This document shows positions 1-64,000 of a DNA stretch of 64,000 bases, one piece after another. This DNA comes from Bacteroidota bacterium (lineage in GTDB: Bacteria > Bacteroidota > Bacteroidia > Bacteroidales > JAAUTT01): positions 1-64,000 of the forward strand of contig JAJYAG010000006.1 of NCBI GenBank assembly GCA_021779665.1, in the 5' to 3' direction. Made by a program: the position numbers and the translations under genes. Within the stretch, counting starts at the first letter, position 1; each line of letters starts with the position of its first letter. The notes beneath the pieces are model-generated. The model was not told the DNA's origin. It ran no database searches and saw nothing but the letters and a program-made list of their open reading frames with translations.

Positions 1-817
1 TCATTACTTCATCCACCACAAACTTTATAGCATCCTCGTCCTTACCACTCTTTATGATGCGTACTATTTTACGTTTCAATTTTGGAGAACAATGATTGAG
101 GGTATAAATTAATGGCAGGGTAATTTTCTTATCTTCAATATCGTGCCCGCGGGGTTTTCCAATATCGGAAAGACTGTAATCGAGTAAATCGTCCTTTATC
201 TGAAAGGCAATACCGACTTTTTCGCCAAAAGAATACATTCTGTCCACATACTCCTGGTCCTTAAAGGTCGACGAGGCACCCGCGGCACATGCGGCAGCAA
301 AAAAAGCTGCAGTCTTAGCCCTGATGATTTCGAAATAGATATTTTCGTCGAGGTTTAATTTGAACGATTTGCGTAACTGAAGAATCTCGCCTTCAATTAT
401 CTGTCCGATAGCTCCTGCATAAATCTCAAGGATTTTATGATCGTTATTTGTAAGGGTAACCAGTAAAGCATTCAGACTCAGAATGTCGCCGCCCAGAACA
501 GCTGGCTTGCTTCGCCAGAGAGCATTGATGGAAAAATCGCCACGCCGCACCATGGATTCGTCTACAACATCATCGTGGATCAGAGAGGCTGTGTGCAGAA
601 GTTCAACAACCAGCGCTGCACGGTAGCTTTGTTCGGTTACAGCACCACCCAGTTTGGAGCTTAACAGCGCAAACATAGGCCGAATTTGCTTCCCTTTATT
701 TTTGAGAATATAACTAAACATTCCCTGCAAAATGGGAAGAGGTGTTTTTAGCGCATCTGCAAAAAAATCCTCAAAATATGTAAGCTCCGATTTAAGAACC
801 TCCCTGGCTAATAACAT
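1..817 (-). CDS. polyprenyl diphosphate synthase (partial, 3' end cut by window)
   Basis: Reading leftwards from an ATG at 817, the frame stays open for 272 codons to the window edge, so the C-terminus is missing. The translation carries both aspartate-rich motifs of trans-isoprenyl diphosphate synthases: HDDVVDES in the first third and KDDLLDYS near the end, with the GGDILSLNA and EGEILQL stretches between them expected of the family. These bind Mg-diphosphate of the allylic substrate and isopentenyl diphosphate. The family makes long-chain polyprenyl diphosphate, in Bacteroidota usually the menaquinone side chain (IspB/HepT type). The chain length cannot be read from the sequence. A short/medium-chain synthase is the main alternative. 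Confidence 0.9.
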   Translation of the reverse strand, partial: MLLAREVLKSELTYFEDFFADALKTPLPILQGMFSYILKNKGKQIRPMFALLSSKLGGAVTEQSYRAALVVELLHTASLIHDDVVDESMVRRGDFSINALWRSKPAVLGGDILSLNALLVTLTNNDHKILEIYAGAIGQIIEGEILQLRKSFKLNLDENIYFEIIRAKTAAFFAAACAAGASSTFKDQEYVDRMYSFGEKVGIAFQIKDDLLDYSLSDIGKPRGHDIEDKKITLPLIYTLNHCSPKLKRKIVRIIKSGKDEDAIKFVVDEVM

Positions 818-950
818 AAACAGTTAATCTTCTAGAATCACCCTTCAAATCATTTGATCGCTAAAATAGATGGAATAAATCAGAATAAAAAATTACTTCT
901 GCTTATAGAAATAAAAACTTGCAGGAGTTCAATACCACAATAAATTGAAT

Positions 951-1256
951 TTAATCCTTCCGGCGCTTCCATCTTCCCTTACCACTTAAAAATCCCCAAC
1001 CGCCACTACCTAAAAGGAAACCAAGGGCATACCCAACGCCATTATTATTCTGAGCATACACAGTCACATCGTCGTAAATGAGCATTCCAACCAGGTCGAA
1101 AGGCGCTATAAAACCATGCCACAGTCCGCCAAAAAAGCCATAAGTATAGCCTTTCAGACATTGATCAACCGGCTCTTTATCGGCACATGATGAAAACAGA
1201 ACCACAGCCACGATAAATAAGAATGTAAGTTTAAGAACAGATGCATATTTTTTCAT
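951..1256 (-). CDS. small lipoprotein of unknown function
   Basis: 101 residues. The N-terminus is a hydrophobic signal ending in a lipobox (LFSSC, Cys24), so the mature protein is probably lipid-anchored in the envelope. The remainder is rich in Gly, Phe and Trp, with two short hydrophobic stretches (GFFGGLWHGFIAPFDLVGMLIY and the GVGYALGFLLGSGGWGFL area) and a basic tail KGRWKRRKD. I do not recognise a named family. It sits alone between the polyprenyl synthase and the epimerase gene, on the same strand. Confidence 0.7.
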   Translation of the reverse strand: MKKYASVLKLTFLFIVAVVLFSSCADKEPVDQCLKGYTYGFFGGLWHGFIAPFDLVGMLIYDDVTVYAQNNNGVGYALGFLLGSGGWGFLSGKGRWKRRKD

Positions 1257-1330
1257 ACGAAGGGATTTTGGGGTTCATTGATATTTAAAAACTTATTAAA
1301 AGTAATAAAATTTCAGTTCAGCCTTAACAA

Positions 1331-2521
1331 CTACTCTCCGTTTACCCTGCGCATGATTTCAAGGCACATGCGGGAATTATGATAAGGGCACTTCCACTGT
1401 CCTACTTTATCGTAAGAGAGAATCGGCTTTGTCTCTTCATCGACCCTGTAAAACCACTCACCATAAATATTGTCAATCTGAAATTTCTTAATAAAATCCC
1501 AGAATCCGAAGGCTGCATCAAGATATTTTTTATCATGACTGATTTCGTAAGCATTTACGCAACCGACAACACCTTCCGCCATTGTCCACCATTCGCGTTC
1601 GGTTTCGTTTCCCATATCGGGAATATAGTCGGCATAAAGTCCTCCCATAGAATCAACACCCAGCAGTGCTGCATCAGTCATCTTAATTGCAACTTCCTTC
1701 ACATTTTCAAGCATCTGCGGATTGTCAATTTTCTCTGCTGCTTCCTGCAGCAGCCATGCACCTTCCACATCGTGTCCATAGGAAAGTTTACCCGAAACCA
1801 CTTTCCAGTCGGTTTCCATAAACATATTAAAATGTCCGGTCTCCTGATTGACAATGTGCTTTAAGAAAACTTCTATCAGATGCTCAATTTTATTGCGAAG
1901 TTCAGCATCGGGCCAAATATCATAGAGTGTTGAATATGCTTCGAGTACATGAAGATGGGTGTTCATCGTTTTTTCGACATTCATATCCTTGTCGCTCAGA
2001 CGCTGGTCGTCAATTATATTCCAGTCGCGCTGAAAAGCTTCGAAATATCCTTTATAATTCTGGTCAAATGCCCGCTCTTCTATCACCTTGTATAGATCTA
2101 TTGCTGATTTTAAACTATCCTTATTCCCTGAAGCTTTGTAATATTCAGCAAAGCCATACATGGTAAAGGCAAGTGCATAAATCTGCTTATGGGTATCGAC
2201 AGGTTTACCGGTATAATCGAGCAGCCAGTATACGCCTCCGTATGTCTTATCCACAAAATTATCCTGAATATACTGATATGCCCTTGTAGCAATGGGCTTC
2301 AGATCGGGCGACTTAAGCACGTTATAGGCTGCCGAGAAGGTCCAGAGAATGCGGGCATTCAGAACACTGCCCTTGTTAGCAGTAATATCCACAATATTTT
2401 CGTTGTTCACACGGCCAAAAAATCCGCCATTCATATTGTCGACAGTATATTTTGTCCAGTAAGGAAGAATATTATTCTCCAGTTCTGTACGCAATTCTTT
2501 TTTAAGTTGTAATAAATCCAT
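1331..2521 (-). CDS. AGE-family epimerase (cellobiose 2-epimerase-like)
   Basis: 396 residues from the ATG at 2521; an upstream in-frame ATG would add 13 residues that do not look like the family. The protein matches the (alpha/alpha)6-barrel AGE/cellobiose 2-epimerase family over its whole length: MNGGFFGRV near the N-terminus, NTHLHVLEAY in the middle, SYGHDVEGAWLL, WWTMAEG, and the C-terminal KVGQWKCPYHNSRMCLE block. The conserved histidines in these blocks are the catalytic residues of the family, and there is no signal peptide, so it acts in the cytoplasm. Cellobiose 2-epimerase converts cellobiose or mannobiose at C2 of the reducing sugar; N-acylglucosamine epimerase is the alternative. 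It lies 60 bases after mtnA on the same strand. Confidence 0.85.
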   Translation of the reverse strand: MDLLQLKKELRTELENNILPYWTKYTVDNMNGGFFGRVNNENIVDITANKGSVLNARILWTFSAAYNVLKSPDLKPIATRAYQYIQDNFVDKTYGGVYWLLDYTGKPVDTHKQIYALAFTMYGFAEYYKASGNKDSLKSAIDLYKVIEERAFDQNYKGYFEAFQRDWNIIDDQRLSDKDMNVEKTMNTHLHVLEAYSTLYDIWPDAELRNKIEHLIEVFLKHIVNQETGHFNMFMETDWKVVSGKLSYGHDVEGAWLLQEAAEKIDNPQMLENVKEVAIKMTDAALLGVDSMGGLYADYIPDMGNETEREWWTMAEGVVGCVNAYEISHDKKYLDAAFGFWDFIKKFQIDNIYGEWFYRVDEETKPILSYDKVGQWKCPYHNSRMCLEIMRRVNGE

Positions 2522-2581
2522 AATAAGGGTCAATAATTTTGGCAGTTGCTTAAACAACAAAAATAATAAGAAAGAAGATAT

Positions 2582-3670
2582 TTACTGATTCTTTTCGGGA
2601 AACAAGCCCAGGATACTTTCCCTGCTGGCACGGCAAATCCCTCTTTCGGTGATCAGGCCTGTGACTAGCCGGGCAGGAGTTACGTCAAAGCCGTAGTTCA
2701 GGGCAGGACTGTTTTCGGGTAAAGTATCAACAGTGCGCACCACAGAACCATCACGACCGTCGACAAACCGCACTTCATCAGCACCGCGCTCCTCCACAGG
2801 AATCTGTTTTACGCCGTCGGTTAAACTCCAATCGAATGTTGAGGAAGGCAGCGCTACATAAAAAGGCACGTTGTTATCTTGAGCAGCAAGGGCTTTGAGA
2901 TAGGTTCCAATTTTATTGGCTACATCGCCTGTTACAGTGGTGCGATCACTTCCTACAATCACCATGTCAACCATTCCGTGCTGCATCAGGTGGCCACCTG
3001 TATTATCGGCAATTACGGTATGCGGCACTCCGTGCTTCCCAAGTTCCCAGGCGGTTAACCGTGCTCCCTGGTTGCGGGGACGGGTTTCGTCCACCCAAAC
3101 ATGAACGTTAATTCCCCGGTCGTGAGCAAAGTAAATGGGAGCAGTAGCTGTACCGTAATCGATACATGCAAGCCATCCGGCATTGCAGTGGGTAAGGACG
3201 TGAACAGTTTCACCCTTTTTAGCACGACTGATTTCCTGTATAAGTTCAACTCCAAACTCGCCAATCTTGCGGCAGTTCTCAAGTTCTTCCGAAATAATTA
3301 CAAGAGATTCATCCAGGGCAGCCTTAACCTTTTCCTCGTAAGTAAAAGCAGCCTCGGTTTTCTTCAAAACCCTGGTAACACAAAATTCGAGATTAATTGC
3401 AGTAGGACGAGAAGATATCAGGTAATCCGCTGCTTTATGAACATCGTTTTTATAAACAGCTGCCAGATACATTCCCAAGGCGCCGGCAGCGCCAATCAGC
3501 GGAGCACCGCGGAGATGCATATCACGGATGGCAGTATACATTTCCTCAACGGAAGAAATATCTTCGATTACAAAACGAAATGGCAGAAAGCGCTGATCGA
3601 TGATCTGAACTACTTTACTATCGTCAGGCTTCAGCCAGATGGTGTGATAAATTTTATCGTCTACCCTCAA
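2582..3670 (-). CDS. mtnA: methylthioribose-1-phosphate isomerase
   Basis: 362 residues, normal length for MtnA (eIF2B-like fold). Recognisable motifs in order are RGAPLIGAAGALG, THCNAGWLA with the active-site cysteine, DETRPRNQGARLTAWEL, and IVGSDRTTVTGDVANKIGTY with the catalytic aspartate. The enzyme isomerises 5-methylthioribose 1-phosphate to the ribulose form in methionine salvage. The start is only 2 bases after the plsC stop, so the two are almost certainly co-transcribed. No other salvage gene (mtnK, mtnB, mtnC, mtnD) is in the window, so the pathway may be dispersed, or the enzyme may serve an alternative use such as 5-deoxyribose 1-phosphate disposal. Confidence 0.93.
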   Translation of the reverse strand: MRVDDKIYHTIWLKPDDSKVVQIIDQRFLPFRFVIEDISSVEEMYTAIRDMHLRGAPLIGAAGALGMYLAAVYKNDVHKAADYLISSRPTAINLEFCVTRVLKKTEAAFTYEEKVKAALDESLVIISEELENCRKIGEFGVELIQEISRAKKGETVHVLTHCNAGWLACIDYGTATAPIYFAHDRGINVHVWVDETRPRNQGARLTAWELGKHGVPHTVIADNTGGHLMQHGMVDMVIVGSDRTTVTGDVANKIGTYLKALAAQDNNVPFYVALPSSTFDWSLTDGVKQIPVEERGADEVRFVDGRDGSVVRTVDTLPENSPALNYGFDVTPARLVTGLITERGICRASRESILGLFPEKNQ

Positions 3671-3672
3671 GG

Positions 3673-4404
3673 TTAGGATTGATTAAGCCGGTTTTCGATA
3701 ATATCGTGAACATGATTCACATCAGCCTGCATCTCTTCCTTGGAAGAAGACTTCAGCTCATAAGGAGGCTGAATGTGCAGGTAAATATGGCCAGGTTTGA
3801 TGATTCTTGTTCCAGGCCGCATAATATCGAACGCACCTTTGATGGCCACGGGAACAACCGGCAAACCAATTTCCTGAGCAGTTATAAAGGCGCCGCGTTT
3901 AAATGCACTCATTTTACCGGTGCGTGTGCGGCTTCCTTCCGGGAAAAACACCACCGAGGTTCCATTTTGAAGATTTTTCTGAGCTATTTTAAGTGTTTCA
4001 GCAGCTTTTAAAGGGTTTGAACGGTCCACAGAAATATGTCCCACCAGCTTGCATGCCTGACCCAGAAAAGGGATACGGAAAAGTTCCTTTTTCATCATCC
4101 AGCGGATATCCCGACCTAAAAAGCCGTACATGGAATAAATATCGAAAGAGCTGGAGTGGTTAGCCACAAAAACATACGACTGCGACTTCGATAAATACTC
4201 CTTGCCGGTAACCGTAACCCGCACAAATGTCAACACACAGGTTCCTGCAGCCCATACCCTTCCCCAAAAACTCCCGGCACGCTGTCCGAATAAAAGAGCA
4301 AAAACCATAGCCAGCGTGGCGCCAATCACCATCCACGAAATTGCCAGCGGGAAATATAAAGTATAGAAATAAATGGCAAAAAGAAAATTAGAAACAGACT
4401 TCAT
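3673..4404 (-). CDS. plsC: 1-acyl-sn-glycerol-3-phosphate acyltransferase
   Basis: 243 residues with one or two N-terminal membrane segments (about residues 8-45). The acyltransferase motifs are clear: NHSSSFD (the HX4D catalytic motif), and FFPEGSRTRTGKM (substrate-binding block III), followed by LPVVPVAIKGAFDIM (block IV). It acylates lysophosphatidic acid to phosphatidic acid at the inner membrane. It is the first gene of a minus-strand run with mtnA 2 bases downstream. Two further acyltransferase-fold genes lie at 17483 and 20003, so the one that serves general phospholipid synthesis cannot be decided from the sequence alone. Confidence 0.88.
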   Translation of the reverse strand: MKSVSNFLFAIYFYTLYFPLAISWMVIGATLAMVFALLFGQRAGSFWGRVWAAGTCVLTFVRVTVTGKEYLSKSQSYVFVANHSSSFDIYSMYGFLGRDIRWMMKKELFRIPFLGQACKLVGHISVDRSNPLKAAETLKIAQKNLQNGTSVVFFPEGSRTRTGKMSAFKRGAFITAQEIGLPVVPVAIKGAFDIMRPGTRIIKPGHIYLHIQPPYELKSSSKEEMQADVNHVHDIIENRLNQS

Positions 4405-4778
4405 AGCAGCAAAATTCGAAAAGACAAATATAATAATTTAGGATTTGGGAAGAGTGTGATAGCAAATTTGCCGACGAAAAGGATTTCAATGGAAATGCTG
4501 ATTGGCATAACAATCTTAAGGGAACACTGTTATAATATTTTAAGGTATTGAATTAGGAAAATATAACCGATAAAGAACTTGATGGACTTCTAATGCTGCA
4601 GGACTCTTGGCGTAAAGGCAGCTACACCTGATTTTCATATTTCGTTCGCTATAAAACTCCATCAAAATATCACGTCAACTTGAGTAGCGATGCCACTGAA
4701 ACAGATGGGCGAAGGAAAACTTTCGCCCATCTGCTTCAAATATTGACCATCTTAAAGGAATATGGTTATTGGTGATAT
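4405..4778. other. intergenic stretch with possible decayed coding fragments
   Basis: No convincing intact gene. Two short open stretches on the plus strand (around 4475-4535 and 4566-4629) translate into protein-like sequence, the second reading ITDKELDGLLMLQDSWRKGS before a stop, which could be remnants of a lost gene. The right part holds a perfect-looking hairpin (4702-4733). The AT-rich accessory region begins here. Confidence 0.35.
4702..4733 (-). terminator. hairpin downstream of the nuclease gene
   Basis: The sequence CAGATGGGCGAAG is followed after a short A-rich loop by CTTTCGCCCATCTG, giving a stem of about 13 pairs. It lies about 46 bases past the stop of the minus-strand nuclease gene. 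On the minus strand only TTTC follows, so it is a hairpin terminator without a long T tract. Confidence 0.55.
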
Positions 4779-5852
4779 TTAATCATAGTGACTTACTGAA
4801 GCTAAAAGCTGATCCGCAAACTTATAAATATCATCTAAACAAGATATTTCTAGCTTGGTTTCATTCTTTTCAGGATCAAAAACGCCCAGGTACTTCTTTC
4901 CTCCATTAAACCACAATCTGGCTAATGGTTTGCGATTATTATCATCCAGCAGCACACCAAAATAGGATTTGGTGTCCCTGCCAATAATCCGTGATACTTG
5001 AAATTTCTGTCGAAGAACAGACTTGATAATTAAAAAACCTTCCTGCTCTTCTGATGTAGTTTCTATGCCATCTGGTTTTACATCTTGTCCATTCTGAAGA
5101 GCTTCAGAAACTTTGGCTGCCTCCATCTGATCAGCAGCTTTTTCCTGATTCAATGCCGTCTTCAAGCGTTCACTGATGATATCGGAAATTAAAATGTTAA
5201 TTGATTTTTTAACTATTTCAGTAAATTGAGTCATAACACTTTCAGTAGCTCTACCATCGTAAACCTGACTAACGAAAAACTTAACAAAACCAGGCGTGGG
5301 AGATTTAAATTCTGAACTCAAAATCTTTTTAATTGAATTTGAATATTTAAGTTCACTTGCCGTATTTACGATATTGTCAATGTCAAAATATGATTTGTGG
5401 AATTTTTGAACCTCGACGAGTTCAGTATCCTTAACTTCAGTGATATTAAATTCAAGAAATGGATTTTCATCCATTTTATTCTTTTCAACTAAATCAGTAT
5501 AAAAACGATAAATTAAACCATTGGTCAATAACCCGAATTTAGCTTTAGTTGTATGAAAATACCTAAAGAGCTGGGAATTATGGGGATCCAAACTTTCTTT
5601 ATGATGCTTACATTCAATCAGAATAATAGGATTACCATCTTTCATTATTGCATAATCTACCTTTTCTCCTTTTTTAATACCAATATCCGCAATAAATTCC
5701 GGGTTCACTTCAAAAGGATTAAAAACATCGTAACCTAATATTTGAATAAAAGGCATAATTAAAGAAGTTTTGGTGGCTTCTTCCGTGTTAATCTGAGGAA
5801 GCATTTTTTCAACTTTGGCTGCTAATTGCTGAATTTGGTCTTTAAAATCCAT
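4779..5852 (-). CDS. orphan HsdR-N-like PD-(D/E)XK nuclease
   Basis: 357 residues. The N-terminal 120 residues match the type I restriction enzyme R subunit N-terminal domain as found in free-standing proteins (COG4748-like): IMPFIQILGYDVFNPFEV, then VDYAIM and LIECKHH. The likely catalytic residues are E48, D66, E80 and K82 (ECK), with Gln94 in the following helix. The middle (about 125-230) is helical, and the C-terminal 100 residues form a separate domain of unknown role. There is no helicase domain and no hsdM or hsdS gene nearby, so it is not a type I system. It is flanked by non-related genes and is AT-rich, suggesting transfer. A role in degrading foreign DNA is inference. Confidence 0.72.
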   Translation of the reverse strand: MDFKDQIQQLAAKVEKMLPQINTEEATKTSLIMPFIQILGYDVFNPFEVNPEFIADIGIKKGEKVDYAIMKDGNPIILIECKHHKESLDPHNSQLFRYFHTTKAKFGLLTNGLIYRFYTDLVEKNKMDENPFLEFNITEVKDTELVEVQKFHKSYFDIDNIVNTASELKYSNSIKKILSSEFKSPTPGFVKFFVSQVYDGRATESVMTQFTEIVKKSINILISDIISERLKTALNQEKAADQMEAAKVSEALQNGQDVKPDGIETTSEEQEGFLIIKSVLRQKFQVSRIIGRDTKSYFGVLLDDNNRKPLARLWFNGGKKYLGVFDPEKNETKLEISCLDDIYKFADQLLASVSHYD

Positions 5853-6153
5853 GGTTTTGAGATTAGTTAAAAATTGGAAATCTTAATACCCCAATTTATA
5901 ATATTTTGAATTAAATAAAAAGGATAGATGATCATTCGTAAAAACCCTTTTTCAAATTAATTCTCGCATTTTGATTGCCTCTTTTGGTGCGTGTTTGTTA
6001 AGAAAGGCGCGGATTAAACATCTGCGCCAGTATCTCAACCTAATATCCGGGCTAATGGGTGGTAAGCTTAAAACATAAAAAAAAGAGAATGCCGTAATTT
6101 ACAACATTCTCTCTTCTTAAATATGGTCTATCGACTAAAAGCTATCGACTATA
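5853..6153. other. intergenic stretch with two hairpins
   Basis: 301 bases without a gene. It contains a hairpin GGCGCGGAT/ATCTGCGCC (6007-6028) with a five-base loop and no T tract, the galM terminator (6076-6112), and next to the galM stop a short direct repeat of CTATCGACTA (about 6127-6150). The right-hand end of the nuclease promoter should also lie in the part nearest 5853. Confidence 0.5.
6076..6112 (-). terminator. Rho-independent terminator of galM
   Basis: On the minus strand AGAGAATG, a 13-base loop and CATTCTCT are followed directly by a run of eight T. It lies about 40 bases after the galM stop codon. Confidence 0.8.
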
Positions 6154-7287
6154 TTACTTCTTCACTCCAAACTTATAGGTTGTAAGCTGGTAATATTTTT
6201 CACCCGGGCGTAAAACCACAGTCGGGAAATTTGGCTGATTGGGCGAATTGGGATAATGCTGTGCTTCGAGGCAGAAACCCCAGTTCTTGTTATAAACGGC
6301 ATTGTTATGTCCGGTAAGTGTTCCGTCGAGGAAGTTGCCGGTATAGAACTGAACGCCTGGTTCGGTTGAATACATCTCAAGAACACGACCTGAAGTGGTA
6401 TCGGTTACTTCGGCAACCTTGCCATAAGTTCCTTTGGCTTTGGATAAAACAAAGTTATGATCGTAACCGCCAGTCACCTGGGCTATACGTTCACCAACGG
6501 TATGAGGGTTTTTGAAATCGAATGCGGTGCCGGCAAGACTTTCAATTTTACCTGTTGGTATAAGTTCGGCGTTAACCGGAGTAATGGAATCAGCATAGAT
6601 CACAACATTGTGATTCAGGATACTTTCTTTGCCGCCACTAAGGTTGAAATAGCTGTGGTTGGTAAGGTTGATCACAGTGGCTTTATCAGTTTCGGCACTG
6701 TAATATATTTTGAGTTCATTCTTATCGTTCAGCACATAAGTAACAGTCGATTTGAGCGTTCCGGGAAAGCCTTCTTCCATATCGGCACTGGTATAAGTAA
6801 GCTGCAGGGCAACACTGTCCTTTCCGGGAACTTCAGTAGCTTCCCAGATTTTCTTATCGAAGCCAACCAGACCCCCATGAAGGGTATTCTTTCCGTCGTT
6901 GGCAGCCAGCTTAAATTCTTTACCTTCTAGTTTGAATTTAGCTCCGCCAATACGGTTGGCATAACGGCCAACCAAAGCGCCGAAGAATGGATGTTTGGCA
7001 GTGTAACCGCCGATGCTGTCGAAACCAAGTACAATGTTTGCAAGGCTGTCATTTTTGTCTTTTGCATTGATGGTAGTTATTATACCACCATAATTGGTGA
7101 TTTTAACGGTAAGGCCATTTTTATTTTTCAGGGCGTAGAGAGATACATCCTGGTCGCCGGCTTTACCCCAGCTTTCTTTGGTGATGGAGAGACTATCGGG
7201 TTTTTGTTCTGTTGCTTCCTGTTTCCCGCTTTTGCAGGAGGTGAAGCCAATTAAAGCAATAATGAAAAGGGTGATCAGTTTGTTCAT
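6154..7287 (-). CDS. galM: aldose 1-epimerase (galactose mutarotase), lipoprotein
   Basis: 377 residues from the ATG at 7287; the longer open frame upstream codes for an unlikely leader. This start gives a lipoprotein signal, MNKLITLFIIALIGFTSC, so the enzyme is probably anchored in the envelope, as is common for Bacteroidota mutarotases. Family motifs include NRIGGAKF, NDGKNTLHGG, LTNHSYFNLSG with the catalytic histidine, YDHNFVL, and GFCLEAQHYPNSPNQPNFP with the catalytic glutamate. It interconverts alpha and beta anomers of galactose or glucose. The gene stands alone between the orphan nuclease and the protease/ATPase pair, with its own terminator. Confidence 0.93.
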   Translation of the reverse strand: MNKLITLFIIALIGFTSCKSGKQEATEQKPDSLSITKESWGKAGDQDVSLYALKNKNGLTVKITNYGGIITTINAKDKNDSLANIVLGFDSIGGYTAKHPFFGALVGRYANRIGGAKFKLEGKEFKLAANDGKNTLHGGLVGFDKKIWEATEVPGKDSVALQLTYTSADMEEGFPGTLKSTVTYVLNDKNELKIYYSAETDKATVINLTNHSYFNLSGGKESILNHNVVIYADSITPVNAELIPTGKIESLAGTAFDFKNPHTVGERIAQVTGGYDHNFVLSKAKGTYGKVAEVTDTTSGRVLEMYSTEPGVQFYTGNFLDGTLTGHNNAVYNKNWGFCLEAQHYPNSPNQPNFPTVVLRPGEKYYQLTTYKFGVKK

Positions 7288-7382
7288 ATAAATCGGGTTT
7301 AGATTAAAAAAATAAAGGTATAAAAAACAATTATTGAATTGGGTGCATAATGAATAAAAAGGGAATAGTTTTGTCTCAGGCA

Positions 7383-7461
7383 AGTCCACAGTCCTCAGAC
7401 GACAGCCAATACAAACTTTGAAAAACCGGGATCATTGATCAAAGCTTTATTGGCTGTGGAC
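7383..7461. repeat. nested inverted repeat in the galM/protease intergenic region
   Basis: ACAGCCAATACAAACTTTGA (7402-7421) pairs imperfectly with TCAAAGCTTTATTGGCTGT (7439-7457). An outer pair, AGTCCACAG (7383-7391) and CTGTGGACT (7453-7461), overlaps the right arm so that two alternative stems are possible. The words AGTCCA(C/T)AG, GTCCTCAG and ACAGCCAAT recur at 50246-50334, and AGTCTGTGGACT-like sequence recurs near 49119-49134, so this is probably one copy of a dispersed intergenic element. Confidence 0.6.
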
Positions 7462-7607
7462 TGATGTCCTCAAATTAGCTACAGGGATCAGGAGGGTGCT
7501 AACTGGGAGTCTTTCCTTTAAGCATTTAAAAGAAAATAAAAATTTTACAGGTTAATTCTCTATATTAGCACTAACAAATCTTCTATCGCTAATTAAACCA
7601 GGAAAAT

Positions 7608-10175
7608 ATGCCCGAGAAAGAGCATTTATTACTACTTAACAAAATAGAAACCAAAACCATTTTCAAAATCAACAGGGGTAGAGATAATGACCAAGCTGAA
7701 GAAGAAGAAAAAGTTCCAGAAAATTACCATAACCTGAAAGAAAGATTACGATCTAACCATCGCCTGTTTATTAGGGAAAGAATTTACAGAAGAGAGCAAC
7801 GATCGCTTCAAGTGCCATTTCATATCGAGTATCTTAAATTAAACTTTTTTCAGGTTATTGATGACCAATGTCAAAATTACTTCAGATCACAGTACGGTTT
7901 ATTCCCAGTTTCTTTTGAAAACCTTAACCAAACGGTATTTTACTCCATTATTGAGGAAGGACTTTTCAATAATTTTATAACAGACCTGCAAAAATTTTAT
8001 AATAGCCCTGACAATATAAGTCCTCATATGACAAGCTATTCCCGATTGATTAACATTGAATCGTTTGAATTTCTTACTTCAGAAAGAATTAGGAATAACA
8101 ACATTGATGGTACTCTGCATTTTGAATTACTTGATGAGGATGGATCTGCGCAGAAATATTATCAAATTTTTAATGCGCTAAGGACCTACCTGTCTGTCAA
8201 TGCATTAGACTACAACTTTAGATTGGAAGACAAACTTGTTGAAATTAAAAATATTTCAAGAGATGTATTATCGGAAATACTTGACAATTTCGACATTATA
8301 AAGAGCACTACCAGTAATTTTCCTTCCCGCAGAGCTCCTGGGTTATACAATGAAGAAAGAAGATTACCTGTCTTCTCCTTTGAACCAGATTTAAATACAC
8401 CAATTATAGGGATAATTGACACTGGTATACACAGAGGCGGATTACTCCGTCCTATTGTTGTTGATTCAGATTTGGATATTGCAAATCATACCCCAATGTG
8501 CTTTTTTGACGACAATGGCCATGGCACCCAAATGGCATTTCTGGCAGCATTTGGTGAAGATTTTTACACGAATTCGAATCATATTAATACCGCCAAGGTG
8601 CTTCCCATAAAAATAATGAATAACGGAGAAGACAATTACAGTTTGTTTGATTTAGAAAATGCAATTCGCAAGGCAAATGCCAGAGGTGTTAAAATATTTA
8701 ATCTCTCAGTAAATTCAAAATTTAACAAATTATATAATGAAAAATACTCCAGCTACGCAATTATTCTTGATAAATTAGCATACGAACTTGACATTCTTAT
8801 TTTTATATCGACAGGTAATCTCAATTATGAAGACCTTCAAACAATGTCTCAGTATGATATTTTTAACTATCCTAATCATTTTTTCAATCCAAATAACCCG
8901 GAATTTAATGAATTCGGGTATGCTTGTTCATTAACTAACATAAAACCTCCAGCTGACTCCCTGAACAATGCTGTTGTTGGTGCTATAGCAGATAATTTTA
9001 TAACAGCAACAGATTTGACCCCAGATGGTACCCAAGTAGCCTTTTATTCATTAAAATGGCACTTGGACTATACACAGACCATGAATAATGCAACCATAAA
9101 AAAGAACCAATCCAACCTTTCACTCTTTAAACCTGATGTGGTATGTCCGGGAGGAGATGCTCTAAATGTTGGAGCAGGATTAGAAGTACTCTCCAATAAA
9201 CCGGATAACCGGTTTGTTTCTACCTATGGAACCAGTAATGCAGCCCCTTTATGTGCCAACATTGCAGCTCGGATCATTCATAAATATCCTCAGTTAAGTA
9301 TGCAAAGTGTAAAGGCCTTAATCATTAATTCTGCGGAAAAGCAAAAGCAAATTCAGGGATTTGAGGACCTACTATTTTCATTAAAACAACGATTCGCTAG
9401 GAATATTATAAATAAAGAATTTATATCATTAGACGAATTAACTGTTAAAGAAAAAACTAAGTTGAGTCGGGTCTTTAGTGAAAAAAGAATTTCAAATATA
9501 TTACAAGGGCATGGCCGTCCTAATGTTTACAAGGCATTGAACTCAAATGACAACCTTGTAACATTTGTTATAGAAGAAACCATTACTCCGGGTACCCACA
9601 TCGCTTTGAAACTTGATATCCCTGATTATCTCAACAGCAACACTAGCCGAAAATCATCACTCTTTAAAATTCGTGCAACATTGTGTTATAAATTTAATCC
9701 ATTACCGAATAACCATTTGGCCTATTGTCCAGTTCATATTTCGTTTGCAATTAAAAAGAACATTGATAAAAGTATTCAAACATCTTTAGATGTCTTAAGT
9801 GACCATGAAAATCCACGAATTGAAGATGGTAATTTTAAAGGCGGGTTAACATGGTCTGACGATTTTTTCCCAATTAATAAAAAGCCGTTTACGAATTGTC
9901 AAACAATTGGTTTTAATCTATCTCTCAACGACTTGGAACGCATTGAGAATAGTCTTGCAGTGATTGTTAGGGCTCATTGTAAACAAAATATTGATCCGGC
10001 ACTGGTTGAATCTTTAAAATCTACAGCCCATCCATTTTCGCTGGCAATAAGTGTAGAAGAAGTTCCTTATCAAAAAGAACAGACGGGACAACTGTACGAA
10101 AATATCAAGCTTTGTAATGATGTTGATTTATTAGCTGCATTGGAACAGGAAATAGATTTGGAACTGAACAATTAA
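7608..10175 (+). CDS. subtilisin-like serine protease (S8), IetS-like
   Basis: 855 residues, without a signal peptide, so probably cytoplasmic. The catalytic tetrad is complete: D271 in IIGIIDTGIH, H305 in NGHGTQMAF, oxyanion N404 in STGNLNY, and S543 in YGTSNAAPLCANIA. Residues 1-260 and about 620-855 are domains I do not recognise; the N-terminal part is charged and helical. The gene ends 4 bases from the end of a convergent AAA ATPase gene. An S8 protease encoded with an AAA ATPase is the composition of IetAS, first described as a Ti-plasmid stability module and later as an anti-phage system. The pairing is therefore suggestive of defence, but here the genes face each other rather than forming an operon. 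Base composition is AT-rich relative to housekeeping genes in the window. Confidence 0.82.
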   Translation: MPEKEHLLLLNKIETKTIFKINRGRDNDQAEEEEKVPENYHNLKERLRSNHRLFIRERIYRREQRSLQVPFHIEYLKLNFFQVIDDQCQNYFRSQYGLFPVSFENLNQTVFYSIIEEGLFNNFITDLQKFYNSPDNISPHMTSYSRLINIESFEFLTSERIRNNNIDGTLHFELLDEDGSAQKYYQIFNALRTYLSVNALDYNFRLEDKLVEIKNISRDVLSEILDNFDIIKSTTSNFPSRRAPGLYNEERRLPVFSFEPDLNTPIIGIIDTGIHRGGLLRPIVVDSDLDIANHTPMCFFDDNGHGTQMAFLAAFGEDFYTNSNHINTAKVLPIKIMNNGEDNYSLFDLENAIRKANARGVKIFNLSVNSKFNKLYNEKYSSYAIILDKLAYELDILIFISTGNLNYEDLQTMSQYDIFNYPNHFFNPNNPEFNEFGYACSLTNIKPPADSLNNAVVGAIADNFITATDLTPDGTQVAFYSLKWHLDYTQTMNNATIKKNQSNLSLFKPDVVCPGGDALNVGAGLEVLSNKPDNRFVSTYGTSNAAPLCANIAARIIHKYPQLSMQSVKALIINSAEKQKQIQGFEDLLFSLKQRFARNIINKEFISLDELTVKEKTKLSRVFSEKRISNILQGHGRPNVYKALNSNDNLVTFVIEETITPGTHIALKLDIPDYLNSNTSRKSSLFKIRATLCYKFNPLPNNHLAYCPVHISFAIKKNIDKSIQTSLDVLSDHENPRIEDGNFKGGLTWSDDFFPINKKPFTNCQTIGFNLSLNDLERIENSLAVIVRAHCKQNIDPALVESLKSTAHPFSLAISVEEVPYQKEQTGQLYENIKLCNDVDLLAALEQEIDLELNN

Positions 10176-10179
10176 TATT

Positions 10180-11187
10180 TTACTTCTTTTCCAAGAGCAG
10201 CAGTTTTTTCCAGATATCAACATCGATATACAGCTTTTTATTTGAAGGTAAGGTGTTAAACAGGCCTCGCTTGATGGCTGTAATTAACGTTTTTTGGATA
10301 AGGTAAAAAGAAAGGCCACGTGAAAGGTTAATAATTTCACTTAAATCGTTTTCATTTTTAATTTTAAATGGGCTCTTGGACAATGTCTTTTGAATGAGCT
10401 CTTTAACTTGAATTTCGTTGGGTAGTCCCAAATTAATTTTAGAATCGAATCGACGTATCAAAGCATCGTCGATCATATCAACCTGATTAGTTGCAGCGAT
10501 AAGTATATTGTCCTGCGGCAAATAATCGAACAGTTGCAGGATTGTATTAACCACCCTTTTCATTTCACCATGATCCTGGCTATAGTCTCTGATTTTGCCT
10601 AACGAATCGAATTCATCCATAAAGATGATGCAGTTTTCAGTTGCAGCATGACGAAAGATCCGGGCAAGGTTTTTACTGGTTTCGCCCAGCTTTGAAGAAA
10701 CAATGGCCCCCATATTAATTACGATCATCATCTTCTCAAGCTCACCAGCCATAACATAAGAGGCCAACGTTTTTCCGCATCCTGAAGGCCCATAAAACAA
10801 TAATTTATTGGCAACAGGCAACTCATAATTTTGGAGAACCTGAATTCCCTTGTGCTCTTTAACAAAATACTCCAAATCTTCCTTTACTTCGACTGAACAA
10901 ATCAGATTTTCGAAAGTATAATCCGAGGTAATTTTTTCAATAATCAATTCGTTGAGGGAGAGATCTTCTTCCCGTAAAAGGTATTTTTGTGACCCTACTT
11001 TTGCCAGCCCTTTGGTTTGCTGGGTTTTTAAACCCTCTTTAAGAATAGACTGAAGATGAAGGGCAAAATTGATCTTCTTATTTTTACGGGAATACTCAAT
11101 CAACTCATTTAAGGCATGCAACAGCTTTTCCTGGTCGTTTTCAAGACCGTATTTAGCAATATCTTTAATATAATCGAACTGGCTCAT
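10180..11187 (-). CDS. AAA ATPase partner of the S8 protease, IetA-like
   Basis: 335 residues. An N-terminal helical region (1-95) precedes a single AAA module: Walker A GPSGCGKT (133-140), Walker B IIFMDEFD (187-194, D191 and E192), sensor-1 asparagine N234 in IAATNQVD, and RR at 245-246 in DALIRRFD as arginine-finger candidates. The core resembles the spastin/FtsH/Cdc48 type of AAA protein rather than Lon or ClpX. No transmembrane segment or protease domain is present, so proteolysis would have to come from a partner, most likely the S8 protein encoded tail-to-tail with it. The promoter must lie in 11188-11493. Function as regulator or unfoldase for the protease is inference from the pairing. 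Confidence 0.85.
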   Translation of the reverse strand: MSQFDYIKDIAKYGLENDQEKLLHALNELIEYSRKNKKINFALHLQSILKEGLKTQQTKGLAKVGSQKYLLREEDLSLNELIIEKITSDYTFENLICSVEVKEDLEYFVKEHKGIQVLQNYELPVANKLLFYGPSGCGKTLASYVMAGELEKMMIVINMGAIVSSKLGETSKNLARIFRHAATENCIIFMDEFDSLGKIRDYSQDHGEMKRVVNTILQLFDYLPQDNILIAATNQVDMIDDALIRRFDSKINLGLPNEIQVKELIQKTLSKSPFKIKNENDLSEIINLSRGLSFYLIQKTLITAIKRGLFNTLPSNKKLYIDVDIWKKLLLLEKK

Positions 11188-11493
11188 ACCTAAAAAATGT
11201 TGTACAAATTAAAACATTTTTCCAATGAATAAGTTAAAATTTTGAGGTAAGTCGATGTAAAACTTTGGCATGGGCGTGAGTAAGAAGAAGGTTTTTTGAA
11301 TAATGCAGCAGCTATTTACCACCTCCCCCCGCCCTCTCGGAGAGGGAATACCAAATTATCGGCCTTTAGAGCACAAATTAAAACTCAGCTTAGATATTGC
11401 AATTGCAAGCGTTACATACTGATGACTATCTACAGGGAGCATATCGCCATATTTGAGTTAGCTAAACACCAGTTTCAAAGCAATTAATATTAT
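11188..11493. other. intergenic stretch with small GC-rich hairpin
   Basis: 306 bases without a credible gene. It holds the AAA-gene upstream region and the 3' flank of the GH2 gene. A hairpin CCCTCT-CGG-AGAGGG (11332-11346) preceded by a run of C stands out in the AT-rich surroundings and resembles the short palindromic intergenic repeats common in Bacteroidota. No clear promoter was assigned. Confidence 0.45.
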
Positions 11494-13773
11494 TTACTGA
11501 TTCATAATTGCTGTTCCTTTGGCTTTTTTTGCCGATTGCCTCAAAACCATGGTGTATTCTGAATTATACTCAGGATGACCAACACATTCGAGCACCAATT
11601 TAAAGGTATTTTCTTCCAGCGATGGAATTTTGCACCTCACGGTAGGTCCGGCAATATTAACATTGGGTTGTGTTTTGCTGAAATCCCACTTCAAAAGCTC
11701 AGCTGAATAATTTCCCGAAACCAGTTTTACCACAATTGTACCACCATCTATTGATTTTGGAAGATCGTTCAACAGCCAGATATCGGCTGTAAACTCCTCC
11801 CCTTCCCTCCATTGAAACTTCTTCAGCCTGGCACTTGTACACACAGGCCGGCATGCATTGCTAACGGCATAAAAAGCAGGTTTTGGAATGTCGGGATAAT
11901 TGATAATACTGTTATTGGCGGCGGTAGGCCAAGGCTCGTTGTAACACCAGTTCAATGCCATAGCGCAATATGGCTTCTGACGGCGGGCTTCCTCAAATAT
12001 CGCTTTATAACCTTCGCATTGCAGCAACTGACCATTTTTTACAAGTTCTTCGAGACTTTGTGCCTGTCCGAAATAATCGTTTAAAATATCCTCGCAGAGC
12101 CAGGTATTGCCCACCCATGCATTGTAAGCATGGTGACTTTCCCAGGATGTACCCGGTTTGGGTGGCCATAATTCCTTCTCGGGAATAATCTTTTTCAGTA
12201 TCTCGACTGATGACGGACTTGGCATTCCAAATTCGGTATAAGCCGTGAAGTGAGAACGGTTCATATTTGCAAACACTTCTTCTTTGGTTGAAGGATCGCG
12301 GAAGACATAATTACCATGTCCCATTCCCATCAGCGGTGAAGTCGGAATAAAAGGTACTTCAGGCGTAAACCGCAAGGTAAGACTGTTTAGCAGTCGCAAT
12401 GGCAGCGATTGGTCGTCCATTCCCGACCAGCTGTTGAAAAGCTCATTACCGCCGCTCCACAAGGCAAGCGACGGGTGTTCGCGCAGGCGGTTGATAATTG
12501 AAGTTGCTTCCTGCTCAAGGATCTGAAGATAATGCGGGTCGTCGGGATAATGGTTGCAGGCCAGCGGAAACTCCTGCCACACGAGGATACCTTTCTCGTC
12601 GCACAACTCGAAGAACGATTCTTTATTGACTATGCCTCCGCCCCAAACACGGAAAATATTGAAGTTTGCTTCAACCGCCTGGTCGAGCAGCTTATTGTAG
12701 CGCTCACGGGTGATTATTCCGGGAAATATTTCCGGGTTCACCCAATTTGTGCCTTTTACAAATATTTTACGGCCATTCAGCATAAACTGAGCCGGTGGAT
12801 TGCTGCGCGTTTTTGGAAATCCGGAAGGTTCGCTCCACGCACCTTCGTTCATTACGAGTTGAATTCGGCTAAAGCCAACTTTTCGCGAAATCGTCTGAAG
12901 CACGCCCGAATTGTCCGAAATCTCCAGGACAGAAGTATACAGGTAAGGGGTTCCATGATCGTGCGACCACCACAGTTCCGGTTTCGACAATTCTTTATCA
13001 ATTACGAGCTCATTTCCGTTAAATTTACCCGACGACTGCAGCACTTCGTTTCCCTTGGCATCTTTCAGCTTCCAGGAATAAGCTACATTTTCGAGATTGC
13101 GGCCGGAAATGTTAAGCTTGATTTTGGCAGCATCAAATGTTTTCGATAGTTCATAATTCAGCTTCACATCGTTTACAAAAGATGCCGGTTGAATTTCGAG
13201 ATGTGTCTCGTCCCATATTCCAAGCGGAACAAGCCTCGGATGCCAGTCCCACGCGTAGCTCACAGCGGGTTTGGTAACATTTGCCGCCTGACTACGGTCT
13301 ACCGGAAACGGAGCCTTTTTAGGTACCGGGTTGACAACAATCCGAAGTTCATTTTTCGATTTGAGTTTATCTGTGAGATCAAGTTTAACCCAGGTAAACA
13401 TTCCTTCCTGCTCAAAGAGCTTTTCGTCGTTCAAAAAAATCTGGAACTGATAGTCGATTCCGCGGGAAACGAACACCAGTCTCTGGCCAGGTTTTAACTC
13501 CGGCTTTGTAAACGAGGTTTTATAGATATAATACTGGTCTTCCATCCAGCCATAATCTTTCCAGTTTTCGGCATAATAATACGGGCCATACTTTTCGGCT
13601 TTAGCAATGTCGAGTTGTACAGCTCCCGGAACAGTTGCCGGTATAAACTTCGAAGGGGGTGACGTAAGGTTCTTTGTATAGGCAAGCTCCCATTTCAATT
13701 CGGGAAGCACGGTTTGTGACAATAGCAAAGAAACATGACCTATTATCACGGCAAATAAAAACAATCTTTTCAT
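11494..13773 (-). CDS. GH2 beta-mannosidase-like glycoside hydrolase, exported
   Basis: 759 residues with an N-terminal signal (MKRLFLFAVIIGHVSLLLSQ). The layout is that of GH2: jelly-roll domain (about 25-200, with the ATVPGAVQLD motif), immunoglobulin-like domain (200-310), TIM barrel (320-650) and a C-terminal beta domain. Catalytic residues can be placed: acid/base E444 in ALWSGGNELFNSW and nucleophile E514 in AYTEFGMPS. The sequence follows the beta-mannosidase branch (FNIFRVWGGG, LVWQEFPLACNHYP), so hydrolysis of terminal beta-mannose from manno-oligosaccharides or N-glycan cores is the best guess. Exo-beta-glucosaminidase is an alternative. No SusC/SusD genes are nearby, so this is not a full polysaccharide utilisation locus. 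Confidence 0.9.
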   Translation of the reverse strand: MKRLFLFAVIIGHVSLLLSQTVLPELKWELAYTKNLTSPPSKFIPATVPGAVQLDIAKAEKYGPYYYAENWKDYGWMEDQYYIYKTSFTKPELKPGQRLVFVSRGIDYQFQIFLNDEKLFEQEGMFTWVKLDLTDKLKSKNELRIVVNPVPKKAPFPVDRSQAANVTKPAVSYAWDWHPRLVPLGIWDETHLEIQPASFVNDVKLNYELSKTFDAAKIKLNISGRNLENVAYSWKLKDAKGNEVLQSSGKFNGNELVIDKELSKPELWWSHDHGTPYLYTSVLEISDNSGVLQTISRKVGFSRIQLVMNEGAWSEPSGFPKTRSNPPAQFMLNGRKIFVKGTNWVNPEIFPGIITRERYNKLLDQAVEANFNIFRVWGGGIVNKESFFELCDEKGILVWQEFPLACNHYPDDPHYLQILEQEATSIINRLREHPSLALWSGGNELFNSWSGMDDQSLPLRLLNSLTLRFTPEVPFIPTSPLMGMGHGNYVFRDPSTKEEVFANMNRSHFTAYTEFGMPSPSSVEILKKIIPEKELWPPKPGTSWESHHAYNAWVGNTWLCEDILNDYFGQAQSLEELVKNGQLLQCEGYKAIFEEARRQKPYCAMALNWCYNEPWPTAANNSIINYPDIPKPAFYAVSNACRPVCTSARLKKFQWREGEEFTADIWLLNDLPKSIDGGTIVVKLVSGNYSAELLKWDFSKTQPNVNIAGPTVRCKIPSLEENTFKLVLECVGHPEYNSEYTMVLRQSAKKAKGTAIMNQ

Positions 13774-13811
13774 GTAGAGGTTAAGTTAGATATATTGGAT
13801 TTTTGACGGAA

Positions 13812-14444
13812 TTAATAATTGAACAACGGATTATAGTATGTGGGACTAAAGCCAAAATTACTTCCTGGAGTTCCAAAATATCCACCCTGGCTCATGTGCA
13901 TCCCTGCACCAACTGATATGTTTTTGGTAAGCTTATAATCCATCCGGAGCGACATCGATTGAATTGAAGGAGTCGAATATGTTCCATAACCCTGCGAACC
14001 GCTTAAATCCTTCACAACAGTTCCCGAAATGGTTAATCTGTCGCTCAGAAGGTAATCGGCCGAAGCATAAGCCAGAACTTTGTTAACCGGCTTGGTGCGG
14101 AACACTACGCTGGGTTCCTGGTAAAAAGGAAGGTATCGATTATAAGCAATATTGGAATTCACAAACATAACGCCCACATTGAGATTTATCCGTGGCGTAA
14201 ATCTATATTTAAGGCCGGGAGCAATGTAGGTGGCAGTGCCGCTTCCGAAATCCTTCGAATACATAAAGCTTGTACCCGCCGAAAGATCGAAATCGACCTT
14301 CTTTGTAAGCTCCGGTTTCTTTAAAAAAGAAGTTGTATCTATGGTTGTTTTACTGATGTCAATCACAGGGGTTTCGTCCTTCTCCTGAGCAGTAAGGCCC
14401 GCAAACACAAGAGTTAGTGTTAGTATGAATAAACTTTTCAACAT
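13812..14444 (-). CDS. small outer-membrane beta-barrel-like protein
   Basis: 210 residues with an N-terminal signal (MLKSLFILTLTLVFAGLTAQ). After a linker with DISKTTIDTTSFLKKP, the mature part alternates polar and hydrophobic residues in short strands (VDFDLSAGTSFMY, YIAPGLKYRFTPRINLNVGVMF, MSLRMDYKLTKNISVGAGMHM), as in small barrels. It ends with an aromatic-rich tail finishing in NPLFNY. No family name can be given with confidence. It lies between the GH2 gene and corA, all on the minus strand, 38 bases upstream of the GH2 start, so co-transcription with GH2 is possible. Confidence 0.7.
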   Translation of the reverse strand: MLKSLFILTLTLVFAGLTAQEKDETPVIDISKTTIDTTSFLKKPELTKKVDFDLSAGTSFMYSKDFGSGTATYIAPGLKYRFTPRINLNVGVMFVNSNIAYNRYLPFYQEPSVVFRTKPVNKVLAYASADYLLSDRLTISGTVVKDLSGSQGYGTYSTPSIQSMSLRMDYKLTKNISVGAGMHMSQGGYFGTPGSNFGFSPTYYNPLFNY

Positions 14445-14537
14445 AATTCCTGAAATTAAGCTTTACAAATTTATAACTTTTTGAAGCAATCAGAACTTTT
14501 ATAAGCCAGTGTTTTAGTTAAATATTTATAAAAACAG

Positions 14538-15449
14538 CTACTTTTTGATCAGCTTCTTATGCCGAAACCAGAAATATATAAAAATAGTAACGGCGACCAT
14601 CAAAAGCAGCACTCCCGGGTACCCCCATTTACTTCTGAGCTCCGGCATAAAATCAAAGTTCATACCATAGATGCCCACTATAAAAGTTAAAGGCATAAAG
14701 AACACCGAGAAAATGGTTAAAATTTTCACCACCTCATTTGTTTTTTGTGAAGCAAGGGCAATGTATAAGTTCAAGAGGTTATTGGAATCCTCCATAATCT
14801 GATCGTACTGGGTCATCAATTTCAGATGAAGATCGAGCATATCCTGAATAAACGGATTGTTGGGAACTCCCAGATGCGATTTATTGATTACATCAGTTGT
14901 AAGGTGAATCACCTTTTTGCACGAAGCCGCTTTCCGTTTCAGAAAATAAAGGCTCTTCTGAACGTTGGGAACATGATCTTTCAGAAATAATTCTTCCTCA
15001 TAAAAATCAATTTTTGAGGCCAGATCATTTGCCGGACCTTCATACGTGTGCAATGCGTTCCAGAGAATCCTTGTTATAAGTCCTTCGGGTGAGGAGCAGA
15101 AGTTAGTTTCCTGGCATTGATCGCGCACAATATGAATAAACGACAAAGGTTGCCGGTGGATGGTAATAATAAATGTGCTGTTGTAAAATATTGCTACTTT
15201 ACTGGTCAATTCCTGAATGGTATTGGGATTACGCATGCTTTTGGGTGCATAAACCCTTGAAATCAGAAAACGCGTATTGCCAAAAAGTTCGAACTTTGGA
15301 AGATGATCTGGTTCCAGGCAATCCCTTACAGTGTATTCATGCAGATTATATTCGCGGGCAATAAGGTTAAGTTCCTCCAGCGAAGGCTGGGTAATGTCAA
15401 TCCAGGTAAAAGGATGTCCCGAATCGGTCGAGACTAATAATTCTTTCAT
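14538..15449 (-). CDS. corA: CorA-family magnesium/cobalt transporter
   Basis: 303 residues. The long N-terminal cytoplasmic domain (to about residue 240) includes WIDITQPSLEELNLIAREYNLHEYTVRDCLEPDH and a helical segment typical of the CorA funnel. It is followed by two transmembrane helices with the signature GIYGMNF (GMN) between them, and a basic end HKKLIKK on the cytoplasmic side. The protein forms a homopentameric Mg2+ (or Co2+/Ni2+) channel in the inner membrane. It is a monocistronic-looking gene; I saw no M-box-like leader upstream. Confidence 0.93.
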   Translation of the reverse strand: MKELLVSTDSGHPFTWIDITQPSLEELNLIAREYNLHEYTVRDCLEPDHLPKFELFGNTRFLISRVYAPKSMRNPNTIQELTSKVAIFYNSTFIITIHRQPLSFIHIVRDQCQETNFCSSPEGLITRILWNALHTYEGPANDLASKIDFYEEELFLKDHVPNVQKSLYFLKRKAASCKKVIHLTTDVINKSHLGVPNNPFIQDMLDLHLKLMTQYDQIMEDSNNLLNLYIALASQKTNEVVKILTIFSVFFMPLTFIVGIYGMNFDFMPELRSKWGYPGVLLLMVAVTIFIYFWFRHKKLIKK

Positions 15450-15549
15450 TCGGAAAGGGTTTGAGACTGATAAAGATATTACTTATTTTACTATCTGAAG
15501 GTTGTGTAAAAAGTAAAACATGAAAATACTCCACACGAAGCCTCTTCAC

Positions 15550-15590
15550 AAAAAAACAATCCGGTACCTGCTTTAGCAAACACCGGATTG
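15550..15590 (-). terminator. Rho-independent terminator of the VOC/SDR/acyltransferase run
   Basis: On the minus strand CAATCCGGT and ACCGGATTG... form a nine-pair stem that is followed by a T-rich run (A tract at 15550-15556 on the plus strand). It begins about 20 bases after the VOC gene stop and closes that transcription unit before corA. Confidence 0.85.
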
Positions 15591-15611
15591 CAGAAAGACA
15601 ATATCTTTAAA

Positions 15612-16670
15612 TCAATCTTTTATTCTGTTCAGCGAAAGCGCTTTCAGCAGCCATCCGGGAAGAGATTTTTCCGGATTACGTTTCTGAAGGTCCAGATACC
15701 AGCCAAGCTTTTTCAACACCGGGATTTTATGGGTTTCCACAAATTCAATCAACGTGCCGTCGGGGTCTTCGATATACGAAAAATGACCGGCAGCCTCACC
15801 CATATCGAAACTATTGCTGCTGTCCACAGTGAAAGGATGTCCCAAAGCTTTGCATTTGTCGCGCAATGCCACCATGCCGTTTATGTCGAAACACAGATGA
15901 ATAAAGCCTAAATCGCCCCAAAAGCGGTTGCGGAAAATATCGGAAGCTTCGCGGTCGAGTACCTGAAACAGCTCAATCTGACTATCGCCCAAAAGACGGC
16001 TAAAAGCCCCGATACGAGATTTGCTGTGATTCAACAAAACCCTCCGGTAACGGTAATTACCACCCGATATACTTCCCAAGTCAGAAAAAACTTCAGTTTT
16101 GTCATAAACTTTCTGGTCGTACCCTAAAATTTCGCTGTAAAACTGAACCGACTTATCCATATCGGAAACACCATTCAAAGTTCCGTATACTGCGCCGGTT
16201 AGCTGGTTATTTTTGTGAAACCAGGAACCTCCTTCCACTATCTGAAAGTAATTCCCGTATGGATCTTTCAGAAAGAAACTCTGCTTTCCATCAGGTGCAG
16301 TGGCAATTCCGGTGATATTCAACCCTTGTGAATGATAGTAATCGTAAGCTTTTTTTACATCGCGGCTTTTTATCTTTACCGCAAAAATTCCGTAGTCGCC
16401 AAGCATAATCTCCTTTTTGGGAGCTTCGGGAATACGGTCCTTATACTGCCAGATCTCAAAACCACCGCCGCCCTGCATATTCATGGCCAAAGCAGCGTGA
16501 CGCCGACGAGGCATCCCGCCCGTATAAGGTAGCATCAGGTTTGCTGTGGCTTCTTCTTCGAAAATCCGAATGTCAACCCCAAAATTCTTCCTGTACCATT
16601 TCCAAGCCTCGTGCATATTGGATACGCCAATTCCCACCTGTTGAATTCCACTTATAATAACCCTGCTCAT
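15612..16670 (-). CDS. VOC (glyoxalase-fold) protein with two domains
   Basis: 352 residues made of two VOC modules, the first starting at IQQVGIGVSNMHEAWKWYRKNFG and the second at LTGAVYGTLNGVSDMDKSVQFYSEILGY. Segments such as FFLKDPYGNYFQIVEG and YIEDPDGTLIEFVETH carry the glutamates that usually bind the metal in this superfamily. The family includes dioxygenases, isomerases and resistance proteins, so the reaction cannot be named. The gene starts 10 bases after the SDR stop and is the last of a BASS-acyltransferase-SDR-VOC run, which hints at metabolism of a lipid or steroid-like compound. Confidence 0.8.
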   Translation of the reverse strand: MSRVIISGIQQVGIGVSNMHEAWKWYRKNFGVDIRIFEEEATANLMLPYTGGMPRRRHAALAMNMQGGGGFEIWQYKDRIPEAPKKEIMLGDYGIFAVKIKSRDVKKAYDYYHSQGLNITGIATAPDGKQSFFLKDPYGNYFQIVEGGSWFHKNNQLTGAVYGTLNGVSDMDKSVQFYSEILGYDQKVYDKTEVFSDLGSISGGNYRYRRVLLNHSKSRIGAFSRLLGDSQIELFQVLDREASDIFRNRFWGDLGFIHLCFDINGMVALRDKCKALGHPFTVDSSNSFDMGEAAGHFSYIEDPDGTLIEFVETHKIPVLKKLGWYLDLQKRNPEKSLPGWLLKALSLNRIKD

Positions 16671-16680
16671 TTTTCTAAGT

Positions 16681-17481
16681 TTATGATGGCTTTACTTTTG
16701 TTACAAGTTTATAAAATAACCAAGGGATATACCGCTTAAAATACACCATAAGTAATTCTTTACCTGCAATATAAACAATTTTCCGTTTCCGTTCAATAGC
16801 TTTGAGAATTAAATTGGCACATTTCTCCGGAGTAATTCCCTTTTTTATATCATGATCCATAATACCGTGCGCAACCCCCGAGCTTGTAATAGCATTCAGG
16901 CTCACATTTGTATTTACGCGACCGGGACAAACAATGGTAACATCAATTCCGGAGGGATGAAGTTCTGCCCACAGTGTTTCGTAAAATCCATTCATGGCGT
17001 GTTTCGCAGCCGCGTAGGCTGACCGGAGCGGAAAACCAAACAATCCCGTAATACTACTTATTACCACAATGTGGCCACTACCATTTTTTACCATTCCGGG
17101 CAAAACTGCTTTAGTTAAAATAACCCCGCTAAAAAAATCGGTTTCCATAACTTTCCTGTCAATTTCAACCGGAGTTTCCAAAACAAAGGAACGCTGGCTG
17201 ATTCCGCCATTATTGATAAGCATGTCCACCTTATCAAACTTCGAAACCACAAGTTTGGCGGTAGCTTCCACATCGGCCGGATTGGAAAGATCCATAGGAA
17301 ATACATAGGCCTGACTTCCACAACTTATGCATTCTCCGGCTACTTTTTCAAGTTCATCCTTCCGCCGCGACGAAAGAATAAGCACCGTTTCGTGCCCGGC
17401 AAACATCAATGCCAAGGCTCTGCCAATTCCTGAGGAGGCTCCGGTGATCCAGATGGTTTTTCCTGAAAATTTCGTTTTCAT
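16681..17481 (-). CDS. short-chain dehydrogenase/reductase
   Basis: 266 residues from the ATG at 17481, which lies one base past the stop of the upstream acyltransferase gene; ATG codons at 17490 and 17511 inside that gene are alternatives. Classical SDR motifs are present: cofactor loop ITGASSGIGRA, NNGGIS (in place of NNAG), the catalytic serine in VVISSITG, and SAYAAAKHAMNGF (YxxxK). It is an NAD(P)-dependent oxidoreductase of unknown substrate. A hydrophobic C-terminus (VYFKRYIPWLFYKLV) suggests membrane association, in keeping with the DHRS7B-like branch of the family that handles lipids. The flanking acyltransferase fits a lipid substrate. Confidence 0.88.
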   Translation of the reverse strand: MKTKFSGKTIWITGASSGIGRALALMFAGHETVLILSSRRKDELEKVAGECISCGSQAYVFPMDLSNPADVEATAKLVVSKFDKVDMLINNGGISQRSFVLETPVEIDRKVMETDFFSGVILTKAVLPGMVKNGSGHIVVISSITGLFGFPLRSAYAAAKHAMNGFYETLWAELHPSGIDVTIVCPGRVNTNVSLNAITSSGVAHGIMDHDIKKGITPEKCANLILKAIERKRKIVYIAGKELLMVYFKRYIPWLFYKLVTKVKPS

Positions 17482-17482
17482 C

Positions 17483-18817
17483 TTATGCATTTTTTCGGGA
17501 AAGCCATTCAATTATTTCCTCATAAAGCGATTGTGCATTTTTCAATGCCCGGTCATTTCTTCTTTTAAGCAAAAGATACCGAAGCTTGAACGGAGCTTTT
17601 GTTATTGAATCCCAATAATCAAAACTCATGATGCCAAAAATGGGCATTGTGAGCAACAAAATGACTTTTAAAAAAATGCTGAAAGGTATGATCAGAACTA
17701 TCAGGTACCACAGCAGATAACTTACAAAGCTGATTACAAAACGCATTGAACTTACAAATTGTTTGTCCTTAACTTTATTTGAATAAAATTCGGAAACAAA
17801 ATAAGGAACAGCATGGAAGAAGGCGGCAAACATAAATATTGGAAAGAAAATTACGTACCGGAAAATATCAGAAATCCATTCAGTGGCTTTCACCGGTGGT
17901 TTCCAGGAAAATATCCAAGGACTGATTTTTAGCTGACGCGAAGCATAAATTAAAGCATTTATCTGTTTTTTCAAATTTCTAAGCTCATCAGGATTTTGTT
18001 GCTCCAAAGCGACCAGCTTATCGGTTAAAACTTTATTTTCCTTGAATTTATCACAAAAATCCTCATGATTTTCCCTGTTATGATAGGCTAGCAATTCCTT
18101 AGCCGCATAAATGGTTTCGTAAAATTCGTCGGTATCGATATTAATCATAACCGACTTAAGCTCTTCTGCCAGACGGCTTCTTATCGACTGAAGCCCTTTG
18201 GCAGCATTCTCCTTATATTCGGCTAAAAATTCCTTAACTTCAACTGGTTTACCGAAATTAACAGTCATGCTTCCGCGAAAACCCTGGTAGGTGCTGAAAT
18301 CCAAACCTACAGGAACAATTTTAATGGAAGCTTCGTTGCCTAATAACTCCTGCGCCTGGATAGCCAGCCGGGCTACTCCTTTCTTGAGTGGTCGCAATCT
18401 CCTCTGCTCGCCATGGTTACCTTCGGGCATAATTCCAACTGCGCCATTATGTTTCAGAACCTGAAATGCCATCTCGAAACTTTCGTCGTTATTCGAAAGC
18501 GACTCAATACCATCGCGGATGCGATAGACTGGAATAATTTTCAGGAAAGTAAGAATTTTCTTAACCTTTTCCTGTTTAAAGATATCGGCGCGGGCCATGA
18601 AAACAGGCTGCCGGCTGGTGGTATAAATTATAGCAAGTGCATCCATCAGCGCATTCTGATGGTTGGGAGTAAAAATCACAGGACCTTCAGCAGGAATATT
18701 GTGCGTATTCATGAGGCATATTTCCTCATAATAAACCGAATGATACCACGATGTTATTCTTTTAAGAATATCATAAGGCTTTGAGTGCGAGTACAAATGG
18801 TCAGCGTTCATTTTCAT
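17483..18817 (-). CDS. lysophospholipid acyltransferase-fold membrane protein (GPAT-like)
   Basis: 444 residues. The N-terminal half is a PlsC-type acyltransferase: NHQNALMD, which spaces the catalytic His and Asp by five residues rather than four, PVFMARADIF, and IMPEGNHGEQRRLRPLKKG. The C-terminal half has a helical linker (200-300) and three or four membrane spans (about 320-415). This two-part layout is seen in the Gpt2/Sct1-like group of acyltransferases, which can acylate glycerol 3-phosphate or related acceptors. It overlaps nothing but is one base from the SDR start downstream and 33 bases from the BASS transporter upstream, so it sits in one transcription unit with them. Confidence 0.82.
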   Translation of the reverse strand: MKMNADHLYSHSKPYDILKRITSWYHSVYYEEICLMNTHNIPAEGPVIFTPNHQNALMDALAIIYTTSRQPVFMARADIFKQEKVKKILTFLKIIPVYRIRDGIESLSNNDESFEMAFQVLKHNGAVGIMPEGNHGEQRRLRPLKKGVARLAIQAQELLGNEASIKIVPVGLDFSTYQGFRGSMTVNFGKPVEVKEFLAEYKENAAKGLQSIRSRLAEELKSVMINIDTDEFYETIYAAKELLAYHNRENHEDFCDKFKENKVLTDKLVALEQQNPDELRNLKKQINALIYASRQLKISPWIFSWKPPVKATEWISDIFRYVIFFPIFMFAAFFHAVPYFVSEFYSNKVKDKQFVSSMRFVISFVSYLLWYLIVLIIPFSIFLKVILLLTMPIFGIMSFDYWDSITKAPFKLRYLLLKRRNDRALKNAQSLYEEIIEWLSRKNA

Positions 18818-18850
18818 TGATGTAAAAGCCGTGTTGACGGTGTGAATATA

Positions 18851-19783
18851 TTAAACTTCAACGGTTTTTTCTTTTAACTTTTTCGAATAGTAAGTAGCTA
18901 AGCCCATTCCGGCAATTATATGCCAGATCCCCCACCAGGCAGCAATGAAAGCCATTCCTCCTAAACCATTGAAAAGATTAGGATTAAAGATTAAAACCAA
19001 TGCTAGCCCTGAATTATGAATACCCGACTCAATACCTATCGTTTTTACATCCGTAGTTCCAAGACGAAAAAGTTTAGCAGTATAATGCCCGGTTAAAAAT
19101 GCCGATGTGTTCTGAATCAGAACGATCAGGAAAATTAAATGTATGTACCTTAAAAAATAACTGAAATTGGCCGCCAAAGCAGCAAACACAAAAATTGCAA
19201 ATACAATCAGTGAAAAAATTCGCATGGGTTTGTTCAGCTTTTGTGCAATCTCCGGGAACTTCCAGGCGACAAACATTCCGAGAGCCAAAGGAATTCCCAG
19301 AAGTACAAAAACAGTTTTAATCATTTCCCAGGCATCAATTGAAATAGGAATAAGCAGATGCGATGCTTCAGAGTATAAACTTCCGTAAAGGGCAAAATTG
19401 AAAGGAGTCATTACCACGGCAACAATGGTAGAAATTGCGGTTAACGATACCGAAAGTTCAACATTGCCTTTAGCCATGAGCGAAAGAAAATTGGAGATAT
19501 TACCACCGGGACAGGCAGCAACTAAAATCATCCCAAGAGCAATAGACGGTGTAGGATGTAACAAAAGAACCAAAAGGAAAGTAACCGCCGGAACAAGAAT
19601 ATGCTGAGCAAGAAAACCAACCAACACTGGTCGGGGGTTGGTAGCTATTATCTTAAAATTTACCGGCTTAATCTCTAAAGCAACACCAAACATTATCAGC
19701 GCCAGAATTATATTCAAAAACAGAAATCCATCCCCGCTAAAGTTAAGCCTGATCCCATCCAGTACCTGAAGCCCTTCACCCAT
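18851..19783 (-). CDS. bile acid:sodium symporter (BASS) family transporter
   Basis: 310 residues with nine to ten transmembrane helices. The family signatures are visible: ACPGGNISNFLSLMAKGNVELSVSL, which contains the discontinuous helix with sodium-site residues, and GIESGIHNSGLAL in the second half. Members import organic anions with Na+, including bile acids, pantoate and keto acids. The cargo cannot be inferred. It is the first gene of the run that continues with the acyltransferase, SDR and VOC genes on the minus strand. Confidence 0.9.
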   Translation of the reverse strand: MGEGLQVLDGIRLNFSGDGFLFLNIILALIMFGVALEIKPVNFKIIATNPRPVLVGFLAQHILVPAVTFLLVLLLHPTPSIALGMILVAACPGGNISNFLSLMAKGNVELSVSLTAISTIVAVVMTPFNFALYGSLYSEASHLLIPISIDAWEMIKTVFVLLGIPLALGMFVAWKFPEIAQKLNKPMRIFSLIVFAIFVFAALAANFSYFLRYIHLIFLIVLIQNTSAFLTGHYTAKLFRLGTTDVKTIGIESGIHNSGLALVLIFNPNLFNGLGGMAFIAAWWGIWHIIAGMGLATYYSKKLKEKTVEV

Positions 19784-20002
19784 ATCTAATTAAATAAATA
19801 GAATTTACAAAAAAACGTGATACAAACCGCTAAGATATAAAAATAACTTATTGCCAATTACCATTGTTTAATGCTGCCATGAATAGCAATACACCGCAAT
19901 TTTATCACAAATAAAACTGACAAAACACTTTATCTGTAATGGTATTTTTCACATATTAACCGGATATAAATTTTTTTTGTTCTTTTGTCCAAAATATATT
20001 CA

Positions 20003-20746
20003 ATGACAACAATCGTTAAAGTTATTGCCATACCGCTAACAGTTTTCTTTTATATCGTTTTTGGCTTATTATTGGTTATTTTTCATGCGATTCAGGTTTT
20101 AGCGCTTCACCTGGGAGGATACCATGCACACAAAAAATCAGTCGACATCCTCAATTATTGCATTATAAAGTGCTTTTACCTTGTAGGGGCAAGGGTGAAA
20201 TTCAATGGTTTTGAAAAACTTCCTGAAAGCCGGCCTTTGATTATAGTTTCGAATCACCAGAGTCAATGGGACATTCCTCCTGTAGTCTGGGGTTTCCGGA
20301 AACATCATCCCAAGTTTATCTCGAAAATTGAGCTGGCCAAAAATATTCCAAGCATATCCTACAATCTCCGGCATGGCGGCTCAGCATTGATCGACAGGAA
20401 AAACGGATCGCAAGCCATACGTGAGCTTATTAAACTTGGCGAAAAGATTGAGAAGAATAATTATGCCGTTTGCATTTATCCGGAAGGTACAAGAAGTGCC
20501 GATGGCAAAATGAAGAAATTTCAGCCCGGCGGAATTAAAACGCTGTTAAAAGCTGCACCATCGGCTGTAATTGTACCTTTTGTAATTGATGGTAATTATA
20601 AACTGCAGGCAAATAAATCATGGATCATAAATCCTGGTGTAAAGCTTACCTATACAGTCCTCGACCCAATTGAACCGGGGATGATTCCGGCTGAAGAGCT
20701 TGTAGAAAAAACAGAGGAAGCTATAAGAAAATTTTTAAATCAATAA
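20003..20746 (+). CDS. 1-acyl-sn-glycerol-3-phosphate acyltransferase
   Basis: 247 residues from the ATG at 20003; a TTG 18 bases upstream is a less likely start. An N-terminal membrane span (about 3-30) leads into the acyltransferase domain with NHQSQWD (HX4D), ALIDRKNGSQA, and ICIYPEGTR-type block III (CIYPEGTRSADGKMKKFQPGG), then VIVPFVIDGNYK. It probably completes phosphatidic acid synthesis, or acylates another lysolipid. The gene is divergent from the BASS run and is followed by a strong terminator at 20875. Confidence 0.87.
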   Translation: MTTIVKVIAIPLTVFFYIVFGLLLVIFHAIQVLALHLGGYHAHKKSVDILNYCIIKCFYLVGARVKFNGFEKLPESRPLIIVSNHQSQWDIPPVVWGFRKHHPKFISKIELAKNIPSISYNLRHGGSALIDRKNGSQAIRELIKLGEKIEKNNYAVCIYPEGTRSADGKMKKFQPGGIKTLLKAAPSAVIVPFVIDGNYKLQANKSWIINPGVKLTYTVLDPIEPGMIPAEELVEKTEEAIRKFLNQ

Positions 20747-20874
20747 AAAATCTTCTGAAAAACGTAACCTCATTGGAAAAGCGACGTATCACGCAGTATT
20801 AAAACGAATTTTTCAACATAACAATATTTTTACCCGGGCAACCGGAACCGAATTTAATCGACAACACCTAGCAC

Positions 20875-20908
20875 AAAGCCGGACATCAAACTCCGGCTTT
20901 TTCTTTTT
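20875..20908 (+). terminator. Rho-independent terminator after the acyltransferase gene
   Basis: AAAGCCGGA (20875-20883) and TCCGGCTTT (20892-20900) form a perfect nine-pair stem with an eight-base loop, followed by TTCTTTTT. Confidence 0.9.
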
Positions 20909-20963
20909 AATCATTTCTTAACTCCGATGATCAGTTTACCCGTTAAACGTTTCAATTTTATTA

Positions 20964-20971
20964 TAATTTTG
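20964..20971 (+). promoter_or_regulatory. TAnnTTTG-type -7 element before the DUF3078 gene
   Basis: TAATTTTG fits the Bacteroidota -7 consensus TAnnTTTG. It lies about 70 bases before the start codon. No convincing TTG at the -33 spacing is visible, so the assignment is tentative. Confidence 0.35.
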
Positions 20972-21043
20972 TTTTGCATCGAATAACTCTAACTCTTAAT
21001 CTCACAGTTGAACTAATTCAACGCGTTGAAATTTTTATTAAGG

Positions 21044-22000
21044 ATGAAAAAAACGGCTTTACTTTTCTTAGCAACTTTAATAATGAGTTCTGTTTACGGT
21101 CAGGTGGTAGAACCCGACAAGAAGCAACAGATAGACTCGGTAAGATACTGGCAATATGGAGGCGTGGTAATGTTGAACTTCGGACAAACAGCGCTGTCGA
21201 ACTGGGCTGCAGGGGGCGAAAACTCACAATCGGGAAACAGCTTTTTTAACTTTTTTGCAAACTACAAAAAAAAGAATATCACCTGGGATAATACCATAGA
21301 CCTGGGATATGGGATGCTCCGCCAAAATGAGCAAAACCGCAAAACCGACGACAAGATCGATTTTTCTACAAAGTTTGGTATGGCAGCATCAAAAAAATGG
21401 TATTACTCGGCACTATTCAGTTTCAAATCGCAATTCACTAATGGTTATAAATACCCCAACGATACCACCCGAATTAAAATATCGGAGTTTCTGGCTCCTG
21501 CTTATATTGTAACTGCAATAGGTATGGACTATAAGCCGGCCAAGTTTTTCACGGCCTTTATTTCGCCACTTACAGGTAAGATAACAGTTGTGGCAAACGA
21601 CTCACTGGCCGATCTCGGAGCCTTTGGGGTCGAAGCAGCCAAGTACGATCCGGTATCAAAAGAAAAAATTTCCAACGGGAAAAACATTCGCGAAGAATTG
21701 GGAGGGTATTGTAAAATAGCTTTTCAAAAAGACATTATGAAAAACGTAAACCTCTCGACTAAAATAGATCTTTTCTCGAATTATGTAAAAAGACCAGAAA
21801 ATGTAGATGTAAACTGGCAGGTACTGATTTCGATGAAAATCAACAAATTTATCAGCGCATCTTTGTCAACGCATTTGATTTATGACGAGGATACCAGGAT
21901 AAAAAACAAAGTCACTAAAGAATTAGAACCTCCAAAAGTTCAGTTTAAAGAGATCCTTGGTGTTGGATTTTCCTATAAATTTGGGAAAAATGGGAAATAA
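21044..22000 (+). CDS. DUF3078 outer-membrane protein
   Basis: 318 residues. The ATG at 21044 follows AAGG and begins a proper signal peptide (MKKTALLFLATLIMSSVYGQ); a TTG 18 bases upstream is not needed. The mature protein matches DUF3078: WQYGGVVMLNFGQTALSNWAAGGENS, a Trp/Asn-rich block, then NTIDLGYGMLRQNEQNRKTDD and many amphipathic strands ending in LGVGFSYKFGKN, as in a beta-barrel. The family is confined largely to Bacteroidota and has no assigned function. The protein is expected in the outer membrane. Confidence 0.88.
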   Translation: MKKTALLFLATLIMSSVYGQVVEPDKKQQIDSVRYWQYGGVVMLNFGQTALSNWAAGGENSQSGNSFFNFFANYKKKNITWDNTIDLGYGMLRQNEQNRKTDDKIDFSTKFGMAASKKWYYSALFSFKSQFTNGYKYPNDTTRIKISEFLAPAYIVTAIGMDYKPAKFFTAFISPLTGKITVVANDSLADLGAFGVEAAKYDPVSKEKISNGKNIREELGGYCKIAFQKDIMKNVNLSTKIDLFSNYVKRPENVDVNWQVLISMKINKFISASLSTHLIYDEDTRIKNKVTKELEPPKVQFKEILGVGFSYKFGKNGK

Positions 22001-22105
22001 TAAAGGATAAATGTTTTTAAACTTTTTTGTTGTAAATTTCTTCGTAAAAATATTCTGAAAATTTCAGAGCACATTTTTCCCCATAATAACCTAAAACTTT
22101 AAACC

Positions 22106-22504
22106 ATGTCAGTCCTAAAAGAATTTAAGGAGTTTGCAATGCGCGGCAATGTAATCGACCTCGCTATTGGTATTGTGATTGGAGCCGCCTTTGGTAAAAT
22201 TGTAACATCTCTGGTTGCCGATGTTATAATGCCGCCGCTCGGACTTCTGATTGGCGGAGTCAACTTCACCGATCTGAAAATTGTAATGAAAGCCGCTGTT
22301 GGAGAAACTCCTGCTGTAACTTTAAACTACGGCAATTTCCTTCAGGTAATTTTCGATTTTATCATCGTGGCTTTTGCTATCTTCTTACTTATCAAGGGTA
22401 TTAACCGGTTTAAGAAAAAAGAAGAAGCCAAACCGGCTGCACCCGCAACTCCCTCGAACGAAGAAAAACTTCTGATGGAAATTCGCGACTTACTAAAGAA
22501 ATAA
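22106..22504 (+). CDS. mscL: large-conductance mechanosensitive channel
   Basis: 132 residues, normal length for MscL. The N-terminal amphipathic helix and first transmembrane helix read [19 protein letters not shown] and [22 protein letters not shown], the most conserved part of the family. The second helix ([25 protein letters not shown]) leads into the charged cytoplasmic bundle ending [14 protein letters not shown]. It forms a pentameric tension-gated pore protecting against hypo-osmotic shock. The gene appears monocistronic. Confidence 0.97.
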
Positions 22505-22536
22505 ATTCGAAGCTGAGTAACTTTGCAATTCAGCCA

Positions 22537-22573
22537 ATAACCGGAGGTTTGGACAAGTTCAGCCTCCGGTTAT
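22537..22573 (+). terminator. hairpin after mscL
   Basis: ATAACCGGAGG (22537-22547) and CCTCCGGTTAT (22563-22573) form an 11-pair perfect stem with a 15-base loop, 33 bases after the mscL stop. No T tract follows, so it may stabilise a 3' end rather than terminate on its own. Confidence 0.6.
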
Positions 22574-22608
22574 CACATCCACTCAGTAAAAAATAAAACA
22601 CTACTAAC

Positions 22609-23466
22609 ATGAAAGTATTACTTACCTCATTAATTCTTTGCTTCTGCTTCTTCGCAAGCGGTCAAAAAGCAAATCTTCCATTTTATTTTGAAGAACTAAC
22701 ATCCCCTCAGTTTGAGGAAGCCCTGAAACTTTCTTCAAAAACTGTTATTATCCCGATGGGAATTCTTGAAAAGCATGGTCCTCATTTACCTGTTGGTACT
22801 GATATTCTGGAATCGCGCGAACTTACCCGACGTGCTGTTTCGAAAGAATATGCTGTGGTTTTTCCTCCGTATTATTTGGGCCAGATTTATGAAGCGAAAC
22901 ATCAACCCGGAGTTATTGCCTACAGCAATAAATTAATATGGGATATGCTTCAGGAAACATGCGACGAACTTGGACGTAACGGCTTCGAGAAGATAATTCT
23001 TGTAAACGGCCATGGCGGCAACAACAGCTTTTTACCTTTCTTTTGCCAGTCGCAGCTTGCCAGTAAGAAAAACTATGCTGTATTCCTTTTTTCGCCCGAT
23101 GAAAGTGCCGAATACAATAAAAAAATTATGGAAATGAGAAAGTCGAAAGGTCCCGACCAACATGCAGGAGAAACGGAGACATCGACTATGCTGACCCACC
23201 GGCCGGACCTGGTACATCTGGAAGCTGCGGAAAGCCAGAGCGGAGCCGACCAAAACAGGCTCTCGCTGCCATACGCATATACAGGAATATGGTGGTATGC
23301 AAAGTTTCCAAATCATTACTCGGGTAACGGAAAAGTCGCCACAAAAGAGCTGGGCGAATACATTTACCAGTATAATACCGATCAGCTCATAAAGATGATT
23401 CAGGCAGTTAAGGCCGATACAAAAACCCTGATGCTGCAGAATGAGTTTTACGAAAAAGCCAGATAG
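22609..23466 (+). CDS. exported creatininase-family amidohydrolase
   Basis: 285 residues with a signal peptide (MKVLLTSLILCFCFFASGQ), so the protein is periplasmic or secreted. Creatininase-family metal-binding motifs are present: IIPMGILEKHGPHLPVGTD (Glu, His and Asp ligands), LVNGHGGNNSF, and DQHAGETETS with the catalytic His/Glu. The family hydrolyses cyclic amides or ureido bonds (creatinine, N-formyl intermediates, mycofactocin peptide). The substrate is unknown here. An exported version is less usual than the cytoplasmic ones. No neighbouring gene explains the role. Confidence 0.87.
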   Translation: MKVLLTSLILCFCFFASGQKANLPFYFEELTSPQFEEALKLSSKTVIIPMGILEKHGPHLPVGTDILESRELTRRAVSKEYAVVFPPYYLGQIYEAKHQPGVIAYSNKLIWDMLQETCDELGRNGFEKIILVNGHGGNNSFLPFFCQSQLASKKNYAVFLFSPDESAEYNKKIMEMRKSKGPDQHAGETETSTMLTHRPDLVHLEAAESQSGADQNRLSLPYAYTGIWWYAKFPNHYSGNGKVATKELGEYIYQYNTDQLIKMIQAVKADTKTLMLQNEFYEKAR

Positions 23467-23619
23467 CTCCCCAACGGTTTTTTGTTGTTATTGTTTATTA
23501 AATTGAAATTGGTAATTTGTCCAATGAAGTAATTTTTGCGAGCATGAAAAGGTTTCTGTTTTTTGTGGCATGCTTCATGCCTTTATATCTTTCGGTAGTA
23601 AACATTAAATAACTTAACT

Positions 23620-24936
23620 ATGCCACTACTTTCTATTGCCTTAGGGATTATTGTAATACTTTTTCTTGTTTCGAAACTCAGGTGGAATATTTTCATTGCC
23701 CTGCTGGTATCGTCGTTTGTTGTTGGCGCATTTAACGGCATGAATGTTAATGATATCCTCAAGTCGGTTTTATTTGGAATTGGCGAAACTACCGGAAAAA
23801 TAGTGCTGATAATTGTTTTTGGGGCCATGCTGGGCAAACTCATAGAAGAAAGCGGAGCCGCGCATACAATTACATACTGGTTCATTTCCATTTTTGGCGA
23901 GAAACGACTGCCACTTGCTTTAATACTTACAGGTTTTGCCATTGGATTACCCATGATTTATAATGCCAGTTTTCTTGTATTGATACCCTTGGTTTATACT
24001 TTTGCGTCTACAACAAAATTCCCATTACTCTACCTGGGAATCCCGCTATGTGCAACCATGTCGGTTGCGCATGGATATTTGCCCCCTCACCCTGCTCCAA
24101 CAGCGGTGGCAGCCATGCTGAAAGCCGATGTGAATCTCACTTTATTATATGGTATAATCATCGGTATACCGGCAATTCTGATGGGAGGTCCATTTTTAGC
24201 ACGGTTTTTCAAAAACTCAAATGCCCAACCTCCTGCCGAGCTTTTCACACGCCGGGAATTTGCAAAATCCGACCTGCCAAAAATCGGAGTTAGCTTATTC
24301 ACAGTACTTATTCCTATTATTTTAATGGTTGCAGGTGCCATTTACAATATATCTTTCGGCACCGAGGGCAGAACTGCCGCTTTCTTCAATTTCATAAGTG
24401 ATCCGAATTTTGCTTTATTCTTTGCCGTGATTGTTGGAATCTACACACTAGGAGCACGGAAAGGCAGAAAAATGGATAGTGTTATGAAAAGCCTCACAAA
24501 CTCCGTAGGCAGTGTTTCTCTCATAATTCTGATAATTGCAGCAGGCGGTGCTTTCAAACAGGTACTTGTTGATAGCGGCGTTGGAAAATACATAGAAACA
24601 GTTGCTACTAATATGCATGCATCTCCTCTCCTTCTTGCCTGGGGCACAGCAGCACTGCTAAGGCTTGCTTTCGGATCAGCTACCGTTGCCACCATTACCG
24701 CTGCCGGTATGATGGCTCCCATAGTTGCAGGTACCGGTATTTCTCCCGAACTTGTTGTTCTGGCCACAGGATCAGGGAGTTTAATGTTCTCTCATTTCAA
24801 TGATACCGGTTTCTGGATGTTCAAGGAATATTTCAACCTTTCAATAAAACAAACCTTTATGAGCTGGACAGTTATGGAATGTATTGTAAGTACAGCAGGT
24901 TTACTGGGAGTATTAGCTCTTGACCTTTTAATTTAA
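23620..24936 (+). CDS. gluconate:H+ symporter family permease (GntP)
   Basis: 438 residues with about 12 hydrophobic segments. Typical GntP features include GIGETTGKIVLIIVFGAMLGKLIEESGAA near the N-terminus, PPHPAPTAVA, and the C-terminal LRLAFGSATVATITAAGMMAPIV plus FSHFNDTGFWMFKEYFNL, which are conserved across the family. Substrates of the family are gluconate, D-serine and other small hydroxy acids. No gluconate kinase or dehydratase is adjacent, so the substrate stays open. Confidence 0.93.
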   Translation: MPLLSIALGIIVILFLVSKLRWNIFIALLVSSFVVGAFNGMNVNDILKSVLFGIGETTGKIVLIIVFGAMLGKLIEESGAAHTITYWFISIFGEKRLPLALILTGFAIGLPMIYNASFLVLIPLVYTFASTTKFPLLYLGIPLCATMSVAHGYLPPHPAPTAVAAMLKADVNLTLLYGIIIGIPAILMGGPFLARFFKNSNAQPPAELFTRREFAKSDLPKIGVSLFTVLIPIILMVAGAIYNISFGTEGRTAAFFNFISDPNFALFFAVIVGIYTLGARKGRKMDSVMKSLTNSVGSVSLIILIIAAGGAFKQVLVDSGVGKYIETVATNMHASPLLLAWGTAALLRLAFGSATVATITAAGMMAPIVAGTGISPELVVLATGSGSLMFSHFNDTGFWMFKEYFNLSIKQTFMSWTVMECIVSTAGLLGVLALDLLI

Positions 24937-24942
24937 ACGCAA

Positions 24943-24990
24943 CAACATGACTCAGGAAATCCGCAGCAACAACGTTCAATAGTCATGTTG
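24943..24990 (+). terminator. inverted repeat after the GntP gene
   Basis: CAACATGACT (24943-24952) and AGTCATGTTG (24981-24990) are a perfect ten-base inverted repeat beginning a few bases after the stop codon. An overlapping ACTCAGG/CCTGAGT pair (second arm about 25012) allows an alternative fold. No T tract follows. Confidence 0.45.
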
Positions 24991-25069
24991 GAATTTGTTC
25001 ATAAGTTACGCCTGAGTGACAAAATAAAAATTATGCTATTTTTACCGCAATTAACAAAACCAAAAAACC

Positions 25070-25495
25070 ATGCGTTACCTATTATTATCAATGCTGTCGT
25101 TGCTCGCTTTATCCACTTTAAAGGCCAACGACAGAGAACTCTTCAATTACAATAAAGCCAGGATTGAAAATTCGTTAAACGATTTGAACCAAATTGAGAA
25201 AATTGTTAATGACCATCCGGATATGGAAGCCGACGATCTGGTAAAAAGCGGCATTGTTGAAGAAAGTTCGATTTCGTTTATAAACTCCCCCTTAAGCTTA
25301 AATGGGGAACCGCCGTTAGGTATTCCTTCCTTTTTCTGGGGCTGTATCTTTGGTGTTGCAGGAATGATCGTTGTTTTAATCATGACCGATAAAGATAAAA
25401 ATGAGATAAAGCAGGCCCTATATGGATGTATAACAACATACATAGCAATTGCTCTGATTTACACTTTCATCATTTTAGAGAGCGGAGGCTTATAA
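25070..25495 (+). CDS. small exported membrane protein, tandem paralogue 1
   Basis: 141 residues: signal peptide (MRYLLLSMLSLLALSTLKA), a charged region with ELFNYNKARIENSLNDLNQIEKIVNDHP, then GEPPLGIPSFFWGCIFG leading into a membrane span, a polar DKDKNEIKQALYGC turn and a second span. The next gene encodes a clear paralogue with the same order of elements. Cysteines at WGC and YGC are conserved in both copies. I do not recognise a named family. The mature N-terminus should lie in the periplasm with the two spans in the inner membrane. Confidence 0.78.
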   Translation: MRYLLLSMLSLLALSTLKANDRELFNYNKARIENSLNDLNQIEKIVNDHPDMEADDLVKSGIVEESSISFINSPLSLNGEPPLGIPSFFWGCIFGVAGMIVVLIMTDKDKNEIKQALYGCITTYIAIALIYTFIILESGGL

Positions 25496-25588
25496 AATAA
25501 TACCAGAATACTTGGATTTTTAAACAAACATAGTATCTTTAAGCTTTAATTGTTATTTGCTTTACTAACCAGTAAAATTTTATTTTTT

Positions 25589-26029
25589 ATGAAAAAACTC
25601 TTACTTGTTATTTGCGTTTCTGTTTTTGCCTTTGGTTCGGCTTTAGCGAAAGATGCCGAGCTGTTCTCTTATGACAAGGCTAAAGTTAATCAGGCTGTAT
25701 CTGACATGAGCCGGGTTGAACAAATGGTTAACCAAAACCCTAACATTTCTGGTGATGAATTGATGGCTCAGGGTAAACTTGATGCTTCATTTGAAGCTAA
25801 TGCCACTAGTCCTTTCTCAGTTATGGGCGAACCTCCTCTTGGAATTCCTTCATTCTTATGGGGCTGTATCCTTGGTTGGGTTGGTTTATTAATTGTTTAT
25901 CTTGTTTCTGAAGACAAAGACGAAACCAAGAAAGCCCTTTGGGGTTGCGTTACCTCAACAATCGTGGGTATTGTTTTCTATTTTGCTTTTTGGGGTGCTC
26001 TTTTTGCAAGCGCTTCTTCTGGTATCTAG
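25589..26029 (+). CDS. small exported membrane protein, tandem paralogue 2
   Basis: 146 residues from the ATG at 25589, which opens a good signal peptide (MKKLLLVICVSVFAFGSALA); an earlier in-frame start adds an unlikely leader. Shared with the upstream copy are ELFSYDKAKVNQAVSDMSRVEQMVNQNP, GEPPLGIPSFLWGCILG and the EDKDETKKALWGC turn between two membrane spans. The two copies have diverged considerably, so the duplication is old. A strong terminator follows, which separates the pair from the yidD operon downstream. The function is unknown. Confidence 0.8.
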   Translation: MKKLLLVICVSVFAFGSALAKDAELFSYDKAKVNQAVSDMSRVEQMVNQNPNISGDELMAQGKLDASFEANATSPFSVMGEPPLGIPSFLWGCILGWVGLLIVYLVSEDKDETKKALWGCVTSTIVGIVFYFAFWGALFASASSGI

Positions 26030-26051
26030 AAAAAAATCAAAAAAGAAATCA

Positions 26052-26085
26052 AACTTCCCGGTTTACGCCGGGAAGTTTTTTATTT
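26052..26085 (+). terminator. Rho-independent terminator after the tandem paralogues
   Basis: AACTTCCCGG (26052-26061) and CCGGGAAGTT (26068-26077) form a perfect ten-pair stem followed by TTT-TATTT. It ends only about ten bases before the GTG start of the next gene, so the yidD operon either has its promoter upstream of this site with partial readthrough or is started within the hairpin region. Confidence 0.9.
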
Positions 26086-26093
26086 ATTATTAA

Positions 26094-26783
26094 GTGAAAA
26101 ATACTCTTGCTCTAATATTCCTCAGCTTTTTCTGTTGTTTATCCTCCGGTCTTCATGCCCAAAAGTTCTTCCGATTAAAAGGCGATTTTACCATAAAAGC
26201 TAAGACCAATGAAGGTAAATCGCAACTAACAATGGGCAAGTTTTATTACGACCGTAACTATAAAAAACTGGTATACGTCAATAACTTCCCTAAAAAAGAA
26301 GTGTGGGTTTCGAAGGATACCTCCGTATATCATATTGTAAACAATAAAGTGATCGATCGCCAGTCAGCTCCTCCGGTTGCCGAATTCTCGATGTTTCATC
26401 TGGTGCTTAACAGCCAGCTCTCCAATTATGGCTTTAAAAACACCGCCATGATAATCGAAAAAGTTGAAAAGCAGGACAATATGGTAATCACCACCTGGGC
26501 ACTTCCACCCAAAGCTCCAAAACTTTTTGGAAAGATTAAAACTTCTACTACAAACAACAAGCTAAATGGCATTGTATTTCTTAACATGGAAGGCAAAGTG
26601 ATTAAGAAACAATTTTTTAACGATTACAGAAACATAGGCGGATTAGAATTTCCACACGAAGTGGTCGATATAATTTACATTAATGACAAAGAAAATTATC
26701 AGGTTACAACATATAAAAACATACAAATAGATGATCTTACGGAAGGCAATATTTATAATTATACTATTCCTGGGAATAAGTAA
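26094..26783 (+). CDS. LolA-like exported protein
   Basis: 229 residues from a GTG at 26094; the signal peptide MKNTLALIFLSFFCCLSSGLHAQ follows at once, which supports that start. The mature part reads like an outer-membrane lipoprotein-carrier/LolA-fold protein: FTIKAKTNEGKSQLTMGKFYYDRNYKKLVY, then a run of strands and ...GKVIKKQFFNDYRNIGGLEFPHEVVDI. The resemblance is structural and weak, so the lipoprotein-carrier role is only a suggestion. Its last 53 bases overlap the start of yidD, and it is the first of four overlapping genes. Confidence 0.65.
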   Translation: MKNTLALIFLSFFCCLSSGLHAQKFFRLKGDFTIKAKTNEGKSQLTMGKFYYDRNYKKLVYVNNFPKKEVWVSKDTSVYHIVNNKVIDRQSAPPVAEFSMFHLVLNSQLSNYGFKNTAMIIEKVEKQDNMVITTWALPPKAPKLFGKIKTSTTNNKLNGIVFLNMEGKVIKKQFFNDYRNIGGLEFPHEVVDIIYINDKENYQVTTYKNIQIDDLTEGNIYNYTIPGNK

Positions 26784-27132
26784 TGTTTGTGTTGTTAGCC
26801 AGGAAGCTTCGGCGTATAAGGAATTTGCAACACAATTCGAAACCCATAAACATAAAGAAACCTACGAATTTGCTAAAAAAGTAAATAATGAGGTGGAATT
26901 GGTATTTTCCGGATTATTTCTGTTTTATAAATCATTTCTTTCGTCGCAGGATGCAATTTCTTGCGTTTTTTACCCTTCCTGTTCGGTTTATGGCTATCAA
27001 ACCGTAAAAAAGAACGGCATTATAATAGGAATGCTCGACACATTCGATCGCCTGAGCCGCTGTCATGCCATGAGTCCCGAAGAATACGATGTCCATCCCG
27101 AAACCCGACTATTTTATGACCCTGTTAAATAA
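26731..27132 (+). CDS. yidD: YidD-family protein with N-terminal signal peptide
   Basis: 133 residues; YidD proteins are usually 70-90. Residues 57-115 carry the family signature: GLFLFYKSFLSSQD, then C78VFYPSC84SVYGYQTVKKNG and FDRLSRC111H, with all three conserved cysteines. In addition the first 25 residues (MILRKAIFIIILFLGISNVCVVSQ) form a signal peptide or anchor followed by a charged segment. YidD aids YidC-dependent membrane protein insertion from the cytoplasmic side in E. coli, so an exported form would be unusual. Start overlaps the LolA-like gene by 53 bases and the stop overlaps the next gene by 17. Confidence 0.85.
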   Translation: MILRKAIFIIILFLGISNVCVVSQEASAYKEFATQFETHKHKETYEFAKKVNNEVELVFSGLFLFYKSFLSSQDAISCVFYPSCSVYGYQTVKKNGIIIGMLDTFDRLSRCHAMSPEEYDVHPETRLFYDPVK

Positions 27133-27943
27133 GATTATTCTCTTTCTTGCAATTACGCTTTTCTCAGCTGGTCTTAAAGCCCAGAACTTCTACGATGAAG
27201 AACATTCGGCCAAATTTGCCGAGTACCTTTTTCAAAGCCAGCAATTCGACCTGGCTGCCCAGGAGTATGAACGGTTAGTATTTAGCAATTCCAATAAAAT
27301 AAATTACCAGCTCAATTTGCTGAAAAGCTATCGCAAGTCGGGCAATTACCCGATTGCAAGCAAAAGATTCCAGGACCTTTACAAAGATTCGGCGTGGTTC
27401 GCTCCTGAACCAATTGCACAGGAATATATTCATTTGCTGATGCTTGAGAACAATCTTCCCCAAGCATGGCAGTTTAACAGCATGAACAAAAACATTCCCG
27501 GAGTTCAGCAACAGTTAAACCTGTTGCAGCTGAGCCTTCTTTCCAAAAACTGGAAGCAGGCCGACAGCATTTCAAACCTCATTCAGAATCTGGATCCTGA
27601 ATACAAAAGTCTTCTTACCGACGCGTCTCAGATGAAAAAGCGATACCCCGGAGTTGCGCTTACCTTTTCGATGATTGTACCCGGAACAGGTAAAATATAC
27701 TCGGGATACTGGAAAGACGGAATTATCTCGCTTTTATTCGTAGCTGCCACCGGATGGCAATCCTACCGGGGCTTCAGCAAAAAAGGCTCTGAGTCAGTCT
27801 CCGGATGGATTTGGGGCAGTATTTCAACAGGCTTTTATCTAGGGAATTTATATGGTTCGTTTAAAGCAGCCAAACGGTTTAATAACAGGCAGAATGAATT
27901 ATTGCACAAACGCGCTGAAAGCTATATATATAGCACTTTTTAG
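27116..27943 (+). CDS. exported repeat protein with C-terminal membrane segments
   Basis: 275 residues from the ATG at 27116, which begins a signal peptide (MTLLNKIILFLAITLFSAGLKAQ); an earlier start overlapping yidD by 44 bases is less likely. The next 150 residues are helical and TPR-like (KFAEYLFQSQQFDLAAQEYERLVF, LLKSYRKSGNYPIASKRFQDLY). The C-terminal 90 residues contain IVPGTGKIYSGYWKDGIISL and two hydrophobic stretches. The same PGxGxxYxGxxKxG element occurs in the next gene. Tetratricopeptide repeats would serve protein contacts. Family and function are unassigned; the operon context with yidD suggests an envelope role. Confidence 0.72.
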   Translation: MTLLNKIILFLAITLFSAGLKAQNFYDEEHSAKFAEYLFQSQQFDLAAQEYERLVFSNSNKINYQLNLLKSYRKSGNYPIASKRFQDLYKDSAWFAPEPIAQEYIHLLMLENNLPQAWQFNSMNKNIPGVQQQLNLLQLSLLSKNWKQADSISNLIQNLDPEYKSLLTDASQMKKRYPGVALTFSMIVPGTGKIYSGYWKDGIISLLFVAATGWQSYRGFSKKGSESVSGWIWGSISTGFYLGNLYGSFKAAKRFNNRQNELLHKRAESYIYSTF

Positions 27944-28754
27944 CTGCATTGCACTTGTAACATACGGTCAAACAACCTCCGAGATTGTTCATTTTGCAAA
28001 TGAACAGTATAAAGTTGGTAATTACTCCACCTCTTTGCTTGAGTACCAAAGAGCCATATTTTTTGGCGAGGCCACTACCGGTGAGCTCTTTCATCAAATG
28101 GGCCGTTGTTCCTTCCAGTTAAAAAAGTACGACCAGGCTCTTGAATATTTCGACCGCGCCTATTTTGCTTACGATACAGAAAGCTTAAAAACTGCATCTC
28201 TGTTTGATAAAGCCAAGTGCAACATCGTTACAAAAAATTACAACATTGCCTTAATCGACCTTTTTGGACTAACAGATTCGTTGCCTGAAAATACCTATCG
28301 GCTGAAACAGTTCTATATCGGACTCTGCTATTTCGGAACCGACCAGTTCGATGAAGCTAAAACATCCTTTATGGAGGCTGTAAATCCTTCTTTTGTAAAA
28401 CAACGTCAAAGCATTGACCAGCTTCTTTCGAATAAACGCATGCTAAATCACCCAAACCCGAAAACAGCATCAACTATGAGTATGTGCTTTCCCGGACTGG
28501 GCCAGTTTTATGCCGGCGATTATAAAAACGGACTAAATTCGCTGATATTAACAAGCGCCCTGATTACGCTGGGCATAAAAATTTCCATAGAGCAATCATA
28601 TATCGACGGGATATTCACTATTCTGCCATGGTTTCAGCGCTATTACCAGGGAGGCTACATGCGCGCCGAAAAAATTGCTATGGAGAAACGCGCCGAAAAT
28701 CGAAATGAAGTTTACGAAAAGGTATTACAGGAAATTGTTTCGACAAAGAATTGA
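27894..28754 (+). CDS. exported TPR protein with PGLGQFYAG motif
   Basis: 286 residues from the ATG at 27894; the frame begins 50 bases inside the preceding gene. A signal-like stretch (IYIALFSCIALVTYGQ) is followed by tetratricopeptide-type repeats (VHFANEQYKVGNYSTSLLEYQRAIFFG, LFHQMGRCSFQLKKYDQALEYFDRAYF). The C-terminal part has CFPGLGQFYAGDYKNGLNSLIL, the same motif as the upstream gene, with further hydrophobic sequence. The pair thus looks like an ancient duplication that has diverged. It is the last of four overlapping genes and precedes a radical SAM gene by 67 bases. Confidence 0.75.
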   Translation: MNYCTNALKAIYIALFSCIALVTYGQTTSEIVHFANEQYKVGNYSTSLLEYQRAIFFGEATTGELFHQMGRCSFQLKKYDQALEYFDRAYFAYDTESLKTASLFDKAKCNIVTKNYNIALIDLFGLTDSLPENTYRLKQFYIGLCYFGTDQFDEAKTSFMEAVNPSFVKQRQSIDQLLSNKRMLNHPNPKTASTMSMCFPGLGQFYAGDYKNGLNSLILTSALITLGIKISIEQSYIDGIFTILPWFQRYYQGGYMRAEKIAMEKRAENRNEVYEKVLQEIVSTKN

Positions 28755-28821
28755 TTTTCTCTGGCTTATCAATTAAGAACAACAGATTAATAACTACTTT
28801 TACCAAACTAAAATTTAACGT

Positions 28822-31020
28822 TTGGACCCGAAGATTCTTCTTATTACTCCTCCTTTTACTCAACTAAACACTCCTTATCCGGCCACGGCCTATCTGAAAG
28901 GATTTTTAAACACGCTTAACATACCCTCATATCAGGCCGATCTGGGCATTGAAGTTATTCTTGCGCTTTTTTCCAAAGAAGGATTCGAACAGCTATTCAA
29001 TGAAGCCAAGGTTCATAAAGAGCATTTTTCGGAAAACAGCACCCGCATATTTGGATTGCAGCAGGAATATATCCAGACTGTTGACCTTGTAATTGAATTT
29101 TTGCAAGGGAAAAATCCAACGCTGGCCCATCTGATTTGTGAAGGAAATTTTCTGCCCGAAGCATCGCGGTTTACGCAGAACGAGGATTTTGAATGGGCTT
29201 TCGGCACCATGGGCATGATGGACAAAGCAAAACACCTTGCCACACTCTATCTCGAAGATATCTCCGATTTTATTATCGACACCATCGATCCTCATTTTGG
29301 TTTCAGCAGGTATGCCGAGCGACTGGGGCGATCAGCCAATTCATTCGACGAGCTAAACGAATCGCTCAACCAGTCCCCTACCCTCATCGACAGGCTCCTT
29401 TTTGCAATTCTGGAAAAGAAAATTACCAGTTTTCAACCTTCCCTTGTGGGGCTTTCGGTTCCATTTCCCGGGAACCTTTTCTGCGCCTTTAAATGCGGAC
29501 AATGGATCAAAACCAACCACCCGGCAATCAAAATTGTAATGGGCGGTGGTTTTGTGAATACAGAACTTCGCTCGTTAAGCGATGCCAGGGTTTTCGACTA
29601 CATAGATTTTATAACGCTCGACGATGGAGAAGCTCCAGTAAAACATATTATCCAATACCTCAAGGGAGATCGGGAGCTCGGGCTCCTTAAACGAACCTAT
29701 TGCAAAATCGAGGATAAGGTTACCTTCATAAACGGCTCTGATGAAAAAGATGTAGCCCAGCGCGATACCGGCACGCCCGATTATACGGACCTGCTGCTCG
29801 AAAAATATATCTCCGTAATTGAAGTCACCAATCCCATGCACCGCCTTTGGAGCGACGGCCGGTGGAACAAACTTACCCTGGCCCATGGCTGCTACTGGGG
29901 ACGATGCACCTTTTGCGACACCACGCTCGACTACATAAAACGTTTCGAACCCAACACCATAAGCCTGCTGTGCGACAGAATTGAAGCAATTGTCCGCCAG
30001 ACAAAGCAAACGGGTTTCCATTTTGTAGACGAAGCGGCGCCCCCGGCTTTGCTGAAAGGCTTATCTCTCGAACTGATCCGCCGGAACATTAAAATAGTAT
30101 GGTGGGCCAATATCCGTTTCGAAAAGAATTTCACTTCCGACCTTTGCCGGTTGATGAAAGAAGCAGGATGTATCGCCGTTTCAGGAGGTTTGGAAGTTGC
30201 GTCGGATAAGATTCTGCGCATGATCAACAAAGGTGTTAATGTTTCCCAAGTAGCGCAGGTTTGCGACAACTTCACGCAGGCAGGTATAATGGTCCACTCC
30301 TACCTGATGTATGGTTTTCCTACGCAAAGCGTCCAGGAAACAATTGATTCCCTTGAAGTAGTGCGTCAGCTATTTATGAATGGTCTGGTACAATCAGGTT
30401 TCTGGCACCAGTTTGCTTTAACGGTTCATAGCCCGGTGGGACAAAATCCCGATCAGTTTAAAATCAGCATCCCCAATCCACTTCCCGGGACATTTGCCAA
30501 CAACGATCTGTTTTACGATGATCCAACCGGATGCAATCACGAGCAATTTGGCGAAGGATTGAGCAAATCGCTTTTCAACTTTATGCACGGTATAGGTTTC
30601 GAATTTCCTTTACAGGATTGGTTCGACTTTAAAATACCGAAAACTACGATTCCTCCAAATTTCATTGCAAGGGCGATCAACGCGAACGGCAATAACCAAA
30701 TTAGTCCAAATGCTCAGTTGGTCTGGCTGGGAAATATTCCTGAACTGGAAATTCAGACGAAAAATAAAAAGGGCGCCAAAAGTGAGATTGCTGTTTTGAC
30801 AGTGCGCACAAAAAAGCACGAAACCACCATACAGATGGATGCTGAACCTGGAAAATGGCTCGTTGAAAAGCTTGGGAATATTTCAGCACACAACTCAGAA
30901 AGGATTATTTTCAGTGAGTTGGAGCAAGAATATTTGCAAAAATTTGGAACCAGTTTCCTTGAACTTTGGAACGGGAAAGCATTCAAAGTCTTAAAAGAAC
31001 TGGGATTAATAGCTGTTTAG
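28822..31020 (+). CDS. B12-binding domain radical SAM protein
   Basis: 732 residues. An in-frame stop six bases upstream and the conserved opening KILLITPPFTQLNTPYPATAYL leave the TTG at 28822 as the only reasonable start. The N-terminal third is a cobalamin-binding-like domain (VGLSVPFPGNLFCAF, IVMGGGFVNTE). The radical SAM core starts at LAHGCYWGRCTFCDTTLDY with cysteines C357, C362 and C365, a CX4CX2C spacing instead of the usual CX3CX2C. It is followed by FHFVDEAAPP and GCIAVSGGLEVASDKILRMINKG. Members of this superfamily methylate or rearrange unactivated carbons; the substrate is unknown. It may be co-transcribed with the preceding operon. Confidence 0.87.
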   Translation: MDPKILLITPPFTQLNTPYPATAYLKGFLNTLNIPSYQADLGIEVILALFSKEGFEQLFNEAKVHKEHFSENSTRIFGLQQEYIQTVDLVIEFLQGKNPTLAHLICEGNFLPEASRFTQNEDFEWAFGTMGMMDKAKHLATLYLEDISDFIIDTIDPHFGFSRYAERLGRSANSFDELNESLNQSPTLIDRLLFAILEKKITSFQPSLVGLSVPFPGNLFCAFKCGQWIKTNHPAIKIVMGGGFVNTELRSLSDARVFDYIDFITLDDGEAPVKHIIQYLKGDRELGLLKRTYCKIEDKVTFINGSDEKDVAQRDTGTPDYTDLLLEKYISVIEVTNPMHRLWSDGRWNKLTLAHGCYWGRCTFCDTTLDYIKRFEPNTISLLCDRIEAIVRQTKQTGFHFVDEAAPPALLKGLSLELIRRNIKIVWWANIRFEKNFTSDLCRLMKEAGCIAVSGGLEVASDKILRMINKGVNVSQVAQVCDNFTQAGIMVHSYLMYGFPTQSVQETIDSLEVVRQLFMNGLVQSGFWHQFALTVHSPVGQNPDQFKISIPNPLPGTFANNDLFYDDPTGCNHEQFGEGLSKSLFNFMHGIGFEFPLQDWFDFKIPKTTIPPNFIARAINANGNNQISPNAQLVWLGNIPELEIQTKNKKGAKSEIAVLTVRTKKHETTIQMDAEPGKWLVEKLGNISAHNSERIIFSELEQEYLQKFGTSFLELWNGKAFKVLKELGLIAV

Positions 31021-31024
31021 CGCT

Positions 31025-31723
31025 TCAAAACTTTCGGAGAAAATAAGACCTTGAGGCTTTTGATGAGTTTTCTTTACTATTGACCATTTCCCATGTTTTA
31101 AGCAATGCCCTTAAAAAAGTTTCAGGTGGCTGAGCTCCCCGAACGCTGAGTTTTTCATTAAACAAGAAAAAGGGGACCCCGGTTATTCCCAATTCACGGG
31201 CATACGCTTCGTCCATAGCCACATTGTCGGTGAAGTCTTCACTATTCATAGCCGATTTGACAATATCTGCAGGAATTCCGGCCTCAATGCCCAATTTTGT
31301 TAAGGAATCTATGTCGCTGATATTAATACCATCGGTAAAATAAGCTTTGAAGAGCAATTCCTCTGCCTCATTCTGCCGATGATGCAGTTTTGCCAGATGC
31401 GTGAGCCTGTGCGCATGAAATGAATTTGCAACTATTGCTTTATCAAAATTATAATCGATTCCAAACTGTTTTCCTTGCAGAACAATTTGTTCGTGAGCCT
31501 GAACAGATTGTTGGCGGCTTATACCTTTTACATCTGCCAAATGATCGTAAACACTCACTCCGGGTTGTGTTACCAAGTATGGATCAAGTTGAAAGCTATG
31601 CCATTCCACACTCACATCGTTTTTATATTGAAATTGTTCCAGTCCCGCCTCAAACCTTCTCTTGCCCAGATAGCAAAAAGGGCAACGTATATCCGACCAG
31701 ATTTCGACCTTTATTTTTTCCAT
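31025..31723 (-). CDS. DsbA-family oxidoreductase (FrnE-like)
   Basis: 232 residues from the ATG at 31723. The thioredoxin-fold redox motif appears near the N-terminus as SDIRCPFCYLGKRRFE (CPFC), and the central insertion helices and IEAGIPADIVKSAMNSEDFTDNV are typical for FrnE/2-hydroxychromene isomerase-like proteins. The cis-proline loop reads GITGVPFFLFNEKLSVRGAQP. There is no signal peptide, so it acts in the cytoplasm. It is convergent with the radical SAM gene, with 4 bases between the stops. Confidence 0.9.
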   Translation of the reverse strand: MEKIKVEIWSDIRCPFCYLGKRRFEAGLEQFQYKNDVSVEWHSFQLDPYLVTQPGVSVYDHLADVKGISRQQSVQAHEQIVLQGKQFGIDYNFDKAIVANSFHAHRLTHLAKLHHRQNEAEELLFKAYFTDGINISDIDSLTKLGIEAGIPADIVKSAMNSEDFTDNVAMDEAYARELGITGVPFFLFNEKLSVRGAQPPETFLRALLKTWEMVNSKENSSKASRSYFLRKF

Positions 31724-31782
31724 AACATTATATTGTTTATGGTTAAAACAAAAAGCGGGGATTTTGTTCAAAAAACCAGGAT

Positions 31783-32718
31783 TTACTTCGGAGCGGAAAC
31801 CTCCTGCACCATTTTCATCAGCTGCATGCGGCTGGTTGCAAGTGTTTTTCCATAAATACGATGCGTATGGTCCTTCACTGTTTGCAGACTTATAAAAAGT
31901 TTATCAGCTATTTGCTGGTTGGTTAAACCATTACATATTTCATTTATGATTTCTTTTTCACGTGGTGAAATTTCATATTTCCTGCAAAAAGTTTCAAACG
32001 ATAATTTTTCCTGAGGAATTTCTTTTGCATGAATTTGAGGCTCCATATTAAACTTCAGAAAAACAGGAATGAAAGAAGTTCCGGCAAAAAAGAGGAAGAT
32101 GAAGATTAAAACCAGGTAAATGCTGTGGTCATAAAAAAGCAAAGCGGCATTTTGAGCAGATACAAATAGTGCAATGCCAAGCACCAAACGAATTTTATTT
32201 TTCCTGTGCAGGAAAGCCAGAGTTACCGTTTTTATTAGCAAAAAACAGGCGAATAGCGAATAAACAAGGCTTGATACGAGAAAATAATATTTCAGAATAT
32301 CAATATTTTTAACCAGTTCGGCTTTCGAATTCCAGACTCCGATAATAACAAGGAAAAGAATGTTGCCACCCAAAAAGATAGCATTAAAAAACCGCAGGTT
32401 TCTTTTTCCTGTAAATTCTATCACAAAGCGCAGAAACATCAACCAGCCAAAAACAATAAACGGCGACCCCAGCAATACTGATATTTCGTTTATTTTGTCC
32501 AGAGTTTTAGGTTCGATAAGATTCGAGAGGTACGAAATAATAATTACTTGCCCCCATATGGCGTAAAAACCAAACATGAAATAAAACACCTGCATGTACA
32601 GCAATGTCGCCGTCCAATTGTACCGAAACTGACTGCGAAGCTGGGATACAAGGGTGATACTGCCGGTGGCGAAAGCTGCCGATACAATAAATAGTCCTAT
32701 AACAATCAGATTTAACAT
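31783..32718 (-). CDS. membrane-bound LuxR-type transcriptional regulator
   Basis: 311 residues. The first 225 residues hold about seven transmembrane helices with no recognisable sensor motif. The C-terminal 65 residues are a LuxR/GerE helix-turn-helix: ISPREKEIINEICNGLTNQQIADKLFISLQTVKDHTHRIYGK. A membrane-embedded sensor directly linked to a DNA-binding domain is the likely design, with the signal unknown. It lies 60 bases upstream of the DsbA-like gene on the same strand and is divergent from the membrane protein gene at 32884, which is a plausible target. Confidence 0.88.
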   Translation of the reverse strand: MLNLIVIGLFIVSAAFATGSITLVSQLRSQFRYNWTATLLYMQVFYFMFGFYAIWGQVIIISYLSNLIEPKTLDKINEISVLLGSPFIVFGWLMFLRFVIEFTGKRNLRFFNAIFLGGNILFLVIIGVWNSKAELVKNIDILKYYFLVSSLVYSLFACFLLIKTVTLAFLHRKNKIRLVLGIALFVSAQNAALLFYDHSIYLVLIFIFLFFAGTSFIPVFLKFNMEPQIHAKEIPQEKLSFETFCRKYEISPREKEIINEICNGLTNQQIADKLFISLQTVKDHTHRIYGKTLATSRMQLMKMVQEVSAPK

Positions 32719-32850
32719 GACATAAAAATAAAAATTAAAGCATTCAATCCGGAGGTAAAAATAAGCTCAACTTAAGTAGCTGTATGCATACCAAAGTAGG
32801 AAATTTGGAAAACACTACTTTAGTATGAAGCTTTAGGGGCATGGTGTTCT

Positions 32851-32858
32851 TAGATTTG
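32851..32858 (+). promoter_or_regulatory. TAnnTTTG-type -7 element before the gene at 32884
   Basis: TAGATTTG matches TAnnTTTG and lies 25 bases before the start codon. No good -33 element is evident. Confidence 0.35.
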
Positions 32859-32883
32859 CAGTGTTTTTAAATCACAAAACATT

Positions 32884-33636
32884 ATGGAAACAAATAATAA
32901 TTACAATTATGGAACAGGCCTTGGCGATAGTTTCGACAATGGCTGGAAAACAATGAACCTCTATTTTTTACCTCTTTTTCTGGTAACCTTTATCCTGGCA
33001 ATACTGGATGGTCCCAAAAACATGTTTCAATATAAAGTCAACCCGGGAGACTTTCCTAATAACCTGGAAAATTTCAACTGGGAAAATTTCACACATTTTT
33101 CAAGCACCTGGGCTGCATTAGGAGCTTTGGCAATGGTTTTCGTAATTTTTGCCCTGGCTTATAGCTTTTTACTTCTTCCTATATTAAAGTTCGGTAGAGA
33201 TATGATGTTTGTGCAGGCTGTCCGTCGCATTAAGCCCGATTTTAATTATCTGATCCAGGGATTTAAGGAAAATTATTTTCAGATTGTGCTGGCGAATCTG
33301 CTGGTGTTTGGCTTAATTATGATTGGCTTTTTCGCCCTGATTATTCCGGGAATTATTGTTGCCTGCCGTCTGGTTTTTGTGTCGTACCTGGTGATGGATA
33401 AGAAACTTGATCCCATCGCTGCCGTTGAAGAAAGCTGGAGAATGACAAGCGGTCATGGCTGGACAATATTCGGAATGGCTATTGTATCCTTCTTTATATT
33501 TATTGTAGGGTTAATCCTGTGTCTGGTGGGAGTTTTTCCTGCAATGATCTGGATAGGAGCTTCGTTTGCAAGTTTGTACGAGTCCGTTTTGAGAGAAAGG
33601 ATGCCTAAGGAAGACTATACCGTTCCGGTAATCTGA
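32884..33636 (+). CDS. multi-pass membrane protein, unknown function
   Basis: 250 residues with about five hydrophobic segments (30-48, 75-100, 125-170 and 190-230 among them). The pattern IPGIIVACRLVFVSYLVMDKKLDPIAAVEESWRMTSGHGW is characteristic of a widespread family of unnamed membrane proteins (glycerophosphodiesterase membrane-domain-like/YciC-like). No catalytic motif is seen. It is divergent from the membrane LuxR regulator, with 165 bases between the starts, and ends at a bidirectional terminator. Confidence 0.78.
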   Translation: METNNNYNYGTGLGDSFDNGWKTMNLYFLPLFLVTFILAILDGPKNMFQYKVNPGDFPNNLENFNWENFTHFSSTWAALGALAMVFVIFALAYSFLLLPILKFGRDMMFVQAVRRIKPDFNYLIQGFKENYFQIVLANLLVFGLIMIGFFALIIPGIIVACRLVFVSYLVMDKKLDPIAAVEESWRMTSGHGWTIFGMAIVSFFIFIVGLILCLVGVFPAMIWIGASFASLYESVLRERMPKEDYTVPVI

Positions 33637-33650
33637 AAAACATAATGGTT

Positions 33651-33699
33651 AAAAAAAGAAGCTCTGCAGGAAATCACAACCTGCAGAGCTTCTTTTTTT
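33651..33699. terminator. bidirectional Rho-independent terminator
   Basis: AAGAAGCTCTGCAGG and CCTGCAGAGCTTCTT pair over 15 bases around a nine-base loop, with an A run on the left and a T run on the right. It therefore works for both convergent genes, the membrane protein at 32884 and the aldo/keto reductase at 33728. Confidence 0.92.
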
Positions 33700-33727
33700 A
33701 AATCTTCCAGACAAGAAAATCACACTA

Positions 33728-34606
33728 TCAGGATTTTACAATTCTCATTACTTGGCTCACTGCATCATCAACCTGTTCTTTGCTTTCCATGCCCAGGGTC
33801 ATGCAATCAACGTTTCCGCTTTTAATTACATAGTTGAGCGATTTTTCGCGATCTTCATCTTTCACAAGCTCTCCACATCCGAAAACCTTCATCCCCATTA
33901 CACCTTTGCCGTTTGCTTTTGCTGTTTCAAGCACTTTCATCACCTCTTCGGGTTTGCCATCCATCTTGGCACCACTATGGTTAATACGTGCCAGAAGAAC
34001 ATCTACCCAGGGATGTGTTGCCGCCACGTTCATGGCATCGAGACTATGGCAAGAAATTCCGACAGTTTTAATGATGCCCTTGCTTTTTGCTTCCGAAAGA
34101 GCATCCATATAACTTTTATATTCATTAGTCCAGTTGCCATTAACCATGCAATGCAGCAGAAATATATCGATATAATCAGTCCCAAGTTCTTTCCTGAAGC
34201 GATCGAGGCTATTGCTGAAAGGCTCGGGAGTATACCAATCCTGATGCTGGTACACCATAACCTTTGTGAGCAGCGTTATTTTTTCGCGGGGCAGAACTTT
34301 AAAAGCCTCACGGGCATAAGGATGAGAGCCATACATATCGGCAGTATCCAGAAATCGGACACCTTTGTCGTAGCAATGCTGCACAAGTTCCACAAACCCT
34401 TTGGTTCCAAGTTTTGTCTGGTTCGAAACGTGTTTCCACCCATAGGAGCCGGTACCCAAAGCCACCCTCGACACGGACAGTCCGGTTTTACCAAGTTTTA
34501 CCTTATCAATAACTGCCGACTGTGAAGTCGCTCCGGGAAAAGCCATCAATCCGGCAAAACCGGCGGAGCTAGCAGCAACAAATTCCCGTCTGGTAAATTT
34601 CTTCAT
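33728..34606 (-). CDS. Tat-exported aldo/keto reductase
   Basis: 292 residues. The N-terminus carries a twin-arginine signal (KKFTRREFVAASSAGFAGLMAFPG). The AKR core is clear: KVKLGKTGLSVSRVALGTGSYG, RFLDTADMYG (catalytic Asp/Tyr), LLTKVM, TDYIDIFLLHCMVNGNWTNEY, and GISCHSLDAMN. An exported AKR with Tat signal probably folds with its nicotinamide cofactor before export. The substrate is unknown. The gene is monocistronic and terminated by the bidirectional hairpin. Confidence 0.9.
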   Translation of the reverse strand: MKKFTRREFVAASSAGFAGLMAFPGATSQSAVIDKVKLGKTGLSVSRVALGTGSYGWKHVSNQTKLGTKGFVELVQHCYDKGVRFLDTADMYGSHPYAREAFKVLPREKITLLTKVMVYQHQDWYTPEPFSNSLDRFRKELGTDYIDIFLLHCMVNGNWTNEYKSYMDALSEAKSKGIIKTVGISCHSLDAMNVAATHPWVDVLLARINHSGAKMDGKPEEVMKVLETAKANGKGVMGMKVFGCGELVKDEDREKSLNYVIKSGNVDCMTLGMESKEQVDDAVSQVMRIVKS

Positions 34607-34621
34607 ACCTTCTATTGTTAT

Positions 34622-34643
34622 AAAAAAAGAGGATGTTATCCTC
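34622..34643 (-). terminator. terminator overlapping the stop codon of a 34-residue gene
   Basis: On the minus strand AGAGGAT-AAC-ATCCTCT forms a seven-pair stem followed by TTTTTTTA. The stop codon TAA of the small gene at 34636 sits inside the hairpin. Confidence 0.75.
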
Positions 34644-34740
34644 TCTTTTCACGTTTTTCCTTTTTAGCAGCTCTTTTTTCCTTTAATGTTTTTTCAGGTT
34701 CTTTTTTGCCTTTTTCTTTTACGGGTGATTTGTTTGCCAT
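34636..34740 (-). CDS. 34-residue lysine-rich small protein
   Basis: The ATG at 34740 opens a 34-codon frame, MANKSPVKEKGKKEPEKT followed by a basic segment rich in Lys, Arg, Ala and Glu (KEKRAAKKEKREKRG) and TAA at 34636. Composition and a clean terminator right at the stop support a real gene rather than chance. Similar tiny lysine-rich proteins occur in Bacteroidota, but I cannot name a function. A highly charged peptide of this kind might bind nucleic acid or ribosomes, which is only inference. The gene lies between two larger genes and is the sole content of this gap. Confidence 0.55.
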   Translation of the reverse strand: MANKSPVKEKGKKEPEKTLKEKRAAKKEKREKRG

Positions 34741-34964
34741 AACTCAAGGGTTTTAAATAAAAGTTAAGATTAAAAAGAATTCACCAATGATCGGTTTCCG
34801 AAATTTAACAAAATTTTTCGGAATAGTTACATCTCTTTCTTTTGAGGAAAGGTGTTTTTTTTGGAAACCTTGGTTATAACAGTTTCCAGGCTTCGTTGTT
34901 TTTTAGATAAAGATTACCCGAATGAATGAAAGTTGTTTAAATTTACATTGTAAATCCTCTAAAA

Positions 34965-35687
34965 ATGAAACAGATAATACTTACAACTATTTTAATTGCA
35001 TCAACCCTGTTTGTCGGAAATGCTCAAAAATTTGAACCAGATGTATATAATACCTCTAAAGGGAAACTGACAATTTACTTTATCGGGCATGGAACACTGA
35101 TGTTTGAGTTCAATGGTAAAGTTATCCATGTGGACCCGTGGACCAAATTAGCCGATTATAATACCTTGCCCAAAGCCGATTATATTTTTATAACGCATCA
35201 CCACGGCGATCATTTTGACACTACTGCCATAAAACAGTTGTGGAAGAAAAATACAACACTGGTTTTGAACAGCGGTTTATACGAAACCTATAGTAAAGGC
35301 GAGATGATGAAGAATGGTGATTCCAAAGTTTTTGGCGACATACGGGTAGAAGCTGTTCCGGCCTATAACAATTCACCTGAAAGAGATAAATTCCATCCCA
35401 AAGGTCGGGATAACGGATATGTTTTCAACTTTGGGAACCGCAAAGTTTATGTGGCAGGCGACACAGAAAATATCCCCGAAATGGCATTTCTCAAAAACAT
35501 ATACATTGCTTTTTTGCCCATGAATCAGCCTTATACAATGCTACCCAAGCAAGTAGTAGATGCTGTGGATAAGTTCGAGCCCAAAATTCTGTACCCATAC
35601 CATTACGGAGAAACTAATCTGGAAGAACTTAAAACACTTATGGCCTCTGAGCCTCAAACCGAACTCAAAATTAAACCGATGAAATAG
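34965..35687 (+). CDS. exported MBL-fold metallo-hydrolase
   Basis: 240 residues with a signal peptide (MKQIILTTILIASTLFVGNAQ). The metal-binding motif is THHHGDHFD (HxHxDH), preceded by YFIGHGTLMFEFNGKVIHVDPW and followed by KVYVAGDTENIPEM and PYHYGE. This is the UlaG/YtnP-like branch of beta-lactamase-fold hydrolases. Substrate is unknown; the export suggests a periplasmic ester, lactone or phosphoester. Confidence 0.9.
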   Translation: MKQIILTTILIASTLFVGNAQKFEPDVYNTSKGKLTIYFIGHGTLMFEFNGKVIHVDPWTKLADYNTLPKADYIFITHHHGDHFDTTAIKQLWKKNTTLVLNSGLYETYSKGEMMKNGDSKVFGDIRVEAVPAYNNSPERDKFHPKGRDNGYVFNFGNRKVYVAGDTENIPEMAFLKNIYIAFLPMNQPYTMLPKQVVDAVDKFEPKILYPYHYGETNLEELKTLMASEPQTELKIKPMK

Positions 35688-35779
35688 CCTCCTGCAAATT
35701 CTATTTAACCAAAGGTTAATTTCTGTGGTTAAATTGTTTGCTTTTCATTAATTTACAAACCTAATTTCAGCCAACACCT

Positions 35780-36952
35780 ATGGAAACAAATAAACATGAA
35801 TTATCAAGAAGAAAATTCGTTAAATCGTCAGTGCTCACCGGGATTGGGGCAATCCTTGCCTCTCAGTCCAACGGCGCAATAAACAGCCTTACAGGATTTG
35901 CAAAACCAGCCACCAATATTGGCGAAGCATTGAAATATGCACGTAACAGCAAATCAATGCCCGGTTTATTCCCGGGAAAAGTAGCCGAAGTTCTTCACAC
36001 GGGCAGTGTTAAGGAAAAGAAAATTAGCATCGATATTGTTAACGACATGCTCACCAAAGGCATGCTTGAACTCACGGGAACTAAAAAAATCGAAAAAGCC
36101 TGGAGCATGTTTGTTAAACCAGGTGAAAAAATTGGTCTGAAAGTAAATCCCGTTGCCGGGAAAGACCTTTCCACCAGCCTGGAGATAGTAAAAGTAATCA
36201 TCAGCCAGCTCGAAAAATCGGGCATCAGCAAAAATGATATTTTGATCTGGGACCGCAGGGAGTTTGAAATGCACGAAGTAGGCTTTAATGCCGGGAACTT
36301 CCCGGGAGTTAAAATTATCGGAACCGAGTGCAAAGATGAAAAAGGTTCGTTTGTAGATGCATCGGGCAAGCTATATGGTGAAGAAAGAATCGACAAAAAC
36401 TGGTTTTACTGGGCCGATGTGGAAGGAAAATACGATGCAGAAACGCTTCCCTACATGGTCAACGAAGGTAAGAACTCCTATTTTTCGAAGATATGCACCC
36501 AAATGGTCGATAAGATTATCAACATTCCCATATTAAAAAATGCAGGAGCCTCGGTGACCTTATGCCTCAAAAATCTAGCATATGGTGCAGTTTCAAATAC
36601 CGGCCGCCTGCATGAACAGCTCTGGGCCGACACGTGTGCCGAAGTTTGTGCTTTCCCACAGATCCGCGATAAAGTTGTGCTCAATATAGTTGACGGGCTA
36701 ATAGGCTGTTACCAGGGGGGACCAGCCGCCAACCCACAGTTTATCACCAACTTTAATACCATTCTTGTAGGAACCGATGCTGTTGCGGTAGACCGGATAG
36801 GTTATGAAATAATTTTAAAGAAAAGAATGGAAGAAAACATACAGAAAGAAGAATCGCCACGCGGTCGTACTTTTTTGGATATGGCCGAAAAACTTCAGCT
36901 GGGTGTAGCCGACATCAAAAAAATTGATCTTAAAAAAATAAAACTCGGCTGA
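35780..36952 (+). CDS. Tat-exported DUF362 protein
   Basis: 390 residues. A twin-arginine signal (SRRKFVKSSVLTGIGAILASQ) suggests export of a folded, possibly cofactor-containing protein. The body matches DUF362: GLKVNPVAGKDLSTSLEIVKVIISQLEKSG, DRREFEMHEVGF, and NAGASVTLCLKNLAYGAVSNTGRLHEQLWADTCAEVCAFP, then VDGLIGCYQGGPAANPQF. No CxxCxxC ferredoxin cluster motif is evident, unlike some family members. The stop overlaps the ATG of the following gene by one base (ATGA), so the two are translationally linked. Confidence 0.87.
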   Translation: METNKHELSRRKFVKSSVLTGIGAILASQSNGAINSLTGFAKPATNIGEALKYARNSKSMPGLFPGKVAEVLHTGSVKEKKISIDIVNDMLTKGMLELTGTKKIEKAWSMFVKPGEKIGLKVNPVAGKDLSTSLEIVKVIISQLEKSGISKNDILIWDRREFEMHEVGFNAGNFPGVKIIGTECKDEKGSFVDASGKLYGEERIDKNWFYWADVEGKYDAETLPYMVNEGKNSYFSKICTQMVDKIINIPILKNAGASVTLCLKNLAYGAVSNTGRLHEQLWADTCAEVCAFPQIRDKVVLNIVDGLIGCYQGGPAANPQFITNFNTILVGTDAVAVDRIGYEIILKKRMEENIQKEESPRGRTFLDMAEKLQLGVADIKKIDLKKIKLG

Positions 36953-37800
36953 TGAATCGTTTTCTATATTTCGTCATGCTTATATTTCCCGGAATGCTGA
37001 CGGCCCAGTCGGCCGACTTTATCTCGTTGCAACAAAACGAAGCCGAAAACTACAAAATTGTTACCTCCGAGTATTACGACGGCAAATCCCTTTGGGGCTA
37101 TATGGACGGAGGTGCCGACCTTTATCTCGAATATGGCTTTGAAGGACTGCTGGTGCAGGAAATAACCTATAAGGAGATTTCGGTGAAATGCGAAATTTAT
37201 AAGATGAATGATCCCCTAAGTGCTTTCGGTATTTTTTCTGTTCAACGGCATAATTGTAAGCAAATTGCCGGGTTTAAAACCATGCATTGTGCCAATAATT
37301 ATCAGGTACAAATCGTAAAAGGCGATTACTACATTTCAATTATCAACCAGTCGGGAACTCCCACTACACAAGTAGTATCGGCTGATTTAGCAGAAAAGTT
37401 CGGCAAACAAATTCCCGATAAAGACATTCTCCTTCCGAACCATCCTTATTTTGCCGGCAAAAGCGGCAAGCTTATCTATCTCAAAGGTGAAGTTTCGCTG
37501 AGTAATGTTTATCCTCAGGCCTTATCCTATCTCGACGATGTTAGGGGGTATAATATGTGGATTCTTCCCGCTGAAGACAAAAAGACGCCAACGGTATCAA
37601 TCATTAGTTTTAAAGAAGCCGGAGAATTGAAAAAATACGGTGAATACGCCTTCCCCGGACAGGGTTTTGAAACCGTGGCTTCGAAAAAACTTAAAAGCGG
37701 CGGTTTGCTTATAAGTCGCAAGCTCGATGAAAACACTGTTTTACAAGCCGAAGGGAATATCGGGAAAGAATTGAAAAAATTATTAGGCTTTAAGAATTAA
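36952..37800 (+). CDS. exported DUF6599-like protein
   Basis: 282 residues starting at the ATG that overlaps the DUF362 stop. A signal peptide (MNRFLYFVMLIFPGMLTAQ) precedes a domain that fits the DUF6599 pattern: DGKSLWGYMDGGADLYLEYGFEGLLVQE, EIYKMNDPLSAFGIFSVQRH, and a C-terminal half beginning VYPQALSYLDDVRGYNMW. The function is unknown. Overlap with DUF362 and shared export suggest the two act together in the envelope. Confidence 0.78.
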   Translation: MNRFLYFVMLIFPGMLTAQSADFISLQQNEAENYKIVTSEYYDGKSLWGYMDGGADLYLEYGFEGLLVQEITYKEISVKCEIYKMNDPLSAFGIFSVQRHNCKQIAGFKTMHCANNYQVQIVKGDYYISIINQSGTPTTQVVSADLAEKFGKQIPDKDILLPNHPYFAGKSGKLIYLKGEVSLSNVYPQALSYLDDVRGYNMWILPAEDKKTPTVSIISFKEAGELKKYGEYAFPGQGFETVASKKLKSGGLLISRKLDENTVLQAEGNIGKELKKLLGFKN

Positions 37801-37835
37801 ATAGTACAATAGTTTTTTTTATTTGAAAAGATCAT

Positions 37836-37843
37836 TATTTTTG
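37836..37843 (+). promoter_or_regulatory. TAnnTTTG-type -7 element before rpsT
   Basis: TATTTTTG matches TAnnTTTG and lies about 33 bases before the start codon, in the only spacer upstream of rpsT. A -33 TTG at the proper spacing is not seen. Confidence 0.4.
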
Positions 37844-37875
37844 CGTCCTCAATTTTAATAAACAGTGATTTAAAA

Positions 37876-38130
37876 ATGGCAAATCATCATTCATCAGAAA
37901 AGGCTCTCAGACAGAACGAAACACGCAGATTGGAAAACCGTTACTATGCCAGAACAACACGTAACGCTGTTAAGGCATTGCGTTCATCAACAGCAAAGAG
38001 TGAAGCGGTAGTACTTTTTCCTAAGGTAGCTTCTATGCTTGATAAGCTTGCTAAGAAAAACGTTATTCACAAGAATAAAGCTTCCAACCTGAAATCGAGC
38101 TTGGCTAAACACATTAACGCGTTAGCTTAA
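37876..38130 (+). CDS. rpsT: 30S ribosomal protein S20
   Basis: 84 residues, the normal length. The opening [35 protein letters not shown] and the C-terminal [24 protein letters not shown] are typical for S20, which binds 16S rRNA in the body of the small subunit. The gene stands alone with its own terminator. Confidence 0.97.
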
Positions 38131-38153
38131 TTATATCTGAAAATTTAATGATA

Positions 38154-38188
38154 GCCCTTGTGCCACGGCGCAAGGGCATTTCGTTTTT
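38154..38188 (+). terminator. Rho-independent terminator of rpsT
   Basis: GCCCTTG (38154-38160) and CAAGGGC (38171-38177) close a hairpin followed by ATTTCGTTTTT, 24 bases after the rpsT stop. Confidence 0.85.
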
Positions 38189-38217
38189 AATTTCACTCCT
38201 GTTAACCAACTAATAAA

Positions 38218-38247
38218 TTGACTATTCGCTTTTTATTCCTATTTTTG
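38218..38247 (+). promoter_or_regulatory. Bacteroidota-type promoter of radC
   Basis: TTG (38218-38220), a 19-base spacer, then TATTTTTG (38240-38247) match the phylum consensus TTG-N17-20-TAnnTTTG. Transcription should start near 38253, leaving a short leader before the ATG at 38270. Confidence 0.65.
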
Positions 38248-38269
38248 GTTTAACACCAATTCACCAACA

Positions 38270-38953
38270 ATGACCCTTACTATCAAACACTGGGCTGAAG
38301 AGGACCGACCACGCGAAAAACTTCTTGCAAAGGGGACCATGTCGCTTTCCGATGCAGAGCTTATTGCAATCATTATAGGTTCGGGCAATGCCGAAGATTC
38401 GGCTGTTGAACTTTCGCGCAAAATACTGCAGAGCGCGGATAATAACCTTAATTTACTTGGAAAATTCACAGTTACCGACCTTCAGAAGTTTAAAGGAATT
38501 GGCGAGGCGAAAGCAATCAGCATCGTAGCAGCTCTGGAACTTGGCCGCCGACGCAAAAAGGAAGACGCCCCCGATAAAAAGCAGATACAGTCGAGTAACG
38601 ATGTTTTTGAGATTTTCCAGCCTATGTTTGCCGATATTCCTCACGAAGAATTCTGGGTTTTGCTGCTCAACCGCTCCAACCGGATCATAGAAAAACTCAG
38701 GGTAAGCCAGGGAGGCGTAAGCGGTACCGTAACCGATATCAGGCTAATTCTAAAGCCTGCCATAGAAAAACTGGCTTCGTCCATTATTCTGTGTCATAAT
38801 CATCCTTCGGGCAATAACCGCCCAAGTGAAAACGATATTTCCATAACACAAAAAGCCAAAGAAGCCGCTAAGTTTATGGATATTGCAGTATTGGATCATA
38901 TCATTGTTTGCGAAAAAAACTATTACAGTTTTGCCGATGAAGGGGTAATTTAA
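38270..38953 (+). CDS. radC: RadC-family JAB domain protein
   Basis: 227 residues. An N-terminal helix-hairpin-helix (LQKFKGIGEAKAISIVAALELGRR) precedes the JAB/MPN domain with its metal site CHNHPSGNNRPSEND (HxHPSGxxxxS..D) and VLDHIIVCEKNYYSFADEG. Once linked to DNA repair, the family is now regarded as having unclear function. The gene has a textbook promoter. No repair gene is adjacent. Confidence 0.95.
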   Translation: MTLTIKHWAEEDRPREKLLAKGTMSLSDAELIAIIIGSGNAEDSAVELSRKILQSADNNLNLLGKFTVTDLQKFKGIGEAKAISIVAALELGRRRKKEDAPDKKQIQSSNDVFEIFQPMFADIPHEEFWVLLLNRSNRIIEKLRVSQGGVSGTVTDIRLILKPAIEKLASSIILCHNHPSGNNRPSENDISITQKAKEAAKFMDIAVLDHIIVCEKNYYSFADEGVI

Positions 38954-39016
38954 AAAAGCTTTAAACTAAGCATAAACATTATCTGTTATAATTCACTACA
39001 ACAATATTTCGAACCC

Positions 39017-39928
39017 TTGATTGAATTTATTCCAAACGAAAATATCGACTTTAAAAAGTGGGACAGATGCATTAAACGCTCATTTAACGGGAGCATTTTT
39101 GCATATTCGTGGTATTTGAATATCGTTTCCAAAAAATGGAATGCCCTTGTTGAAAACGATTACGAAAGAGTAATGCCTTTGCCTCATTCAACGTTTGCCG
39201 GAAACGATGTTATTGTACAACCGAAGCTGGCCGGACAACTTGGAATATTTTCAGTGCCAACTTTAAATGAGTACAATGTTTCAGGATTTTTCAATTCCAT
39301 ACCTGATGAATATAAATATATAAACCTGAAATTAAATAAGCACAACCAGATTCAGGAGCCTTTTAAGAAAGAAGGTAAAAAAATTAACCTGGATATCGAT
39401 TTGATAAAGTCGTACGAGAAATTACGGGAGCTTTACTCCGACTCTCTCAAAGAACTTCTTGAAACTGGTTACCGGAGGGATTTTAAGGTAATTACAAAAA
39501 TCCCCATTGACGCCATAGCCAGGTTTGAACAGAAAAAATCGCCTCTTTATAATTATTTCCATCCTGAAGAGCTGATTACCCTGCAACTGCTAATTGCAGC
39601 ATCGATTAATAACAAAATGGGCCAGATTTGCGGATTATACGACAACAACAATAATCTTACAGCACTTGCTTTCTTTGTCTGGTCGCACCAAAAAGCGACC
39701 CTTGCATTTTGTCTGTTCAGCGATAAAAAGCTGCAACTCCCTGCTTTCTTTTTTCTTATCGACGATTTTATCCGAAATAACTCGGAAAAAAATCTTATTT
39801 TGCATTTCGAAATAAATTCGAACTCAAAACTGATATCGGCATTCGAAAAAATCGGAGCTAAAAGGTCCGAAAGTTTCTATTTATACAGGAATTTATTACC
39901 GTGGTATCTTAAACCTTTCGTGACATGA
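39017..39928 (+). CDS. GNAT/FemAB-like acyltransferase-fold protein
   Basis: 303 residues from a TTG at 39017; no ATG precedes it in frame, and an ATG further in would lose the conserved-looking opening IEFIPNENIDFKKWDRCI. The second half reads like a GNAT fold, with GQICGLYDNNNNLTALAFFVWSHQKATLAFC and LHFEINSNSKLISAFEKIGAKRSESFYLYRN. FemAB-like proteins transfer aminoacyl or acyl groups to envelope precursors, but no particular acceptor can be named. The last 4 bases overlap the upp start (ATGA), so the two genes are translationally coupled. Confidence 0.65.
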   Translation: MIEFIPNENIDFKKWDRCIKRSFNGSIFAYSWYLNIVSKKWNALVENDYERVMPLPHSTFAGNDVIVQPKLAGQLGIFSVPTLNEYNVSGFFNSIPDEYKYINLKLNKHNQIQEPFKKEGKKINLDIDLIKSYEKLRELYSDSLKELLETGYRRDFKVITKIPIDAIARFEQKKSPLYNYFHPEELITLQLLIAASINNKMGQICGLYDNNNNLTALAFFVWSHQKATLAFCLFSDKKLQLPAFFFLIDDFIRNNSEKNLILHFEINSNSKLISAFEKIGAKRSESFYLYRNLLPWYLKPFVT

Positions 39929-40581
39929 TTATTTTAAACAAACAGAACTCACTTTTTAATCAATACCTCGCCGAGGTGCGCGATGCAAATGTTCAAACTG
40001 ACAGTTTGCGTTTCAGATACAATCTCGAACGAATGGGGAGCATTTTTGCCTATGAGATTAGCAAAAGCATGAGTTACGTAACCAAAGAAGTTACAACTCC
40101 TCTTGGTATTGCTGAAGAAAATATCCTGAACGAGAACCCGGTAATTATTTCGGTTATGAGAGCTGGTTTGCCGCTCCATCAAGGGATGATGCGACTTTTT
40201 GACAAAGCTGATAATGGGTTTGTTTCGGTGTTTCGCAATGCCGAAAAAGCAGGGAGTGTAACGCTGAAACCTGAATATGTTTCATGTCCTGAAATAGATG
40301 GCAAACAACTGATTCTAATTGATGCAATTATTGCTTCCGGGGCTTCCATTACCATGGCCTACCAGTCTTTGCTGCAGTATGGCACACCCAAACATACGCA
40401 CTTTGTATCGTTGGTGGCAAGCAAGGAAGGTATTGAAACGATCCGGAAAAGGTATTCACCTCAAACTGTAACCATCTGGCTGGGGGCTCTCGATGCTGAA
40501 CTTACGGTTCGTTCGTTTGTGGTACCCGGAATTGGCGATGTTGGCGATCTGGCTTTCGGATATAAGCCGCCGATAATTTAG
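39925..40581 (+). CDS. upp: uracil phosphoribosyltransferase
   Basis: 218 residues, normal length. Motifs include NPVIISVMRAGLPLHQGMM and the PRPP-binding loop LILIDAIIASGASITMAYQSLL, followed by THFVSLVASKEGIETIRKRY and the C-terminal GIGDVGDLAFGYK uracil-binding block. It salvages uracil to UMP. The gene overlaps the upstream acyltransferase-like gene by four bases. Confidence 0.95.
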   Translation: MIILNKQNSLFNQYLAEVRDANVQTDSLRFRYNLERMGSIFAYEISKSMSYVTKEVTTPLGIAEENILNENPVIISVMRAGLPLHQGMMRLFDKADNGFVSVFRNAEKAGSVTLKPEYVSCPEIDGKQLILIDAIIASGASITMAYQSLLQYGTPKHTHFVSLVASKEGIETIRKRYSPQTVTIWLGALDAELTVRSFVVPGIGDVGDLAFGYKPPII

Positions 40582-40588
40582 GAATCGG

Positions 40589-40984
40589 TTAAGTAATATT
40601 TCTGGTTAATTCAATTATCTTGTTAACAAATATTTCTGCCTGAAGAAACAATTTATTAACGGTTTCCTGATCAAAGGAAACGTAATCGTCATAATCGCCA
40701 GTTTGCCTTCTATCGAAAAGATCGGAAAAAAATCGTCCATCTTCCTTAGAAATTATGCCAGCCTGAACAAAGTTGAGACCAAACATCATTCTAACTCCTT
40801 TATGAGTACCTGTATCAATACTCTTTTTTAGCAATAGAGCAATTACAGCATAATAACATGCATAATAAATTCTGTTAACTGCAGCGTTCCAAAATCCATT
40901 ATCCAGCAATAATTTTGCTTCTGCAAGAGATTCTAACGCTCTGCTTATTCTATAATTGGCAAGATCATTTTTATTTTCACTCAT
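40589..40984 (-). CDS. HEPN-domain protein of a HEPN/MNT module
   Basis: 131 residues matching the COG1895-type HEPN fold: SRALESLAEAKLLLDNGFWNAAVNRIYYACYYAVIALLLKK and SDLFDRRQTGDYDDYVSF. The Rx4-6H RNase signature of active HEPN toxins is not evident: R38 lies in NRIYYACYYA with no histidine at the right distance, and the Arg-Arg in DRRQTGDYDDY also lacks one. It may thus be a non-cleaving member or use other residues. Its ATG overlaps the stop of the MNT gene by four bases. Confidence 0.85.
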   Translation of the reverse strand: MSENKNDLANYRISRALESLAEAKLLLDNGFWNAAVNRIYYACYYAVIALLLKKSIDTGTHKGVRMMFGLNFVQAGIISKEDGRFFSDLFDRRQTGDYDDYVSFDQETVNKLFLQAEIFVNKIIELTRNIT

Positions 40985-41298
40985 AATAATACACCGTCTT
41001 TCTTAACATTCATGTAAAATGGTGTCTCAATATGACGGGTTTCCCAGTCTTTCCGGGTTAATATCAGCGGACTTATAATTCTGCCGGTTTCAAATTCAAG
41101 ATCGTAAAGCGGATACTTTATCCTCTGCTCATCATTATAAGTAACTTTTTCACTATCCACAAGTATCAGAACATCTATATCGGATTCATCACTCGCCTGT
41201 CCTCTTGCGTATGATCCGTATACTATGACTGTTGCAGTTGGTTCTGCGAGGTTAACCAACTGCTTAATCCTGACTAATATTTTGTTACTCGCTGACAT
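40981..41298 (-). CDS. minimal nucleotidyltransferase (MNT) partner
   Basis: 105 residues with the nucleotidyltransferase motif GSYARGQASDESDIDVLI, that is GSX10DXD with G28, S29, D40 and D42, and a third acidic residue near D66. MNT proteins of HEPN/MNT toxin-antitoxin pairs can transfer AMP to a tyrosine of the HEPN partner and so neutralise it. The gene is first in the pair, overlapping the HEPN gene by four bases. The pair sits between upp and folK. Confidence 0.9.
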   Translation of the reverse strand: MSASNKILVRIKQLVNLAEPTATVIVYGSYARGQASDESDIDVLILVDSEKVTYNDEQRIKYPLYDLEFETGRIISPLILTRKDWETRHIETPFYMNVKKDGVLL

Positions 41299-41334
41299 AC
41301 AACAAATATACTCAAAAACTAATAAAAAAGATTG

Positions 41335-41823
41335 CTAACTTCCAGGAACTTTCCTAATCCACCCTTCATCCCTGCATTCTTCCTTTAGCTGCCTGATTGT
41401 TTTGTTTAAAACAGGATGTCTGAATTCCGGATCGATATCCATCATCGGTTCCAGCACAAATAAACGCTCATGGAGTCTGGGGTGCGGAATAGAGAGGTCT
41501 TCATCCGAAACAATTTCATTATCATAAAAAAGAATATCCAGATCAATGGTCCGGTTAATATATTGACCTGAAACACGTATGCGTCCCATCGCCAGCTCGA
41601 TGGCGTGTATGCCATCAATTATCTTATGCGGAGTCTCATCCGTTTCAACTTTAACAACCATATTCAGAAAATTCTGGCCTTCGTAACCCCACGACTGGGT
41701 TTCGTAAACATGCGACCGCCCCATAATACGACCAATCTCTTGTTCGATCCTATTAACCGCCTGCTGAAGAAAAGCACTCCTGTTGCCCGAATTACTGCCA
41801 ACAGACAAAAACATAACTGCCAT
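41335..41823 (-). CDS. folK: 2-amino-4-hydroxy-6-hydroxymethyldihydropteridine diphosphokinase
   Basis: 162 residues. HPPK motifs are present: FLSVGSNSGNR at the N-terminus, VYETQSWGYEGQNFLNMVVKVET, and the metal-binding RTIDLDILFYDNEIV plus LSIPHPRLHERLFVLEPM. It transfers pyrophosphate from ATP to the pterin in folate synthesis. Monocistronic here; folP is not in the window. Confidence 0.96.
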   Translation of the reverse strand: MAVMFLSVGSNSGNRSAFLQQAVNRIEQEIGRIMGRSHVYETQSWGYEGQNFLNMVVKVETDETPHKIIDGIHAIELAMGRIRVSGQYINRTIDLDILFYDNEIVSDEDLSIPHPRLHERLFVLEPMMDIDPEFRHPVLNKTIRQLKEECRDEGWIRKVPGS

Positions 41824-41953
41824 AAAACAATTTTAAACGATTGTAAAGGTGAAAAAAGAAATTGACTATTTTTATAACAAATTTAACTGCCCGGCAGCTA
41901 AAATCTGAAACAGTATAAATACAAATCTGAACATCATAAAATAACTCCCAAAC

Positions 41954-43723
41954 ATGAAAAGCTTTTTAAAATACACGCTTGCAACCATTGTTGGCATTAT
42001 TATCACATCAATTTTATTCTTTTTCATTACCCTGGGCATTATTGGAGCCATCATTTCATCGGCCGAAAAGACCGTAGTTGTGGCGCCCAACTCAGTTCTT
42101 AAAATAGAATTTGCAAAGCCAATAACAGAAAGAACTTCAAACAATCCATTCAAGAATTTTGACTTCCAAACGTTAAGTCCAAGCAGCAACCTTGGGATAC
42201 GCGACATTATAGATTATATCGGCAAAGCTAAAACCGATAATAACATAAAAGGTATTTACCTTGACCTTACCATCATTCCCACCGGCCTTGCCACCATTGA
42301 AGAAATAAGAAATGCGCTGCTCGATTTTAAGAAATCGAAAAAGTTCATCATCAGTTATGCCGAAGTGTATACACAAAGCAGCTACTATCTTGCTTCGGTA
42401 GCCGACAAAGTATACCTTAATCCATCGGGATTTATGCCTCTGGTGGGTATGCGCTCGGAACTGACTTTTTTCAAAGGAACATTCCAAAAGCTTGACATGG
42501 AACCTGAAATTCTCCGTCACGGGAAATACAAAAGCGCCGTTGAGCCTTATACAAATGACAAAATGAGCAACGAAAACCGCGAACAGCTCAATGCTTTGTT
42601 ATCGGGAATCTGGAACCATATTTTGAAAGGAATTTCAGAACAACGCAAAGTTTCTGTTGAGAAACTGAATGAACTGGCCGATAATCTGACGGTTCGTAAT
42701 GCAACATCAGCTAAGGCGAATAAATTGATTGATGATTTAAAATACGAAGATGAAGTCCTGGCTGAATTAGCTAAACTGAGCGGAGCCAAATCGGAAACCA
42801 AAATAAAATTTACTTCGCTCAACGATTATGTAAAAACTCCTAGACCTAAAACTTCAACGGGCATTTCGAAGAATAAAATTGCCATTGTTTATGCTGCGGG
42901 CGACATTATGCCGGGCGAAGGAGACGAAAACACCGTAGGTTCTAAAAATACTGCCGAGGCAATTCGCAAAGCCCGCAAGGACAGCTCCATCAAAGCAATT
43001 GTACTCAGAGTAAATTCTCCCGGAGGAAGCGCTCTCGCTTCGGAAGTTATCTGGCGCGAAGTAAAGCTTGCCACCAAAGTAAAGCCTGTAATTGCTTCAC
43101 TGGGCGATGTTGCAGCATCAGGAGGCTATTATATTGTTAGTCCCGCCGATACCATTGTTGCCGATAACAATACAATTACCGGATCCATCGGGGTTTTTGG
43201 CATGACCTTCAATACAAGCAAATTCTTTCAAAACAAGCTGGGTATCACCTTCGATGTTGCCAAAACCAATAAATTCTCCGACTTTGGATCGGTTACGCGA
43301 GCTATGACACCTCAGGAAAGAGATGTAATGATGTTACAAATTGAAGAAATTTACGACCAGTTCATTTCTCATGTGGCCGAAGGTCGCGGTATGACAAAAG
43401 CACAAGTCGACTCAATTGGGCAGGGACGCGTATGGAATGCAACCGATGCTTTAAAAATTGGACTTGTAGACCTCATGGGTGACCTGAACAAATCCATTGA
43501 AATTGCTGCCCAAAAAGCCAAACTGAAAGATTATCGCATTGTGGAACTGCCTGATCTGGATGACCCTTTCGAAACTCTTATGCAGGGTTTCAGCGCCAAA
43601 GCAGAGCAAATGGTGATTGGAAAAGAAACCTATCAATATGCCCGATTGATGTCCGAACTTGAAAAAGTGCTGTCGCAAAAAGGAGTTCAGGCCAGATTAC
43701 CATACAACATCGATTTGCATTAA
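41954..43723 (+). CDS. sppA: signal peptide peptidase SppA (67 kDa type)
   Basis: 589 residues, the two-domain bacterial form. A membrane anchor (YTLATIVGIIITSILFFFITLGIIGAII) is followed by two ClpP-like halves. The lysine of the catalytic dyad lies in the first half in RHGKYKSAVEPYT and the serine in the second half in LGDVAASGGYYIVSPAD. It degrades leftover signal peptides in the membrane. It is followed by lpxK 12 bases later, so probably co-transcribed. Confidence 0.95.
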   Translation: MKSFLKYTLATIVGIIITSILFFFITLGIIGAIISSAEKTVVVAPNSVLKIEFAKPITERTSNNPFKNFDFQTLSPSSNLGIRDIIDYIGKAKTDNNIKGIYLDLTIIPTGLATIEEIRNALLDFKKSKKFIISYAEVYTQSSYYLASVADKVYLNPSGFMPLVGMRSELTFFKGTFQKLDMEPEILRHGKYKSAVEPYTNDKMSNENREQLNALLSGIWNHILKGISEQRKVSVEKLNELADNLTVRNATSAKANKLIDDLKYEDEVLAELAKLSGAKSETKIKFTSLNDYVKTPRPKTSTGISKNKIAIVYAAGDIMPGEGDENTVGSKNTAEAIRKARKDSSIKAIVLRVNSPGGSALASEVIWREVKLATKVKPVIASLGDVAASGGYYIVSPADTIVADNNTITGSIGVFGMTFNTSKFFQNKLGITFDVAKTNKFSDFGSVTRAMTPQERDVMMLQIEEIYDQFISHVAEGRGMTKAQVDSIGQGRVWNATDALKIGLVDLMGDLNKSIEIAAQKAKLKDYRIVELPDLDDPFETLMQGFSAKAEQMVIGKETYQYARLMSELEKVLSQKGVQARLPYNIDLH

Positions 43724-43735
43724 TCTTAAAAGGCT

Positions 43736-44851
43736 GTGCTGAAGGATATGGGAGAGAAAGCGCCATTTGTATTCAAAATTTTATTGTATCCGCTTAGTCT
43801 TGTTTATGGCATTGTAGTATTCATGCGTAATAAACTCTTCGATTTTAATATTCTAAAATCGAAAGAATTTCGCATTCCGGTGATCTCGGTAGGAAATATT
43901 ACCGTAGGCGGAACAGGCAAGACTCCTCATATTGAATATCTGATAGATATGCTTTCGGGAGAGTATAAAATTGCAGTCTTGAGCCGCGGATACAAGCGAA
44001 AAACAAAAGGTTTTTTAATTGCGACCGAAAACACTCCGGTAAGTTTTATCGGTGATGAGCCCTGGCAGCTCAAGGAGAAATACCCGCACATTACGGTCGC
44101 GGTGGATTCTAAAAGGGTACGGGGCATAGAAAAACTTACACAGGAAATCCCCGACATCGATCTTATTCTGCTCGATGACGCATTTCAGCACCGTTATGTT
44201 AAGCCCGGAGTGAATATTTTGCTGATCGACTACAGCCGGCCTTTGCAAAACGACAACATGATGCCTTATGGATGGCTGCGCGAGGCTGCAAACGAACGGT
44301 ACAGGGCCGATGTGGTTATTATGACCAAGTCGCCTAAGACAATTGCACCTATCGAAAAACGCCTGGTTATTGACAAGTTGGAATTGATGGCTAATCAGCA
44401 TGCTTATTTTACCACCATCACCTATAACGAACCTGTGGCATTGCTTCCTGAAACGGCACCACTTACAATAAAAGAAATCGACGAAGGCAGGTACAGCATC
44501 CTGCTGGTTGCTGGAATAGCCAACCCCAAGCCACTTCAAAAGGAACTTGAGAAGCACTCACCCCATGTAAAACCTCTATTTTTTCCTGATCATCATTACT
44601 TCACTCAGGATGATCTGAAGAAGATTCAGGACGAATTGGAAACCATACCCGGTGAAAATAAAATAGTAATAACAACCGAAAAAGATGTTGCCCGGTTAAA
44701 GGAGTTTGCATCAGTAATGGTAGGAACCCACAACTGGTATTACCTGCCTATCAAAATTGAATTTCATCCCGGCGAAGCCGAACTTTTTTCAAAATACATT
44801 TTCCATTATGTTAGAAACAATAACCGCAACAGCCTCCTTTTTAAAAAGTAA
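43736..44851 (+). CDS. lpxK: tetraacyldisaccharide 4'-kinase
   Basis: 371 residues; the frame begins at a GTG (43736), and the ATG at 43748 is an alternative start. The Walker A-type loop of LpxK is GNITVGGTGKTPHIEYL, followed by ILLDDAFQHRYVKPGVNILLIDYSRP and the C-terminal LFFPDHHYFTQDDLKKI. It phosphorylates the lipid A precursor, so the cell makes lipopolysaccharide. Its last 44 bases overlap the start of the purine nucleoside phosphorylase gene. Confidence 0.95.
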   Translation: MLKDMGEKAPFVFKILLYPLSLVYGIVVFMRNKLFDFNILKSKEFRIPVISVGNITVGGTGKTPHIEYLIDMLSGEYKIAVLSRGYKRKTKGFLIATENTPVSFIGDEPWQLKEKYPHITVAVDSKRVRGIEKLTQEIPDIDLILLDDAFQHRYVKPGVNILLIDYSRPLQNDNMMPYGWLREAANERYRADVVIMTKSPKTIAPIEKRLVIDKLELMANQHAYFTTITYNEPVALLPETAPLTIKEIDEGRYSILLVAGIANPKPLQKELEKHSPHVKPLFFPDHHYFTQDDLKKIQDELETIPGENKIVITTEKDVARLKEFASVMVGTHNWYYLPIKIEFHPGEAELFSKYIFHYVRNNNRNSLLFKK

Positions 44852-45617
44852 AACCAATTTTGAACCTGAGTATGGCATAATCCTGGGAACAGGATTGGGA
44901 GGTCTTGTAAAGGAAATAGATGTAAAGTATACCCTTCCTTATGAAGAAATACCTAACTTCCCGGTCTCTACAGTTGAAAGCCACCATGGCAAACTGATTT
45001 TCGGAATACTTGGCAACAAAAAAGTAGTGGCCATGCAGGGCCGTTTTCATTACTATGAAGGCTACAGCATGGATCAGGTTACCTTCCCGGTAAGGGTAAT
45101 GAAATTGCTTGGTATCAAAGCCCTTTTTGTATCCAATGCCAGCGGGGGATTGAATCCCGATTACGAGGTAGGCGACATCATGATCATCGACGACCATATC
45201 AACCTGCTGCCCAATCCGCTCATCGGAAAAAACATCGACGAACTCGGTCCACGGTTCCCCGATATGAGTGCACCTTACGATCCTAAACTCATTGAAAAGG
45301 CACTCGCAATTGCCGCCAACCTCAACATCAAAGTACAGAAAGGCTGTTATGTTGCAGTAACAGGACCCTCACTCGAAACACCAAAAGAATATCAATACTT
45401 AAGAATAATTGGCGCCGACACCGTAGGTATGTCGACCATTCCAGAGGTAATCGTAGCCCGTCACATGAACCTGAAGTGTTTTGCTGTATCCATCATCACC
45501 GACCTGGGTGTTCCCGGCAAGATAAAACATGTAACCCTTCAGGATGTGCTGGATGCAGCAGGCAAAGCCGAACCGGATATGACGAGGTTGCTGAAGGAGC
45601 TGGTGACGGGGTTGTAG
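44808..45617 (+). CDS. purine nucleoside phosphorylase (trimeric, PNP type)
   Basis: 269 residues from the ATG at 44808, inside the end of lpxK; an earlier in-frame start is far less typical. The trimeric PNP/MTAP signature is present: IILGTGLGG, phosphate-binding MQGRFHYYEGY, VSNASGGLNPDYEVGDIMIIDDHINL, and purine-binding GPSLETPKEYQYLRIIGADTVGMSTIPEVIVARH. It cleaves inosine or guanosine with phosphate. Overlap with lpxK implies translational coupling. Confidence 0.93.
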   Translation: MLETITATASFLKSKTNFEPEYGIILGTGLGGLVKEIDVKYTLPYEEIPNFPVSTVESHHGKLIFGILGNKKVVAMQGRFHYYEGYSMDQVTFPVRVMKLLGIKALFVSNASGGLNPDYEVGDIMIIDDHINLLPNPLIGKNIDELGPRFPDMSAPYDPKLIEKALAIAANLNIKVQKGCYVAVTGPSLETPKEYQYLRIIGADTVGMSTIPEVIVARHMNLKCFAVSIITDLGVPGKIKHVTLQDVLDAAGKAEPDMTRLLKELVTGL

Positions 45618-45628
45618 ATTAAACGAAA

Positions 45629-45650
45629 AAATCCCCCTTTTCTGGGATTT
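45629..45650 (+). terminator. hairpin after the purine nucleoside phosphorylase gene
   Basis: AAATCCC (45629-45635) and GGGATTT (45644-45650) form a seven-pair stem with an eight-base loop, followed by ACTTT. It begins 12 bases after the stop. Confidence 0.5.
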
Positions 45651-45699
45651 ACTTTCACTCATATTAATTCGACTTTTGTCCTGAACAAATATTACAAAT

Positions 45700-46356
45700 A
45701 TGAAAACCAGGACAATATTGGCAATTCTATTTGCAACAATTCTGCTGTCATCCTGTAAAAAAGACGAATCAGACAACCCGGGCTCATCGGGTAAATTGTA
45801 TGTCCGAAGCCTGTATTCGCTTGTAACCGGAATCGTATATATCGACTGGTATTATATGGGTGATAACGGCGAATTTGTTAAAAACCCGAAGAACGGTGTT
45901 CAACCTGTGGACATGGTTGCCGAAAAGAAAAACAACCTGCAAAACACAGGCAATTACACCATTTATAAGGAGAATAACAACTCTTATATCAAGATTACAT
46001 GGTCATCGGGAAGCACAACCACCATGGGACTCAAATATCAGAACGGAGATATTTCCGAGATGGATATTATGGGTACCATGATACGACAAACCGGACTGAC
46101 CAAAAATTACAAGCTGAATGCCGCCTACCAGGGAGCTTCCACCGACATGAATTTCAGATTTAATACCGATGGCACCTTTACTTTTAAGGATTACGATCTA
46201 CAAACCTATAAATGGGAAACCTACACCGGCAAATATGAAATAAACGGCAACAATCTCAACCTTAAGTTCGATGACGATACTATTCTGCTTTGCATGATTG
46301 CCGTTCTGGATAATGGCGATCTGATTATCAACCGGGAGTATTATGAGAAACAGTAA
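45700..46356 (+). CDS. lipoprotein of unknown function (lipocalin-like pattern)
   Basis: 218 residues with a lipobox signal (ILFATILLSSC, then KKDESDNPGSSG spacer). The mature part is mainly beta-strand sequence (YTIYKENNNSYIKITWSSGSTTTMGLKYQNGDISEMDIMG, TFKDYDLQTYKWETYTGKYEINGNNLNLKFDDDTILL), as in lipocalin-like lipoproteins of Bacteroidota. The family is not identified. Short intergenic gaps on both sides suggest a single-gene unit. Confidence 0.75.
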   Translation: MKTRTILAILFATILLSSCKKDESDNPGSSGKLYVRSLYSLVTGIVYIDWYYMGDNGEFVKNPKNGVQPVDMVAEKKNNLQNTGNYTIYKENNNSYIKITWSSGSTTTMGLKYQNGDISEMDIMGTMIRQTGLTKNYKLNAAYQGASTDMNFRFNTDGTFTFKDYDLQTYKWETYTGKYEINGNNLNLKFDDDTILLCMIAVLDNGDLIINREYYEKQ

Positions 46357-46429
46357 ATCATATCCAAAAGAGTTCACATATTAATGTTCCTCGGAAGGGA
46401 TGCAGCAAATGAGAAAAATAATATTCCCC

Positions 46430-49024
46430 TCACCGCCTCATCTCCCCTCCCAGCACACACGTCTTTTTATAATGCTTTACTTCTCCCGACGGGTGATGCA
46501 GTTCAATATAAATAAGGTAAATACCCGTTTGCGCCAGACGGCCTCTGTCGTCGATACCATCCCAAAAAAAAGAGCCGCTGGTACCCAGTGATTTATTGTT
46601 GGCAAGTAACCGAATACGCCGACCAACAGCATCGAATATAATGATATTGGCAACAAACCCGGGTTTGCCGAGCTGATAGTGAATGGTTTCAACATCTTTG
46701 TAACCATCGTTGTCGGGCGAGAAGATTTCGTATTCAAGGGTAATTTCATTATCAGATTCAACATCTTCCAGAAGCTGGGAGTTCTGAGCGCCAGGAGTGG
46801 CAAAACCTGCATCGGATGCTGCCGAATGCCAGTTGGAAGGATCGGAAGTTGGATTATTATAGCGGATGCGTTCAAGCGATACTCCTGATTTATTCACCAG
46901 CATCGAAAAATGCATCTTATCGGAATAACAGAGTTCGTCAAGTGTTCCGAGACTTTTATTCAAAATTGCAACGCATCCTTCGGTATTGCTGAGAGCTGGA
47001 AAATTATTGCAAGTAAGTACAAAACGTATATCGGGTACATGATAGAGCTGCCCGAATCCCTCTTTACTCTTTGCGGCAACCAGAAAACTGTGCGGCGAAA
47101 TAAGAAAAGGGTATTCACCCAAATTAACAGGGGAATTGTATGTGGCCGAAGAACTGCGGTAAGCAAATTTCAGATCGTTGATGTTTATATACTTATCGCT
47201 GTTGTTATATAATTCAACAAACTCCTGAGTACCAGGTAAGGCATCAAACAGAATCTCGTTGATGATTATATCGCCCTTTTCAGGCATTACAGGTTTCATA
47301 AAAGAAGCAGAAAAACCAAAGGCTTTTTGTCCGGCACAAGAAGTAATATCGTCAATATTTTCAACCTTGTAGGTAGTACCAGGAAGAAACTTTTTCCTGA
47401 AAATCAAATCGACATAAATATTCTGCAGTGAATCGACTGCCATGACAAAGGGAGCGCCAATACCCTGATCGATTGAAAATGCTGATTTATTTAGTGACGC
47501 GATATTCAGCGGTTTCGCAAAATAAAGCCGAACTGTGGAATCGTTGGGCAGATAAATGTGTTCGAATTGAAACACTCTGCTGTCGGCGACTATACCTGAA
47601 ACGGAATTTATTTTACCGGGAGTGCCGCCCCGCAAATCCGTACTGGCTTTCCAGTTGTCACCGTCCAAACATGGTTGGGTAATATCAATCATTTCCATGG
47701 ACCAGCCGCCCGACTTCTTTAAATCGTCTCGATAAAAGCATTCATCATAATCAACCCAATGAATAAGTTTCCCCTTTTTATTAAGCAATCCCACATATTC
47801 TCCAGTGTTATTCAGGGTTGACGACGATAAAATTTCTATACACGGGCTGGTGGTTCTAAACTGACTGCAACCGTTGGTACTGCAAACAACTAGAAAGCTA
47901 TCTGCAGGGATATCAATTGAAGGAAAAACAAACCTGGAGCTGCCAACCAGCAACTGCCACTTCTCAAGATTGAGCTTAATGCCACTGTGATTGAAAAGTT
48001 CCAGATATTCAACATTGGGCAGCGAAACAGGCGGATCGGGATCGGCCATAATTTCGGTGATGAGTACATCGTAGGCATTTCCCGGACAATAATTCAGGTA
48101 TTGGGTTGAAGAACTCATGATGTTTCCGGCTAAATCCTTTATTCCTGAAATTGTAACCTGAAGTTTCTCCCGGCAGGGTATTCCTGAAGAAAACTGAAGC
48201 ATTATGGTTTTCCCATCGGTAAGCCACATCTTATAAACTGCAAAGCCTGCTGACAGTGTAAAATTTCCTGAAGCGGCAGAAGCAGGATCAATTTCCTCCG
48301 AGAATTTTATTACGGCCAGCGAGTCGTCAATGGCGGCAATACTTACAATTACAGGCGGAATGGTATCAGCAGACCTTTTGCCCATAACTTCAAAATTGTC
48401 GAAAAGAAATTTATTGGAACGGGTGGAAGTGTAGACACACTGAAGTCCGAAATACTTGGAATTCCAATAAGTTGTATCTCTTACCGAACCCATTTCGCCG
48501 AAACCGGAGATTCCGGCCGAATCGCAATTCAGAACCCATTCACCCTGAAAAGAACGGGTTACCATCACTGCAACTTTATTCAAAGACGCGTTTAACATTC
48601 CATTTCGTCCGTCAATTAAGAGTTTGGAAGTAAGTCCATCCTGCCGGAAAAGAGAGATATCGTCATCCGTTCCGCCAATACGCAGATAGTACCCTTTGAG
48701 TGATGAGTCGAGACGTGCTTTGTCCGACATCAGGTAAACCTTTGCATAATTGGACGATGATGGGTTAAAATCGAGCTGTGCCCTGAATTTCCAAACTGCA
48801 CCGGTCGAAACCTCTGAAGGTGTTACAAGAAAAGACTTCCCGGTAACAGCCGGAGCATTCAGATGAAGCTGCAAAGCAGCATTTACTTCAAAATGTGAAG
48901 TATCTCCAACCCACGAGGGATTATTCCGAAAGTCTCCATCATCAAAAAAATCGGTTATTTGTGCTTTAGCAGGCAATGTTACCAAAAGCAAACAATAAAC
49001 CAAGGACTTGAAGGTTCTTATCAT
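46430..49024 (-). CDS. large secreted protein with lamin-tail domains
   Basis: 864 residues with a signal peptide. In order: a concanavalin-like domain (about 20-205), an Ig-like domain (220-310), a lamin-tail domain (ITEIMADPDPPVSLPNVEYLELFNHSGIKLNLEKW, about 320-440), a second Ig-like domain (490-570), a second lamin-tail domain (IINEILFDALPGTQEFVELYNNSDKY, from about 595), and a C-terminal FlgD-like beta domain with FSPDNDGYKD and ...GSFFWDGIDDRGRLAQTGIYLIYIEL. This is the common arrangement of surface proteins of gliding or T9SS-bearing Bacteroidota. A role in attachment is likely but not shown. Confidence 0.87.
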   Translation of the reverse strand: MIRTFKSLVYCLLLVTLPAKAQITDFFDDGDFRNNPSWVGDTSHFEVNAALQLHLNAPAVTGKSFLVTPSEVSTGAVWKFRAQLDFNPSSSNYAKVYLMSDKARLDSSLKGYYLRIGGTDDDISLFRQDGLTSKLLIDGRNGMLNASLNKVAVMVTRSFQGEWVLNCDSAGISGFGEMGSVRDTTYWNSKYFGLQCVYTSTRSNKFLFDNFEVMGKRSADTIPPVIVSIAAIDDSLAVIKFSEEIDPASAASGNFTLSAGFAVYKMWLTDGKTIMLQFSSGIPCREKLQVTISGIKDLAGNIMSSSTQYLNYCPGNAYDVLITEIMADPDPPVSLPNVEYLELFNHSGIKLNLEKWQLLVGSSRFVFPSIDIPADSFLVVCSTNGCSQFRTTSPCIEILSSSTLNNTGEYVGLLNKKGKLIHWVDYDECFYRDDLKKSGGWSMEMIDITQPCLDGDNWKASTDLRGGTPGKINSVSGIVADSRVFQFEHIYLPNDSTVRLYFAKPLNIASLNKSAFSIDQGIGAPFVMAVDSLQNIYVDLIFRKKFLPGTTYKVENIDDITSCAGQKAFGFSASFMKPVMPEKGDIIINEILFDALPGTQEFVELYNNSDKYININDLKFAYRSSSATYNSPVNLGEYPFLISPHSFLVAAKSKEGFGQLYHVPDIRFVLTCNNFPALSNTEGCVAILNKSLGTLDELCYSDKMHFSMLVNKSGVSLERIRYNNPTSDPSNWHSAASDAGFATPGAQNSQLLEDVESDNEITLEYEIFSPDNDGYKDVETIHYQLGKPGFVANIIIFDAVGRRIRLLANNKSLGTSGSFFWDGIDDRGRLAQTGIYLIYIELHHPSGEVKHYKKTCVLGGEMRR

Positions 49025-49184
49025 ACAAGGAATAGTTTCAGTTTTATTGGTTCTAAAAACTTGAATGATGCATTTTGGCTGCTTTAAGTGAATACGACTA
49101 CAGAATTTGGCTGTGGCATGCAGTCTGTGGACTAAGCGAACTAAATGCCGTCTTCAAACATTATTTTATTTTGTATAAATATAG

Positions 49185-49192
49185 TATTTTTG
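49185..49192 (+). promoter_or_regulatory. TAnnTTTG-type -7 element before asd
   Basis: TATTTTTG fits TAnnTTTG and lies about 33 bases before the asd start. No clear -33 TTG at the usual spacing was found. Confidence 0.4.
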
Positions 49193-49224
49193 ACAATTCA
49201 AAAAACGTATAAAAATCTAAAAAT

Positions 49225-50232
49225 ATGAAAGTTGCTGTTGTTGGCACAAGCGGGGCAGTAGGCCAGGAATTCCTGAAAGTTTTGGAAGAAAGGAATTTTC
49301 CCCTTGACGAACTGGTATTATTCGGATCGGCAAGAAGTGCAGGAAGCACATACAATTATAAAGGCAAAAACATTATTGTTAAGGAATTAAAGCACAACGA
49401 CGATTTCAAAGGGATTGACATTGCCCTTACCTCGGCAGGCGCAAGCATTTCGAAAGAATATGCCGACACTATCACAAAATATGGCGCGGTAATGATCGAC
49501 AATTCCAGTGCTTTCCGTATGGACAACGACGTACCCCTTGTTGTTCCCGAGGTTAATGCCGCCGATGCTTTAACGCGTGACCGCAGAATTATCGCCAATC
49601 CAAACTGTTCTACCATCATCATGGTGGTTGCATTGAAACCTATTCACGATTTATCGAAAATTCTGCGTGTACATGCAGCTACCTATCAGGCCGCAAGTGG
49701 AGCTGGAGCCGCTGCAATGCAGGAACTCGAGAATCAGGTTGGAGAAGTAATGGGTAATAAACCTGTTAAGGTTGAAAAATTCAAATATCAGCTCGCTTTT
49801 AACCTGATCCCTCAGATTGATGTATTCCTGGATAATGACTATACCAAGGAAGAAATGAAGATGCACAACGAAACCCGCAAGATTATGCATTCGGATATAG
49901 CGGTAAGTGCGACTACTGTGCGTGTGCCGGTTTACCGTGCGCATTCCGAAGCCATCTGGCTCGATACCGAAGAAGAATTATCGGTTGAACAGGTGCGCGA
50001 AGCTCTGAAAAAAGCCGAAGGTATTGTCGTGGAAGATGATCCTAAAACAAGCAAATATCCAATGCCGCTGTTTGTTGCAGGGCAGGATCCTGTGTATGTG
50101 GGCCGTTTGCGTAAAGATTACACCTCTCCTACCGGAATGACCTTCTGGTGCGTAGGCGATCAGATTAAGAAAGGCGCAGCATTAAACGCCGTCCAGATTG
50201 CGGAATACCTGGTGAAGAATAAGGCGCTGTAG
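49225..50232 (+). CDS. asd: aspartate-semialdehyde dehydrogenase
   Basis: 335 residues. Motifs are [26 protein letters not shown] with the nucleotide loop, [15 protein letters not shown] with the active-site cysteine, [16 protein letters not shown], and [18 protein letters not shown] with the active-site histidine. It makes aspartate semialdehyde for lysine, threonine, methionine and diaminopimelate synthesis. It is followed by a repeat and a strong terminator. Confidence 0.97.
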
Positions 50233-50245
50233 GGGAATAGTCCAT

Positions 50246-50334
50246 AGCGATTAGTCCATAGTCCATGGCCGAACAGCCAATGGAAGAGGGAAAAAGTCCT
50301 CAGTTGACTGACGTCGGACCACGGCTTAACAGCC
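50246..50334. repeat. intergenic repeat with AGTCCATAG and ACAGCCAAT words
   Basis: This spacer contains two AGTCCATAG words, ACAGCCAATGG, GTCCTCAGTTGACTG and CGGACCACGGC in sequence. The same words occur in the galM/protease gap (7383-7461), which indicates a dispersed intergenic element of about 80-100 bases. Confidence 0.5.
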
Positions 50335-50390
50335 ATAAAAGCAAAAAGCGCGGATGAGTTATCATCGGCGCTTTTGCTTTTATCACTTTT
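50335..50390 (+). terminator. Rho-independent terminator of asd
   Basis: ATAAAAGCAAAAAGCGC (50335-50351) pairs with GCGCTTTTGCTTTTAT (50368-50383), leaving a single bulged A, and is followed by CACTTTT. Confidence 0.82.
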
Positions 50391-50453
50391 ATTTATGCTG
50401 TTACTACTATTTACTATATTTACATAAACCTAAAAACCTGGCATTCTATCCAA

Positions 50454-52361
50454 ATGAAAAACTATCTGTTTATAATGCTTACATGGATATGTGGAATTAC
50501 TTTGGGCCAGGACAGAATCAAAAATCTAACAGTTTCAATAGTTGACACCAGCAGTTCCAAATACGAACAAACTAATCAAATCTATAATTGGATAACACGC
50601 CATATTTCCTACGATTTAAAATCATATATAAAAAACTCTTCTACATCTCAAACCTCAATAGAAACTCTTAATAGAAGAAAAGGACTATGCATGGATTATG
50701 CCCAACTCTTCAAAGATATGTGCGAATCGGCAGGAATTGAGTGTTACTTGGTATTTGGATACAGTAAAGGATTTGATTATGAAAAAGGTGACTCGTTATA
50801 CAGGGCAGATCATTGCTGGAATGTGGTTCATACAGACTCGGCCTGGATTAATATAGACCCTACCTGGGGAAGTGGCAGCGTTGAGCAAAGGCCTTATTTA
50901 ACGGAGTTATTCAAAAATATTTTATTTAGAATTCCTCCCGTTGGTCAACGATCAGTGTTTGTATCAAACCCGACTGAAAATTACTTCAATTTTTCGTACA
51001 ACAAACCTAACCCCACTCATCTGCCTCTCGATCCCAAATGGCAGTTTTTGAGTTTCCCGGTTTCGATAAAGGAATTCGAATCCGACAGCTTTACATACAT
51101 CAAAAGAGCAGAATATTACAACGTCTACGAATTAGAAATGGTGAAACAGGTCCCTTGGTCGAGACAACTTTTTCTCGAAGGGATAAACGGGAAAAATTTC
51201 AACCCACGAAATAACTTTGACATCGCTACAGGATATTTATTGGAAAATCAGGATTTCAACTATAAAACATGGATAGTTAAACATGCGAATCTGAGCGAAA
51301 CAAAATGGCGGCTTAAAAACTTTTCGCAATCGCACCAATACATTATGTTATACAGCCATTCGATCGATTCGTTTATCAAATCCAAAATCGAAAAGCTGCG
51401 GTCTACTCAAAACCTCAGCAAAAATCTTAGAGAAAACATCAAAACAACCTCAAAAAGAAGCCGGAAAAGAATAGATAAAAAGGTTGAAAGCATATTCAAC
51501 CGCGAAAATGCTTTATATAGAAAAATTGTAGCTTATGAATTCAGGATTCGCAATATTCAAAAAAAGAACCTTAATAACATAGCAAAACTAAAGGACGTGC
51601 CCGCAGTTCTTTATTACGAAGTTTATCATTATATTCAAATTAAAACAGATATAGGAAAAGTAAACGCAAAATGTGATAGCCTAAACAGAAACTTAATCAA
51701 CTACATTCGACAAAGCAAAGAACTTCTGGAAAAAGATTTTAACCTTATAAACAATATATATAAATCTCTGGAAGAATTTCAACTGGCACTAACCAATTAT
51801 AAATCGGTTATCGCTCAAAAAGATAGTCGTGAAATAATCCAAAGATTCAATATGTTGGACTCTGCATACAAGAGCATTAAAAACATGATCAGTGTCAAAC
51901 AAAAAAATCTGGCACAATTTAACAAAACCATAAACCAATGCCTTTCAATTACCCGTGAAATAGTTTGGGAGCTGGAAATGGGCATGAGTGAAATCAGGTA
52001 CCATTATAAAATCTCGAAAAACGATTCGCTGGCCAACACCCTTTTCGAAAGTCTGAAAACTTCAATTGAATCAGAATACCATACGTCTATAGAACTTACG
52101 AATCTTTCGCTGGCGATAAACAGCAGCCAAACCGATTACAATGAAAATTTTAATATTCAAATAAACGCTATAAGAAAAATATCGAAACCGCTCCTGGCCT
52201 ATTTAGCAAATTACCTCGAATTTACAATTGTTAAGCAGGAAAGAGTTCTTGAAAGAGAAAAGGCATTGAGCAAAACAATCGAAAAAGCCACAGGCGCCGG
52301 AATGAAAAACCTGAAATTGAAACTGGCACAATTCGAATCAAAAAGCAAAAACACTTTGTAA
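50454..52361 (+). CDS. exported transglutaminase-like protein with coiled-coil tail
   Basis: 635 residues with a signal peptide (MKNYLFIMLTWICGITLGQ). The transglutaminase-like core (about 20-150) has a complete Cys-His-Asp triad: C79 in RKGLCMDYAQLFKDMC, H120 in RADHCWNVVH, and D135 in INIDPTWGSG. The middle (160-310) is beta-rich, and residues about 310-620 are long helical coiled-coil-like sequence. Such proteins may be peptidases or cross-linking enzymes. The long helical tail is an unusual partner for this core, and no family function can be given. Confidence 0.8.
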   Translation: MKNYLFIMLTWICGITLGQDRIKNLTVSIVDTSSSKYEQTNQIYNWITRHISYDLKSYIKNSSTSQTSIETLNRRKGLCMDYAQLFKDMCESAGIECYLVFGYSKGFDYEKGDSLYRADHCWNVVHTDSAWINIDPTWGSGSVEQRPYLTELFKNILFRIPPVGQRSVFVSNPTENYFNFSYNKPNPTHLPLDPKWQFLSFPVSIKEFESDSFTYIKRAEYYNVYELEMVKQVPWSRQLFLEGINGKNFNPRNNFDIATGYLLENQDFNYKTWIVKHANLSETKWRLKNFSQSHQYIMLYSHSIDSFIKSKIEKLRSTQNLSKNLRENIKTTSKRSRKRIDKKVESIFNRENALYRKIVAYEFRIRNIQKKNLNNIAKLKDVPAVLYYEVYHYIQIKTDIGKVNAKCDSLNRNLINYIRQSKELLEKDFNLINNIYKSLEEFQLALTNYKSVIAQKDSREIIQRFNMLDSAYKSIKNMISVKQKNLAQFNKTINQCLSITREIVWELEMGMSEIRYHYKISKNDSLANTLFESLKTSIESEYHTSIELTNLSLAINSSQTDYNENFNIQINAIRKISKPLLAYLANYLEFTIVKQERVLEREKALSKTIEKATGAGMKNLKLKLAQFESKSKNTL

Positions 52362-52516
52362 AAGATTAGAATCGGCTACTTTCATCAGATTGGATTCCAA
52401 CTTCCGGAATACTTTGCTTTATCGGGTTCTTAATTAAAGCCTGCTCTTTTCATGCTTTTGCCACGAACCACTAACCTAATAGTTAAAAGTTCAGCCAGAA
52501 GCCATAATCATACTTT

Positions 52517-55156
52517 TCACTTTCGAATCATATTCAAATGATCGAACACAACCCAGCTTTCTACTTGTACCTCAATTGAGTTGGTTCCTGAACGCAGATT
52601 TGCAGGAATTCTGTCCCACACCCAGTTTCCGGGCGCTCCCGAAGGCCAGAAAACAACCTCCCCGGCATCCTCCCCATTGACCTTGATTTTACCTGTAAAA
52701 TTCTCCTGACGTTTCATGGTATACCTGAACTCAAGTATATAACTGCCTCCGGCATTAACTTCACATTGCCACTGGACGGTTTGTTTCGCATCACCTTCCC
52801 GGAACTCAATATATCCTTTTCCGGTATATCCGGAATAGGCTGACGATAAGACTCCGTTGTAATTTGCAGCATTTTCTGTTTCCAGAATTTCCCCGCCGGC
52901 TGTGGGCAACATCGAACCTATTTTAAGATCGGCACCATTAGCAGTGAGGTCATAAAGTGCGTACCTGAAAATTTCTTTCCAGTCTACAATCCCAACGCGG
53001 TTGGTCCAAAGCGGATTTTTATTCATAAACAAAGCGTTCGACGTAAAATATCGCCAGTAAAGGGCTGCCATTTTTAACTCCTTAATGCAGTTTGCATAGC
53101 TATCCGGCTGCCCTGTTTTTCTGTACAATGCAAGATGCGTGGCTGCCTCAATTTTATGTCCGTAGTATTTACCGAGATAAGCAATGGATTGAATGTCGTT
53201 TACTATCCCCGCCAATTCACCATTTTGATTGAACGAGACATTGGATAACATACCAAGAGCGCTGTCGGCTTTCATTAAAACTGAGCTGCTCAATTCCGGC
53301 GGCGTTAATCCTTTTACAGGCACACCGGTAACTTTTGACTCCACATATTCCGGAATAGAAACATAATTTGTTCCCTGGTGCGGAGGCAGGGTGATGAAAC
53401 GGTTCACATCGTGATAACCAGATGGTGTTTGCGCAGGATCGGAAGCAGATTTGCCACTTTCGATATACCATTGAAAGTCCAGCGCTCCCCAGTGAAATCC
53501 GGTTACCAGCGGGTAAATTTCCGATGCTTTTTGCCAGGCATTAAACAGGTTTACAGCATCTGCCTGAGGAAACCGGGCCTTTATTACAGCTATAAACCGG
53601 TTATCATCAAGGTCGGGATTGTACCCGAGCCGGCCCCATAACATCCACTGATACCAGTGCTTTTCGATATCCAACGACATTTCTTCAAGCGGGTACCTGC
53701 TAAGAAAATCTTTTCCCCAGACATAGTTATCAGAACCATAATAATAACCTTCCGACACATCCCTCGGTATATTTTTAATGAAATCTCTGACATAGTCCGG
53801 AGCTCCCCACCGAAAGTAAAAATTATCATCGTTGCGGAGGGTCCATAATGTTTTTAAACCATTTTTCTGAATATCATTTACAAATGCCTGGTGGAAAACC
53901 TGGTTTACTGAACTATATACATGAGCTTGGGCGTATTTGAAACTAAAAATAAAATTCATATTTTTTTGCTGAAGCAGGGGTTTGAATTTTTCGGCAATCT
54001 CCGACGATCCTGTTTGATGCTGACGGTGAATAAACGTGATCTCCCGGCCCGGTTGTTCCTTAGCCACATCGAGCACTCCCTGTCCGTAAGTTTCGAAAGC
54101 CCAGTCTTCCTTTTCGGCTGCGGTGTAACCATACATGTTTTCGCCGGTAGTTAGTCCAATGCCAGCCAGATCGGGATAAGTCAGAAACATTTGTTTAACT
54201 GATTTCCGGAAATAATCGCGTGTTACGGGATTGTCAATTTTATCGGTTATCCCGTATTTACCATCAATGCCGTAGGTAAATATGTTCCAGGTAACTACAA
54301 AGAAGCGGACATTTCGTTGTTTCCCATAATCCATCACTTTCTTCCAGAAAGCAATTTTCTCATCAATTGAAATCTTCTTTAAAACTTCGTGGCTTGATAA
54401 TATTTCGGGTGCATCAAAACCATGTCCGTTCAAACTGTAGAACTCTTTGAAACGGCCTGTTGACCGGTAAACATCGTTCAAAGCAACATCAGGATACTCC
54501 GGAACTTTCACCATGGAAGGAAAAGGATGCATACTCCACAGCGAAATAAAATTGTACCGGTACCGCGTAAGGATGTCAATGTATCTTTTCCAGAATTCGA
54601 AATCCCATACCTCGGTCATGTTTATCTGAGCAGCATCGCTCACGTCGGAGTAGCTTGGCGTGCGCATATCCAGAGGAATGTTGAACTTCACACCCCGCAT
54701 CTTCATGTATGGATTTTGGGTTACGTTCTTTATATCCTGAAGATTTCTCTGCTCCAGCAATTCTGAAACCTCAAGAATGCCATACATCAGCCCGGCTTTG
54801 TCCCTGGCCGAAACCCAGATGACAGGAGAACCGCCATCCGACACTCTTATGCAGAAACCTTCCGGCGCAAGACTGGTATCGGCAGTTAGTCGGAACTTCT
54901 TCATAACTGTGTTTACTGTTGCATCGTCCTGAGATGAAATAACAATCTGGATTTTCTGCGTCTTGCCGTTAAACTTCCCAAGAGGTAAAAACACAGGGGA
55001 GTAACCTGACTTCCGGCATGCTTTCGCGAGCTCTGAAATTGAAAAAGACACCTGCGACGTAGAATCGCTTAGGTAAACACTGATGGGTGTATTTTGCGAA
55101 AAGCCCGTAAAAGCAGTAAATAAAACAAAAATGAATAAACAGTATACCTTCTTCAT
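52517..55156 (-). CDS. exported glycosidase-like protein with C-terminal CBM
   Basis: 879 residues from the ATG at 55156, which opens a signal peptide (MKKVYCLFIFVLFTAFTGFSQ); a longer frame upstream adds an unlikely leader. The first 120 mature residues resemble the beta-alpha domain that precedes the barrel in GH20/GH67-type enzymes (VSARDKAGLMYGILEVSELLEQ). The large middle part has acidic blocks such as PDLAGIGLTTGENMYGY and FFVVTWNIFTYG that fit a TIM-barrel enzyme. The C-terminal 110 residues look like a carbohydrate-binding module of the CBM6/35 type. The next gene upstream is a paralogue. Substrate and GH family are not assigned. Confidence 0.75.
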   Translation of the reverse strand: MKKVYCLFIFVLFTAFTGFSQNTPISVYLSDSTSQVSFSISELAKACRKSGYSPVFLPLGKFNGKTQKIQIVISSQDDATVNTVMKKFRLTADTSLAPEGFCIRVSDGGSPVIWVSARDKAGLMYGILEVSELLEQRNLQDIKNVTQNPYMKMRGVKFNIPLDMRTPSYSDVSDAAQINMTEVWDFEFWKRYIDILTRYRYNFISLWSMHPFPSMVKVPEYPDVALNDVYRSTGRFKEFYSLNGHGFDAPEILSSHEVLKKISIDEKIAFWKKVMDYGKQRNVRFFVVTWNIFTYGIDGKYGITDKIDNPVTRDYFRKSVKQMFLTYPDLAGIGLTTGENMYGYTAAEKEDWAFETYGQGVLDVAKEQPGREITFIHRQHQTGSSEIAEKFKPLLQQKNMNFIFSFKYAQAHVYSSVNQVFHQAFVNDIQKNGLKTLWTLRNDDNFYFRWGAPDYVRDFIKNIPRDVSEGYYYGSDNYVWGKDFLSRYPLEEMSLDIEKHWYQWMLWGRLGYNPDLDDNRFIAVIKARFPQADAVNLFNAWQKASEIYPLVTGFHWGALDFQWYIESGKSASDPAQTPSGYHDVNRFITLPPHQGTNYVSIPEYVESKVTGVPVKGLTPPELSSSVLMKADSALGMLSNVSFNQNGELAGIVNDIQSIAYLGKYYGHKIEAATHLALYRKTGQPDSYANCIKELKMAALYWRYFTSNALFMNKNPLWTNRVGIVDWKEIFRYALYDLTANGADLKIGSMLPTAGGEILETENAANYNGVLSSAYSGYTGKGYIEFREGDAKQTVQWQCEVNAGGSYILEFRYTMKRQENFTGKIKVNGEDAGEVVFWPSGAPGNWVWDRIPANLRSGTNSIEVQVESWVVFDHLNMIRK

Positions 55157-55169
55157 GACAGTTAACAAA

Positions 55170-57251
55170 TTACTTAATTCCTTTAAGCCGGTGCAGTTCA
55201 TCATAAACCTCCTTTTTAACATTATTCCAGTGAAATGGAATATCACCGTTTCTTTCGTAATGCTGCATGGGCATGGGCTTATATATAGGAACTGTGATTT
55301 CGCAAACCTTATCCCAATGTGGAACTGCCGTTTCCAGAAAAACAACAGAGCTTTTGAGATATTCTGTCTTTTTGGTATCAAGATATTTCTGGTACTGAAC
55401 CGCCGACCGCAGCTTGTCCGCGAAATACAAGCCCAGATGTGCCCATACTTTCATATCAGAAACTTCGTACAACAAATCGGTATTTTGTCCCGGTTCAACT
55501 CTTTCAAGATCCTTAAGAGTGCTATTGCAGAATGACTCAATGGAATCGGCAAGCTCTGCAGGAGTAATCTTACCCGGAATGCTTTTTTCTCCACTTGCCA
55601 GATAATCCTTGATGCTCATATACGACGGACTCATAGGTTGCTTGTTGCACATCTGCTCCAGCGAAATCAGTTTCATGCTGTCGTTATCCATAATACTCAG
55701 CAGTCCTTCGGAATACAGGGTATTGTCCCAGGTGGCATTCCAGTACGAACCAATTATAAGAGGTATACGGCTTGCCTTTTGCTGTGCAATGAACAAAGTA
55801 TTTCCCGATCCGTGGAAGCGTTTCTCGAAGGCATTCGAAAAAACCTCATCAGGTGTTTCCGGATTGTACAAAAGCCGGCCCCACACCTTATAAAACATCC
55901 ACTGCCTTTCGAATGCATAGTGGTAGCTAGTATTGGGAAGGGAGGTAATATAATCCTTTGCAGGAATGTAACATTCCGAACCCACATAGTAACCATTCAC
56001 CCAAGGATGCCCGTTTTTTGAGATATGCTCCCGGATAAATCCGGTCTGACCCCAGCGAAGAACAAAAAAGTCTTCGTTTCTCATCATCCAGGCCAATTTA
56101 TAATTCTGAGGCGGCGGGTTCCAATAAGCATCGGTAAGCGGACCGCCATGAACTTTTACAAGATCGGTACACGAATGAGAATGCGACCAGTTGAATTTCA
56201 ATTCAATGTTAATCGGGCCATTGGTGCAGGTGAGTGTATCGAGTGTTTGCCTTGTCATACGTTCAACTACCGGATCGGTGGTTCCTCCGCTCCATTTGCC
56301 TGCCGAAAGAGGAACGCGATGGATAAATTTCACTTTCCGCGAAGCCTGCCGCATTCCCTGAATATAGTTTTCGAGTAACCATTTCTCCCTTTCTTCGGCA
56401 GTCATTCCTCCCATTCCTTCGCCTAAAGTTATTCCCAGGCCGGTCAGATCGGGGTACCTGTTTATTACTTCTTTTACAACTTCACGTGTATAGTCTTTAA
56501 CAATGGCCGAGGTGTCACCCTGATCAACAAAGTATTTTCCATCAATGCAATAAGTGGCAACATTGTGTGCTTTGGCAAACTCAGGCGATACAAATATATT
56601 CCAGTTGATGATATACGTTTCCACCCCACGTTCTTTAGCCATCCGGAAGATGGATTTCCAGAACTTCTCCCAGGTTTTCATTTCTTCATCCGAAAACCCA
56701 CATGCTTCGGGATATTTTTCGGTTTTGACCATATAGCTGAATGGATGAAGGTTCCACAGCGTAAGCTTGTTAAAACGATTTTCGGCCATCATATCCAGAA
56801 AGCTCCTCCAGAAATTGGTGTCGCGACAGGTTTCATAGTGCAACTGAAGCGCTTTGCCCCGCCGGTAAGAATCCCAGGGAAGGTTGAATTTAATGGCCCT
56901 GAATGAGAACCTTGGCGACTCTTCAATATTGCTTATCTTTTCCCCCGACTCAATCTGCTCTTTCATACTTAGTAAACCATACATTACGCCGGTTGCATCT
57001 CCGCCCGTCAGAACTACCGTGTCGTTTTCCGGTTTAATCCGGAAGGCTTCCGCCCCTAATGCTGTATCAATGGATGTGCGAATTACAAGCTTTTTATACA
57101 GCCTCCTGAATTCAGCGGAATAAGCTGTTTCATTAAGCTTGCCAATTGCATACAAAACAGGTGTTTTTGTGATTTCGTTCCTGACTTCAAGGTTATTTTG
57201 ACGGCATGAAGCCAAAAGAAGCAGCAGGATAAAGTAGATTGATCTGGTCAT
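55170..57251 (-). CDS. lipoprotein glycosidase-like paralogue of the gene at 52517
   Basis: 693 residues with a lipobox signal (ILLLLLASC), so probably surface-anchored. It shares the order of motifs with the downstream gene: GDATGVMYGLLSMKEQIESG, FRAIKFNLPWDSYRRG, NKLTLWNLHPFSYMVKTEKYPE, ETYIINWNIFVSPEF, PDLTGLGITLGEGMGG and MRNEDFFVLRWGQTGFIREH. The E in GLGITLGEG and in the paralogue's GIGLTTGEN align and are candidates for catalysis, by inference only. It lacks the C-terminal carbohydrate-binding module. Thirteen bases separate its stop from the next start, so the two are in one operon. Confidence 0.75.
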   Translation of the reverse strand: MTRSIYFILLLLLASCRQNNLEVRNEITKTPVLYAIGKLNETAYSAEFRRLYKKLVIRTSIDTALGAEAFRIKPENDTVVLTGGDATGVMYGLLSMKEQIESGEKISNIEESPRFSFRAIKFNLPWDSYRRGKALQLHYETCRDTNFWRSFLDMMAENRFNKLTLWNLHPFSYMVKTEKYPEACGFSDEEMKTWEKFWKSIFRMAKERGVETYIINWNIFVSPEFAKAHNVATYCIDGKYFVDQGDTSAIVKDYTREVVKEVINRYPDLTGLGITLGEGMGGMTAEEREKWLLENYIQGMRQASRKVKFIHRVPLSAGKWSGGTTDPVVERMTRQTLDTLTCTNGPINIELKFNWSHSHSCTDLVKVHGGPLTDAYWNPPPQNYKLAWMMRNEDFFVLRWGQTGFIREHISKNGHPWVNGYYVGSECYIPAKDYITSLPNTSYHYAFERQWMFYKVWGRLLYNPETPDEVFSNAFEKRFHGSGNTLFIAQQKASRIPLIIGSYWNATWDNTLYSEGLLSIMDNDSMKLISLEQMCNKQPMSPSYMSIKDYLASGEKSIPGKITPAELADSIESFCNSTLKDLERVEPGQNTDLLYEVSDMKVWAHLGLYFADKLRSAVQYQKYLDTKKTEYLKSSVVFLETAVPHWDKVCEITVPIYKPMPMQHYERNGDIPFHWNNVKKEVYDELHRLKGIK

Positions 57252-57478
57252 AGTTGTAAAAAGTTAACCAAATTTAATGATATATAACAAATCCTCTTGT
57301 GACTGACGATTTATTTCATCTTCTGCTGCGAATTGCTGACGCCAAAATAACCGGTTTGACAGCTTAGCCTTGTAAAACAGGCAAAGGTTGATACTGAAAA
57401 ATATTGTCGGTTATGATTTTGGATCAAATGGCGCTGTTCATATCCAATATATGCGATTACATTCCTCCATATCCCAAA

Positions 57479-60415
57479 TCACTCCACCCTTGGATCCGCC
57501 TTATATGGCAACCTTGCCAATTTCTGTATTTCAACACTTGGGTAATCGAATTCCTGCACTACTTTTCCTTCCATCAGGTAAACGCCGCCGCCGGTAAATG
57601 GGTATTTTTTCAGTGAGTCGGGGAAGTGAACGGTATCGTAAAACTCGCCGTGTATATCGAGAAAGCAGCCGAAGTGCATAATTTCACGTTTCACTGTCGA
57701 AACATATTTTACGGTGACATACTCACCCACCATGCGCACTTTCTGACCTACTTTCGAGAGCAGGTCACGGGCAATGGTATCGCCGCGATAACTGGTCTGC
57801 AGCATATCAAAACGGCTCAGGGTTACCGGAAAACCGATGAGTTCCATTTCGTCGTAAGCATCTTCGAGGGAGCTGGTGCGCAACGGCGGGAGCGTTAGTT
57901 CCTTTCGGTCTTCTTTAAACAGGGGTTTCGACCGAGGCTCGGGAGTAGCTTTATTACGGAGCAACTGCGCCCACATGAGCTCCTTTTTTGTTTTGCCGGT
58001 AAACCGGAAAGCTCCTGTTTTTATAAGCGCCCGCATTTGTTCCAGGCCAACAGGTACGCGATCCATAAAATCAAAAAGATCTTTAAACGATCCGTTCCGC
58101 TCCCGTTCTTCGACAATTTGCCGGATCACCTTTTCTTCCAGATTTTTGACATGCACCCAGCCCAGGTAAATCTCGTCGCCGTAAATGTTGGTAGAGATAT
58201 CGCTTTTGTTGATGTCGGGCAGGTTGATTTTCGCGCCGTGCCTTTTGGCTTCGTTCACATACACCCAGGTACGGTAAAAACCGCCGAAGTTGTTGATCAC
58301 CGCAACATGAAACTCGTGCGGGAAATTGGTCTTCAGGTACAGGCTCTGGTAGCTTTCCACAGCATAGCTGGCCGAATGGGCTTTGCAAAATGCATAACCG
58401 GCAAACGACGACATCTGCCGCCATACTTCGTTGGTAAGTGAATCGCTGTAGCCGCGTTCTTTGCAGTTTGTAAAGAATGTTTTGGTAATCCGGTCGAACT
58501 CCTGCCGCGACCTGTACTTGCCCGACATGGCCCGGCGCAGCACATCGGCGCTGGAAAGCGAAAGTCCGGCGAAGTGATGCGCTATCTTGATCACATCTTC
58601 CTGGTACACCATTACGCCGTAAGTTTCTTTCAGCTGTTCCTCGAAAATGGGATGCAGGTATTTTACATTGCTTTGGTCGTGAAAGCGTTTGATGTACTCG
58701 CGCATCATGCCCGACTGCGAAACTCCCGGCCGGATGATAGAACTGGCAGCCACCAGGCTCAGGTAATTGTTGCACCGCAGCTTTTTCAACAACCCACGCA
58801 TAGCTGGACTTTCAATATAAAAACAACCAATAGCCTCGCCATGATAGAGCCGTTTGTTAATGTCGGCATCCTGCTTGAATTTGTTTACCTGGTGAATATC
58901 GATATCTACTCCCTGGTTTTTCTTTACAATCTCGGTACATTCTTTAATGTGCCCCAGCCCACGCTGACTCAGAATGTCAAGTTTTTCAAAACCAATGGTT
59001 TCTGCGGCGTACATATCCCACTGCGTAGTGGGCAATCCTTTGGGAGGAAGATCAAGCGCAGTGTAATAATAGATGGGACGCTCTGAAATTAGCACCCCGC
59101 CGGCATGGATACTGCGATGGTGCGGAAATTCGTTCAGCGTTTTTACATAACCCAGGATTTTGTCGGTTAATTCATTTTTGAGCAAAGTGTTTCCGGGATT
59201 TTCGACCAAAGCATCAATATCGTTTTTAGGAAGTCCATACACTTTACCCAGCTCGCGGATGATAGAGCTTTCTCCAAAAGTGTTGGTAGCGCCCAGCAGG
59301 GCAGTATGTGCTTTCCCGTATCGCTGAAAAATATATGCGTGCACCATGTCGCGGTCTTTCCACGAAAAATCGATGTCAAAGTCGGGCGGTGAGGTGCGTT
59401 CGGGGTTGATAAACCGTTCGAAATAGAGATTCAGTTCAATGGGGTCAATGTCGGTAATTTTAAGGCAATAGGCTACCACGCTGTTGCCGCCGCTACCGCG
59501 GCCTACATGGTATACTCCTTTAGACATGGTATGGCGGATAATGTCCCAGGCGATGAGGAAATAAGCGCAAAATCCCAGGTCGTCAATTACTTTCAGCTCT
59601 TTTAGAATGGTTTCCTTTGCCTTCACATTTGAGTTTCCGTACCTGTACCGCATGCCTTCCATAGCAAGCTTTTCGAGCAGAATTTTGTCGTCGTACTTGT
59701 TTCCGGTAAAAATCTGTTTATTCTTTGATTCTTTAAAAACGAATTCGAAGCTGCACATTTCGAGCAACTTTTCAGCGTTTTTCAGAAGTTCGGGACAGTT
59801 TCCATAAAGTAACTTCTGGTAGCGTGGCGACCGGAAATATTCTTCCTGATGGGCCATCTGTTCCGGGGTAAGCATGGTAAGGAGCGTGTTGTGATCCACC
59901 GCCCGCAGATGTTTATGCAACTCGTAATCTTCGGGATTGGCAAAACTTACCTGGCAAAAAGCTACCAGTTTGTTCATCCACTGGTGGTGCCGCACCCTGG
60001 CGCGGTTAATCTCCTGCGGACGAACGGCTATAAATTCATTTTCGCGGAGTTCCTCGGGAGCTTTGGTACCCAGCGGATAAATCACAAAAACATGCGCAAA
60101 CTTCGGCGCTTCTTTGGGCAAGGGCTGCTCACTCAGATTACAGTGGCTCAGCAGTTCGTTTATCTCGCGAAAGCCTTCGTTGTTCCGTGCCAGGCAGGTA
60201 TAGAGCCATGTGTCGTTGTCGCGGCATTCCACACCACAAACGGGATTAATACATTTTTCGCGGCACAACTTGACAAAATCCAGGCAAGCCGTGGTATTAT
60301 TGATGTCGGTAATTGCCAGCGACGAGATGCCATATTCCAGTGCCTTTTCAACTATTTGATCAGACCGCATCGTTCCAAAAAGCAAACTATAATATGTATG
60401 GCAGGAGTAAATCAT
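57479..60415 (-). CDS. DNA polymerase III alpha subunit-like (short DnaE)
   Basis: 978 residues; replicative DnaE is near 1,160 and mutagenic DnaE2 near 1,050. The N-terminal PHP domain begins MIYSCHTYYSLLFG and has TDINN where typical DnaE reads TDHGN. The polymerase palm has PDFDIDF (D345, D347, D349), VGRGSGGNSVVAYCL, and FPHHRSIHAGGVL, and finger/thumb motifs with FAGYAFCKAHSASYA. It starts 3 bases after dinB and is GC-rich. The context favours a role in translesion synthesis along with DinB rather than genome replication, but that is inference. Confidence 0.87.
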   Translation of the reverse strand: MIYSCHTYYSLLFGTMRSDQIVEKALEYGISSLAITDINNTTACLDFVKLCREKCINPVCGVECRDNDTWLYTCLARNNEGFREINELLSHCNLSEQPLPKEAPKFAHVFVIYPLGTKAPEELRENEFIAVRPQEINRARVRHHQWMNKLVAFCQVSFANPEDYELHKHLRAVDHNTLLTMLTPEQMAHQEEYFRSPRYQKLLYGNCPELLKNAEKLLEMCSFEFVFKESKNKQIFTGNKYDDKILLEKLAMEGMRYRYGNSNVKAKETILKELKVIDDLGFCAYFLIAWDIIRHTMSKGVYHVGRGSGGNSVVAYCLKITDIDPIELNLYFERFINPERTSPPDFDIDFSWKDRDMVHAYIFQRYGKAHTALLGATNTFGESSIIRELGKVYGLPKNDIDALVENPGNTLLKNELTDKILGYVKTLNEFPHHRSIHAGGVLISERPIYYYTALDLPPKGLPTTQWDMYAAETIGFEKLDILSQRGLGHIKECTEIVKKNQGVDIDIHQVNKFKQDADINKRLYHGEAIGCFYIESPAMRGLLKKLRCNNYLSLVAASSIIRPGVSQSGMMREYIKRFHDQSNVKYLHPIFEEQLKETYGVMVYQEDVIKIAHHFAGLSLSSADVLRRAMSGKYRSRQEFDRITKTFFTNCKERGYSDSLTNEVWRQMSSFAGYAFCKAHSASYAVESYQSLYLKTNFPHEFHVAVINNFGGFYRTWVYVNEAKRHGAKINLPDINKSDISTNIYGDEIYLGWVHVKNLEEKVIRQIVEERERNGSFKDLFDFMDRVPVGLEQMRALIKTGAFRFTGKTKKELMWAQLLRNKATPEPRSKPLFKEDRKELTLPPLRTSSLEDAYDEMELIGFPVTLSRFDMLQTSYRGDTIARDLLSKVGQKVRMVGEYVTVKYVSTVKREIMHFGCFLDIHGEFYDTVHFPDSLKKYPFTGGGVYLMEGKVVQEFDYPSVEIQKLARLPYKADPRVE

Positions 60416-60418
60416 GGG

Positions 60419-61669
60419 TCAGACTTTAAAATACAGCGGTGCGCTCAGGTCGATATCTTCTCCCTCACCTTTCTTTTTTGCTTCTTCCTCCCTTTTCTTT
60501 TGTTGGGCCGGAAGATCTTCCATGTGCGTAACCCGGCAAATACAATGTTTGCCGTATCGCTTTTTGATGCGGTCGAGCGAAAGGTAGAGGTTCACTTTTT
60601 CGGGCGTATCTTCGAAGAGGTTCAATTGTTGCGTTCCATGCACCAGATGGCTTAACCGCACACCAATAAGCCGCAGCATCATCCTCCGGTTGTAAAGCTT
60701 TTTGAACAGATCTTTTACCACTTCGAGGATGGTGTGGTCGAACGATGTGTACGGAATACGCCGCTGCAGGGTATGCGTGTCGAAATTGGCATAGCGTATT
60801 TTCATCGTAACGCACGATGTAAGTTTCTGGTCGGCACGCAGGTCGAAACACAGGTCGCTCACCATTTTTACAAGCAGGCGGTTGAACATTTCTATGTCCA
60901 TGGTATCCTGGTTGAAAGTACGTTCGGTGCTCATCGATTTTTGTTCCCAGTAGGGCTGAACAGGAGCGTTGTCGATACCGTTGGCCCGGCGCCATATCTC
61001 AATGCCGTTCTCGCCCAGCAGCTTCATCATCAGCTCCATGGGTACTTCGCGGAGGGTGGCGATGCGGTCGATACCCATATCTTTCAATATGGTAAAGGTT
61101 TTATCGCCCACCATGGGTATTTTCCTGATTGACAAAGGTGCCAGAAACGGCGATACTCCCTGCTGGTCGATAAACAGTTCGCCATTGGGCTTTGCTTCGC
61201 CGGTAGCAATCTTCGACACGGTTTTGTTTACCGACAGTCCGAACGAGATAGGTAACCCCGTCTCTTTTATGATTTTATGCCGCAGCTCCTGCGACCATTT
61301 CTGACATCCAAAGAAGCGGTCCATGCCGGTAATGTCGAGGTAATGCTCGTCGATGGATGTTTTCTCGTAAACAGGCGCTTTCTCGGCGATAATCTGGGTG
61401 ACCATGTTCGAGTACCGGCTGTACTGCTCCATGTCGCCGCGTATAACAATGGCATCGGGGCAGAGCATCAGCGCCATTCTCATAGGCATGGCCGAGTGTA
61501 CGCCGTAACGCCGCGTTTCGTAGCTGCAACTGGCCACTACGCCACGGCCCGATGTTCCTCCAATAATTACAGGTTTGCCAATCAGCTTGCTATTTCCAAG
61601 CCGTTCCACGGATACAAAAAAAGTATCCATGTCCAGGTGCACAATATTTCGTTTTATAACAGTTTCCAT
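60419..61669 (-). CDS. dinB: Y-family DNA polymerase (DinB/Pol IV-like)
   Basis: 416 residues. The active site is intact: D13 in VHLDMDTFFVSVE with steric gate F18, and D107/E108 in SIDEHYLDITG. Little-finger sequence is followed by a clamp-binding motif QLNLF (348-352), then about 60 residues of tail rich in Lys and Glu. It inserts nucleotides opposite damaged templates. ImuB proteins, the usual partners of DnaE2, have lost these acidic residues, so this protein is an active polymerase and not an ImuB. The gene is preceded by a strong Shine-Dalgarno and followed after 3 bases by dnaE. Confidence 0.92.
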   Translation of the reverse strand: METVIKRNIVHLDMDTFFVSVERLGNSKLIGKPVIIGGTSGRGVVASCSYETRRYGVHSAMPMRMALMLCPDAIVIRGDMEQYSRYSNMVTQIIAEKAPVYEKTSIDEHYLDITGMDRFFGCQKWSQELRHKIIKETGLPISFGLSVNKTVSKIATGEAKPNGELFIDQQGVSPFLAPLSIRKIPMVGDKTFTILKDMGIDRIATLREVPMELMMKLLGENGIEIWRRANGIDNAPVQPYWEQKSMSTERTFNQDTMDIEMFNRLLVKMVSDLCFDLRADQKLTSCVTMKIRYANFDTHTLQRRIPYTSFDHTILEVVKDLFKKLYNRRMMLRLIGVRLSHLVHGTQQLNLFEDTPEKVNLYLSLDRIKKRYGKHCICRVTHMEDLPAQQKKREEEAKKKGEGEDIDLSAPLYFKV

Positions 61670-61675
61670 AGCCTT

Positions 61676-61682
61676 CCCTCCT
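61676..61682 (-). promoter_or_regulatory. strong Shine-Dalgarno of dinB
   Basis: AGGAGGG on the minus strand lies 6 bases before the dinB ATG. Bacteroidota rarely use such a site, and it is the only one of this strength I noticed in the window. It fixes the start codon at 61669. Confidence 0.75.
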
Positions 61683-61853
61683 AATCATACTCGCTGCTTC
61701 ATAGAAAATGTTTAATTTTTAATCAATTTTAATGTTGATAATTTAAGCATTATTTCCTTCAGACACCAAATTCCGGAAAGAAAATTCTGCTAAGAATCCA
61801 TGGCATTAATGGTAAAGACTGGATTTTTGGACGTTAACTCTAATAAAGAAAGT

Positions 61854-62016
61854 TACAGGGAGAACCACGGAGGTTGCAAAGAGAACCACAGAGAAATATG
61901 GGAAGAAGACAAAGAGAAAGAGAATTGATTCCACTGAATCTTTTAGCAAAGTGCTTGTAATTCGTATGGCTGTTGGCTCTTATATTTCTCTGTGTCTCCT
62001 CTGTGGTCCTCTGTGT
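61854..62016. repeat. imperfect inverted repeat element between dinB and porP
   Basis: The left arm (61854-61899) reads GAACCACGGAGG...GAGAACCACAGAGAAATAT, and the right arm (61982-62016) reads ATATTTCTCTGTGTCTCCTC followed by TGTGGTCCTCTGTGT, its imperfect reverse complement. The 82-base interior has no gene. Elements built of CCACAGAG words are a frequent intergenic repeat in this phylum; translations of it produce spurious reading frames. Together with the remainder of 61670-62075 it fills a 406-base gene-free gap that also holds the dinB promoter. Confidence 0.65.
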
Positions 62017-62075
62017 AATAAAAAAAGCTACACGGAGAAAATACAATAATTTATTAATGGTAAGTCACCTTGCCC

Positions 62076-63020
62076 TTACTCAAACGCCGGACATTGTGGC
62101 TTTTCGCGGTAGCAAATCCTGTAAATCACTCCAAATTCGTGGGAGCCGTAATGGTGTGCCTGTGTGCCGTTTAAACTCAGTTCGGCAATGTAGTTAAACT
62201 GGAAGCTTTTGTAATAAGTCGCGACGAGAAATTGCATTGCCGTGGATTGTCCCGGAATATTGGCAAGTGCATATTTATAAGAAAGTCCTGCTTTATAACG
62301 GTTGTTGAAGTTGGTGATCAGGTTGAAATCTATCTGTTTGCTCATTTGGTTGTCGAACTTAAAAACCGTCGACGGAATAAAAGCCACATCTTTGCTGCGG
62401 GTCATAATGGTGTAACCTGCCTGCAGATAATAATTTCCAGGAATAAAGCCCTGGTTTTCCCAATAGTAGAATTGCCGGGCATAAGGCAGCATCCTCAGCA
62501 CTGAAAAGCCCGCATAAAACTTTGGGCTATACACAAACACTCCTGTTGAAACATCGGGTGCGAGCGTACTTTCGCCTGCACCGAGTATCTGGTCGGTCAC
62601 GTTCGATTCACTTTCGCGAATGGAATGCTGTAACAGCGATGCCGAGAGTCCCAGCGACAGAAACAGCTCCTTTTTCTTGTTCAACCGCACATGGTAAGCA
62701 TATCCGGCCTGACCGCCTGTCTGGTGCACGCTCCCGTTCCTGTCGGAAATAAACTGCAATGCCAGCCCGATTTTACGTTTGGCCATGTAAGGATTCGCGA
62801 AAAAAGTATGCTCAACGCCTAACACCTGTGTTGATGGTGCCTGGGGAACTCCCAGCCATTGATGCCGATCGGTTCCATATAAAAACGTACAGTACTCGCG
62901 GCCAATACAGGCGGGGTTGAGGTACGACAGATTTTGCATGTACTGCTGGGCAACGGGCAATTCCTGGGCTGTACTTAGCCTAAATATACAAAGCAATAAT
63001 ATGAGATACAGCCACCGCAT
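62076..63020 (-). CDS. PorP/SprF-family outer-membrane protein
   Basis: 314 residues with a signal peptide (MRWLYLILLLCIFRLSTAQ). Family features are QELPVAQQYMQNLSYLNPACIGRE near the start, KRKIGLALQFISDRNGSVHQTGGQAGYAYHVRLNKKKELFLSLG, and a repetitive barrel pattern to the end. PorP/SprF proteins are found next to surface proteins of the type IX secretion system, where SprF helps to place SprB-like adhesins. The gene follows one base after the stop of such a partner. Confidence 0.92.
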   Translation of the reverse strand: MRWLYLILLLCIFRLSTAQELPVAQQYMQNLSYLNPACIGREYCTFLYGTDRHQWLGVPQAPSTQVLGVEHTFFANPYMAKRKIGLALQFISDRNGSVHQTGGQAGYAYHVRLNKKKELFLSLGLSASLLQHSIRESESNVTDQILGAGESTLAPDVSTGVFVYSPKFYAGFSVLRMLPYARQFYYWENQGFIPGNYYLQAGYTIMTRSKDVAFIPSTVFKFDNQMSKQIDFNLITNFNNRYKAGLSYKYALANIPGQSTAMQFLVATYYKSFQFNYIAELSLNGTQAHHYGSHEFGVIYRICYREKPQCPAFE

Positions 63021-63021
63021 A

Positions 63022-64000
63022 TCAGTACTTTATTGTCACAAAGCCTTTTATCACTTCCGATCCGTCTTTCAGATCGATAAAATACCAGTAGCTGTCCTTG
63101 GGAAGTTTTTTGCCGTTGAAGATGCCATCCCAACTATTGGTGTTTCCGCGTTGCGTATGCAACAGTTTTCCATAACGATCGAAAACCTTTACTTCAGCAT
63201 TCGGAAAGTTGTCAAGAAAAGGGATGAGCCATACATCGTTGTTGCCATCTCCATTAGGGGTGAAGAAATTGGGGATGTAAGTGAGATAACGCACAATTTT
63301 ATCGTCGCTCTGGGGACAGTCGTGGATATCGACAACGCTCACCACGTATTTGCCTTCCTGGTTACGGGTGATGGTCTGACTGTTATCGCCTGTTGACCAC
63401 TTATAGCTGTTATAGCCCGAACCTGCATCGAGGGTAAAAACTTCGCCCCGTGGAATAATTGTATCGTTACCTAAGTTTACTGTTTTTATATATGTGGTGA
63501 TTTGTACCGTGTCGTGAGCCAGACAGCCCAGTTTGTTTTTGGCTTCAACCCAAACTGTTTGGGTAGTGTCGGCAACAAAAAGGGAATCGGAGGAACCATC
63601 GTGCCATTTGTAACTTAAAAATTCAGGCCCGGCATGCAGAGTAATTTTTTGTCCGTGGCAAAAAGCAGTGTCCTTGCCAATGGCGGTGTGGGGTTCGGGG
63701 AATACAACCACATTTTTGCAAAGGGCTTGCTCGTCGGGCAATCCTTTGTTAATTACAAGCTGTATGTTGAAATTGCCTTCGAACCTATATGCGAATTTTG
63801 GAGGTTGGTATTGGGTTGAGGTAAAAATGGTAGGCGCTGTGCACGAAGGATAATAAAGCCTCGAAAGCGTTGAAATGTTTTCGTTGGCTATCATCATATA
63901 AATGGTGTCGCCTTCGCGGTAAACATCCGAAATGCCGTGGGGACTGGACAATCCACCAATTTTCCCCAGCGAGGTAACTGCAGGGTCGTTATCAAGTCCC
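63022..64000 (-). CDS. surface protein with gliding-motility C-terminal domain (partial, 5' end beyond window)
   Basis: The open frame continues to the right edge, beginning in the window with residues GLDNDPAVTSLGKIGG, so the N-terminus lies outside. The visible part has PKD/Ig-like domains (FCHGQKITLHAGPEFLSYKWHDGSSDSLFV, IIPRGEVFTLDAGSGYNSYKWSTGDNSQTI) and ends with a CHU-type C-terminal domain: FFTPNGDGNNDVWLIP and VFDRYGKLLHTQRGNTNSWDG. This domain serves as the T9SS type B sorting signal. It lies upstream of porP/sprF by one base, the usual order for such pairs. Confidence 0.9.
   Translation of the reverse strand, partial: GLDNDPAVTSLGKIGGLSSPHGISDVYREGDTIYMMIANENISTLSRLYYPSCTAPTIFTSTQYQPPKFAYRFEGNFNIQLVINKGLPDEQALCKNVVVFPEPHTAIGKDTAFCHGQKITLHAGPEFLSYKWHDGSSDSLFVADTTQTVWVEAKNKLGCLAHDTVQITTYIKTVNLGNDTIIPRGEVFTLDAGSGYNSYKWSTGDNSQTITRNQEGKYVVSVVDIHDCPQSDDKIVRYLTYIPNFFTPNGDGNNDVWLIPFLDNFPNAEVKVFDRYGKLLHTQRGNTNSWDGIFNGKKLPKDSYWYFIDLKDGSEVIKGFVTIKY

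Follow-up and report, generated by a model that had tools for sequence, protein, structure and literature searches.

The S8 protease and AAA ATPase pair

Type II toxin-antitoxin pairs are normally encoded by operons in which the antitoxin gene comes first, and the balance between the two products is explained via their shared transcript. The stretch of 64,000 nucleotides analyzed here (hereafter, the window) carries a subtilisin-like protease gene and an AAA ATPase gene that meet tail to tail, which raises the question of whether they form a module of a known kind and, if so, how two genes facing each other could be kept in balance.

Both open reading frames and their spacing were recovered as claimed in an earlier note on this DNA. 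The ietS-like gene (positions 7608..10175, forward strand) encodes an S8 subtilase of 855 amino acids, the predicted toxin, and the ietA-like gene (10180..11187, reverse strand) encodes an AAA ATPase of 335 amino acids, the predicted antitoxin, the convergent stop codons being separated by a gap of 4 bp (10176..10179). Pfam assigns the two products to Peptidase_S8 (7.5e-32) and AAA (1.5e-30), respectively. The complete tetrad D271/H305/N404/S543 read from the protease is indeed present and is invariant in 61 homologues, and the single AAA module has Walker A (GPSGCGKT, residues 133-140) and Walker B (IIFMDEFD, 187-194) where they had been placed. No export signal was found in either protein, and the protease, with neither a signal peptide nor a transmembrane helix (maximal 19-residue hydropathy of 1.42), keeps its description as cytoplasmic-looking.

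The kinship with IetAS suggested for this pair is borne out by model searches. The PADLOC IetA model matches residues 4-312 of the window ATPase at 1.2e-71, far above TRIP13 (3e-16), and the PADLOC IetS model matches the protease at 3.1e-34; both lie above the other AAA and subtilase models and exceed general S8 and AAA similarity. The NCBIfam equivalog models IteA and IteS (NF042959 and NF042956) give 198.9 and 78.6 bits and do not reach their cut-offs of 510 and 900. Strong PADLOC matches together with NCBIfam scores below the cut-offs indicate relatives of IetA and IetS rather than equivalogs of the characterized proteins; the IetS proteins of Agrobacterium plasmids are ~24% identical to the window protein. 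With IetAS as known from ietA/ietS of pTiC58, PADLOC and NCBIfam, the pair shares an S8 protease and a one-module AAA ATPase encoded by adjoining genes, significant sequence kinship of both proteins, and a mobile, patchy occurrence, whereas the ietA-ietS operon is replaced in the convergent clade by tail-to-tail genes with separate promoter motifs. Judged by its sequence, the window pair is an IetAS-like module of a convergent, Bacteroidota-wide variant; no report of a convergent IetAS was found in the open-access literature searched.

The mechanism of IetAS was still termed undescribed in 2023 (PMC9958689). In Mycoplasma mycoides subsp. capri the operonic relative TA132/3, likened to our pair by its description, consists of an AAA ATPase antitoxin and a subtilisin-like protease toxin; the protease is toxic in E. 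coli and the ATPase neutralizes it (PMC8562856). It differs from the window pair in belonging to another lineage and in forming, by RNA-seq, an operon with the antitoxin first (PMC8562856). With a probability of roughly 0.58, we read the convergent pair as a protease-toxin/ATPase-antitoxin module, probably anti-phage, belonging to a convergent sister clade of IetAS in Bacteroidota and using antisense transcription as a second brake.

Distribution and evolution of the convergent layout

Both genes are absent from four genomes of the same genus. Among 395 genomes drawn from the class, IetS occurs in seven, the source genome included, and full-length IetA occurs in the same seven, always convergently (7/7). 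A draw of 385 genomes from the phylum yielded four with IetS, one of them new, and all four have an adjoining, convergent IetA. At strict cut-offs each of the eight sampled genomes with IetS has an adjoining IetA, and vice versa, so the two genes are not usually found apart; the prevalence is ~1-2% of the sampled Bacteroidota genomes, and the occurrence is patchy.

By searching genome contigs with a profile built from the seven IetA proteins, we identified 80 loci in named Bacteroidota genomes, which span no fewer than five classes and 13 families (a single-sequence IetS search of the same contigs, which the IetA profile did match, returned no match). IetS lies beside IetA in 78 of the 80, and all 78 pairs are convergent. 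Two viral contigs (L119 and L148) also carry convergent pairs. After removal of two duplicates the total is 86 distinct convergent loci, and no locus of the clade has both genes in another order. The earlier note had asked whether the convergent pair is conserved in other Bacteroidota; its recurrence in 86 distinct loci answers that it is, and shows that the window pair is more than a chance neighborhood.

In contrast, all 21 other IetAS loci that were checked (in Proteobacteria, Cyanobacteria, viral contigs and Bacteroidia) have ietA and ietS in this order on one strand. This holds for plasmid pairs of Rhizobium, Klebsiella, Agrobacterium (Ti plasmid), Leptolyngbya and Burkholderia, for five viral contigs, and for eleven Bacteroidia loci found with the PADLOC IetA model (L188-L193 and L195-L199). 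The latter share the class or phylum and the gene content with the convergent clade, but have same-strand genes that are close or slightly overlapping and are placed across the tree from it. In genome G224 both layouts occur together, as one convergent and two operonic pairs. The orientation had been called unusual, and it does differ from the described operon; it is, however, not peculiar to the window, since an entire Bacteroidota clade follows it. The operon order given for IetAS in the earlier note is correct for the described members, which lie on one strand, and Bacteroidia have operonic IetAS too.

The two layouts form separate clades in both protein trees. In the IetA tree a single branch (SH-aLRT 99) sets all operonic loci apart, and a branch with support of 100 splits the layouts in the IetS tree, both being quick trees with long operonic branches. 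One change of layout, in either direction, explains the data. The identities of IetA and IetS covary over 80 pairs (Mantel r of 0.54, 0/999 permutations).

The distribution bears on two other explanations of the pair. A housekeeping regulated protease, unrelated to genetic conflict, would fit the intact enzymes and the window copy, whose contig has no obvious mobile element. Such a role is highly improbable for genes that are found in ~1-2% of the sampled Bacteroidota genomes, mobile and fast-evolving, and we reject it on the grounds of this patchiness.

Less easily set aside, if still the less probable view, is an addiction module of mobile elements that serves not phage defense but mainly the stable upkeep of integrated elements. 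The scattered occurrence, including the absence from the four same-genus genomes, fits this explanation, as do near-identical pairs in different families (IetS of G224 and G009 is 95% identical) and the integrase, relaxase-like or phage genes that adjoin some copies. The original role of IetAS was in Ti plasmid stability (Yamamoto 2009, in the form in which PMC8562856 cites it). Addiction is, on the other side, compatible with defense, and several copies adjoin type I restriction-modification, type II methyltransferase or DRT-type reverse transcriptase genes, as seen in a flank scan without a control set, for which reason we claim no enrichment. For the module of toxin and antitoxin that we favor, a function in defense is probable by homology. 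A comparison with the sister genome G001, made to look for an empty site, covers one flank: there, other genes come after the epimerase gene that stands ahead of ietS, and the second flank is on another contig.

Promoter motifs and the junction of the two 3' ends

The consensus of the Bacteroidetes -7 promoter motif is TAnnTTTG. Within 120 nt upstream of the genes, this motif occurs in 61% of the loci for ietA (10% in shuffled sequences) and in 34% for ietS (8% in shuffled sequences). In the window, each candidate box has one mismatch to the consensus and is weak when taken alone: TATATTAG (7561..7568, forward strand) lies 47 nt before the ATG of ietS, and TTAATTTG (11205..11212, reverse strand) lies 25 nt before the ATG of ietA. 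A sigma-70 promoter scan performed at chance level, its model being uninformative for Bacteroidota. Motif evidence across the clade favors the earlier suggestion of independently controlled genes: ietA and ietS are apparently transcribed separately, the predicted ietA promoter being the more canonical one.

The stop-to-stop distance falls between -24 and +16 bp in 68 of the 78 distinct intact pairs. The genes overlap in 37 of the 78, in 22 cases by exactly 4 bp. Other convergent neighbors at the same loci show such distances in 8 of 69 cases (Fisher p of 1e-21, a value that is overstated because the pairs share ancestry and kinship is ignored). Since the median identity is 33% for IetS and 64% for IetA, the spacing of the junction has outlived much of the protein sequence. 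Where the reading frames overlap, the complete transcripts must overlap as well, and gene geometry makes antisense overlap of the 3' ends likely. No site resembling an intrinsic terminator was found at the window junction. RNA folding at the junction shows a small shift only (mean z of -0.84 versus -0.25), caused by a minority of pairs with hairpin terminators. About ten pairs have wider gaps, and several of these, in the Sphingobacterium group, have a hairpin terminator at the junction; chiefly in Sphingobacterium relatives, a hairpin and a T-run lie over the ietA stop codon and can be read as bidirectional terminators. The existence of wider-gap pairs with terminators indicates that overlap is not essential everywhere.

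The same module could have reached this layout as a frozen accident, by one ancestral inversion after which the genes traveled as a block, the overlap having no regulatory role. One change of layout is enough on both trees, so the persistence of the order could be inheritance, and the tight spacing could come from deletion pressure combined with no need for a terminator. Furthermore, both reading frames survive in natural pairs whose gaps measure 89-317 bp, and in one pair that has an insert of 1.8 kb with a reverse-transcriptase ORF in it. Against such an origin stand the overlap or abutment in 68/78 pairs that was kept at a median IetS identity of only 33%, as opposed to 8/69 for other neighbors, and the promoter motifs retained upstream of both genes. 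We regard a purely accidental layout as possible but doubtful.

If the overlap does have a role, as in the reading that we favor, each gene would have its own promoter, and the transcripts would meet tail to tail with their 3' ends touching or overlapping. Active transcription of ietA could then hold ietS down by antisense pairing or polymerase collision, providing a second brake. Pairs that face each other across a phylum with touching or overlapping stop codons need another way of balancing toxin and antitoxin than a shared transcript, and their fixed tail-to-tail order hints that the overlap of the ends might in itself contribute to toxin control. Related logic is known from type I toxin-antitoxin systems, in which toxins are controlled by facing promoters with 3' overlap, and from EcoRI, which is controlled by a promoter-convergence loop (reviewed in PMC3874152). 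In fst RNAI/RNAII, bsrG/SR4 and the EcoRI loop, facing promoters and overlapping transcripts hold the toxin down, as proposed here, but the RNA itself is the antitoxin or regulator, whereas convergent IetAS encodes two large proteins, for which we infer antisense control.

Predicted roles of the protease and the ATPase

The IetS-like protein consists of an N-terminal region (residues 1-240), a subtilase domain (~255-645) and a C-terminal beta domain (~650-816) that resembles that of KP-43. In its structure model (mean pLDDT of 85), residues 261-816 match KP-43-type subtilases (Z of 29). Residues 1-240 are an addition relative to this type; their secondary-structure pattern suggests two beta-alpha-beta-beta-alpha-beta units, and this region is the fastest-diverging part of the protein (median identity of 25%).

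The IetA-like protein comprises an N-terminal three-helix bundle (residues 3-57), a linker and the AAA module (81-335), the bundle and the module both being visible in a structure model with a mean pLDDT of 81. The fold of the module matches the protein-remodeling ATPases NVL, PAN, FtsH, Vps4 and p97 (Z of ~23-24), and residues K139, T140, D191, E192, N234 (sensor), R245 and R246 show little or no variation across 57 homologues. The best-conserved part of IetA is the N-terminal bundle (70%). At the pore-loop position, nearly all IetA proteins of the convergent clade have SKLGE, which aligns with MWFGE of p97 D2, K166 of the window protein occupying the place of the aromatic residue; operonic IetA proteins mostly have S-Y/F/L-L/M-G, with Y, F or L at that position. 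Absence of the aromatic residue in the convergent clade does not favor substrate threading.

Four loci have IetA without IetS, namely L097, L108 and two viral contigs (L120 and L121), and at a few more loci IetA is accompanied by an IetS gene that is broken or incomplete within the contig, some of these cases being perhaps assembly errors. Conversely, every locus retrieved by an IetS query had IetA beside it. This is the pattern that a toxin (IetS) and its antitoxin (IetA) would leave.

These properties can also be read in the opposite sense, with IetA as a sensor or activator. On recognizing an infection product it would activate, or supply substrates to, a protease that by itself is latent and is perhaps restrained by N-terminal domains of its own. 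Partnership of ATPase and protease is a common logic, the ~240 extra residues of IetS have a pattern like that of subtilase prodomains (in secondary structure only), and IetS diverges much faster than IetA (33% versus 64%), which would suit a part that senses or faces targets. An activating role is nevertheless unlikely given that the protease of the operonic relative is toxic alone and is relieved by its ATPase (PMC8562856), that IetA and not IetS is the partner that occurs alone, and that the pore loop without an aromatic residue does not favor threading.

Under the preferred assignment of IetS as toxin and IetA as antitoxin, the toxicity of free IetS and its neutralization by IetA are transferred from experiments on operonic relatives. 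Free IetS would act as a cytosolic subtilisin-like protease harmful to the cell, and IetA, presumably a hexameric AAA ATPase equipped with the three-helix bundle, would bind and remodel IetS and keep it off. Were IetA to disappear, to be titrated away or to run short of ATP, as might follow loss of the locus, infection or a shut-off of host transcription, IetS would be freed and could cleave cell proteins, so that the cell is stopped or killed. What we infer in this scheme is direct contact between IetA and IetS, the nature of the trigger, and braking by antisense transcription.

IetA genes on phage contigs

Two of the lone IetA genes lie on viral contigs of 52.5 and 50.6 kb (L120/L146 and L121/L147) that carry tape-measure and major-head genes, and IetS is found nowhere on these records. 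Their IetA proteins share 85% identity, keep the Walker motifs and are nested inside the convergent clade. They are possibly captured antitoxins of tailed phages, a reading drawn from two fragments, and offer a testable case of counter-defense. The wider proposal, in which the convergent overlap, kept across the phylum, itself controls a protein-protein toxin-antitoxin and defense pair as an antisense or promoter-convergence switch, and tailed phages of Bacteroidota captured the ATPase half alone as an antitoxin against that pair, is speculative and, taken as a whole, rather unlikely. In a collection of cultured phages, IetA-like matches are weak (<42% identity) and no IetS was found.

IetA-like ATPases of 240 amino acids (L037, L201, L202 and L135) were set aside because they lack the N-terminal bundle and fall outside the clade; they have no IetS.

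Divergence of the two genes and IetA without IetS

Among close relatives, the predicted toxin, the subtilase IetS, diverges much faster than the predicted antitoxin, the AAA ATPase IetA, as observed in two comparisons of loci (L052 with L056, and L088 with L094) where the ATPases share 95-97% identity and their partner proteases only 73-74%. IetA is also found with a different convergent neighbour, at locus L097 (6001-8150), where the place of IetS beside the intact ATPase gene is taken, at a distance of 11 bp, by a gene for an unrelated 370-aa protein having no Pfam match. This arrangement possibly represents a partner swap. On its upstream side this locus has a gene for a Fic protein, and on its downstream side an ORF that resembles a type I RM specificity gene.

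Two viral contigs of tailed phages, L146 (9001-9996, forward strand) and L147 (9001-9999, forward strand), each carry a gene for an IetA-like ATPase that belongs to the convergent clade, located within a short accessory cassette flanked by structural genes. Neither record contains IetS, and the lone phage IetA may act as a counter-defence antitoxin. IetA-like ATPases of about 240 aa that lack the N-terminal bundle (L037 at 5150-5875, L201, L202 and L135) form a separate Bacteroidota group, and IetS is not present with them.

Insertions and neighboring genes

At locus L057 a 526-aa reverse-transcriptase-domain ORF (7181-8761, reverse strand) separates the tails of ietA and ietS; no other pair with both genes intact was seen to hold a large gene between them. 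In the window, a lone HSDR_N / PD-(D/E)XK-type gene (4779-5852, reverse strand; 357 aa) lies between acyltransferase and aldose epimerase genes that directly abut in the sister genome G001, where the HSDR_N gene is missing, and thus it makes a second variable insert, at a distance of 1.7 kb from IetAS. Immediately upstream of the convergent pair of genome G224, which also has two operonic pairs, two ORFs (L032, 2347-3938) may, judging from a reading of their sequence, be an AbiEi/AbiEii pair.
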